Positions 1 to 34,439 of a stretch of 34,439 nt of DNA are shown in pieces (positions within the stretch are counted from its first letter, which is position 1; each line of letters opens with the position of its first letter). Origin of the DNA: an uncultured bacterium (GTDB lineage Bacteria > Cyanobacteriota > Vampirovibrionia > Gastranaerophilales > Gastranaerophilaceae); contig CADBOZ010000028.1 of the NCBI GenBank assembly GCA_902796515.1, forward strand, positions 1 to 34,439. The letters run 5' to 3'. Position numbers and translations under genes: made by a program. Under the pieces are notes generated by a model. It did no database searches. It saw only the letters and a list, made by a program, of their open reading frames with translations, and was not told the origin of the DNA.

Positions 1-10
1 ATAAAAAATA

Positions 11-83
11 TGCCGCGTCTCGGAATCGAACCAAGGACACAGGGATTTTCAGTCCCTTGCTCTACCAACTGAGCTAACGCGGC
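11..83 (-). tRNA. tRNA-Phe (anticodon GAA)
   Basis: Reading the minus strand, all four arms fold. The acceptor is GCCGCGT with ACGCGGC and discriminator A. The D arm is GCTC with GAGC. The anticodon arm is AGGGA with TCCCT around loop CTGAAAA, giving anticodon GAA. The T arm is CTTGG with CCGAG around TTCGATT and contains one G-T pair. The total is 73 nt. The 3' CCA is not encoded, because the bases after the discriminator are TAT, so the organism must add CCA. The upstream side of the gene is a tandem duplication that also copies about 13 nt of the tRNA 5' end. Confidence 0.97.
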
Positions 84-240
84 ATATCTATTTAATTGTC
101 TGAACGAGCAAGATGCTCTACGTTTTTATTTTGTTCCGCTTCGCTTCACAACGGGAGCTAACAGAAGCATATCTATTTAATTGTCTGAACGAGCAAGGTT
201 GCTCTACGTTTTTATTTTGTTCCGCTTCGCTTCACAACGG
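71..240. repeat. tandem duplication of the tRNA-Phe upstream region
   Basis: Unit 1 (71-154) and unit 2 (155-240) are near-identical over about 84-86 bp. Each begins GAGCTAAC, runs through GCATATCTATTTAATTG and ends CTTCACAACGG. They differ by small changes: GCGGCAT versus AGAAGCAT near the start, and GCAAGATGCTC versus GCAAGGTTGCTC in a small hairpin. In each unit the hairpin (GAGCA/TGCTC) is followed by CTACGTTTTTATTTT. The start of each unit is the 5' end of the tRNA gene on the minus strand, so unit 2 carries a degenerate copy of the first 13 or so tRNA bases. The rest of the gap (241-333) shows nothing I can name. Confidence 0.9.
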
Positions 241-333
241 GAGATTGCGGCTATTATTCTGTTTTAAAAAGGCAAAGCTTATTGCAAGCCTTCCGTTTCT
301 TTATAATAACAAATCAAACAAAATAGTCAAGAT

Positions 334-1365
334 TTAGTTTTCAAGCAATATCTTTACCGCTTCACCATCTCTGTGCATTTCGATTGCTTTTTTAGCATAT
401 TTCATATCCATGTGTTTTGTGATTAATTTTGCAACGTCAATTTTATGCGAAGCGATTAAATCAAGTGCTTCTCTAAAGTATTTTGGCGTATGATGAAATG
501 AACTTATAATCTTAACTTCGTCATAATGTAATCTTCTTGTATCAAGATTAATCGAACTTCCGGATGCGCATCCTCCAAAAAAGTGTACATAACCGCCCTT
601 TCGAACAAGAGAAAACATTTTTTCCCACATTTCAGGCAGTCCGACGCATTCTATTGCAACGTCCAAGCCGCGTTTTTCATTTGTATTGTTGATAATAATT
701 TCTTCAGGATTTGAGTACTTGTTTATATCGATAACCAAATCCGCTTCCGCAAATTCATGCGCCATTTTTAATTTTATCGGATTTCTTCCGATGGCGATAA
801 CTTTAGCGCCTTTTAATTTTGCAAGCTTGCAAAACATAAGCCCTATAGGCCCGAGCCCCATAACGCCGACAACATCATTTGGTTTAATCGGAGTTTTTGC
901 TATACCGTGAACCACATTTGAAAGAGGTTCGCAAAATGCCGCTTCCGCAAATGTAAGCTCATCGGGAATTATAAGGGTGTTTTTTTCGACAATTCTTTTT
1001 GGAATGGCGATATATTGAGCATATGCGCCGTTTAGAAGTTCAAGATTTTCGCAAAGTTCATACTCTCCTCTTTTACAATAAAAGCACTCGCCGCAAGGAG
1101 CAGAATTTGCACAAACTACCCTATCGCCTATGTTAAATTTTTCAACGGCATCATCTTTGGCATACACAATTCCGGAAAATTCATGCCCGAATCCGCTCGG
1201 AGTTTCTTTAATTAATACGGGATGCCCTCTTCTGAATGTCTTAACGTCAGTACCGCAAGTAAGAGCGGCTTTTATTTGAACAAGAATTTCGCCCTCGTTT
1301 AATTTTGGAGTCGGAACTTCTTCATATCTTATATCATTTGGAGCCCAGAAGCGAACAGCTTTCAT
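334..1365 (-). CDS. zinc-dependent alcohol/polyol dehydrogenase (medium-chain family)
   Basis: A 343-aa protein of the zinc medium-chain dehydrogenase family (threonine, sorbitol or butanediol dehydrogenase-like), which oxidises a secondary alcohol with NAD(P). The catalytic zinc ligands are Cys37 in TCGTD and His61-Glu62 in GFGHE. The structural zinc ligands are Cys91, 94, 97 and 105. The Rossmann dinucleotide loop GLGPIG lies at 170-175. Length is normal for the family. The start is supported by AGGTG 7 nt before ATG. It lies 2 bp downstream of another zinc dehydrogenase on the same strand, so the two are probably cotranscribed and may act on related substrates. The substrate cannot be read from the sequence. 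Confidence 0.93.
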   Translation of the reverse strand: MKAVRFWAPNDIRYEEVPTPKLNEGEILVQIKAALTCGTDVKTFRRGHPVLIKETPSGFGHEFSGIVYAKDDAVEKFNIGDRVVCANSAPCGECFYCKRGEYELCENLELLNGAYAQYIAIPKRIVEKNTLIIPDELTFAEAAFCEPLSNVVHGIAKTPIKPNDVVGVMGLGPIGLMFCKLAKLKGAKVIAIGRNPIKLKMAHEFAEADLVIDINKYSNPEEIIINNTNEKRGLDVAIECVGLPEMWEKMFSLVRKGGYVHFFGGCASGSSINLDTRRLHYDEVKIISSFHHTPKYFREALDLIASHKIDVAKLITKHMDMKYAKKAIEMHRDGEAVKILLEN

Positions 1366-1367
1366 AT

Positions 1368-2348
1368 TTACACCTCAATATATGCTTTAAAAATTTTATT
1401 ATTTAAACTATCATCGACCGCTTGAGCTAAATTGTCAAGCTTATAGTATGTGCTTAAATTATTAACTTTCACTGTACCTTTATTCAGTAATTCGCTTGAA
1501 AGTTTAATATCATCTGGCGAAGGAGAATAGCTTGCAATTACTGATAATTCCCTGTAATAAATTTCGTTATTCAAAAAACCCTTTAAATCATCTTCAACAG
1601 AAGAAAAAACTATTATTTTTCCGCCGTTAATAACATATTTTAAAGCAGTATCAATTGCTTTAGAATTGCCCGCAGTTAAAAACACAACATCATATTTTTT
1701 GTTTTCATCAAAAGAAAAGCCATGTTCAAATGCAAGTTTGCTTCTTTTATCCGATATATCAAAGCCAAAAGCTTGAACATTAAATGCTTTTAATCCTTTA
1801 AGCATTAAAAGACCGATTGAGCCTAAGCCGATTACAAGCGAATTGAATTTTGAATTGTCCTGATTATAATTAAATCCCGCTCTCCTTATAGCTCTTAAAC
1901 AGCAGGAAAGGGGTTCAAGAAAAGCTTTTTCGTCATCTTTCAACCGTTCGTTCATTTTATAGACGGTGTATTTTAAATGGTTTTTGTTTATTTTAATATA
2001 TTCGCTAAATCCCGCGGGATATATATTGGAATTTTTAAATGTTTTACACATCGAATAAGAACCGTTTTTGCAATATTCACAGCTAAAACAAGGGTAATGA
2101 TGCCCGAGTGCTACAATATCGCCTTTTTTTAAATCACATTGAACGTTTATTTCTTCAATTATTCCGACAACTTCGTGTCCTAAAACTATTTTATTTTCCG
2201 TTTCGGGGGTTGAATGTTTGATTTTAACCAAATCGGAACCGCAAAGTCCCGAACCCAAAACTTTAATAATTGCACCTTTAATATCAAGGTGCGGTTTTTC
2301 AATATTTATGATTTCTACTTTACCGTTTATTAATTTTGCACTTTTCAT
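1368..2348 (-). CDS. zinc-dependent medium-chain dehydrogenase
   Basis: A 326-aa second member of the zinc medium-chain dehydrogenase family and the first gene of a two-gene minus-strand operon. The catalytic zinc ligands are Cys36 in LCGSD and His58-Glu59 in LGHEV. The structural zinc cysteines are 87, 90, 93 and 101. A GLGSIG nucleotide-binding loop sits near residue 175. It is clearly divergent from its neighbour and slightly shorter than usual, so it is not a recent duplicate. A TATAAT box lies 9 nt before the ATG with no Shine-Dalgarno, so the mRNA probably has almost no leader. It is divergent from the Fe-S CCG protein across only 35 bp. Substrate unknown. Confidence 0.91.
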   Translation of the reverse strand: MKSAKLINGKVEIINIEKPHLDIKGAIIKVLGSGLCGSDLVKIKHSTPETENKIVLGHEVVGIIEEINVQCDLKKGDIVALGHHYPCFSCEYCKNGSYSMCKTFKNSNIYPAGFSEYIKINKNHLKYTVYKMNERLKDDEKAFLEPLSCCLRAIRRAGFNYNQDNSKFNSLVIGLGSIGLLMLKGLKAFNVQAFGFDISDKRSKLAFEHGFSFDENKKYDVVFLTAGNSKAIDTALKYVINGGKIIVFSSVEDDLKGFLNNEIYYRELSVIASYSPSPDDIKLSSELLNKGTVKVNNLSTYYKLDNLAQAVDDSLNNKIFKAYIEV

Positions 2349-2383
2349 AACTTTTAAATTATACTATAAACTGTAATTAAATT
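2349..2383. promoter_or_regulatory. 35-bp divergent promoter gap
   Basis: This gap separates a dehydrogenase (minus) from an Fe-S protein (plus). On the minus strand TATAAT (2358-2363) is 9 nt before the ATG. On the plus strand TATAAA (2365-2370) is 13 nt before the ATG. The two -10 boxes are adjacent, so the two polymerases should exclude each other. Neither side has room for a Shine-Dalgarno with a normal leader. Promoter calls are from pattern only. Confidence 0.5.
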
Positions 2384-3427
2384 ATGCTCGAAGAAGAAAT
2401 TAAAAAAAACATAAATAAATGTTCAAGATGTGCTTTATGTGTACAAAATTGTCCTGTTTATAAAATCAAAAAAGACGAAAATAACACATCCCGGGGATTA
2501 ATTTGCAAACTTGCGGGCTATGAAAACGGCAGTCTTACAAAAAAAGAAATCAGCAAAGATTTAAAAATATGCCTGAACTGTTCAAAATGTAAGCATTCCT
2601 GCCCTTCAAAAGTTGATACAAGTCTTATTTTCGGATATAAAAATGCGGAATTTTCCCCTTCCCGAATAAGCCAGAGAATTTTGCTTGTTTTAAAATTATT
2701 GCCGATAAAAATTTTATACTTTTTAAACTTCTTTAAAAAGCACTCATTCAATAATAAAACCTCGGAAATTGCATATTTTAAAGGATGTGTTGCAAAAGCG
2801 CAGCATAAGAAAACTTTCCTTGATAATTTATTTTCAAAAGACGAATTTTTATGCTGCGGAATGCCTTATCTTGCCGGAGGAGATTTAAAAAATTACAATA
2901 AATCGAAGAAAAAAAATATTGAAATAATTAAAAAATATAAGCAAATAGTTTTTGATTGCGCAAGCTGTAAAAGCGCAGTTGAAGATTACAACGGGCTAAA
3001 CGAAGAAGAAAAAAATAAACTCGTATTTTTCAGTGATTTTTTGGATAAAAAATACAAAATAAAAAACAATTCAAAATATAAAGGTAAAACCGTAATTTTT
3101 CATAAACCCTGTCATTTAAACAATGCGGATTTTAATAAAATTGAAGTTTTATTAAAAAATATAGAAGGAATTAACTATAAAAGACTTGATGATATTGATT
3201 CATGCTGCGGATTTGGAGGGAGTTATTTTATCTATCATCCTGTCGTTTCTTCCGTTATAGCATCAAAAAAAGCGGATTTAATTAAACAATCCTCTGCCGA
3301 TTTAATCCTGACATCTTGTCCTTCCTGTGTTATCGGCCTAAGATACGGACAAATTATGTCTTTTAACTTTAAAAAAACGTTAGAACTAAGAGATTTTATT
3401 GAAAATGAAATCGAAATTAGTGTATAA
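2384..3427 (+). CDS. Fe-S oxidoreductase with two 4Fe-4S and CCG domains (GlcF/LutA-like)
   Basis: A 347-aa cytoplasmic electron-transfer subunit of the family that includes GlcF (glycolate oxidase), GlpC, LutA and HdrB. The N-terminus has two 4Fe-4S motifs: Cys13/16/19/23 ending in CP and Cys63/66/69/73 ending in CP. Two cysteine-rich CCG-type segments follow: CCG at 157-159 with Cys192 and Cys195, then PCH near 243, SCCGFGG and SCPSC near the C-terminus. Such subunits normally pair with an FAD-linked oxidase (GlcD/LldD type), but none is adjacent. The divergent dehydrogenases may be functionally linked (inference). It is a little shorter than GlcF. The exact substrate system is open. Confidence 0.88.
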   Translation: MLEEEIKKNINKCSRCALCVQNCPVYKIKKDENNTSRGLICKLAGYENGSLTKKEISKDLKICLNCSKCKHSCPSKVDTSLIFGYKNAEFSPSRISQRILLVLKLLPIKILYFLNFFKKHSFNNKTSEIAYFKGCVAKAQHKKTFLDNLFSKDEFLCCGMPYLAGGDLKNYNKSKKKNIEIIKKYKQIVFDCASCKSAVEDYNGLNEEEKNKLVFFSDFLDKKYKIKNNSKYKGKTVIFHKPCHLNNADFNKIEVLLKNIEGINYKRLDDIDSCCGFGGSYFIYHPVVSSVIASKKADLIKQSSADLILTSCPSCVIGLRYGQIMSFNFKKTLELRDFIENEIEISV

Positions 3428-3446
3428 TTAATAAAAAACGGGAGGG
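3399..3446 (+). promoter_or_regulatory. sigma70-type promoter and Shine-Dalgarno for the orphan gene at 3452
   Basis: TTGAAA (3399-3404), an 18-bp spacer and TATAAT (3423-3428) lie at the end of the preceding gene; the -10 box overlaps its stop codon. A strong Shine-Dalgarno GGGAGGG (3440-3446) precedes the ATG at 3452. This gene therefore has its own conventional promoter and leader, unlike several neighbours that look leaderless. Confidence 0.6.
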
Positions 3447-3451
3447 TAAAG

Positions 3452-4252
3452 ATGAAAATTCAAAGTATAAATTCATATATGCAAAATTTTTGCGGTTTTA
3501 AAAACAATAAAAACGTAAGCTCTCCTTATTTCGGGAAATCTTTTAACGAGCAAAAAATTGATACATTTGAATATTTAAACTCACCCGCGGATAAGCCGAA
3601 TCAAAATGCCGAATATTATTTTATTAATGCCGGCGGCAAAGAAGTTAAAGCGGACGGTATAATCACCTCAAAAGCCGGTATTTTCGGGGAAAAACTGTTT
3701 ATTACAAGAAACGGAAATACTACAACATATGATGATTGGGCAAGAGTTAAAAAAGACGGCGGCGTAACCGAAGAAATATTGTATTCTGCAGGTATTCCCG
3801 AATTTATAATGGAATATAAAAACGAAGAACCTTATAAAAGAACAAGTTTTAGCTTCTGTCCTTATTTAAAATCATACGTTTCATACGAAGACGGTTCTTT
3901 TAGTATTTATCAAAACGTTGATGATGACGAAGCATCAATCGGGACGATAAGAAAAACAAAAGATAAAACAATTCAAACCAATTTCATTTCGACAAGAAAA
4001 GACGGTGATATAGGTGCTTGTTCCGTAAGTATTAAGGATAACAGTTTCGGAACAAAGAAGGTGTCCTTATACTGGGATTACCCCGAAATGAACTTTTCAA
4101 AAACGGATTCAAAAGAAGACAGCCTCCTTTTAAGAGAAGCTCTTAATGATTTAAAGGCAACAATCAACAGTGACGAGTATCGGGATGACTTCGGACATAC
4201 AAAAAGCCTTAACAACCAGCTCGACAAAGCTATTAAATATTTAAGCAAATAA
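3452..4252 (+). CDS. hypothetical protein, lineage-type N-terminus
   Basis: A 266-aa protein I do not recognise. The N-terminus reads MKIQSINSYMQNFCGFKNN and then SPYFGKSF, a short Phe/Gly-containing leader with no hydrophobic signal peptide, of a kind shared by small orphan proteins elsewhere in this window. The body is polar and predicted mixed alpha/beta, with repeated aromatic-rich strands (for example YDDWARVKKDGG and SYEDGSFSIYQN) that could form a beta-sheet domain. The C-terminal 40 residues are helical. It has a strong Shine-Dalgarno and its own promoter. It converges on yebC with a 5-bp gap. Function unknown. Confidence 0.85.
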   Translation: MKIQSINSYMQNFCGFKNNKNVSSPYFGKSFNEQKIDTFEYLNSPADKPNQNAEYYFINAGGKEVKADGIITSKAGIFGEKLFITRNGNTTTYDDWARVKKDGGVTEEILYSAGIPEFIMEYKNEEPYKRTSFSFCPYLKSYVSYEDGSFSIYQNVDDDEASIGTIRKTKDKTIQTNFISTRKDGDIGACSVSIKDNSFGTKKVSLYWDYPEMNFSKTDSKEDSLLLREALNDLKATINSDEYRDDFGHTKSLNNQLDKAIKYLSK

Positions 4253-4257
4253 TAAAT

Positions 4258-5052
4258 CTATACGTCGATAGATGCCATTATTTCATCGCTTGCTTCAAAG
4301 TTTGAATAAACATTTTGAACATCATCGTGTTCATCAAGTTTTTCAAGCAGCAATACAACTTTTTTTGCAGTCGCAGGATCCGTAATTTCGTTTGAATTGG
4401 AAGGTATTCTTGTTAAATCGGAACTTTTTAATTTGTAGCCCAATTTTTCTAATCCTTCAACCGTTGCTTGAAAATTATCGGTTGTGGTTTTAATCTTATA
4501 ATCGTCTTCGTCTTCATCTTCCCAGACATCAAGAGGATCGAATTCCATACAATCTTCAAAAAGTTTATCAAAATCAAACTGTTTAACTTCTTCTTTAGAG
4601 CGTTTATTTTGTTCTTCCGGTTTTGCAATGGAAATCAATCCGCAAGGTTCAAATATCCAACCTACACAGCCTGTTTCACCGAGATTTCCGCCGAATTTTG
4701 TAAAGTAGCTTCTGATATCTCCGGCTGTTCTGTTTCTGTTGTCTGTCGCAGCTTCGATAAATACCGCTACACCTCCTGCACCGTAACCTTCATAAGTTAT
4801 TTCTTCAAAATTGTCACTTCCTAAATTTCCGGCACCTTTATCTATTGCGCGTTTAATGGTATCATTCGGAAGCCCGCCCGCTTTTGCTTTTTCAACAGCC
4901 GTTCTTAAACGAAAATTCCCGCTTAAATCACCGCCGCCGATTTTTGCCGCAATAATTATTTCTCTTGAAAATTTGGCAAAATTGACACCGCGTGCCGCAT
5001 CCGCTTTTGCTTTTTTATGTTTAATATTTGCCCATTTGGAATGACCTGACAT
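4258..5052 (-). CDS. yebC: YebC/PmpR (TACO1) family protein
   Basis: 264 aa. It opens with the family signature MSGHSKWANIKHKKAKADA and continues with GLPNDTIKRAIDKG and YEGYGAGGVAVFIEAATDN. The family has long been annotated as a transcriptional regulator; more recent work assigns YebC/TACO1 proteins a ribosome-associated role in translating proline-rich stretches. The protein is somewhat longer than the usual 240-250 aa because of an acidic insert around residues 140-195 with runs such as EDEDEDD. AAGGAT 7 nt before the ATG supports the start. It is transcribed alone on the minus strand, downstream of the methyltransferase terminator. Confidence 0.96.
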   Translation of the reverse strand: MSGHSKWANIKHKKAKADAARGVNFAKFSREIIIAAKIGGGDLSGNFRLRTAVEKAKAGGLPNDTIKRAIDKGAGNLGSDNFEEITYEGYGAGGVAVFIEAATDNRNRTAGDIRSYFTKFGGNLGETGCVGWIFEPCGLISIAKPEEQNKRSKEEVKQFDFDKLFEDCMEFDPLDVWEDEDEDDYKIKTTTDNFQATVEGLEKLGYKLKSSDLTRIPSNSNEITDPATAKKVVLLLEKLDEHDDVQNVYSNFEASDEIMASIDV

Positions 5053-5120
5053 AACTTAATCCTTATCAATAACTCTTTATTTTCATTAAAACACAGGGAT
5101 GGTTAATTATCAAGAATTAA

Positions 5121-5155
5121 GATAAAAATAAAGGCTGCCGATATTTATCGCAGCC
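5121..5155 (-). terminator. Rho-independent terminator of the DNA methyltransferase gene
   Basis: On the minus strand GGCTG-CGAT pairs with ATCG-CAGCC (one bulged base, 4-nt loop) at 5133-5155, followed directly by TTTATTTTTATC. It lies about 30 bp past the stop codon of the methyltransferase gene and before yebC, separating the two transcription units. The remaining gap to yebC holds the yebC leader. Confidence 0.75.
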
Positions 5156-5182
5156 AAGTTGTTCTCTTTTAGTCCTTAGTGT

Positions 5183-6085
5183 CTAATGCTTTTCCTTTAT
5201 TGACTTTATTCTTGTTTTTTGGAAAATCATAATATATTCATGTTCAAATATATTAAATCCTCCGTTTAACGCCCTGTATCGCCACAAATTGGCTGTTTTT
5301 CCTTTAGCCTTTTCATTCCCGGTGATGTTCTTCACAATAACCGCTTTTGTGATAAATCCCAGCTCTTCCATTCTCTTTTGACATTCAAAACCCAGAGAAA
5401 TGTATCTGCTGTTAGCATATTTATCACCGATAATCAACGCTGCAAAGCGGTTTTGTTCAAGCAAATCATATCCGTTTTTTGCCACTTTTTTAAACAATTC
5501 ATAAAACTGTTCGGTTGTAGCACAATTTGATAAATCTTCTTTTTTATCGGAAAACTTGATTATATCATCATAAGGCGGATGCAAAACAAGGAACTGCGCA
5601 TATTTTTGTCCCATAATTTCAAGTCTTGATTTAACTTTTTCTTTTGCTTCTTCGCTTGCGCTATCTCCCTGTAAAATATTTACATCAACAACAAGCTCTT
5701 TGGGGGTGAATTTAGAGGATACGTAATCAACCATTTCCTGTTTCAATTCGACACCGATGCATCTTCTTTCCATATTTCTTGCTTCAATACCGCTTGTTCC
5801 CGAGCCGAAGAACAAATCAAGGACTATGTCGCCTTTTTTTGTGTATCTTGTAAATAATTGTGTTGCAATTTGAGGAATGTAATTACCGTGATAGTCATAA
5901 CTGTGACCTTTGGTATTATCACGGGATGAAAATTCCCACCACGTACCGGTTTTTATATTTTCGTATAATTTCCAATTATTCAAATCAATATCGTTATATG
6001 GTTTTGTCTTTATCGGTTTTACTACTTCAAGAACCGCTTTTTTAGTTTCTGCCGACTTTTTGGTCTTGTTTGAATTTGCTGGCAT
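5183..6085 (-). CDS. orphan DNA methyltransferase (N6-adenine/N4-cytosine type)
   Basis: A 300-aa SAM-dependent amino-methyltransferase acting on DNA. Motif I is DLFFGSGT at 90-97, with the following Glu in IGVE near 113. The catalytic motif IV appears as HPPYDD at 169-174, with His where D, N or S is usual. Motif I precedes motif IV, the reverse of the common beta-group order. The C-terminal block GDKYANSRYISLGF ... LWRYRALNGGFNIFEHEY is characteristic of one methylase subfamily. A longer frame reaches back to TTG at 6103, but that TTG overlaps GGGGAAG, which serves as Shine-Dalgarno 9 nt before the ATG at 6085, so I chose the ATG. No restriction enzyme or specificity subunit is nearby. Confidence 0.88.
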   Translation of the reverse strand: MPANSNKTKKSAETKKAVLEVVKPIKTKPYNDIDLNNWKLYENIKTGTWWEFSSRDNTKGHSYDYHGNYIPQIATQLFTRYTKKGDIVLDLFFGSGTSGIEARNMERRCIGVELKQEMVDYVSSKFTPKELVVDVNILQGDSASEEAKEKVKSRLEIMGQKYAQFLVLHPPYDDIIKFSDKKEDLSNCATTEQFYELFKKVAKNGYDLLEQNRFAALIIGDKYANSRYISLGFECQKRMEELGFITKAVIVKNITGNEKAKGKTANLWRYRALNGGFNIFEHEYIMIFQKTRIKSIKEKH

Positions 6086-6174
6086 TAAATTAATCTTCCC
6101 CAATTTGTCTTACGAAGAAAAGTATAATGAATTTGATATATAATTAAATCAACCTTATATATTAATTTACGGTT

Positions 6175-7803
6175 ATGGCAATTTTTAACGTTCAGAGGTT
6201 TTATGAATATATGATTAGCATGAATTCATTTAGTCTTAATAATTTTAAATTGGCAACAAGGCCGATTAATACAAATAAGCTCAGCATATACTACTACAAC
6301 GATACTCACGGAAATTCAGACGAAATACTGGGTGTAATAAACGGTGCAAGAAAATTTAAAAATGATGAAGGAACAAGAGATTCGGTATCTTTTGTACTTT
6401 CTGCCGGAGATAACTATTCGGGAGCTAATGTAAAAAAGAATAAATTCTTTGTTGATTTAATGCAAAATATTATAGGCGTTGATGCTTCGGCAATAGGAAA
6501 TCACGAAATGGACGGCGGCAGCGACGGTTTTTGTAAAGCCGCAAAAGGAAAAAAAGTTGATTTTATTGCATCAAATGTTGTTCTTGATAAGAATAACCCG
6601 ATGAGCGAAGTAATTAAAAAGTCAATGATTATTGAAAGACAGGGTATGAGAATAGGGCTTGTCGGAAGTATGCCCCTTGACCTTGAAATGGTTTCAAAAT
6701 CAGACAACATAAAAGATATAAAAGTTTTACCTTTTGATGAAACGGTTAATGCTATTCAAAATGAAATAAACAAATTGAAAGAAATGAAGATTGATAAAGT
6801 AATTCTCCTTTCTCATACCGGATATGAAGAGGATAAAAAACTTGCTTCCAGTCTTGACGGTGTAGATATTATTGTCGGCGGTCATACGCATACTGTTGTA
6901 AACGGTGCAAAATCCGGAGAAAACATTGTTCCTTCAAAATCTGGAGAGCCTGTGTTGATTGTTCAAGGCGGAGAAAACGGAAAATATTACGGCATTATAA
7001 ATGCGGAATTCAATAAAAACGGGGTTTTAAAAACAGCGGAAAATACCCTTTACCGGAGTCCGATACGTAAAAAAAGCCCTATAATCGAACATATAAAAGT
7101 GCAAAATCTTGGAAAAAGCCCTAAAGTCGGAACAATTACAAAAATAGACCCGATGCCTGCAAACAGAAGAATTGAGCATTGCCCCTGGACGAGTACTCTT
7201 GCGGATGCCATGAAAGAAGAGCTGGGGGCGGATATTGCTTTAATAAATTCGGCAAATGTAAGAAAAGTACCGCAGACAGGACTTTTAACGGAGAACGATA
7301 TATCCGAATCGGTACCGATGAAAAACAAATTACTCAAGACAAAAATTACTCAAAAGCAGCTTACAAACGCTATTAAAAACTCGGCAAAAACAACAATGAG
7401 CCATCATGAGGGTGTACCCGGACTGCTTCAGGTAAGCGGATTAAAATATAAGATTGATACGGACGGCAACTTACTTGAATTAAATTTTGTTGATAAAAAC
7501 GGAAAAATAAGCCCGATTAATATAGCAAATCCTTCGGATGATATTGTATATACCGTAATATATGACGATTTTGCAGCAAAAGAACACGGTGAATACCCCG
7601 AACTGTTTCCTCAATTCGAAGTTCAGCATTTTAATTTCGACAAAGACAAAACAATGATAGATTACTTAAATAAAAAACATGACAAAGAACATCTTGAATT
7701 TAATGATGATAAACGAATTGAAATAGTAAAAACATCAAAACAGAAGCAAGAAAACAATAGTAGCCAAAGATTTTTAAACTTAACCTGCCCAAAAGTTTCA
7801 TAA
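6175..7803 (+). CDS. 5'-nucleotidase/UshA-like metallophosphoesterase
   Basis: 542 aa in the 5'-nucleotidase family, which dephosphorylates nucleotides or related phosphoesters. The metal-binding motifs of the N-terminal domain are visible: NDTHG (42-46), GDN (78-80), GNHE (108-111) and GGHTHT near 230. The 5'-nucleotidase C-terminal domain follows (about 320-500), with ALINSANVR and the segment ending SVPMKN. The family is usually exported, yet no signal peptide is visible; the N-terminus is polar. Alternative in-frame ATGs at 6211 and 6220 are possible because the first ATG has no Shine-Dalgarno, but none yields a signal peptide. The 3' end overlaps uppP on the other strand by 104 bp. Confidence 0.9.
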   Translation: MAIFNVQRFYEYMISMNSFSLNNFKLATRPINTNKLSIYYYNDTHGNSDEILGVINGARKFKNDEGTRDSVSFVLSAGDNYSGANVKKNKFFVDLMQNIIGVDASAIGNHEMDGGSDGFCKAAKGKKVDFIASNVVLDKNNPMSEVIKKSMIIERQGMRIGLVGSMPLDLEMVSKSDNIKDIKVLPFDETVNAIQNEINKLKEMKIDKVILLSHTGYEEDKKLASSLDGVDIIVGGHTHTVVNGAKSGENIVPSKSGEPVLIVQGGENGKYYGIINAEFNKNGVLKTAENTLYRSPIRKKSPIIEHIKVQNLGKSPKVGTITKIDPMPANRRIEHCPWTSTLADAMKEELGADIALINSANVRKVPQTGLLTENDISESVPMKNKLLKTKITQKQLTNAIKNSAKTTMSHHEGVPGLLQVSGLKYKIDTDGNLLELNFVDKNGKISPINIANPSDDIVYTVIYDDFAAKEHGEYPELFPQFEVQHFNFDKDKTMIDYLNKKHDKEHLEFNDDKRIEIVKTSKQKQENNSSQRFLNLTCPKVS

Positions 7804-8536
7804 AATATTTAATACAAAAATAACCGACAACAAACGAAACAATTGTTCCTGTTATAATTGCCGTTATATTAAATTGTAAAATTTTTGAAAAATCAAGCTC
7901 CATCAAAGGATAAACAAAACTTGCAAGAAAAATTACCGGAATGCTCATCAAAAATGAAAATCTTGCAGCCTTAACTCTTTCCATTCCGCAAAAAAGAGCT
8001 GTTGCAATAGTAAATCCGCTTCTTGAAAAGCCCGGAAATATGGCAAGTCCCTGAGCAATTGAAATTAATATTACGCTCTTTATATTAATATCTTTATCTC
8101 CCCTGTATGCTTTTTCGCTTAAAAGAAGAATTAAGCCCGTTATAAAAAGCAATATACAAACAAACTTCGGATTTGACACAAGCATTTCAACCGGATATTT
8201 CAGTATTATTCCGATAACACCCGTAATTATCGTAGATAAAAATATATAAAAAAGAAGTTTTGTTTCATTTGAAGAATATTTTTTTTCTTTCAGTGATTTG
8301 ATAAATTCTTTTAAAATATGCTTTAAGTCATTATAAAAGTATAATAAAACCGCAAGCAGAGTTCCGAAATGCACGCATATATCAAAAAAAATCTCTTCAA
8401 ATTTGTTTATTTCGGCATTGTTAACGAATAAATTATATAAAGAATTAGAAAATACAATATGAGCCGAACTTGAAATCGGTAAAAATTCACTCAAACCCTG
8501 TATTGAGCCTGTTATTACTGCTTGGAGCGTTTGCAT
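7700..8536 (-). CDS. uppP: undecaprenyl-diphosphatase UppP (BacA)
   Basis: A 278-aa polytopic membrane enzyme that recycles undecaprenyl diphosphate to the monophosphate carrier used for peptidoglycan and O-antigen synthesis; overexpression gives bacitracin resistance. The two active-site segments are present: QGLSEFLPISSSAH (13-26, Glu17) and PGFSRSG (168-174, Arg172). About eight hydrophobic helices are visible. A good Shine-Dalgarno (AAGGATGG) precedes the ATG, 11 bp after queD, so queD and uppP form an operon. The C-terminal helix runs antisense to the last 104 bp of the 5'-nucleotidase gene. It is a real family C-terminus, so it is not a read-through artefact on this strand. Confidence 0.96.
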   Translation of the reverse strand: MQTLQAVITGSIQGLSEFLPISSSAHIVFSNSLYNLFVNNAEINKFEEIFFDICVHFGTLLAVLLYFYNDLKHILKEFIKSLKEKKYSSNETKLLFYIFLSTIITGVIGIILKYPVEMLVSNPKFVCILLFITGLILLLSEKAYRGDKDINIKSVILISIAQGLAIFPGFSRSGFTIATALFCGMERVKAARFSFLMSIPVIFLASFVYPLMELDFSKILQFNITAIITGTIVSFVVGYFCIKYFMKLLGRLSLKIFGYYCFLASVLMFLLFQFVYHH

Positions 8537-8547
8537 AATCCATCCTT

Positions 8548-8910
8548 TTATTTGGTTTCAAAATAGCTTGCTCTTGACGTTGCCGTTTCCCAGACATCCA
8601 CCCTTGAAATATTCGGAAATTTTTCCTTTGCTTTTTTATATATAAGTTTTGCAATAAATTCCGAACTCGGGCTTTCGCCTTTAAATTCCTCAAGCGTATT
8701 TAAGTCTTTATGATCAAGATAATCAACTATTTCATTAATCTCTTTTTTTAATAATTTGAAATCAATTAAAATATTTGATTTGTCGAGAGTTTCACCGCTT
8801 GCCGTAACCTCAACCTTCCAGTTGTGTCCGTGCATGTTTTCACATTTGCCTTTGTAGTTCAGTAAATGGTGCGCCGATGAAAAACTTGTTTCTATTTTAA
8901 CTTCAAACAT
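8548..8910 (-). CDS. queD: 6-carboxytetrahydropterin synthase QueD
   Basis: 120 aa, normal length. It converts dihydroneopterin triphosphate to 6-carboxytetrahydropterin, the second step of the preQ0/queuosine pathway. Zinc ligands are the N-terminal His in FSSAHH (14-15) and His27/His29 in CENMHGH, with Cys23 as the conserved catalytic cysteine of the CxxxHGH motif. DHKDLN (66-71) and a late VWETATS supply the substrate-binding Glu. A TAGAAT box stands 6 nt before the ATG with no Shine-Dalgarno, suggesting a leaderless mRNA. QueH for the last step is 600 bp away; QueC, QueE, Tgt and QueA are not in the window. Confidence 0.95.
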   Translation of the reverse strand: MFEVKIETSFSSAHHLLNYKGKCENMHGHNWKVEVTASGETLDKSNILIDFKLLKKEINEIVDYLDHKDLNTLEEFKGESPSSEFIAKLIYKKAKEKFPNISRVDVWETATSRASYFETK

Positions 8911-8922
8911 AAATCAATTCTA
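8911..8922 (-). promoter_or_regulatory. -10 element of queD, leaderless arrangement
   Basis: On the minus strand TAGAAT (8917-8922) is separated from the queD ATG by 6 nt (TGATTT). Transcription would start at or next to the ATG. No convincing -35 box is visible 17 bp upstream. Confidence 0.45.
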
Positions 8923-9000
8923 ACACAAACTTATTTTATAACCGCTTATTTTTACCGAAATTTTAAACAGTTTAAAAAAATACACAGTTAACGGCAATAA

Positions 9001-9036
9001 TTACCATACAAGCTTTATTCATGGTAAAATAACCTT
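9001..9036 (+). promoter_or_regulatory. thioesterase promoter inside an inverted repeat
   Basis: TTACCAT (9001-9007) and ATGGTAA (9021-9027) form a perfect 7-bp inverted repeat with a 13-bp spacer. TTACCA matches the -35 consensus at four of six bases. The right arm overlaps a -10 box, TAAAAT (9025-9030), that ends 6 nt before the ATG at 9037. The arrangement resembles an operator covering the promoter, or a chance repeat; the transcript would be leaderless. Confidence 0.45.
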
Positions 9037-9465
9037 ATGAGTCATGCCTTTAAACAAAAAGTTTATTACTCGGACACCGATGCTTATGGTGTTGTTTGGC
9101 ACGGAAGCTATTTAAGATGGCTTGAAATGGGCAGAGTAATGATGATTGAGCAAGCCGGTCACAAAATATCAAAGCTTGCGGATGAAGATATAGTACTACC
9201 TGTTGTTGAATTAAATATTAAATACAAAAATTCGGCAAAACTGGATGATACTGTTTTAATTAAAACCGAAGTTTCAAATTGTGAAAAATTTTATATAACT
9301 TTTCAACAGACAATAACTGATGAAAAGGAAGAAAAGACGTATATTTCAGCATCAGTAAAGGTTGTTGCAATAGACAAAAGTGGAAAACTATATAGGAGTT
9401 TACCCGAACCTGTTTTGGATATTCTAAAACAGTATAATTCGGAAAAAAGTGCGGTTTTGGCGTAA
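9037..9465 (+). CDS. acyl-CoA thioesterase, YbgC/4HBT hotdog family
   Basis: A 142-aa single hotdog-fold protein. The family motif is clear at the N-terminus: YSDTDAYGVVWHGSYLRWLE (11-30), with the Asp of DAYGVV as active-site residue. The family hydrolyses short acyl-CoA or acyl-ACP thioesters; E. coli YbgC belongs to the Tol-Pal neighbourhood, but no tol genes are present here. Full length for the family. It stands alone on the plus strand, and its stop codon lies in the loop of a terminator shared with the convergent queH gene. Confidence 0.92.
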   Translation: MSHAFKQKVYYSDTDAYGVVWHGSYLRWLEMGRVMMIEQAGHKISKLADEDIVLPVVELNIKYKNSAKLDDTVLIKTEVSNCEKFYITFQQTITDEKEEKTYISASVKVVAIDKSGKLYRSLPEPVLDILKQYNSEKSAVLA

Positions 9466-9483
9466 ACTAAACCGTACTTTTTT
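9443..9483. terminator. bidirectional Rho-independent terminator
   Basis: The left arm AAAAAAGTGCGGTTT (9443-9457) pairs with AAACCGTACTTTTTT (9469-9483), allowing one G-T pair, around an 11-nt loop. The arms carry A and T runs on both sides, so it can act in both directions between the convergent thioesterase and queH genes. The left arm is coding sequence, and the thioesterase stop codon (9463-9465) is in the loop. Confidence 0.85.
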
Positions 9484-9496
9484 AATTTTTTATACA

Positions 9497-10030
9497 CTAA
9501 CGAATTGAAAATCTGCATCCGCAGTATTTTTGGGCGTACATATTGTTTTCTTTTGCAATCATTCTTGAAATTTTAAATCCGTCATGCTTTTTAAAATCAT
9601 ATTCTAAAAATTCAACGCCCGTTTTTGCTTCAATTATCTTTCCTTGTTCAAAAATCTGTTTTGAGTTTTTATGAGGAGAAACGCTGAGTGTTGTTGTAAA
9701 GTACTTTATATCTTTTTTTATTGCAAAAAGTGCCGTTTTATGTAACCTTAAATTGAAGCACAGGGAGCATCTTTGCCCCTTCTCCGGTTCGCTTTCATAC
9801 CCTTTAATAACGTTATAATAATCATCCGGACAGTATTCATCTTCAAAAAAGTCAACTGATTTCTTTTCACAATACCTTTTTAGTTCATCTCTTCTTATTT
9901 TATATTCTTCAAAAGGATATATATTCGGATTGTAAAAAAATACTACAGGCCTGAAATTATCTTTAATCAATAGTTGAATAGGATAACTCGCACAGGGTGC
10001 GCAACAGGCATGTAGTACAATCTCTTTCAT
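9497..10030 (-). CDS. queH: epoxyqueuosine reductase QueH
   Basis: 177 aa of the QueH (DUF208) family, the non-QueG enzyme that reduces epoxyqueuosine to queuosine at position 34 of tRNA, the last pathway step. Cluster and metal-binding cysteines are all present: CC at 9-10 and Cys13 in HACCAPC, Cys88 and Cys91 in GQRCSLC, Cys170 and Cys172 in KYCGC. The segment FYNPNIYPFEEYKIRRDE is diagnostic. It follows the VKOR-Trx gene by 13 bp, so the two are probably cotranscribed. Normal length. Confidence 0.96.
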   Translation of the reverse strand: MKEIVLHACCAPCASYPIQLLIKDNFRPVVFFYNPNIYPFEEYKIRRDELKRYCEKKSVDFFEDEYCPDDYYNVIKGYESEPEKGQRCSLCFNLRLHKTALFAIKKDIKYFTTTLSVSPHKNSKQIFEQGKIIEAKTGVEFLEYDFKKHDGFKISRMIAKENNMYAQKYCGCRFSIR

Positions 10031-10043
10031 ATCTTCTTGTTAA

Positions 10044-11288
10044 TTAATTTTCTTCTCTTTTTTCGGCTAAGCCGATTTTTTCTCTCATTTCATCGTAAGG
10101 CATAGCACCGACATAAACAACATCATTAATTTGAATTGTAGGTGTGCCGTTTACATTTAAAGCCGCAGCTTTTTTCAAGTCTTCTTCAAGTGCGCTTGCG
10201 GTTTCGGGACTGTTCGCATCAGTTTTGAGCTTGTCTATATCAATTCCAAGATTAGCCTCTTCAATAAGTTTTATTAATGCTTCTTCGCTGTTTGGTTTTT
10301 CGGGTGACATATTTTTATCAAAGAACAAGTTTGCAATACCCCAGTATTTACCCTGATTTTTAGCTGCTATTGCGTATTTTGATTGCAGGCAGGAGAGTTC
10401 ATGTCCCATAAGCGTTACGCCGACATAACTGTTACATGAACGGTCAAGCGGATACTGTACATCATTTATAAGCACATGTCCTTCTTTTGCGATTTTATGG
10501 AGCATAATATTTACGACACGGCAGAAAGGACAATTAAAATCACTGTAAATATTTATTTTAACTTTTGCGTTTTCTTTTCCTAAAATATTTCCTTTTACTG
10601 CATATTTATTAACTTTAGCTTCAAAAAATTCTTGCTGCAATTTTTGCTTTCTTAATTTCGGAGAAAGAACATAGCTGTCATTCAGATAGTACAATGTTGA
10701 AACAAAAGCAGTAAGAACTATCAAAAATAAAACAAAGTGATTTTTTGCTCCTTTTATAAAATCAACCACGGTTGTTTTTATGTCTTTAAAAATAAAACCT
10801 TCTTTAAATTTAGACATTGCGGTAAGAGCAATAAATAAATCAACAAAATAAGTACAAAAACAAAGTACACATATTTTCTTGATTTCAACAATGGAAATGT
10901 ATGCAAGTATCATAGAAATTGCAAATGATAACAAAGCAAGGGACGCAATATATGAGCGCGGGTTTTCAAAAACGTCAAATATTGTATTTTTGAACTTTGC
11001 CTGAATTCTGTCAACAAACAAAAGCATTGCCATAACACAATAAAGAATCAGTCCCCAGAGTGCGTTAGGCACACCGAAGGATAAACTGTACTTAGTAAGA
11101 GCAACTCCGTCGCAATCTATATAATCCGATACATTACAAAAACTGCGCTCAAATGTTTCAAGAAAATTAGTCTTATAAAAAATAACTCCGAGTTCAACGC
11201 ATAATGCAACGCCGATTAATATAAGAAATAAAATTATAAAAAACCTCGGTTTTGAAAATTTGAAATTAGTTTCTGTAGAATTTTCCAT
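10044..11288 (-). CDS. VKOR-thioredoxin fusion (disulfide bond formation)
   Basis: A 414-aa inner-membrane protein joining a vitamin K epoxide reductase domain to a periplasmic thioredoxin/DsbA-like domain, the two-in-one replacement for DsbB and DsbA seen in Cyanobacteria. The N-terminal part has about five hydrophobic helices (first at 16-38, last at about 184-202). Loop cysteines are Cys51 and Cys59, and the quinone-proximal CxxC is Cys140-Cys143. The thioredoxin domain has CPFC at 253-256 and the cis-Pro in GTPTI (381-385). Extra cysteines 285 and 300 may form a structural disulfide. AGAGG supports the start. An AT-rich upstream region (about 11340-11385) with several TATAAT-like strings probably holds the promoter. 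Confidence 0.94.
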   Translation of the reverse strand: MENSTETNFKFSKPRFFIILFLILIGVALCVELGVIFYKTNFLETFERSFCNVSDYIDCDGVALTKYSLSFGVPNALWGLILYCVMAMLLFVDRIQAKFKNTIFDVFENPRSYIASLALLSFAISMILAYISIVEIKKICVLCFCTYFVDLFIALTAMSKFKEGFIFKDIKTTVVDFIKGAKNHFVLFLIVLTAFVSTLYYLNDSYVLSPKLRKQKLQQEFFEAKVNKYAVKGNILGKENAKVKINIYSDFNCPFCRVVNIMLHKIAKEGHVLINDVQYPLDRSCNSYVGVTLMGHELSCLQSKYAIAAKNQGKYWGIANLFFDKNMSPEKPNSEEALIKLIEEANLGIDIDKLKTDANSPETASALEEDLKKAAALNVNGTPTIQINDVVYVGAMPYDEMREKIGLAEKREEN

Positions 11289-11405
11289 TATTTTTTCCTC
11301 TTTTGTCCTGTAACAAGAATTAATTCAAATAAACTAATCCTTACCTATTATAATATATTATACAAATTTATAATCAACATGATAATAGACAAAAGTATTA
11401 AAAAA

Positions 11406-11996
11406 TTAATCTACAAAATCAATTTGAGAACCCGTATGTTCAATATTTTGTTTTTCAAGCTCGCTAAAAGAATTTTTTGAAAGTATTGCCGTTCTGTATT
11501 TATCGGTTGGTTTGAAATGACAGTGTTCAAGGTAAAAATCTCTTGCCCTGTTTGCCATACAAGAAACCGTAAATCGGCTTTCGTTTCTTTTTTCCAGAAG
11601 TTCCGTTAAAAAGGTAATTAAGGTTTCCCCGACGTATTTAACAGGTCTTTTATCATGTTTTGCAGTACATTTAGGCTTTACTTCAAGATACGATAAATCA
11701 CTGTCAATATTATTTAATACGCAATATCCGAGACATTTATCATCCGAATCTTCCATAACATAGTAAGATAATCTGTTTGGATTGCTGCTTCCGTTTTTGA
11801 ACAACATATTTACGGAATTCAGATAATGTGCACTGTTCCAGCCTTTTTTAGATTTTAATTCTCTGAAGTATTGTCTGTCATCAATTTTATCAAGTTCGTA
11901 AATATGACAAGGTTCGGGCTTATCGGCTTTTTTTACAAAACACCTTGCCATTAATTTTTTTTGAAATGACGGAGATAAAATATTGCTTATTTTCAT
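11406..11996 (-). CDS. GNAT-like acetyltransferase, lineage-type protein
   Basis: 196 aa. The region 78-170 looks like a GNAT fold: YYVMEDSDDKCLGYCVLNNI is like the beta2-beta4 strands, KYVGETLITFLTELLEKRN like the acetyl-CoA loop and helix, and SCMANRARDFYLEHCHFKPT like the motif with N..A..FY...F. The Q/R-x-x-G-x-G/A loop is poorly conserved (VKYVGE), so activity is uncertain. The N-terminus MKISNILSPSFQKKL has no signal peptide and resembles other lineage-restricted proteins in the window. A TATAAT box is only 1 nt before the ATG, which leaves the true start or promoter unclear. Substrate unknown. Confidence 0.7.
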   Translation of the reverse strand: MKISNILSPSFQKKLMARCFVKKADKPEPCHIYELDKIDDRQYFRELKSKKGWNSAHYLNSVNMLFKNGSSNPNRLSYYVMEDSDDKCLGYCVLNNIDSDLSYLEVKPKCTAKHDKRPVKYVGETLITFLTELLEKRNESRFTVSCMANRARDFYLEHCHFKPTDKYRTAILSKNSFSELEKQNIEHTGSQIDFVD

Positions 11997-12028
11997 AATT
12001 ATACAAAACAGGTGACAACAAATAATTG

Positions 12029-13279
12029 CTAAAATTCAATCAGCTCATTATATGCTTTTATTGCATAATTATCGCTCATACCTGATATGTAGTCTATTGC
12101 AGACTGCTTATAGTCCATAATATTTTCAATATTATATATTATTTTATTTCTGTATTTTCTCAATCTGTGCATCTTTTCGTCAATATTAGAATATTTAATC
12201 AGCCAATCCGAAAAATCATGTGACAGTGTCGGGTAAAATTTTTGATATTTTGAAAGCTTGTTAATTGTATTAAAACCGTCATATCCGTCCAGAAGATAAT
12301 CAAATATTTCATTTATAACGACTTTTGCGTATTCCATAAACGGCTTAAAGCGTTTATTGGAGTATATTTTTTGATAGTTAAATTTTTTGATTTTATTCAT
12401 CATTTCGTAATATTCTTTTGAAAACGAAAGCCCGCAGTCGGGATTTGAATTCATGCAAATGTTGGTTATAAATTCATGTATCAGAGAAGATGTGTTTACA
12501 TTTTTAAATTTAATTTTTTGTTTCATAACATCCTGAGCTATTTGTTTCAATGTCACCATATCTTCTTTATCAAAAAATTTATAATTGTATGCATCTTCTA
12601 TATCACGCCCCAAATATGCAACTTTATCCGAAATTTTAACAACGCATCCTTCATAGGTATAAGGCATTTGTTTGCCTTTTTCTATTAAATTAAGGTCGAT
12701 AGCTTCATTTCTGGGCTTTATATAGTTTTCGTTTACTTCCCCGCAATGACAAACTATTCCGTCCCTAACGGCATATGTTAAATTCAAATTTTCTTTAAAT
12801 CCGCTGTAATTAGGTAAAGTTTCAATTACATCCACAAAGCGAAGAGAATTATTTTCATGCCAGAATTTTTTTTGGAAGCCATGTTTTTCCATTATTTTTT
12901 CAATAATTCTTTCTCCGTGATGTCCGAAAGGACTATGACCCAAATCATGTCCGAGAGCTATGGCTTCGGCTAATGACACATTCAATCCGAGTGCTTTTGA
13001 TATTGTTTTTGAAATACTTGCAACATGATTAACATGTTCTATTCTTGTACAAATATGGTCGTTGTTGGTTGCAAAGAATACCTGTGTTTTGTGTTTTAAG
13101 CGTCTGTATGCGCTTGAATGTATTATTCTTGTTATATCCCTGTCAAAAGGCGATCTTATATCGAATTGTTTTTGAAGCAGAGGCGCAAGTCTTTGAACGG
13201 ATTCCTGCCATTTCGGATTATTTTCCGAAATAGCAAAATCTTTAAAAGTGTTATTATTAACTTTTGTTAAACTTTCCAT
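12029..13279 (-). CDS. dgt: deoxyguanosinetriphosphate triphosphohydrolase-like protein
   Basis: A 416-aa HD-domain hydrolase that removes triphosphate from dNTPs. The HD motif residues are His82 in TRIEHVNH and His111-Asp112 in LGHDLGHSPFGHHGE. The conserved opening DITRIIHSSAYRRLKHKTQVF is present. Its length, shorter than E. coli Dgt, is that of the common dGTPase-like subgroup. It lies alone on the minus strand, 32 bp upstream of the GNAT-like gene, with which it may be cotranscribed. The upstream gap (13280-13386) is shared with the divergent phosphoesterase operon. Confidence 0.94.
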   Translation of the reverse strand: MESLTKVNNNTFKDFAISENNPKWQESVQRLAPLLQKQFDIRSPFDRDITRIIHSSAYRRLKHKTQVFFATNNDHICTRIEHVNHVASISKTISKALGLNVSLAEAIALGHDLGHSPFGHHGERIIEKIMEKHGFQKKFWHENNSLRFVDVIETLPNYSGFKENLNLTYAVRDGIVCHCGEVNENYIKPRNEAIDLNLIEKGKQMPYTYEGCVVKISDKVAYLGRDIEDAYNYKFFDKEDMVTLKQIAQDVMKQKIKFKNVNTSSLIHEFITNICMNSNPDCGLSFSKEYYEMMNKIKKFNYQKIYSNKRFKPFMEYAKVVINEIFDYLLDGYDGFNTINKLSKYQKFYPTLSHDFSDWLIKYSNIDEKMHRLRKYRNKIIYNIENIMDYKQSAIDYISGMSDNYAIKAYNELIEF

Positions 13280-13374
13280 TTTTTATTAATTCTCATTTTT
13301 CTTTGCCAACTCGGAAATTATACGTAATTTTAAGTATTTTTAAATCATATATGTATTTTATTTTATTAAAATGG

Positions 13375-13386
13375 TAAAATTTATGT
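13375..13386 (+). promoter_or_regulatory. -10 element of the phosphoesterase/two-component operon
   Basis: TAAAAT (13375-13380) is followed by 6 nt (TTATGT) and then the ATG at 13387. No Shine-Dalgarno is present, so the first gene of the six-gene operon is probably read from a leaderless mRNA. No good -35 box is seen. Confidence 0.45.
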
Positions 13387-14202
13387 ATGTCTAAGCAAGC
13401 GATAATTATTACGGTAATTATAGTATATATAATAATCCGCTCGCTTATCATTGAACCGGGTTCAATAAAAATAACGAGATATGAAGTCGAAAGCAATGAA
13501 CTGAGCGGAGTAAAAGCAGTCTTCTTGAGTGACCTCCACTTAAAAAGGCAAGACTATAAGAGGCTGGATAGGATAATAGATTTAACAAACAGTGAAGCAC
13601 CGGATATAGTATTTTTCGGGGGCGATTTTGCTAAATATACTGACAAGAAAAAAAATATGAAGGTGGAAAACCTTGCTGCCAGATTAACTTATATTCGTGC
13701 ACCCAAATACGCAGTCCTCGGCGATGATGATTGGCATTCAAATTACAATGAATACATGACTCAACTTAAAAAGAACAAAATTACGGTTCTTGAAAATAAT
13801 GCCGTAAGAACGGTTGTAAGAGGCAGATATTTAGACATCATCGGACTCAAAGATATTACAATGAAGGATGTAAATATTACAAAGGCAATGAAAAGAACAA
13901 AAATGCCGAGGGTTGTGCTGACTCATAATCCGGATATTTACTATGATGTTTTGGATGACGTGACACTGATTTTGGCCGGACATACCCACGGCGGGCAAAT
14001 TGTAATTCCTATGACAGCACCTTTGTTTGTTCCGTCAAGATACGGTGCTCAATTTTCAAGCGGTTTAAAAACTCCTAAAGATAATAAAATAATTATTTCA
14101 AAAGGTTTGGGGACGGATAAATTTCCGGCAAGGTTAAATTGTAAGCCTGAAATAGTAGTTATTGAATTTATAAGGAACGGTTCCGGACGGAATACAAGAT
14201 AA
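13387..14202 (+). CDS. membrane-anchored calcineurin-like phosphoesterase with altered GNHD motif
   Basis: A 271-aa metallophosphoesterase of the YaeI/YkuE type with one N-terminal membrane helix (4-22). Metal-binding motifs are LSDLHL (48-52: Asp49, His51), GGD (78-80), His180 in LTHNPD and GHTHGG (198-203). The canonical GNHD/E motif is replaced by GDDD (112-115) followed by Trp-His, so the bridging Asn is Asp and the catalytic His is Asp. Members of this family have been linked to lipid A precursor or other phosphoester hydrolysis; the substrate here is unknown. It opens an operon with an NfeD-like protein (1-bp gap) and a two-component system. Confidence 0.88.
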   Translation: MSKQAIIITVIIVYIIIRSLIIEPGSIKITRYEVESNELSGVKAVFLSDLHLKRQDYKRLDRIIDLTNSEAPDIVFFGGDFAKYTDKKKNMKVENLAARLTYIRAPKYAVLGDDDWHSNYNEYMTQLKKNKITVLENNAVRTVVRGRYLDIIGLKDITMKDVNITKAMKRTKMPRVVLTHNPDIYYDVLDDVTLILAGHTHGGQIVIPMTAPLFVPSRYGAQFSSGLKTPKDNKIIISKGLGTDKFPARLNCKPEIVVIEFIRNGSGRNTR

Positions 14203-14203
14203 A

Positions 14204-14638
14204 ATGCATATAGCTTGGGCGATAATAGGAATAATTTTTATATTGTTTGATTTAAAAAAGCCGTCAAAAATTAAATTGAGTTTGGCGGGCGGCAGCTTAT
14301 TTTGCGCGGTTTATTTATATAAAGTTCCTCGTGATTTATATTATCAGCCCTTTATTTTTATTGTGTTTACGCTTATTTTTTATATTTTCGTTTCCCGTAT
14401 ATACAAAATTGAACAATACAATATAGTAAAAAAAGAAAATCTTGAAAATTGCATAGGTAAAACCGCAATTGTAACAAAAGATATAGGTAAGACTTTATCG
14501 GTTGATGGAATGGGTCGTATTATTTATAATAATGAAATATACAAAGCTAAAAGTATAGATGATAAACCGATAAATGCGGGAAGAGAAGTTATAATTGTAT
14601 CAAAAGAAAATCTCATAATAAATGTTAAGGCGGTTTAA
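14204..14638 (+). CDS. NfeD-like membrane protein
   Basis: A 144-aa small membrane protein with hydrophobic segments at about 3-15, 24-39 and 48-66, then a C-terminal beta-rich domain (about 78-144). That domain has the pattern GKTAIVTKDIG ... GMGRIIYNNEIYKAKS ... INAGREVIIV, as in the OB-fold domain of NfeD proteins. NfeD proteins usually work with SPFH/stomatin proteins or membrane proteases, which are not seen here. It sits between the phosphoesterase (1-bp gap) and the response regulator (2-bp gap). Assignment to NfeD is by pattern and is moderately secure. Confidence 0.72.
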   Translation: MHIAWAIIGIIFILFDLKKPSKIKLSLAGGSLFCAVYLYKVPRDLYYQPFIFIVFTLIFYIFVSRIYKIEQYNIVKKENLENCIGKTAIVTKDIGKTLSVDGMGRIIYNNEIYKAKSIDDKPINAGREVIIVSKENLIINVKAV

Positions 14639-14640
14639 GT

Positions 14641-15354
14641 ATGCAAAAAACAAATAAAAGGTTATTAATAGTCGATGATGACAAACAAATCAGAGAATTG
14701 TTGTCATTTGATATTTCTCAAAGCGGATATATAGTTGATGTGGCGCTTGACGGTCAGGAAGGACTTAAAAAGGCTCTTGAAAATCATTATGATTTGGTTT
14801 TACTGGATGTTATGATGCCGAAAATGAACGGTTATGATGTTTGCAAAAATATAAGAATTGCAAAGCCTAATCTTCCGGTTTTAATGTTAACCGCAAAAGG
14901 GTCAATAGAAGATAAAACGGAAGGGTTTGACTGCGGAGCCGATGATTATTTAATTAAACCGTTTGAAATACAAGAGGTTTTATTAAGAATCAGAGCATTG
15001 TTAAGAAGAGGAAATAACACCCCCGAAAGTAATGAAAAAACTATTCTGAGGGCGGGAGATATAGAAATTCTGCCTGACAGTCTTGAAGCTGTTATTCAAA
15101 ATAAAAAAGTTAAGCTTACTCCGACCGAATTTGAAATCCTGTATTGTCTGATGCAGCATATTAATAATCCCGTAACTCTTGCAACTTTGCTTGATGAAGT
15201 ATGGGGTTACGGAAGCGATGAAGATGTAAGAATGGTAAGAGTTCATGTCGGAGGCTTAAGACAAAAGATAGAAGAAGACACAAGAAAACCCAAATATCTT
15301 CATACCGTCGTAAATATAGGCTATAAATTAACACCGTTCGGAAATCTGGAATAA
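14641..15354 (+). CDS. OmpR/PhoB family response regulator
   Basis: 237 aa. The receiver domain (7-120) has acidic pair Asp12-Asp13, phosphoacceptor Asp56 in LLDVMMP, Thr84 and Lys106 in KPF. The C-terminal winged helix (about 140-232) has LTPTEFEILYCLM and the recognition region VRVHVGGLRQKI. It is complete and typical. The overall layout resembles cyanobacterial RpaB/RpaA-type regulators, but orthology cannot be settled by eye. The AAGGCGG Shine-Dalgarno lies at the end of the NfeD-like gene, and the cognate kinase follows 3 bp later. Confidence 0.95.
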   Translation: MQKTNKRLLIVDDDKQIRELLSFDISQSGYIVDVALDGQEGLKKALENHYDLVLLDVMMPKMNGYDVCKNIRIAKPNLPVLMLTAKGSIEDKTEGFDCGADDYLIKPFEIQEVLLRIRALLRRGNNTPESNEKTILRAGDIEILPDSLEAVIQNKKVKLTPTEFEILYCLMQHINNPVTLATLLDEVWGYGSDEDVRMVRVHVGGLRQKIEEDTRKPKYLHTVVNIGYKLTPFGNLE

Positions 15355-15357
15355 ATT

Positions 15358-16998
15358 ATGAAAAGATTAAAAATCGTTGAACAAATTATTATAGTATTGA
15401 TTTTTGCTGTTTTAATACCGTTTATTACGATAGGTATTATAATTTCAAACATTTCGCAGCAAAGCGTAAGGAATGAACTTGCAAACAGTACTTCTCTTAT
15501 TGCCGAGTTTATCGGCGACGAGATGGAAAACTATATTAAACACAGTCAGGAAGAGCTTGATAAAATTGCTCTTGCTTTAAATTATATTCCTGACGCCATA
15601 GTAAAATTGCAGTATTTTAGTGAGATTGAAAACAATTCAAAACTCTTTAAAAATCTTGATATAGTTGAAAATTATCGTGTTCCGACCGAAAAATTCAATA
15701 CCGAAAACGAAACATATACCGTTTCAAGTCCGATTGATAAAGATAAAAAATACTATATAACGGCAAATATAAATGTAAATATAATTGAAGATTTGCTCGA
15801 TAATGAAACCTTAAAAGGAAGAAATGTTTATATTTTCAATGCCGAAAACAAAGACTTAATTGCAACAAACTCGGCAAGCAATAATTCTCATGAGATAATG
15901 TCAGACTTTATTGCAAGCGATAACGTTAAAAAAGGTTTATTCGGAACAAAGAAGAATACTCCGAAAGCGTACTACAGGCTTAATTATCCAAATTGGCTTG
16001 TTATAGTGGATACGACAAAAAAAGTAACCGCAAACACTATTATGAAGGCAAGAATACGTATAATCCTTTCTCTTGTCGCGGCTGCATTTTTCATATTTAT
16101 ACTTGTCGGATTATATACATACTATCTTTATATAAATATAAGGCAGTTGTTTAAAGGTATTACCGCCATTTCAAAAGGTAATTATGATAAAAAAATACAC
16201 CTTATAAAAAGAGCTTTTACCCCGCATGAAATTGTTTTTCTTGCAAAAGAATTTAACTATATGACAAATAAAGTTAATATTTCATATAAAGATTTAAAAA
16301 AGAAAAACAAAGAATTAAAGAAGCTTAACGAATTCAGGGAAAATCTTGTAAATGCAACAAGCCATGAATTCAGAACTCCGCTCACAAGTATTATCGGCTA
16401 TACATCAAGACTTTTAAGGCAAGATATAGTTCTTGATGAAGATACGAAAGTCAAGTCTTTGAAAATAATCAAGCAGCAAGCCCAAAGGTTATCCGGCATG
16501 GTTGAAGATTTACTCGTTATTCCTGAGCTTGAAAGCTATAGTTTAAAATATAATATACAAGAAGTTTCTTTGTCCGGTTCAATCGCAAATGCTATTGAAT
16601 ATCTTCAGGATGAAAATTATGAATTCAAAACATCAATCAGTGAAAATCTGAAATATGTTTGGGCAGACGAATACAGGCTTGAACAAATTCTGATAAATAT
16701 TATCGATAATGCCAAAAAATATACAACCGACAACACGGTTGAAATTATTGCGGAAAATGCGGGAGATTGTCCCGTTGTAAAAATAAAAAATAAGTGTGCT
16801 AAAATTCCCGACGAAATTAAAGAAAAACTGTTTGAAAAATTTATTCGCGCGGACTCTAACTTAACAAGAACTACAAGAGGAACAGGACTTGGTCTATACA
16901 TTGTAAAAGGCTTATGCGAAGCTATGAAAATAGATATTAAGCTGGAATGCAATGATGATTTTATTATTACTTTAGAATTCAACGATTATGTACAATAA
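15358..16998 (+). CDS. sensor histidine kinase
   Basis: A 546-aa membrane kinase, partner of the adjacent regulator. TM1 is about 8-30; an extracytoplasmic sensor domain spans 31-232 (Cache-like pattern, inferred); TM2 is 233-256; a HAMP linker is about 257-312. A short coiled coil leads to HisKA with phosphoacceptor His336 in TSHEFRTPLTS. The ATPase domain has N box Asn451 (IIDNAKKYT) and G2 box GTGLGL (508-513). The G1 box is unusual: the expected D-x-G-x-G is KNKCAKIP at about 477-484. Overlaps tadA by 11 bp. Confidence 0.94.
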   Translation: MKRLKIVEQIIIVLIFAVLIPFITIGIIISNISQQSVRNELANSTSLIAEFIGDEMENYIKHSQEELDKIALALNYIPDAIVKLQYFSEIENNSKLFKNLDIVENYRVPTEKFNTENETYTVSSPIDKDKKYYITANINVNIIEDLLDNETLKGRNVYIFNAENKDLIATNSASNNSHEIMSDFIASDNVKKGLFGTKKNTPKAYYRLNYPNWLVIVDTTKKVTANTIMKARIRIILSLVAAAFFIFILVGLYTYYLYINIRQLFKGITAISKGNYDKKIHLIKRAFTPHEIVFLAKEFNYMTNKVNISYKDLKKKNKELKKLNEFRENLVNATSHEFRTPLTSIIGYTSRLLRQDIVLDEDTKVKSLKIIKQQAQRLSGMVEDLLVIPELESYSLKYNIQEVSLSGSIANAIEYLQDENYEFKTSISENLKYVWADEYRLEQILINIIDNAKKYTTDNTVEIIAENAGDCPVVKIKNKCAKIPDEIKEKLFEKFIRADSNLTRTTRGTGLGLYIVKGLCEAMKIDIKLECNDDFIITLEFNDYVQ

Positions 16999-17437
16999 GA
17001 AATTTATGGAACTTGCGGTAGATTTTGCAAGAAATTCAAAAATTGATATTCCCGTTTGTGCTGTTATTGTAAAAGACGGGGAAATTCTTTCAATCAAAGC
17101 AAACGAACGGGAAAAAACAAATAAAACCGCTTCTCATGCTGAAATTCTTGCAATAAACGAAGCAAATGAAAAACTTAAAAACTGGCGCTTAAACGATTGC
17201 GATATGTATGTAACCCTTGAACCGTGTCCTATGTGCGGGTGGGCTATTTTATCTTCAAGAATTAAAAATCTTTATTACGGTTCATATGATAATATTTACG
17301 GTGCTTTTTCCAACGGTTTTAATTTTGAAAAAATAAGTAATTCAAAAATTAATATAAAAGGCGGTATTATGGAAGAAGAATGCAATAAGCTTCTTGAAGA
17401 TTATTTTATAAGGATGAGAAATGAAAACAAAGCTTAA
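16988..17437 (+). CDS. tadA: tRNA-specific adenosine deaminase TadA
   Basis: A 149-aa zinc deaminase that converts A34 to inosine in tRNA-Arg(ACG). The zinc and catalytic residues are His50 and Glu52 in SHAEILA, and Cys80 and Cys83 in EPCPMCGWA. Together with NEREKTNKTASHAE and the later segment YGSYDNIYGAFS these favour TadA over guanine or cytidine deaminases. It overlaps the histidine kinase by 11 bp and the next gene by 17 bp, so it is translationally coupled in the operon. Confidence 0.92.
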   Translation: MYNKKFMELAVDFARNSKIDIPVCAVIVKDGEILSIKANEREKTNKTASHAEILAINEANEKLKNWRLNDCDMYVTLEPCPMCGWAILSSRIKNLYYGSYDNIYGAFSNGFNFEKISNSKINIKGGIMEEECNKLLEDYFIRMRNENKA

Positions 17438-18152
17438 CGAACTTGTAAAAAAGTATGAAACAAAAGATTTTATAAAAAATGACCCTATTCAATTTCCGCA
17501 TAAGTACAAAACCAAAGAAGATATTGAAATATCGGGCTTTATTTCTTCTCTTTTTGCTTTCGGAAAAAGAGAACAGTTTATTAAAAAGTTGGAAACTATA
17601 TTTTCTTTGGCAAATTCACCTTATGAATTAATTTCCGACTATAAAAAATTCAACCTCGATAATTTTTTATACAGGTTTATAAAAAGTCCCGATTTAACGG
17701 AGCTGCTTAAAATCTTAAATAAACTCTATACCCGGGATAAATCTTCTCTTGAAGAATTGTTTTTAAATAAGAAAAACAGGCTTAATCGGGTTACCGAATA
17801 TTTTTATAAAAATTCAAACTGTCCCGATTCGACAGGTTTTTGTTTTATGTTTGCAAAACCTGAAAAACATTCGGCAATGAAAAGATTAAATATGTTTTTA
17901 AGATGGATGGTAAGAGATGGCGAAGTTGATTTCGGCATATGGAAAGGTATAGATAAATCGGAGCTTATTATTCCGCTTGATACTCATGTTGCAAGGATTT
18001 CAAGGAAATTTAACCTTTTAAAAAGAAAGCAGAATGATTACATTTCTGCGTATGAACTCACTCAAAAATTAAAAGAGTATGATGAATTTGACCCCGTTAA
18101 GTATGATTTTGCACTTTTCGGGCTCGGAGTAAATGAAAAAGCAAATAATTAA
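17421..18152 (+). CDS. TIGR02757/DUF2400 family protein
   Basis: 243 aa. The family signature is in the second half: NMFLRWMVRDGEVDFGIW, then LIIPLDTHVARISRKFNLL, and DPVKYDFALFGLGV near the end. The family is conserved in Bacteroidetes, Epsilonproteobacteria and others and is related by fold to helix-hairpin-helix DNA glycosylases, but its activity is not established. It starts inside tadA (17-bp overlap) with AAGGATGAG as Shine-Dalgarno. It is the last gene of the operon that begins with the phosphoesterase. Confidence 0.9.
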   Translation: MKTKLNELVKKYETKDFIKNDPIQFPHKYKTKEDIEISGFISSLFAFGKREQFIKKLETIFSLANSPYELISDYKKFNLDNFLYRFIKSPDLTELLKILNKLYTRDKSSLEELFLNKKNRLNRVTEYFYKNSNCPDSTGFCFMFAKPEKHSAMKRLNMFLRWMVRDGEVDFGIWKGIDKSELIIPLDTHVARISRKFNLLKRKQNDYISAYELTQKLKEYDEFDPVKYDFALFGLGVNEKANN

Positions 18153-18239
18153 CTTATATTGCTTTTATTTACTTTATTTTTTTTATATGTTTTAATTAAA
18201 ACACCATACTATGCTACGGCTATTTTGGATAAGTAAAAA

Positions 18240-19145
18240 ATGAACGATTTAATCGAAAAAATAAATAAATTAAAAAAGGAAAAAAATGCGGTTGTGCTTG
18301 CACACTGCTATCAAAATATAGAAATTGATGAAGTGGCGGATTTTGTCGGCGATTCTTTGTATTTAAGCAAAGCCGCAAAAGATACAAATGCGGATATAAT
18401 TGTTTTTGCGGGTGTTTCCTTTATGGCGGAAACGGCAAAATTGTTATCTCCCGATAAAAAAGTATTGCTTCCGCGCCCTGAAGCCGGCTGTTTTATGGCA
18501 AATATGATAGATATCAACAGTTTAAAAGAATTTAAAGCAAAATACAACAATCTTCCCGTAGTCTGCTATGTAAATTCAACTGCCGAAATTAAAGCAGAAT
18601 CGGATATTTGCTGCACAAGTTCAAATGCGGTAAAAATTGTTGAAAAATTAAAATGCAGCGAAGTTTTATTTGTTCCCGATACATATCTCGGCAAATGGGT
18701 TGAACAAAAATTAAAAGGTGTAAAAGTCCATACATATAACGGTTTTTGTCCGACACATCTGAGGGTATTGCCTGAAGATATTGAAAACGCAAGAAAAAAA
18801 TACCCGAATGCAAAAATATTATCGCATCCCGAATGCCATCAAAATGTAACCGCGGCTTCCGATTTTACGGGAAGCACAAAAGAAATAATGGACTATGTTC
18901 GAAATTCAAATCATAAAGAATTTGTTATTTCAACGGAAAAAGGTGTCTATGACAGATTAAAAAGAGATTATAAAGATAAAACGTTTTATATGATTAAAGA
19001 TGATTTGGTATGCAAAAATATGAAATGGAACACATTGGAAGATATATACTATTCTCTTTTGAATGAAACAACCGAAATAAAGCTTGATGAACAAATAATG
19101 CATAAAGCCAAAAGAAGTATTGAAAGAATGTTTGAAAAGGAATAA
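18240..19145 (+). CDS. nadA: quinolinate synthase NadA
   Basis: 301 aa, the short form typical of Thermotoga-like NadA. It condenses iminoaspartate with dihydroxyacetone phosphate to quinolinate in NAD synthesis, using a 4Fe-4S cluster. The three cluster cysteines are Cys84 (EAGC), Cys170 (NGFC) and Cys258 (DLVCKN). Substrate motifs AHCYQ (21-25), GDSLYLS, CYVNSTAEIKA and HPECH (196-200) are all present. nadB and nadC are not nearby. The 87-bp upstream gap is AT-rich and may hold a promoter, though I found no clear one. It is followed 2 bp later by mnmA. Confidence 0.97.
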   Translation: MNDLIEKINKLKKEKNAVVLAHCYQNIEIDEVADFVGDSLYLSKAAKDTNADIIVFAGVSFMAETAKLLSPDKKVLLPRPEAGCFMANMIDINSLKEFKAKYNNLPVVCYVNSTAEIKAESDICCTSSNAVKIVEKLKCSEVLFVPDTYLGKWVEQKLKGVKVHTYNGFCPTHLRVLPEDIENARKKYPNAKILSHPECHQNVTAASDFTGSTKEIMDYVRNSNHKEFVISTEKGVYDRLKRDYKDKTFYMIKDDLVCKNMKWNTLEDIYYSLLNETTEIKLDEQIMHKAKRSIERMFEKE

Positions 19146-19147
19146 AA

Positions 19148-20221
19148 ATGAAAATTCTTGTCGGAATGTCGGGTGGTGTAGACTCTTCATGTACTGCCAT
19201 GCTTTTAAAGGAACAGGGACATGAAGTAATAGGTACAACTATGGCTATCTGGGGCGACAGGGGCATTAAGCGGCATTATGAACAGCAAACCCAAAGAACT
19301 CACGGTGCATGCTTCGGGCCGGATGAAAAAGAAGATATAGAAGCGGCAAAAGCTATTTGCGAGCAAATAGGAATTCCTTTTTATGTTTTTGATTGTGCAA
19401 GCGAATACGATAAAATCGTCCTTGATAACTTTAAAAAAGAATATTTAAGCGGAAATACGCCAAACCCTTGTATTTGGTGCAACAGTCTTATTAAATTCGG
19501 AGTACTACCCGAAATGGCACGCAGAGCCGGTATCGAATTTGATAAATTTGCAACCGGACACTATGCAAGAAATGTTTTTGAAAACGGAAGATATATCCTT
19601 AAAAGAGGATTGGATGAAAAAAAAGATCAGTCATATTTCCTCTACAGACTGAGTCAAAAGCAGCTTGAAAATATTTTACTGCCTCTTGGCGGATATACAA
19701 AAGAGGAAATAAGAAAAATTGCACTGGAACACGGTCTTAAATCAGCAGAAAAGCCTGACAGTCAGGATTTTTACGCGGGTGATTATAATGATTTACTTGA
19801 AATAGGTGAAAAAACAGGAAATATTGTTAACACGGAAGGAAAAGTATTAGGCACACATAAAGGCTTTTGGAATTATACAATCGGTCAGAGAAGAGGATTA
19901 AAGATTTCTGCCGACGAGCCTCTGTATGTTATTGAACTAAGAAAAGATACAAACGAAGTTGTTGTGGGCAAAAAAGATAAAACAATGAACGATACCCTTG
20001 TAGCGTATGATATTAAGCTTAATACACCGTCACTTCCTTCAAAATGCAAAGCTAAAATTCGTTCAAATCAAATTCCTACTTCCGTAAATGTCGAAATTAA
20101 AGACAATGAACTAATTGTCAAGTTTGACGATATGCAAAAATCAATTGCAAAAGGGCAGTCTGTTGTATTGTATGATAATGACATTGTGCTTGGCGGCGGC
20201 ATTATTAAAGAAGTAATGTAG
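19148..20221 (+). CDS. mnmA: tRNA-specific 2-thiouridylase MnmA, variant active site
   Basis: A 357-aa PP-loop ATPase that makes s2U34 in tRNA Lys, Glu and Gln. The ATP loop is SGGVDSS (8-14). Cysteines Cys55 (ACFGPDE), Cys108 and Cys111 (NPCIWCN) are present, as is the tRNA/ATP segment GHYAR and the C-terminal beta barrel (YTIGQRRGLKI onward). In classical MnmA the motif SQDxCFI carries the second catalytic Cys (Cys199 of E. coli); here it reads SQDFYAGD with Tyr209 at that position. This suggests a different sulfur-transfer mechanism, possibly Fe-S based, using the Cys55/108/111 set. AAGGAA Shine-Dalgarno. Confidence 0.93.
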   Translation: MKILVGMSGGVDSSCTAMLLKEQGHEVIGTTMAIWGDRGIKRHYEQQTQRTHGACFGPDEKEDIEAAKAICEQIGIPFYVFDCASEYDKIVLDNFKKEYLSGNTPNPCIWCNSLIKFGVLPEMARRAGIEFDKFATGHYARNVFENGRYILKRGLDEKKDQSYFLYRLSQKQLENILLPLGGYTKEEIRKIALEHGLKSAEKPDSQDFYAGDYNDLLEIGEKTGNIVNTEGKVLGTHKGFWNYTIGQRRGLKISADEPLYVIELRKDTNEVVVGKKDKTMNDTLVAYDIKLNTPSLPSKCKAKIRSNQIPTSVNVEIKDNELIVKFDDMQKSIAKGQSVVLYDNDIVLGGGIIKEVM

Positions 20222-20235
20222 AAATTATAAATTTG

Positions 20236-20251
20236 TGCTAAAATGCGAAAT
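20236..20251 (+). promoter_or_regulatory. extended -10 promoter of the WG-repeat gene
   Basis: TGC followed by TAAAAT (20239-20244) forms an extended -10 element, then 7 nt and ATG at 20252. The -10 box overlaps an upstream in-frame ATG at 20243, which argues for the start at 20252 and for a leaderless transcript. Confidence 0.45.
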
Positions 20252-21124
20252 ATGAAAAAAATTGCCTTATTTCTTATAATGTTTTTTCTTTTTGTTTTAC
20301 CGCTAACTGCGGAAGAACTTGTCAGCACATATCAGGAAAAAAACAAATTCGGGCTGATTAAAGGTCAAACGAAGATTACAAATGCGGTATATAATAAACT
20401 CATAAGATTAAGGGATAATTCCTGGATTTTTTTAAGAAAAAATAAATACGGAATTATTGATAATAACGGAAACATCCTTGTTGAGCCAAAATACACTTCC
20501 GCTCACAGGTTTATCGGAAAATATGCAAAATTCGGATATGGCGGGCTATATTGTATTTATGATGACGCGGGTAATCTTATAATAGACAGGGAATACTCTT
20601 CTATTGAAATACTTTTCGGAAGAATGTTTCTTGTCGGAAAAAATTATAAATACGGACTTATATCTTTTGACGGAGATATTATACTTGCTCCCGTTGCAGA
20701 CGACATATATATGCCGAAAACAAACATTTTAAGAATTTTATATGACGGCAACTGGTATGAAATAGAACACTTAGGACAGGACACTATGTCGTTACCGAAT
20801 GATATTGTTCTTGCAAATGATGAATTTAGAATTACTCAATTTGTTCAAAATCCGATTATGGGCGCAGGTTATGGAGTTGTTACATTTAGTGATTACTTAA
20901 TTAAGCTGATTTCATCAATTTCTCCCGCTTACGAAAAGACAATCGACGAACTTGTACTTGAACATGGAGCGGATACCGCTTCGATTTTGATTAAATTCGG
21001 CTGGCTTGCAAAATTTCCTCTTGTATACGGAAAAAATTATTTCAGAATTGTCATAAGTCCAAACAGCGGGCCTTTAACAGATATCAAGTATAATATAAAA
21101 AATAAATTAACTTCGGAAAATTAA
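20252..21124 (+). CDS. secreted WG-repeat protein
   Basis: 290 aa with a clear signal peptide: MKK, then a hydrophobic core and a likely cleavage after PLTA near residue 18. At least three WG-type repeats follow, each of the form K-Y/F-G-L/I-I (for example KYGIIDNNGNIL and KYGLISFDGDII). WG repeats form beta-propeller-like or repeat structures involved in binding, with no single function. The C-terminal 110 residues (about 180-290) have no recognisable motif. I prefer the ATG at 20252 to the in-frame ATG at 20243 because the promoter overlaps the latter. It converges on the glycosyltransferase gene with a 15-bp gap. Confidence 0.83.
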   Translation: MKKIALFLIMFFLFVLPLTAEELVSTYQEKNKFGLIKGQTKITNAVYNKLIRLRDNSWIFLRKNKYGIIDNNGNILVEPKYTSAHRFIGKYAKFGYGGLYCIYDDAGNLIIDREYSSIEILFGRMFLVGKNYKYGLISFDGDIILAPVADDIYMPKTNILRILYDGNWYEIEHLGQDTMSLPNDIVLANDEFRITQFVQNPIMGAGYGVVTFSDYLIKLISSISPAYEKTIDELVLEHGADTASILIKFGWLAKFPLVYGKNYFRIVISPNSGPLTDIKYNIKNKLTSEN

Positions 21125-21139
21125 AGAACATCAAAGATT

Positions 21140-22048
21140 TTATTTTAATTTTTCGGATAATTTGGGATAGTATTTCAATACCGTCTTATAGGCCTCATTT
21201 ATTCTGAGATTTTGAACATCGTCCCGATTAATATTTGTATCAATTTTTATAACCGATTCTCTGTAACCTTTTGCAAGCTTTACTTTTGTATTATTCAGAA
21301 CCGCCATAGCCCAGTACCAAACATCATCATAATTCGGAGCAAGATTATAAAATACATTATCGTTAAAAACTTCTTCGTTAAAGCAATCAGGCGGATACAA
21401 TACCCCGCCCGAATTTACGGGTCTGTTTTTATAAGCGGGTTTTGTATGCTTCTTTGCCAGCAATTTATATGTTTTATCTTCTTTTATTTTACCGCCTCTT
21501 ATTTTTAATCTTTCAATTCTGTTTGCAATGATGCAATTCGGAAAATCAAGATACGAATTATAAAGCATACTTATTGTATTTTTTTTATAAAATACATCAT
21601 CATCAAATGTCATTATAATCGCATTTTTGAAATCTCTTAAAGCGGGAATTAATTTTTTAAAATTTCCAACATCCAAGCACCATCTGATTTCTAATCCGTA
21701 CCGTTTTAAATCGGTCAACTCTTCGGGCAAGCTTGCTTCCCCGTCTTTAAATTGCTTGCTTGAAAGATACAAAACAAGATAATCAGGCTTAAAATCTTGT
21801 ATAAGAAGACTTTTTACAACCTGATGAAGTGAATTTATTTTATCGGGTGTTGAAGTTAATGCGGCAACTATCGGAATAATTCTTTTTTTGTCAGTAGTTC
21901 CTTTTTGGTCTATGACAGGGACGGTATATTTTTGTTTATACTTAAATTTAAAGCAGAAGCAAAAAAAGACTATAATATAATGACCGTCAAGTTTTTTGAA
22001 ATTAATAATTTGTTTGATAAATTGTGAAATTTTTTTAAATATATACAT
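21140..22048 (-). CDS. glycosyltransferase-like protein (GT-A fold, DDD motif)
   Basis: 302 aa. A basic, hydrophobic N-terminus (1-35) may associate with the membrane. From about residue 56 the pattern RIIPIVAALTSTPDKINSL ... SLLIQDFKPDYLVLYLS is that of family-2-like glycosyltransferases. The nucleotide-sugar and metal-binding motif is TFDDDVFY (DDD at 149-151). NSGGVLYPP and PNYDDVWYW further on fit acceptor and catalytic regions. Donor and acceptor are unknown. The closest type I recall is the capsule/LPS glycosyltransferase group without named members. Single gene on the minus strand. Confidence 0.78.
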   Translation of the reverse strand: MYIFKKISQFIKQIINFKKLDGHYIIVFFCFCFKFKYKQKYTVPVIDQKGTTDKKRIIPIVAALTSTPDKINSLHQVVKSLLIQDFKPDYLVLYLSSKQFKDGEASLPEELTDLKRYGLEIRWCLDVGNFKKLIPALRDFKNAIIMTFDDDVFYKKNTISMLYNSYLDFPNCIIANRIERLKIRGGKIKEDKTYKLLAKKHTKPAYKNRPVNSGGVLYPPDCFNEEVFNDNVFYNLAPNYDDVWYWAMAVLNNTKVKLAKGYRESVIKIDTNINRDDVQNLRINEAYKTVLKYYPKLSEKLK

Positions 22049-22103
22049 AAAATCTCATAAATTATTAAACTAACTTATTGGTTATTATATACTATTTTCT
22101 GTT

Positions 22104-22568
22104 TTACATGAATATTTTAAGTATTTCGTTAAATAAATTTAATATAAAGTTTACAATTATAGTAAAAATACCATTTTCTTCATTTACGGAAGTGTCAATA
22201 TGCTTCGGTTTATTTATGTACCATAAAGCTATATTATAGTCTTCACAGAGCTTTTTTATCCTGTAGTAATATTTAAAATCTTTTTTGCTTTCAATAATTA
22301 AAACTATCCCCGGACGTCTTGCGGTTTTACTGGCATAATACAGGCTTTGTCCTATGCTTTCCGCCCATTTTGGTGCAAAATCGAATTCAACGGCATAATC
22401 TAATGTAAGACAATCAACCCTTGTGCCGTCAGGAAGCAAATGTTCCATTTCACCCTTTTGCTCGTCACACCAGATTTTTTGATAATATTTCTCGGGTAAA
22501 TCATGCTTTGCTGCAGCACTCAACTCCAGAGCAATCAGACAAAAAATAATTAAAAAACATTTTTTCAT
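22104..22568 (-). CDS. secreted PD-(D/E)XK nuclease-like protein
   Basis: 154 aa. A signal peptide is visible (MKKCFLIIFCLIALELSAAA, 1-20). The core has DGTRVDCLT (Asp52), AVEFDF (Glu61, Asp63), W68 and GQSLYYA, with a Q-x-x-x-Y arrangement at Gln74/Tyr78. The order Asp, Glu-x-Asp, QxxxY resembles RecB-like PD-(D/E)XK nuclease folds, although the usual Lys is absent at Glu61+2. Small exported proteins with the same W-A-E-S-I-G-Q segment occur widely, without a named function that I know. The frame extends upstream to a TTG at 22583, but the ATG at 22568 with GGAA upstream starts a proper signal peptide. It follows the helicase gene closely on the same strand. Confidence 0.72.
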   Translation of the reverse strand: MKKCFLIIFCLIALELSAAAKHDLPEKYYQKIWCDEQKGEMEHLLPDGTRVDCLTLDYAVEFDFAPKWAESIGQSLYYASKTARRPGIVLIIESKKDFKYYYRIKKLCEDYNIALWYINKPKHIDTSVNEENGIFTIIVNFILNLFNEILKIFM

Positions 22569-22584
22569 TGAAAATCGTTCCAAA

Positions 22585-25500
22585 CTACATATTTATTGCT
22601 TGCCTTATTCTGTCAAGACAACTTTCGGGAGATATATTCCATTCTCTTTTTGTAATTCTTATTACCTGATATCCCGCTCTTTCAATAATAGATTGTTTTT
22701 TCATATCATTATATTTAGGCTGAATATTATCTTCAACGCCGTCAATTTCAACAACCGTTTTATCAATCAGAATATCGGCACTTACGGAACCTATTTCAAC
22801 TCCCGCTTTTATACTACCTTTTTTGGTCGGAAATTCTTCAAGAATGGCTGTATATACTTCTTTTTCAAATGTATTTTTAAAAGTATTTTCAAAAGGTTTA
22901 GAGTTTATCTTCTTAACATATTCAAGATAATCTCTTAAAAGTCCTTCGGGAAGCTCATTTACATCGGTTGAAATATAGTTTATTAATTTATGTCTTGCTC
23001 TTGTTATTGCAACGTTGAATAAATTCGGTTTTTGGGCAAACATAAGGCTTTGCGGATGAGAATTAGGAGCATAAGTCCAGCTCAAAAGCATTATATCTCT
23101 TTCATCCCCTTGAAATGTATGAGCGGTACCCGTATCAATCTTGTGTTTTAAAATTGTATCCGTATCAAATACTTTCAACAACGCTTTTTTTATTAAATCA
23201 ACCTGTGCTCTGAAAGTAGAAATAATCCCGATTGAAACAGGTTCGCCCGATGTATTCTCATCTCTGTCTTTAATAATTAATTCTTGAAGTGTTTTGACGA
23301 TTTCTTCGCATTCCGATACATTTCTTGTTGCATCATGGTCAACTTTACCGTCGCGAACTATTCTTAATTCAACAATATTGCCTGTATTAATTTTCGGACT
23401 CATAATTTTGATTTTTCCGCCGTAAAATTCCTTGCTTGAAAATTCAATAATGGGAGCGGGAGAGCGAAAATGTTCATCAAGCAGAACAGGGCTTGTTGAA
23501 TAATAATTTGCAAGGTCAAACATTGAATTATCCCTAAAGCGCCACATGAGTTGATATCTGTCATCAATTCCGTATTGAGCCAAAAAGCTTTGTTCTTTTG
23601 CTTTTTCAAGGAAGGAAAGATGGGGCAATTGCTTATCATCCCCTACTATTATTGCCTTTTTAGCTCTGAATAATACGGGAATGCAGCTTGCAATATCACA
23701 TTGGGATGCTTCGTCAATTATAACAACATCAAACATTGCGGGTTTTAATGGTAAACTGTTTGAAATAGCGTACGTTGTAGTACACCAGCACGGGAAAGCA
23801 TTTAAAAGCGGTTTAAAGTCTTCTTTTTCCATGACTCTTGATTGCAGATTTGCTTTTCTTGAAACAAGAGATTTTGAATGTATCATCAAACGTCTTCTTT
23901 TTCCCGCATCTGTTAAAATATTTTTTATGGCAGTTCTTCTTTTATTTTTCAATATATCGATTGCAAGCTTTTTCTGTTTTGATTTTAAAAGTTTTATTCT
24001 TCTTAAAATCTGATGAAGATTACCTATAGACATAATATCGTCTTCGGTTTTTTTAAGCTTTGCTTCTTCCATTGCAACATTGATTTCATAAGGCAGTCTT
24101 TTGTATATATCTTCATTCAGCGCTTTTTGTAATTTTAAAATTTTCTTTATTTTTTTATATATGAAGAAAAGTTTAATTTTATCAAATATATTTTTTTTGT
24201 ATTTCTTTTCAATTTCTTCAATCTTATTAAAGATTTTTTTTGCATTTTCAAGCTCTTCATAGCTTACTTTATTTACAAGCAAGGTAAGTGCTGCAATTGA
24301 GTCTTTTGCGCTTTCAAATTCTTCAAGTATGTTTGTATATTTTTTTTCTAAAGACAATATCGATAAAGCGGAATCTTCAAGACGTCTTATATCTTTAAGA
24401 AGATCTTTCATATCATCAATATCCGCCGTCATATTATCGTCAAAACCTTCGTTAAGGTTGACTTTGTTTGACAGCAGCTCCTGTAATTCAAGATTTAATT
24501 GCTTCTGATAGTTGCTTCTTCCTGCTCTCAGTGCAAGATACGGAGCATTTAATTCATTCAATCTTTCCGCTACAACATCTACCGCTTTATCCATTCTGCT
24601 TGCAACAAGTACGGATTTACCGTTTGCAATTAAATGCGCAACCGTATTAACTATTGTTTGGCTTTTTCCCGTTCCGGGAGGGCCATATACGGCAAGAAAA
24701 TCATTTTCTTCGATTTTTCTTATAACTTCTTCCTGTGAATCCGATAAACTTAACGGTGTTATGGGGAAAAAGTTATCAAGCTGTTGTTCTTCAATTTTAA
24801 TATTACTTTGTCCCGTTGACTCCAAAAATTCCTGATTTATGACATTTAACACCGTTTCCCTGTGTACTCCGGACGGTTTTTCGGCTATTTGCATAAGTTC
24901 ATGCAACACTCCTGCCGTTACTGTCGGGCGCGTGGTTAAAATCACGGCTTGAGTGTATTCAAGATTTAAGGTTTCAACTTTTACCTTTGGTGTATTTTGT
25001 ATTGTTTCAATCGAGTCGAAATCAAATTCACCGTTTTCTATGTTTTTTACAAGGTCTTCTTTTGAAAATTCTCTGTTATAAAAATCCGCTTCATCCTGTT
25101 TGATATCCGAAATATTGCCGATATTAAGAGAAATATTTATATCGGGCACAAGGGATTTTAATGTTGTTAAAAACACGTCCAAATCTTCTTTTTTCAAAGG
25201 TAATTCCGGAACAACATCCAACAATCCCGACAACATTGCGTCGGTTTCCTGCTCGTCTTCTCTTTGAATTAGCTGCGCTATTGCTCCTGTATTTAAAGAA
25301 AGCGTATCTTCAAGAATTGATAATTGAAGATTAACACCATTTCTTTCAAGTTTCGCCGGAGCGTACAACAAAGGAGTTAAAAATTCATTATTTTTCTTTG
25401 ATTTCCCGTTTTTTCCGACCAGAAACAAATACCCGTATATTAAATATTTATCCTTTGTATTCATTTCGGATTGTATCATAAGCTCGGTCAGGTAGCTGTT

Positions 25501-25713
25501 TGTACCGTCAAGCAAGAGAGGTTCGGCGAAAGCTGAGAATACTTTTTCTTCACCCTCTAAAAAAGCCCATTTATTTTCCTTATCGCCTTTTAAATTCCTG
25601 AACGTGGAAGATTTAACTTCTTCTCTTACACAATCATGAAGATAATTACATATTTTTTTAATAAAGCTTCCTCTAAAAGCATTTTTGATGGCATTCGGTA
25701 CGGTTTGCAACAT
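22585..25713 (-). CDS. SF1 (UPF1-like) helicase with C-terminal endonuclease domain
   Basis: 1042 aa. The helicase core has Walker A GPPGTGKS (344-351), a Walker B DEAS box (667-670) in IIDEASQCD, GDDKQLP (691-697), HTFQGDERD (865-873) and the arginine motif VAITRAR (901-907). A long helical insert (about 430-640) separates motifs I and II. The N-terminal 300 residues look like the accessory domain of multidomain AAA_11/AAA_12 helicases. The C-terminus (950-1042) is a Vsr/DUF559-like nuclease: Asp980 in ADILID, Glu989 and Asp991 in VEIDG, then GYQVIRIT. Such proteins act in DNA repair or phage defence; which applies here is open. AGGA supports the start. Confidence 0.9.
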   Translation of the reverse strand: MLQTVPNAIKNAFRGSFIKKICNYLHDCVREEVKSSTFRNLKGDKENKWAFLEGEEKVFSAFAEPLLLDGTNSYLTELMIQSEMNTKDKYLIYGYLFLVGKNGKSKKNNEFLTPLLYAPAKLERNGVNLQLSILEDTLSLNTGAIAQLIQREDEQETDAMLSGLLDVVPELPLKKEDLDVFLTTLKSLVPDINISLNIGNISDIKQDEADFYNREFSKEDLVKNIENGEFDFDSIETIQNTPKVKVETLNLEYTQAVILTTRPTVTAGVLHELMQIAEKPSGVHRETVLNVINQEFLESTGQSNIKIEEQQLDNFFPITPLSLSDSQEEVIRKIEENDFLAVYGPPGTGKSQTIVNTVAHLIANGKSVLVASRMDKAVDVVAERLNELNAPYLALRAGRSNYQKQLNLELQELLSNKVNLNEGFDDNMTADIDDMKDLLKDIRRLEDSALSILSLEKKYTNILEEFESAKDSIAALTLLVNKVSYEELENAKKIFNKIEEIEKKYKKNIFDKIKLFFIYKKIKKILKLQKALNEDIYKRLPYEINVAMEEAKLKKTEDDIMSIGNLHQILRRIKLLKSKQKKLAIDILKNKRRTAIKNILTDAGKRRRLMIHSKSLVSRKANLQSRVMEKEDFKPLLNAFPCWCTTTYAISNSLPLKPAMFDVVIIDEASQCDIASCIPVLFRAKKAIIVGDDKQLPHLSFLEKAKEQSFLAQYGIDDRYQLMWRFRDNSMFDLANYYSTSPVLLDEHFRSPAPIIEFSSKEFYGGKIKIMSPKINTGNIVELRIVRDGKVDHDATRNVSECEEIVKTLQELIIKDRDENTSGEPVSIGIISTFRAQVDLIKKALLKVFDTDTILKHKIDTGTAHTFQGDERDIMLLSWTYAPNSHPQSLMFAQKPNLFNVAITRARHKLINYISTDVNELPEGLLRDYLEYVKKINSKPFENTFKNTFEKEVYTAILEEFPTKKGSIKAGVEIGSVSADILIDKTVVEIDGVEDNIQPKYNDMKKQSIIERAGYQVIRITKREWNISPESCLDRIRQAINM

Positions 25714-25830
25714 ATTTTTAATTCCTAACTAATTCAAGTTTAATTATTATACCATATTGTTTTAAAATTGAATTCATCTATTTTTTTTAATAAATTCAGT
25801 CTTTATATTGGGATTTAAAATTGATTTTTA

Positions 25831-25845
25831 TGATAAAATCCAGAT
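25831..25845 (+). promoter_or_regulatory. extended -10 promoter of the AsmA-like gene
   Basis: TGA then TAAAAT (25834-25839) gives an extended -10 element, 6 nt before the ATG at 25846 and with no Shine-Dalgarno. The same spacing is seen before the thioesterase, queD and phosphoesterase genes. Confidence 0.5.
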
Positions 25846-28623
25846 ATGCCAAAAGGATTTAATACAAAAAACATTACCAAAAGATTGCTGTATACCGTAT
25901 TGATAATTATAACGGGTTTTATTATTTCGAGTATGGCGGTATGGCTGTATGTAATTCCTGCGCTTGCTCAATCAAAAGCGTTTATAAATATTCTTGATAA
26001 ATCTTTAAAAGAAATCGTAAATCTGGATTTGGTTATCGAAAAACCCGAACTTAAAACAAGCCTGAAACCCTGTGTAAAATTTTCCGTCAATAATTTAACT
26101 TTAAAAAAAGAAAATAATACTCTTGTTGAACTTAAAGATTTTTATGCTTCAATTTCTCTTGATAAAATATTAAAAAAAGAAATAAAACTAAACGAATTAA
26201 ATGCAAAAAAGCTAATATTAAAAGCGGATGAGCTTCAAAACCTTAAATACAATATTTCAGACAAAAATGAACAGAGTGAATGGAAATTTGACTATTTTAA
26301 TTCAACCGTCAATCTTGATGAGCTTGAAGTTTCATATATTCAAAATTCAACTTTACTTGAATTGTTAATGAGGGATGTAAGCCTGTCAAACGAGGGCGAA
26401 TATAAGTATCTCGGATTTAATCTTGAAGCATATTTAAAGAGAAATGGCAAAGTTTATGCCGATATTGTATCTTCAACCACGGATGAAATAAAAATATTTA
26501 ACAATAAACTTACAATTGATGATTTAAGAGTTGTGATTAATTCATCAAGATTAAGATTGTTTTCGGATATTGGCTTAAAAAATTCCGTTATAAACGTTAT
26601 ATCCGATAAATTTATGCTTGAAGATATTTTTAATATCCTTAATTCAAATTTCATAATTGCAAACGGAAGCGAATTATTAAAGCCTTTAAACAGTCCGAAC
26701 GGTCGGGTTGCTTTTGATGTTACAATGAAAAACAATGAATTATCAGGGATTTTAAATATAGATAACACGAAAGCAAATTTAAAAGATTTAACAAATATAC
26801 CGCTCAATATCCAAACGGGAACAGTCAAAATATTTAAAGATAAAATCAAATTTACGGGATTAAAAGGTTATTACGGCAAAGATAAGAACAATGAAATTAA
26901 AATTGAAGGCGATATCAAGGATTACTATAAAACATTTGATTCAAATATAACAATAGATACAATCATATCAAATGAGTTCTTTAAAAATTATCTCTCGCCT
27001 TTGATAAATAAAACCGTACTGCATGTTTCGAGTCCGGTTAAAACAAGAATTGTATATAAAGCAAAAAACAACATTATGGATATACTATGGCTTATGAAAT
27101 TATCAAAAGGAGTAAGCCTCGGAGTTGACGATTCAAAATCTCCTTTAATTGAATACGACAGAGCTGTAAAAGGTGATTTTCATATAGAAAACAACATATT
27201 TGATGTAAGAAATATTAATTATTATATTGCTCCGGATATCAAAAGAGGCATTAAATTACAACCTGTAGTCGTATTGGATGCAAAAATGAACATGAAAAAC
27301 GGTGCGCTGAATAATGCCGGTTTTGTGTTTGAACGGGAAATACCGTCAGAATTTTTAAATCTTTTTGCAGGCTCCGGCTTCTTTAAAAAAGGCACAATTA
27401 AAGGAAGTGCACATGTTGTATATAAGAATAATACTCCGACACTTGATGCCGATATGATAATGGATAAAGTTCTTGTGCCGTCACAAAGAGTTTTTATCAA
27501 AAGCGCAAAATTATCAACAAAGGATAATTTAATAAATATTGAAGCGGAAGGCAGATTTAAAAGAGCATCGTACAACCTCAAGGGTCATATGGCAAATAAG
27601 CTTATCAAACCCTACACGATTAAAAAATTAAATCTTGACGTAGATGAAGTTGATGTGGAAAGATTTTTAGCATCGGTTAATGCTTCAAACACAACCGAAA
27701 GCACAGTTGATATCAATAAGATAGAAAATGAAAATTCTCTTGATATAAAAGATGATAATTTTATGTTTGATTACAGTTTAATTAAAATTGAAGATGCGGA
27801 TTTTACATTAAACAAAGGACATTATAAAGACCTTAATTTCGGAAATATTAAAGCAAATCTTACTCTTGATAACGGTATATTAAATATAAAATCAAACAGG
27901 TTTGATATAGCCGAAGGTATTTCAACTTTAAAAGTTAACTGTAACTTAAATGATTTAAAATATTACATAAGACTCGGTATCAGAGAAGTTAATTCCAGTC
28001 TTATGGCAAAAGTGTTGTTTGACCTTGAAAAAGAAATTACGGGAAAAGTCTCCGGACTAATTGAATTAAACAGTGATAAAAGTTTAAAACTTAACGGCGA
28101 TATTAAATTCAGAATAAAAGACGGAACAATAGGTAAAATCGGTCTGGTTGAATATGTATTAAAGGTTGCTTCGGTGTTTAGAAATCCGATAGCAATGATT
28201 AGCCCCGGAACAATTATGGATATCATTTCCGTACCGGATGGCAAGTTTGATGAAATAAACGGAGAAATGAAAGTTGAAGATAATATAATAAAAAGAATAA
28301 ACATTAAATCTTATTCGTCTTCACTCAGCGCTTTAATCAGGGGCAGAATGGATTTGGAACGACATGATGTATCACTTAGAATATATACAAGATTTTCATC
28401 AAATAAAAAAACAGTGTTTAATTTCTTAAGAAATATTTCACTTAATTTTCTTGCAAATAAAGTTCAATTTAATTCAAAAAACGATACAAACTACTATAAA
28501 GCCGAGCTGGATGAACTTCCGCAAATTGATATTGAAGAAAATAAAACTCAGGTATTTTTAACATCCGTTGAAGGTGATGTTGAGCACAACAACTTCCTGT
28601 CAAGCTTAAAAAGAATTAAGTAA
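25846..28623 (+). CDS. AsmA-like envelope protein (YhdP/TamB-type lipid bridge)
   Basis: 925 aa with one N-terminal membrane helix (about 12-37), the rest predicted periplasmic and built from repeating amphipathic beta-strands. The C-terminal region (about 740-860) has the AsmA-like pattern GTIGKIGLVEYVLKVASVF ... GKFDEINGEMKVEDNIIKRI ... ALIRGRMDLERHDVSLRIY. Proteins of this family bridge the inner and outer membrane and move phospholipids, so the organism should be diderm. It is smaller than YhdP/TamB (about 1260 aa) and larger than AsmA (617 aa). Single gene, 2-bp convergent gap to the next gene. Confidence 0.86.
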   Translation: MPKGFNTKNITKRLLYTVLIIITGFIISSMAVWLYVIPALAQSKAFINILDKSLKEIVNLDLVIEKPELKTSLKPCVKFSVNNLTLKKENNTLVELKDFYASISLDKILKKEIKLNELNAKKLILKADELQNLKYNISDKNEQSEWKFDYFNSTVNLDELEVSYIQNSTLLELLMRDVSLSNEGEYKYLGFNLEAYLKRNGKVYADIVSSTTDEIKIFNNKLTIDDLRVVINSSRLRLFSDIGLKNSVINVISDKFMLEDIFNILNSNFIIANGSELLKPLNSPNGRVAFDVTMKNNELSGILNIDNTKANLKDLTNIPLNIQTGTVKIFKDKIKFTGLKGYYGKDKNNEIKIEGDIKDYYKTFDSNITIDTIISNEFFKNYLSPLINKTVLHVSSPVKTRIVYKAKNNIMDILWLMKLSKGVSLGVDDSKSPLIEYDRAVKGDFHIENNIFDVRNINYYIAPDIKRGIKLQPVVVLDAKMNMKNGALNNAGFVFEREIPSEFLNLFAGSGFFKKGTIKGSAHVVYKNNTPTLDADMIMDKVLVPSQRVFIKSAKLSTKDNLINIEAEGRFKRASYNLKGHMANKLIKPYTIKKLNLDVDEVDVERFLASVNASNTTESTVDINKIENENSLDIKDDNFMFDYSLIKIEDADFTLNKGHYKDLNFGNIKANLTLDNGILNIKSNRFDIAEGISTLKVNCNLNDLKYYIRLGIREVNSSLMAKVLFDLEKEITGKVSGLIELNSDKSLKLNGDIKFRIKDGTIGKIGLVEYVLKVASVFRNPIAMISPGTIMDIISVPDGKFDEINGEMKVEDNIIKRINIKSYSSSLSALIRGRMDLERHDVSLRIYTRFSSNKKTVFNFLRNISLNFLANKVQFNSKNDTNYYKAELDELPQIDIEENKTQVFLTSVEGDVEHNNFLSSLKRIK

Positions 28624-28625
28624 AA

Positions 28626-29630
28626 CTAATTTTCAAAAGTTTCGTCAATTTTAAATACCGTTTTTACTACAAGATGTGCCGTAATTAAAACATCACAGGG
28701 TACAAATCCTGAAGATACAACATTAAAATTCCTTGTCTGTTGTTTATCTTGTTTTTTTCTTTTAACAATATTTTCTTCGATTTCGATTTTATAGTTCATT
28801 TCTTTTTTAAATATACTTATTGCTTTTCTGATTTTTTCAAAAGGAAATGAATTATCCGCAAAAAATCTTAAATATATGGTATTTTCAAAAGAATTTATAC
28901 AGCATAAAACATTTGAAAAGTTTACCGTTTCAAAAATTAGACTAAAATCCGAGTTTTGTATTGCATAGTCCTCTTCCTTGCTCTCCGGTTTAAATTCAAT
29001 GTTTTTATCAAATATCGGCGGATTAACGGGTATATACAAAAGCAAAAGCTCTTTTACAACATTTGCAGAGGCGGAGTTTTGAATTGCATTTAATATTCCA
29101 AGGACATCCTTAAGCTGATTAACATCCTTTACACCTGATTTTAATGATTCTGCAATGGCTTTTAAAACTCTTTCAATTGCATCGGATGCATTATTGTTTA
29201 AAATCTCGGTTAATACTTTTGTATCAACATTTTTACCGATTAAAGCCTTAATTATCGGACTTTCCAGAGTTAAGAGCAGCTTGTTTATATTTTCGGGCAT
29301 CTTCATTACGTTTCTTAAATATTTTAAAAGAACCTCGGAATTCATTTTAATATTTTTTTTATTTACCCCGTCAACAATATTATCAAATGTTTCAGAAGCT
29401 GTTTTATTATCTTCCGATATTTGTTTTTGCAGATTGTCGTTATTTTTTTTATTTTGATTTTCAATTTGCTCAACCATAGGCTGATTTAACGGATTTGCAT
29501 ACAAATTAGCGCCCGTTGTGTTTTGGAATTGGTTATTCGTTATATTTACATTCGGGTTTAGTTTAGGATTAAATTTAGGATTTAAGGCGGGATTAAAATT
29601 AGAATTAAAGCCCGAATTAAAATTTGTCAT
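28626..29630 (-). CDS. hypothetical protein with Asn/Pro-rich N-terminal repeats; possibly FliK-like
   Basis: 334 aa. Residues 3-35 are a tandem of short units NFN, NPxFN or NPxLN (for example FNPALNPKFNPKLNP), low-complexity and probably disordered. Residues 55-190 are helical, with Leu-rich segments. The C-terminal 140 residues begin LLLLYIPVNPPIF and continue with mixed alpha/beta segments (NTIYLRFFADNSF, then SGFVPCDVLITAHLVVKTVF). This resembles a Firmicutes family found with FlhB-like C-terminal proteins and the C-terminal domain of hook-length protein FliK, from memory. The flagellar operon 2 kb away fits a flagellar role, which remains inference. Confidence 0.75.
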   Translation of the reverse strand: MTNFNSGFNSNFNPALNPKFNPKLNPNVNITNNQFQNTTGANLYANPLNQPMVEQIENQNKKNNDNLQKQISEDNKTASETFDNIVDGVNKKNIKMNSEVLLKYLRNVMKMPENINKLLLTLESPIIKALIGKNVDTKVLTEILNNNASDAIERVLKAIAESLKSGVKDVNQLKDVLGILNAIQNSASANVVKELLLLYIPVNPPIFDKNIEFKPESKEEDYAIQNSDFSLIFETVNFSNVLCCINSFENTIYLRFFADNSFPFEKIRKAISIFKKEMNYKIEIEENIVKRKKQDKQQTRNFNVVSSGFVPCDVLITAHLVVKTVFKIDETFEN

Positions 29631-29787
29631 GACATTTAACCGATAAAAAATCTATTTTTTGAATTGTAAACTTTTTTTACAGTGTAAAAATCAACCAAAT
29701 GTACGATGAATACTGAATACTACACGTGTAAGATAATAGAGTAAACATAAGTTTGCTAAATTTGTAATTTCAGTTTAAAATGCAATT

Positions 29788-29864
29788 ATAGAAAGTTAAA
29801 CAAAATTTGTTTGAAAAATGATTTTTAATGGGGAAATGGGGGTTTTGATAACCTCCCTTTTTTT
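29788..29864 (+). ncRNA. candidate small RNA of about 77 nt
   Basis: The span from the predicted start 6-7 nt after TAAAAT (29776-29781) to the T-run of the terminator (29858-29864) would give an RNA of about 77 nt. It contains AAACAAAATTTGTTT, an A/U inverted repeat, and the 3' G-rich terminator hairpin. No ORF is present. The evidence is the promoter/terminator pair only; no conservation or expression data are available. Confidence 0.3.
29838..29864 (+). terminator. Rho-independent terminator without an upstream gene
   Basis: GGGGGTT (29838-29844), loop TTGAT, AACCTCC (29850-29856), then C and seven T (29858-29864). The stem has one G-T pair. The T-run is on the plus strand only, so it terminates plus-strand transcription, although no plus-strand gene ends here. 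On the minus strand it lies 24-50 bp after the TPR gene but lacks a good T-run. Confidence 0.7.
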
Positions 29865-29887
29865 ATGCTTAGCCCCTTAAAAAAGAC

Positions 29888-31555
29888 TTATTTTCTCAAT
29901 CTTGCTATTCTTTCGCTTTGTTTTAGTATGTTTTCGTATGCTTTAATCTTTTCTTTATTACCGCCGAGAAGAGTTATTTCATAAGCCTGCTTTTTATATT
30001 TAATATTGGTTTTATCAAGTTCAATAGCTTCTTTTGCATATAAAAATGCATTTTCGTATTCGCCGAGCTCTTTATAGCTTCTTGCCATTTGCGAATAATA
30101 TTTTGCAACGGAAGGATTGAGTCTGATGGCAGTATAAACAGAGGACTTTGCCTCCTCGTAGTTTTGTAAGTCATTTAATATAAGACCTCTGAAATAATGC
30201 GATTCAGCTTTATTTGAGTCAAGCTCTATATATTTTTCAATAGATGCAAGTGCTTCCGGAAGGTCTTTTAATCTGTAGTATATTCTTGCAAGAGAATTAT
30301 ATATACTTACACACTTTTCGTTTTTAACTTTTACTCTTTCAATATACTCAATTGCTTCTTCATATCTTTTATCATCAATTAATAAATCAATCAGTTCAAG
30401 CATATTTGAAATTGAATCAGGATAAAGTTTTAGTGAGCGTTTTAGAACCTGAATTGCTCTGCTATACAGTTTTAATTCTTTATAAATATAAGCAAGAGCA
30501 TCAAGCAGTAAAGGATTATCTTTTTCCTGATTGTAGTATTTTTCAAGTTCGCTTTTGGCTTTAACTATGTTCAACTTCATCAAATTAATTGTTTGAATTA
30601 AAATTTGAGCGGAAGAGTATACATCCGAAGTTTTATCTATTAAATTCAAGTTCAACAATGCTTTTGAATATTCGTTTTGCCTTATTAATATCCAGCCCGA
30701 TACAAAATATTTTTCATTTAGTCCGGCGCTGTCATTTCTCAATAAAGAATAGTTAATTGATTTTTTGAGAGCTTCAAGAGCTTCTTTATACCATGACATT
30801 TCCATATAAGCGCGGGCAAGGTCATAATAAATATCGTGTTTATCGTTATCTAATTTAATTGCATCCGAAAAAAGTTTAACCGCACTGTTGTAATTATGTT
30901 TTTTTGCTTCAACAAGTCCGAGATAATAAAGTGCTCTTGCATCATCATCTCCGACATTGATACAACACTGGATAGCTTTCTGATAATTTGCATTTTCAAT
31001 TTCAATTTCAGCTAAATCCAAATTTGCATCTTTATGCAAATTATCTAAATCCAAAACTCTTTCAAGGATAAGCTTCTTTTTTTCGGGACTTATAAGAGAA
31101 ATCAGATACAAGATATCAGGATTAAGTTTAAGACTTTCGTCAAGATTATTAAAAATCTCCAGAACTTCTTGATATCTTTCCGTTTTAATTAAAGCACTTA
31201 AATAATTTTTGCAGTTTGTTGCATCGGGGTTGCTGTTATACATTTTTTGCGCAAGCTTTAGAGCTTTAGCATAGTTATTTTCCGAAATATAAATATCATA
31301 GCATCTTTGCAGGCTGTATCTGTGGTCTTTATTGATAGATAGCGCTTTTTGAAACTCATCAAGCGCTCTTTCGCGATTATTTAAAAGTATATGCAAATCT
31401 CCGATTTGAGATAAAAGCTCAACATTATCCTCGGGGACTTCATCATATTCTAATGCCTTGTAAAGCATTTCGATTGCTTCTTTGTATTGCTTTAAATTTT
31501 TGAACTGAAATGATTTTTTAATCAGTTCGATTTTCTCTGTATTCTTCTTATCCAT
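29888..31555 (-). CDS. tetratricopeptide-repeat protein
   Basis: 555 aa made almost wholly of TPR helix pairs of 34 residues, about fourteen in all, for example AIEMLYKALEYD, ALDEFQKALSINKDHRYSL and EEAKSSVYTAIRLNPSVAKYY. No signal peptide or membrane helix is seen, so it should be a cytoplasmic protein-protein scaffold. No enzyme domain is attached. It is divergent from the flagellar rod operon by 150 bp. The start is supported by a promoter with TTGAAT-17-TATAAT 7 nt before the ATG. Partner unknown. Confidence 0.92.
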   Translation of the reverse strand: MDKKNTEKIELIKKSFQFKNLKQYKEAIEMLYKALEYDEVPEDNVELLSQIGDLHILLNNRERALDEFQKALSINKDHRYSLQRCYDIYISENNYAKALKLAQKMYNSNPDATNCKNYLSALIKTERYQEVLEIFNNLDESLKLNPDILYLISLISPEKKKLILERVLDLDNLHKDANLDLAEIEIENANYQKAIQCCINVGDDDARALYYLGLVEAKKHNYNSAVKLFSDAIKLDNDKHDIYYDLARAYMEMSWYKEALEALKKSINYSLLRNDSAGLNEKYFVSGWILIRQNEYSKALLNLNLIDKTSDVYSSAQILIQTINLMKLNIVKAKSELEKYYNQEKDNPLLLDALAYIYKELKLYSRAIQVLKRSLKLYPDSISNMLELIDLLIDDKRYEEAIEYIERVKVKNEKCVSIYNSLARIYYRLKDLPEALASIEKYIELDSNKAESHYFRGLILNDLQNYEEAKSSVYTAIRLNPSVAKYYSQMARSYKELGEYENAFLYAKEAIELDKTNIKYKKQAYEITLLGGNKEKIKAYENILKQSERIARLRK

Positions 31556-31591
31556 AAGAAATATTATATTTTATTTTAACCTCTAATTCAA
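31556..31591 (-). promoter_or_regulatory. sigma70-type promoter of the TPR gene, leaderless
   Basis: On the minus strand TTGAAT (31586-31591), a 17-bp spacer and TATAAT (31563-31568), then 7 nt to the ATG at 31555. This is the best promoter in the window and leaves no leader for a Shine-Dalgarno. Confidence 0.65.
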
Positions 31592-31705
31592 TCAAAAAAT
31601 TGACAATTAAACTAAAATCATTATTTCTAATATATAAAGTGTATTTTTTTTGAATTCATTTAAGTTAAAAAAAATAACGTCGATGCCTATAAAAAAGGAG
31701 TTACA

Positions 31706-32416
31706 ATGACAAATATCCCAAAATTAGCAGCAGGTATAAGAATGGACGGCAACGGTCTTGCTCAATCCATTAATGCCATGCAAATGGAAATGGATATTAT
31801 GGGAATATTTGGCGAAAATATTGTAGGGTTTGATAAAGTCGGTTATCAAAGAAAGGAAGCCGTTATATCATCGTTTGCCGAATATATAGGAACAAATGCT
31901 CTTTCGTACAGTACTGATACGCAGGTAGGAAGACTTGTAAGAACGGGAAAACCCCTTGATATAGCATTATCCGAAAAAGGTTATTTTCAGGTTGTAAATC
32001 CTGACGGAAGTATCGAGCTTACCCGTGACGGCAGATTTCAACTCAGTAAAGACGGAGAATTATTAACTAACAGCGGTCAAAAAGTATTATCTGCAGGCGG
32101 GGAGCCTATTGTATTTCCTGTTATACCGGAAGACGTTAATCTGGTAAATATCGGTCTTGACGGGAAAATCGGCGTATTTGACAGCAAAAAAAGAGGTCTT
32201 ATTCCTGCGGGAAAACTCGGAATTGTGTCCTCTGACGGAGCTCTCGTCGGAGATAATTGCGTAAGACAAGGATATATCGAATCATCAAACGTAGCACTGG
32301 AAAAAGAATTTATTGAAATGAGCAATTACAACAGGAGTTTTGAAGCAAACAGACAAATGTTTAAAATTCAAAATTCGCAATTATCCGAAGCAATTCAAAC
32401 ACTGGGTCGTGTATAA
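31706..32416 (+). CDS. FlgF/FlgG-type flagellar rod protein (divergent)
   Basis: 236 aa. FlgE/F/G-family fold: GRLVRTGKPLDIALSEKGYF ... LTRDGRFQLSKDGELLTNSG in the middle, and the C-terminal segment SNVALEKEFIEMSNYNRSFEANRQM that forms the coiled-coil core. The N-terminal rod signature, normally ANNLANxNTxGYK, is degraded here (FGENIVGFDKVGYQ). As first of two FlgF/G-like genes it is most likely FlgF, forming the proximal rod. AAGGAG 6 nt before ATG is a strong Shine-Dalgarno. A TTGACA string at 31600-31605 and a weak sigma28-like GTCGAT at 31679 lie upstream, but no convincing promoter could be chosen. Confidence 0.87.
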   Translation: MTNIPKLAAGIRMDGNGLAQSINAMQMEMDIMGIFGENIVGFDKVGYQRKEAVISSFAEYIGTNALSYSTDTQVGRLVRTGKPLDIALSEKGYFQVVNPDGSIELTRDGRFQLSKDGELLTNSGQKVLSAGGEPIVFPVIPEDVNLVNIGLDGKIGVFDSKKRGLIPAGKLGIVSSDGALVGDNCVRQGYIESSNVALEKEFIEMSNYNRSFEANRQMFKIQNSQLSEAIQTLGRV

Positions 32417-32436
32417 AATAAATAAAGGAAACTAAA

Positions 32437-33153
32437 TTGGCTTATAATTTACAGGGTATAATCAGAAAATCTACGGTAAATATTACAACGGAATTTGACA
32501 GACTGGCATATTCCGCACAAAATCTTGCAAATATAAATACAACAGGATATAAGGCCGTTAGGTTTGAGGATGTTATTGATGCCGACGGCTCCGTACACGG
32601 TTACGAAAGAACGGATGTAAGTTCGGGTGAATTTTACCTGACAAAAAATCCGCTTGATGTAGCTATTCAAGGGGCAGGCTATATTCCCGTAACTTCTCCA
32701 TCGGGAGAAATTAAATATACCCGTGACGGCTCGTTTACCGTAAATAAAGACGGTATGTTGATAACAAAAAACGGTGATCTTGTAGGTTCGGGTATTCATA
32801 TTGACGGAGCGGCAGAAAAGACCGAAATTAAGCCAAACGGTGATGTTTACACATATAAAAAAATAACCGATGAGCCTGAATTTGTAGGTACAATTCCGAT
32901 TGTTCAATTTCAAAATCCTGAAGCTCTAAAAGATGTCGGCGCAAATGAATTTATTGCGACCGAAAATTCAGGAGAAATGAAACTTGTAGAAGACCATACA
33001 AGAATAAAACAATACGGAATTGAAAAAGGCAATGTTGACATAATGAGTGAAGTATTAACGGTTTCAAGAATAAATGCTTCAATATTGGCATCCGCTAAAT
33101 TAATGAAAACCGTTAATACAATGTATCAGGAAGCAATTAATTTAACGCAATAG
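32437..33153 (+). CDS. flgG: FlgG-type flagellar distal rod protein
   Basis: 238 aa of the FlgG/FlgF family, the distal rod. The N-terminal signature is canonical: QNLANINTTGYKAVRFEDV (27-45). The central DNA-derived pattern GYIPVTSPSGEIKYTRDGSF and VNKDGMLITKNGDLVG matches FlgG. The C-terminus ends with the rod/hook helix VSRINASILASAKLMKTVN. Translation begins at TTG (32437): AAAGGA stands 7-8 nt upstream, and no ATG is nearby. FlgF versus FlgG cannot be fully separated, but this copy is the better FlgG candidate. It follows the first rod gene by 20 bp. Confidence 0.82.
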   Translation: MAYNLQGIIRKSTVNITTEFDRLAYSAQNLANINTTGYKAVRFEDVIDADGSVHGYERTDVSSGEFYLTKNPLDVAIQGAGYIPVTSPSGEIKYTRDGSFTVNKDGMLITKNGDLVGSGIHIDGAAEKTEIKPNGDVYTYKKITDEPEFVGTIPIVQFQNPEALKDVGANEFIATENSGEMKLVEDHTRIKQYGIEKGNVDIMSEVLTVSRINASILASAKLMKTVNTMYQEAINLTQ

Positions 33154-33164
33154 GAGAGTAATAT

Positions 33165-33521
33165 ATGAGCTTAGTTCCGACACATCTTCTAAAATCACCT
33201 CAAAGAATGCTTGATCTTATCTCAAAAAGACAGGAAGCATTGTCTGATAATATTGCAAACATGCACACTCCCGGATACAGAAGAAGGGATGTAAATTTTT
33301 CACAGTTTTTAAACGATGCATCTTCTTCAAGGCTTGAAAATAAAATAACCGAAAAATTCGGGGCAAGTCCGATAACCGTTTCTCAAACGGAAAACATTTC
33401 AACGGAAGAAGAACTCGGAAGAATGCAGGAAAATTATATGTTGTATAGTGCGGCTGTCAGAGAGCTTTCAAGTACAATAACTCAAATAAAAACAGCACTT
33501 AATGTATCGGCAAATAGCTAA
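33165..33521 (+). CDS. flgB: flagellar basal-body rod protein FlgB
   Basis: 118 aa, usual size for FlgB, a proximal rod subunit exported through the flagellar type III apparatus. The N-terminal signature is LSDNIANMHTPGYRRRDVNF (about 26-45), and the C-terminal helix has the FlgB-type ENYMLYSAAVRELSSTI. Shine-Dalgarno GGAGAG. It is 11 bp after flgG and 12 bp before flgC. Unlike common operons, flgB and flgC here follow flgF and flgG. Confidence 0.93.
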   Translation: MSLVPTHLLKSPQRMLDLISKRQEALSDNIANMHTPGYRRRDVNFSQFLNDASSSRLENKITEKFGASPITVSQTENISTEEELGRMQENYMLYSAAVRELSSTITQIKTALNVSANS

Positions 33522-33533
33522 GGAGTTTAATCA

Positions 33534-33962
33534 ATGGGATTAATGAATTCATTTCAAATAGGAAGACAGGGGCTTGAAGTCCACGGAAAACGTATTGAAA
33601 TAGCTGCAAAAAATATAGCTAATGTCGATACGCCGAATTATACAAGAAAAATTCCGATTATATCTTCTATGCAAGACCAGAGTTTTGCAAGTGTTCTATC
33701 GTCAATGGGAATAGGAAATTATAATTCAAACATGGGCGGTGTAAGTTTTGACGGTATAGTGGAAGACCCGACTCCGGGAGTAAAATTATATAAGCCGGGG
33801 CACCCTGATGCCGATAAAGACGGATACATAAGAACGTCAAACACTAACGCTATGGTTGAAGTAGCGGATGCTACCATGGCGCAAAGAGCCTATGAAGCAT
33901 CATTGGGTATTATGAGTATATCAAAAGCCATGGCTATAAGCTCACTTGAAATAGGCAAATAA
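33534..33962 (+). CDS. flgC: flagellar basal-body rod protein FlgC
   Basis: 142 aa, normal for FlgC. N-terminal signature IEIAAKNIANVDTPNYTRK; the central part has GHPDADKDGYIRTSNTNAMVEVADATMAQRAYEASLG, the classic FlgC C-terminal core, ending with KAMAISSLEIGK. Start ATG has AAGGAG 8 nt upstream. It ends the operon: fliE and fliF, which usually follow, are not here because the next gene is on the other strand. Confidence 0.95.
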   Translation: MGLMNSFQIGRQGLEVHGKRIEIAAKNIANVDTPNYTRKIPIISSMQDQSFASVLSSMGIGNYNSNMGGVSFDGIVEDPTPGVKLYKPGHPDADKDGYIRTSNTNAMVEVADATMAQRAYEASLGIMSISKAMAISSLEIGK

Positions 33963-33979
33963 AGAATGATTTTATGTGT

Positions 33980-34417
33980 TTAAGCAGTCTTCTTTAAGAG
34001 TTGAATTCTTTTATCTTCGTTATCTTGCCAGATTGTATCGCCTATTTCTTTGTCGGAATAAATAATAAACTTGCCGTCAGTATTGGGGGATTTAACAATT
34101 AAGAGATAATAATCATTGAGCCAGGGATTTTCATAGAGTTTAGAAGCTTTTCCTTCTCCAAGAGCGCATCTTTGGTTTCTGCCCTGCGCCAGCCATTCCA
34201 TGTCCCGAAACATATCTATAGCATCTTGAGGGGAAAGGACTCGTTTAATTTCATCGGGCAGGGTGAGATACTTCTTTAAATATTGAGCGGTTGAAGTGAA
34301 AGTTACCGTATCCTGTTTAATGGGCTTAATCAGACCCGATGAATGCTTTTCGGGTATCATTTTGCTTAACTTCGGTACACCAAACTTACCGAAGGTACCG
34401 ATTGGTGGAACTCTCAT
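33980..34417 (-). CDS. small lineage-type hypothetical protein
   Basis: 145 aa, not recognised. N-terminus MRVPPIGTFGKFGVPKLSK has no signal peptide and contains Phe-Gly motifs. A segment DTVTFTSTAQYLKKYLTLP (37-55) resembles a short T-F-T-S-x-A-x-Y-L motif that I associate with orphan proteins of this bacterial lineage. The C-terminal half has aromatic-rich strands (NDYYLLIVKSPNTDGKFIIYS). AAGAGA lies upstream of the ATG. It converges on flgC with a 17-bp gap. Function unknown. Confidence 0.78.
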   Translation of the reverse strand: MRVPPIGTFGKFGVPKLSKMIPEKHSSGLIKPIKQDTVTFTSTAQYLKKYLTLPDEIKRVLSPQDAIDMFRDMEWLAQGRNQRCALGEGKASKLYENPWLNDYYLLIVKSPNTDGKFIIYSDKEIGDTIWQDNEDKRIQLLKKTA

Positions 34418-34439
34418 AATATTCTCTTTTCTTTTAACA

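What the first reader, a model, noticed from the sequence alone, without database searches (positions are those of the whole stretch)
22104..25713. SF1 helicase-nuclease adjacent to a secreted QxxxY nuclease-like protein
A 1042-aa UPF1-like helicase with a Vsr-type C-terminal nuclease is followed within 16 bp by a small protein with a signal peptide and an Asp-Glu-x-Asp-QxxxY core. Large helicase-nucleases of this type occur in phage defence and repair. Pairing with an exported nuclease-like protein is unusual. Either the genes are simply neighbours, or the second acts on DNA in the periplasm (uptake, scavenging or defence).
Basis: inference. Interest (0 to 1): 0.5.

Follow-up and report, generated by a model that had tools for sequence, protein, structure and literature searches.

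The report
Exported phage-associated nuclease beside core helicase
The helicase and the small secreted protein are neighbours only by a local rearrangement, but the small protein belongs to an unnamed family of exported nuclease-fold proteins shared by gut bacteria and many phages, probably acting on foreign DNA outside the cytoplasm.

Summary
The two genes exist as described, on the minus strand, 16 nt apart. The pairing is not a system. In the same bacterial family the helicase is a near-universal gene (143 of 146 genomes). The small gene is patchy (97 of 146) and lies elsewhere in every other genome compared; adjacency recurs only in one close relative with the same synteny.

The small protein is the interesting part. 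It belongs to a family without any Pfam, NCBIfam, PADLOC or PHROG model. Members have a Sec signal peptide, two paired cysteines, and a confident PD-(D/E)xK fold (best solved match EndoMS/NucS, Z 9.7). The RecB-like motif is invariant, except that the catalytic lysine of motif III is Asp and an invariant Lys sits four residues later. Distant cytosolic relatives show the opposite arrangement, so the lysine seems to have migrated. At least 92 viral contigs carry relatives, often beside repressors or integrases, or in Mu-like early regions.

Most likely it is a periplasmic DNase that cuts incoming foreign DNA (rival phage or transforming DNA). It would work like the periplasmic prophage DNases of Campylobacter, but from an unrelated fold. 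Fold, export and motif are well supported computationally; catalysis and biological role are inferred.

The parts
22104..22568 (-). Small exported protein, 154 aa, from ATG 22568 (ORF open from TTG 22583)
22509..22568 (-). Sec signal peptide, residues 1-20 (MKK, hydrophobic core, A-A-A)
   Evidence: sequence; family-wide hydrophobicity test; cleavage site inferred
22107..22508 (-). Mature domain, PD-(D/E)xK fold, model pLDDT 94.7
22491..22493 (-). E26, motif I glutamate, 158 of 158 relatives (one gap)
22413..22415 (-). D52, motif II aspartate, 159 of 159
22386..22388 (-). E61, motif III glutamate, 159 of 159
22380..22382 (-). D63 in the place of the canonical catalytic lysine (157 D, 2 E of 159)
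22368..22370 (-). K67, proposed migrated lysine (158 of 159)
22335..22349 (-). Q74-xxx-Y78, RecB-type QxxxY motif (Q 158, Y 159 of 159)
22467..22469 (-). C34, proposed disulfide partner of C53
22410..22412 (-). C53, proposed disulfide partner of C34
22110..22181 (-). C-terminal amphipathic helix seen in this genus (mature residues 110-133)
   Evidence: hydrophobic moment reached by 19 of 1000 shuffles
22585..25713 (-). SF1 (UPF1-like) helicase, 1042 aa, core gene of the bacterial family; a neighbour, not a partner
22594..22869 (-). C-terminal MTES_1575/DUF559 nuclease-like domain of the helicase

Best explanation
The small protein is a secreted, disulfide-stabilised nuclease of the PD-(D/E)xK fold that works in the periplasm. 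There it cuts double-stranded DNA that is on its way into the cell (rival phage genomes, DNA taken up by competence) and cannot touch the host chromosome because it is outside the cytoplasm. Temperate and Mu-like phages carry it as an extra gene to keep competitors out; gut Gastranaerophilales keep chromosomal copies for the same purpose. The neighbouring helicase is a vertically inherited housekeeping gene that came to lie beside it by local rearrangement. Well supported by computation: fold, export signal, motif conservation, cysteine pair, phage carriage, non-pairing. Inferred: catalysis by the shifted lysine, substrate, and biological role.
For: [quoted passage not shown] The best solved matches are EndoMS/NucS (Z 9.7 and 9.5, rmsd 2.8 and 2.3, 93 and 89 aligned) and AF1548 (Z 7.9, rmsd 2.9, 92 aligned); CdiA-CT, PaqCI, BamHI, YaeQ and ERCC1 follow at Z 5.3-6.8. 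Motif: NucS E127, D160, E174, K176, Q187, Y191 (passage) map on E26, D52, E61, D63, Q74, Y78 with equal spacing from E174/E61 onward. Conservation 157-159 of 159. Export: hydrophobic leader 185 of 190 against 309 of 2000. Cysteines: both present in 156 of 160 rows, both lost together in L096 and L097. Lysine: six cytosolic cyanobacterial relatives have E-x-K and no lysine at position 67. Phages: 92 viral contigs and 8 phage records. Of 261 flanking genes, 16 match repressor family phrog_4 and 5 downstream ones integrase family phrog_1; in a control of 130 genes 7-8 places away neither family reaches 2. Swap: an exported 8-Cys protein adjoins this family in viral loci and adjoins Endonuclease_1 or SNase DNases in others. 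Prophage periplasmic DNases block transformation in Campylobacter (passages).
Against: No nuclease activity has been measured, and the canonical lysine is absent. In Gastranaerophilales the gene sits in ordinary chromosomal loci, so a housekeeping or nutrient role is possible. ComEC is in 59 of 60 family genomes, so presence of the gene does not track loss of competence. The 8-Cys partner is not a dedicated one: in 26 family genomes with it, only 10 have it beside this gene, and only one of five Endonuclease I prophages examined has it. The Salicola phage SCTP-2 copy lies beside ribonucleotide reductase genes, not a lysogeny module.
Confidence: 0.5

Rival explanations
1. Exported nuclease that degrades extracellular or periplasmic DNA for nutrients or biofilm turnover in gut bacteria; phages picked it up as a fitness gene for the lysogen.
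For: Chromosomal, syntenic copies in Gastranaerophilales beside enolase and flagellar genes; Sec signal.
Against: Carriage by many phages beside repressors, integrases and Mu-like GemA and in a 440-kb phage is not what nutrient scavenging predicts.
Confidence: 0.2
2. Catalytically dead PD-(D/E)xK protein that binds DNA or an envelope protein and blocks injection without cutting.
For: Motif III lysine replaced by Asp in 157 of 159 relatives.
Against: All other catalytic positions are invariant or nearly so and K67 is in 158 of 159; cytosolic relatives show the reciprocal K63 / no K67 pattern; lysine migration to the following helix is described for other families of the fold (PMC1913061 passages).
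Confidence: 0.15
3. Helicase and exported protein form a two-part defence system.
For: Same strand, 16 nt apart; the same arrangement in close relative L065.
Against: Adjacent in 1 of 97 family genomes with the small gene; in the same genus the helicase has other neighbours; the two would act in different compartments.
Confidence: 0.02
4. Secreted toxin or effector of unknown target that merely uses the nuclease fold.
For: Weak Tox-REase-9 similarity in 5 of 112 members, best E 0.017; structural similarity to CdiA-CT, Z 6.8.
Against: The mature protein is a single nuclease-like domain with no delivery module, and no conserved immunity gene accompanies it.
Confidence: 0.08

Closest known systems
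Prophage and ICE-encoded periplasmic DNases that block natural transformation (Campylobacter CJIE1 Dns, Vibrio ICE IdeA)
   Same: Small exported nuclease carried by a mobile element; the Endonuclease I of Helicobacter prophages can lie near GemA, as some members of this family do
   Different: Those examined are Endonuclease_1 (PF04231); this family has no such match and a PD-(D/E)xK fold. IdeA family identity was not checked here (the name is recalled).
EndoMS/NucS mismatch endonuclease
   Same: Same fold and RecB-like motif with equal spacing
   Different: Cytosolic, two-domain (recalled), canonical lysine; this family is exported, one domain, lysine shifted
SNIPE, membrane-bound anti-phage nuclease (PMC13190303)
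   Same: Proposed logic: self and non-self told apart by place, cutting DNA during injection
   Different: SNIPE is a GIY-YIG nuclease facing the cytoplasm with DUF4041; this is a soluble periplasmic PD-(D/E)xK protein
P22 SieA and other superinfection-exclusion proteins
   Same: Prophage gene acting at DNA entry
   Different: SieA is an inner-membrane blocker (passage), not a nuclease-fold protein
Cytosolic cyanobacterial and KilA-N-linked giant-virus homologues
   Same: Same domain by profile or fold
   Different: No signal peptide, no cysteine pair and canonical E-x-K in the six cyanobacterial ones read

Membership tests
[quoted passage not shown]
PD-(D/E)xK phosphodiesterase superfamily | Motif II Asp and motif III (D/E)-x-K | tested here: inconclusive
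   D52 and E61 invariant; the lysine position is Asp, with a nearly invariant Lys four residues on
PD-(D/E)xK phosphodiesterase superfamily | Metal-dependent nuclease activity | not testable with these tools
   needs a bench assay
RecB/NucS-type nucleases | QxxxY in the helix after motif III | tested here: met
   Q 158 of 159, Y 159 of 159; spacing as in NucS
Endonuclease_1 periplasmic DNases (Dns/EndA) | PF04231 match | tested here: not met
   no match for P0001 at E 10; not among the 25 families shown for 112 members at E 1
MGE-encoded periplasmic anti-transformation DNases | Sec export | tested here: met
   by hydrophobicity; no SignalP run
MGE-encoded periplasmic anti-transformation DNases | Carried by a mobile element | tested here: inconclusive
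   yes in phages; the window copy is chromosomal
MGE-encoded periplasmic anti-transformation DNases | Inhibits transformation | not testable with these tools
   needs a bench assay
SNIPE | GIY-YIG nuclease with DUF4041 | tested here: not met
   no such Pfam match
Anti-phage ProA / Hhe (for the helicase) | NCBIfam equivalog cut-off | tested here: not met
   187.6 bits against 1500, 117 against 2000
SF1 UPF1-like helicase with MTES_1575/DUF559 nuclease | AAA_11, AAA_12 and DUF559 above Pfam cut-offs | tested here: met
   MTES_1575 itself 33.9 against 38.2 bits

The most novel reading that the evidence does not exclude
A widespread, unnamed class of periplasmic restriction-fold nucleases, exchanged between phages and Gram-negative bacteria, that destroys rival DNA in transit through the envelope. 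Its catalytic lysine was relocated when a cytosolic nuclease became an exported, disulfide-bonded one.
Probability: 0.4. Interest if true: 0.72.

Novelty: new variant of a known kind. Interest (0 to 1): 0.5.

Why it matters
If right, a small protein domain found in at least 92 viral contigs and 408 genome stretches (best 80 of each kept), with no Pfam, NCBIfam, PADLOC or PHROG match for the window copy, is a new fold for DNA restriction in the periplasm. The question whether envelope-located nucleases are a general layer of phage exclusion could be tested with one 100-residue protein.

Tried and rejected
Helicase-nuclease pair: rejected by synteny. Mobile defence island for the helicase: rejected, since it is in 143 of 146 genomes, mostly as one copy, and misses the ProA and Hhe cut-offs. 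PDB profile search with A2 gave no match up to E 10, and Foldseek on the PDB gave no match at E 0.001, so the fold rests on VIA-align rows, topology and motif. Plasmid search gave none. ComEC presence does not discriminate. The 8-Cys protein as a dedicated partner or immunity protein: rejected as too loosely linked. DUF1048 similarity (E 0.003, 18.4 against a 29.6-bit cut-off) rejected as chance over the C-terminal part.

Rows dropped: 9 near-duplicate viral loci of 80. The control used 130 of 158 genes listed. The structure alignment used 112 sequences out of 138 dereplicated relatives plus the window. 8-Cys neighbours scanned: 118 of 132 listed. L018 and L118 gave no usable family ORF. Gene calls in loci are my own longest-ORF picks, not curated. 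PHROG counts are per family, so one neighbour can be counted under several families.
Full report
OBSERVATION. Both genes are on the minus strand: helicase 22585-25713 (1042 aa), then 16 nt, then a 154-aa protein from ATG 22568 to the stop at 22104. The genome is a 1.85-Mb draft of 150 contigs. The nearest named records are Candidatus Gastranaerophilales, and the closest locus, L065, is titled only 'uncultured bacterium'.

THE PAIR. In 146 genomes of the same family the helicase is found in 143, mostly as one full-length copy at 53-83% identity. The small gene is in 97, with up to six matches in a genome. I compared the printed places of the two calls by eye: only the window's own genome has them adjacent; the next nearest is G024 at 8.9 kb. 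L065 (87% identical small protein) shows the same gene order as the window. In six same-genus genomes the helicase has other neighbours (L036-L041), while in other Gastranaerophilales loci the small gene lies beside enolase, the flagellar flg genes and a TPR gene, in L066 and L076 followed by the same glycosyltransferase-like gene as in the window (gene names by eye). Those flg and TPR genes are also in the window, at 29.9-34.0 kb. So the small gene stayed near that region and the helicase came to lie beside it by local rearrangement. This part of the finding is ordinary. The helicase has AAA_11, AAA_12 and DUF559 matches above cut-off and fails the NCBIfam anti-phage cut-offs; its near-universal single-copy presence suggests a housekeeping nucleic-acid role (inference).

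THE SMALL PROTEIN. It has no Pfam, NCBIfam, PADLOC or PHROG assignment. A genome-contig scan found 408 relatives (best 80 kept), which besides Gastranaerophilales include loci labelled Geobacter/Geotalea, Nitrospirae, Desulfobacterales, Oceanobacter, Rickettsiales and Alphaproteobacteria; two loci labelled Clostridiales or Clostridiaceae were not checked. A viral-contig scan found 92 (best 80 kept). Named phages: Nitratiruptor NrS-2 to NrS-5, Rhizobium RR1-A, Dulem virus 31 and Salicola SCTP-2.

Conservation over 159 relatives: E26 158 (one gap), E42 158 (one gap), R50, D52, E61 and Y78 159, D63 157 (E in the other two), K67 158, Q74 158. Of 160 rows with the window, C34 and C53 are both present in 156 and both absent in two (L096, L097, two contigs of one assembly, hence probably one event); L143 and L187 lack a C34 match only. 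This fits a disulfide, as expected for an exported protein.

FOLD. AlphaFold2 on 112 window and contig sequences gave mean pLDDT 94.7. VIA-align rows are headed by EndoMS/NucS (Z 9.7, rmsd 2.8, 93 aligned; Z 9.5, rmsd 2.3, 89 aligned), then AF1548 (7.9), CdiA-CT (6.8), PaqCI (6.6), AF2093 (6.4), with BamHI, ERCC1 and YaeQ at 5.2-5.6; below that unrelated Rab proteins appear at 4.4-4.7. That several of these are PD-(D/E)xK proteins is partly recalled. Foldseek alone was not significant on the PDB; on BFVD it found a 161-aa protein (34% identity, E 2.5e-9, no name given) and KilA-N proteins of giant viruses at about 1e-6. A review lists D160, E174, K176, E127, Q187 and Y191 as the RecB-like residues of P. 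abyssi NucS (PMC7343888, passages seen). From E174 onward the spacing (+2 K, +13 Q, +17 Y) equals that of E61, D63, Q74, Y78.

LYSINE SHIFT. A family-profile search of 194 genomes of the phylum found 68 with matches, 59 in the window's own family and 9 weak ones in other families. I fetched six of these nine. All six have E-x-K at motif III, lack the cysteine pair, and have N, G, Q or D where the exported family has K67. The exported family thus has the reciprocal pattern. Migration of this lysine to the following helix is described for other PD-(D/E)XK families (PMC1913061, passages seen). So I expect an active enzyme, but this is inference.

EXPORT. 185 of 190 family members with enough upstream sequence have a 12-residue stretch with hydropathy of at least 1.8 before the domain, against 309 of 2000 other ORFs; 178 of 190 have a small-x-small site close by. 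This is a heuristic, not SignalP.

CONTEXT IN PHAGES. After dropping 9 near-duplicates of 80 viral loci, I scanned genes 1-2 places away (132 upstream, 129 downstream) and a control 7-8 places away (130 of 158 listed). Repressor family phrog_4: 10 and 6, and in the control not among those with 2 or more. Integrase family phrog_1: 5 downstream, likewise not in the control. In Oceanobacter locus L116 GemA (PF06252, E 5.7e-29) is two genes upstream; a GemA-like cluster (named by eye) occurs near 9 of 80 viral copies (before dereplication). RR1-A has it beside the integrase, Dulem virus 31 beside a CI gene, NrS-2 within three genes of a repressor. The SCTP-2 copy has no such context.

A SHARED NEIGHBOUR. 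An exported 8-cysteine protein (GCCSHHGGVCGC...CCDG.SPSC) lies near the family in 30 of 193 loci by a motif search. A separate viral scan for it gave 40 loci. Seven hold this family by profile, six immediately adjacent (L243, L244, L247, L248, L259, L279; L247/L248 look the same). L254 and L256 hold the Endonuclease_1 gene of the Helicobacter apodemus prophage next to it (PF04231, E 6.1e-27; annotated as deoxyribonuclease), and L269 an SNase gene (PF00565, E 4.3e-22). So exported nucleases of three unrelated families can occupy the same slot. Against a strict link: of 26 family genomes with the 8-Cys gene only 10 have it beside this gene, 14 of its other neighbourhoods that I read show no obvious nuclease by eye, and of five Endonuclease I prophages looked at only H. 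apodemus has it.

MECHANISM. Prophage DNases of Campylobacter, one described as periplasmic (CJIE1 dns), reduce natural transformation (PMC3995785 passages; PMC11472951 passages). SNIPE shows that cutting DNA at injection by a nuclease held at the envelope is an effective defence (PMC13190303, abstract, section 9 and passages). Combining export, fold, motif and phage carriage, the best explanation is a periplasmic DNase against incoming DNA. Steps shown by computation: export signal, fold, conservation, phage carriage. Steps inferred: activity, substrate, benefit.

NOVELTY. As a kind of actor (mobile-element periplasmic DNase) there is precedent; the fold, the lysine shift and the breadth appear new. 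Searches for 'periplasmic nuclease' with phage terms, and 'exported nuclease' with prophage, found no description of this family; only the listings of those searches were seen except the papers named.

Noticed in passing
L107:1917-2102, L145:6140-6421, L242:3905-4147 and others: Exported 8-cysteine protein without any Pfam match, adjacent to unrelated exported nucleases in several phages and also found alone.
   Followed up: partly
L238, L240 and BFVD hits: The same domain occurs in cytosolic proteins with extra N-terminal regions (in L238 Bro-N-like, in L240 a helix-turn-helix, as recalled by eye) and in KilA-N proteins of giant viruses.
   Followed up: partly
L032:7896-8291 (Rhizobium phage RR1-A, RHXG_00034): The annotated start lies about 32 codons too far downstream and hides the signal peptide.
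   Followed up: no
L033 (PP511318.1, Dulem virus 31): Record is filed under Microviridae but is 35.8 kb with CI repressor and replisome genes, so its taxonomy label looks wrong.
   Followed up: no
window 22110-22181: Genus-specific amphipathic C-terminal helix (19 of 1000 shuffles reach its moment) that might hold the protein at a membrane.
   Followed up: partly
window 22585-25713: The helicase-nuclease is a near-universal single-copy gene of this family (143 of 146) whose function is unknown.
   Followed up: partly
G060, G098, G061 and others: Some genomes show three to six matches to the exported nuclease gene, some with internal stops or split frames, suggesting turnover.
   Followed up: no
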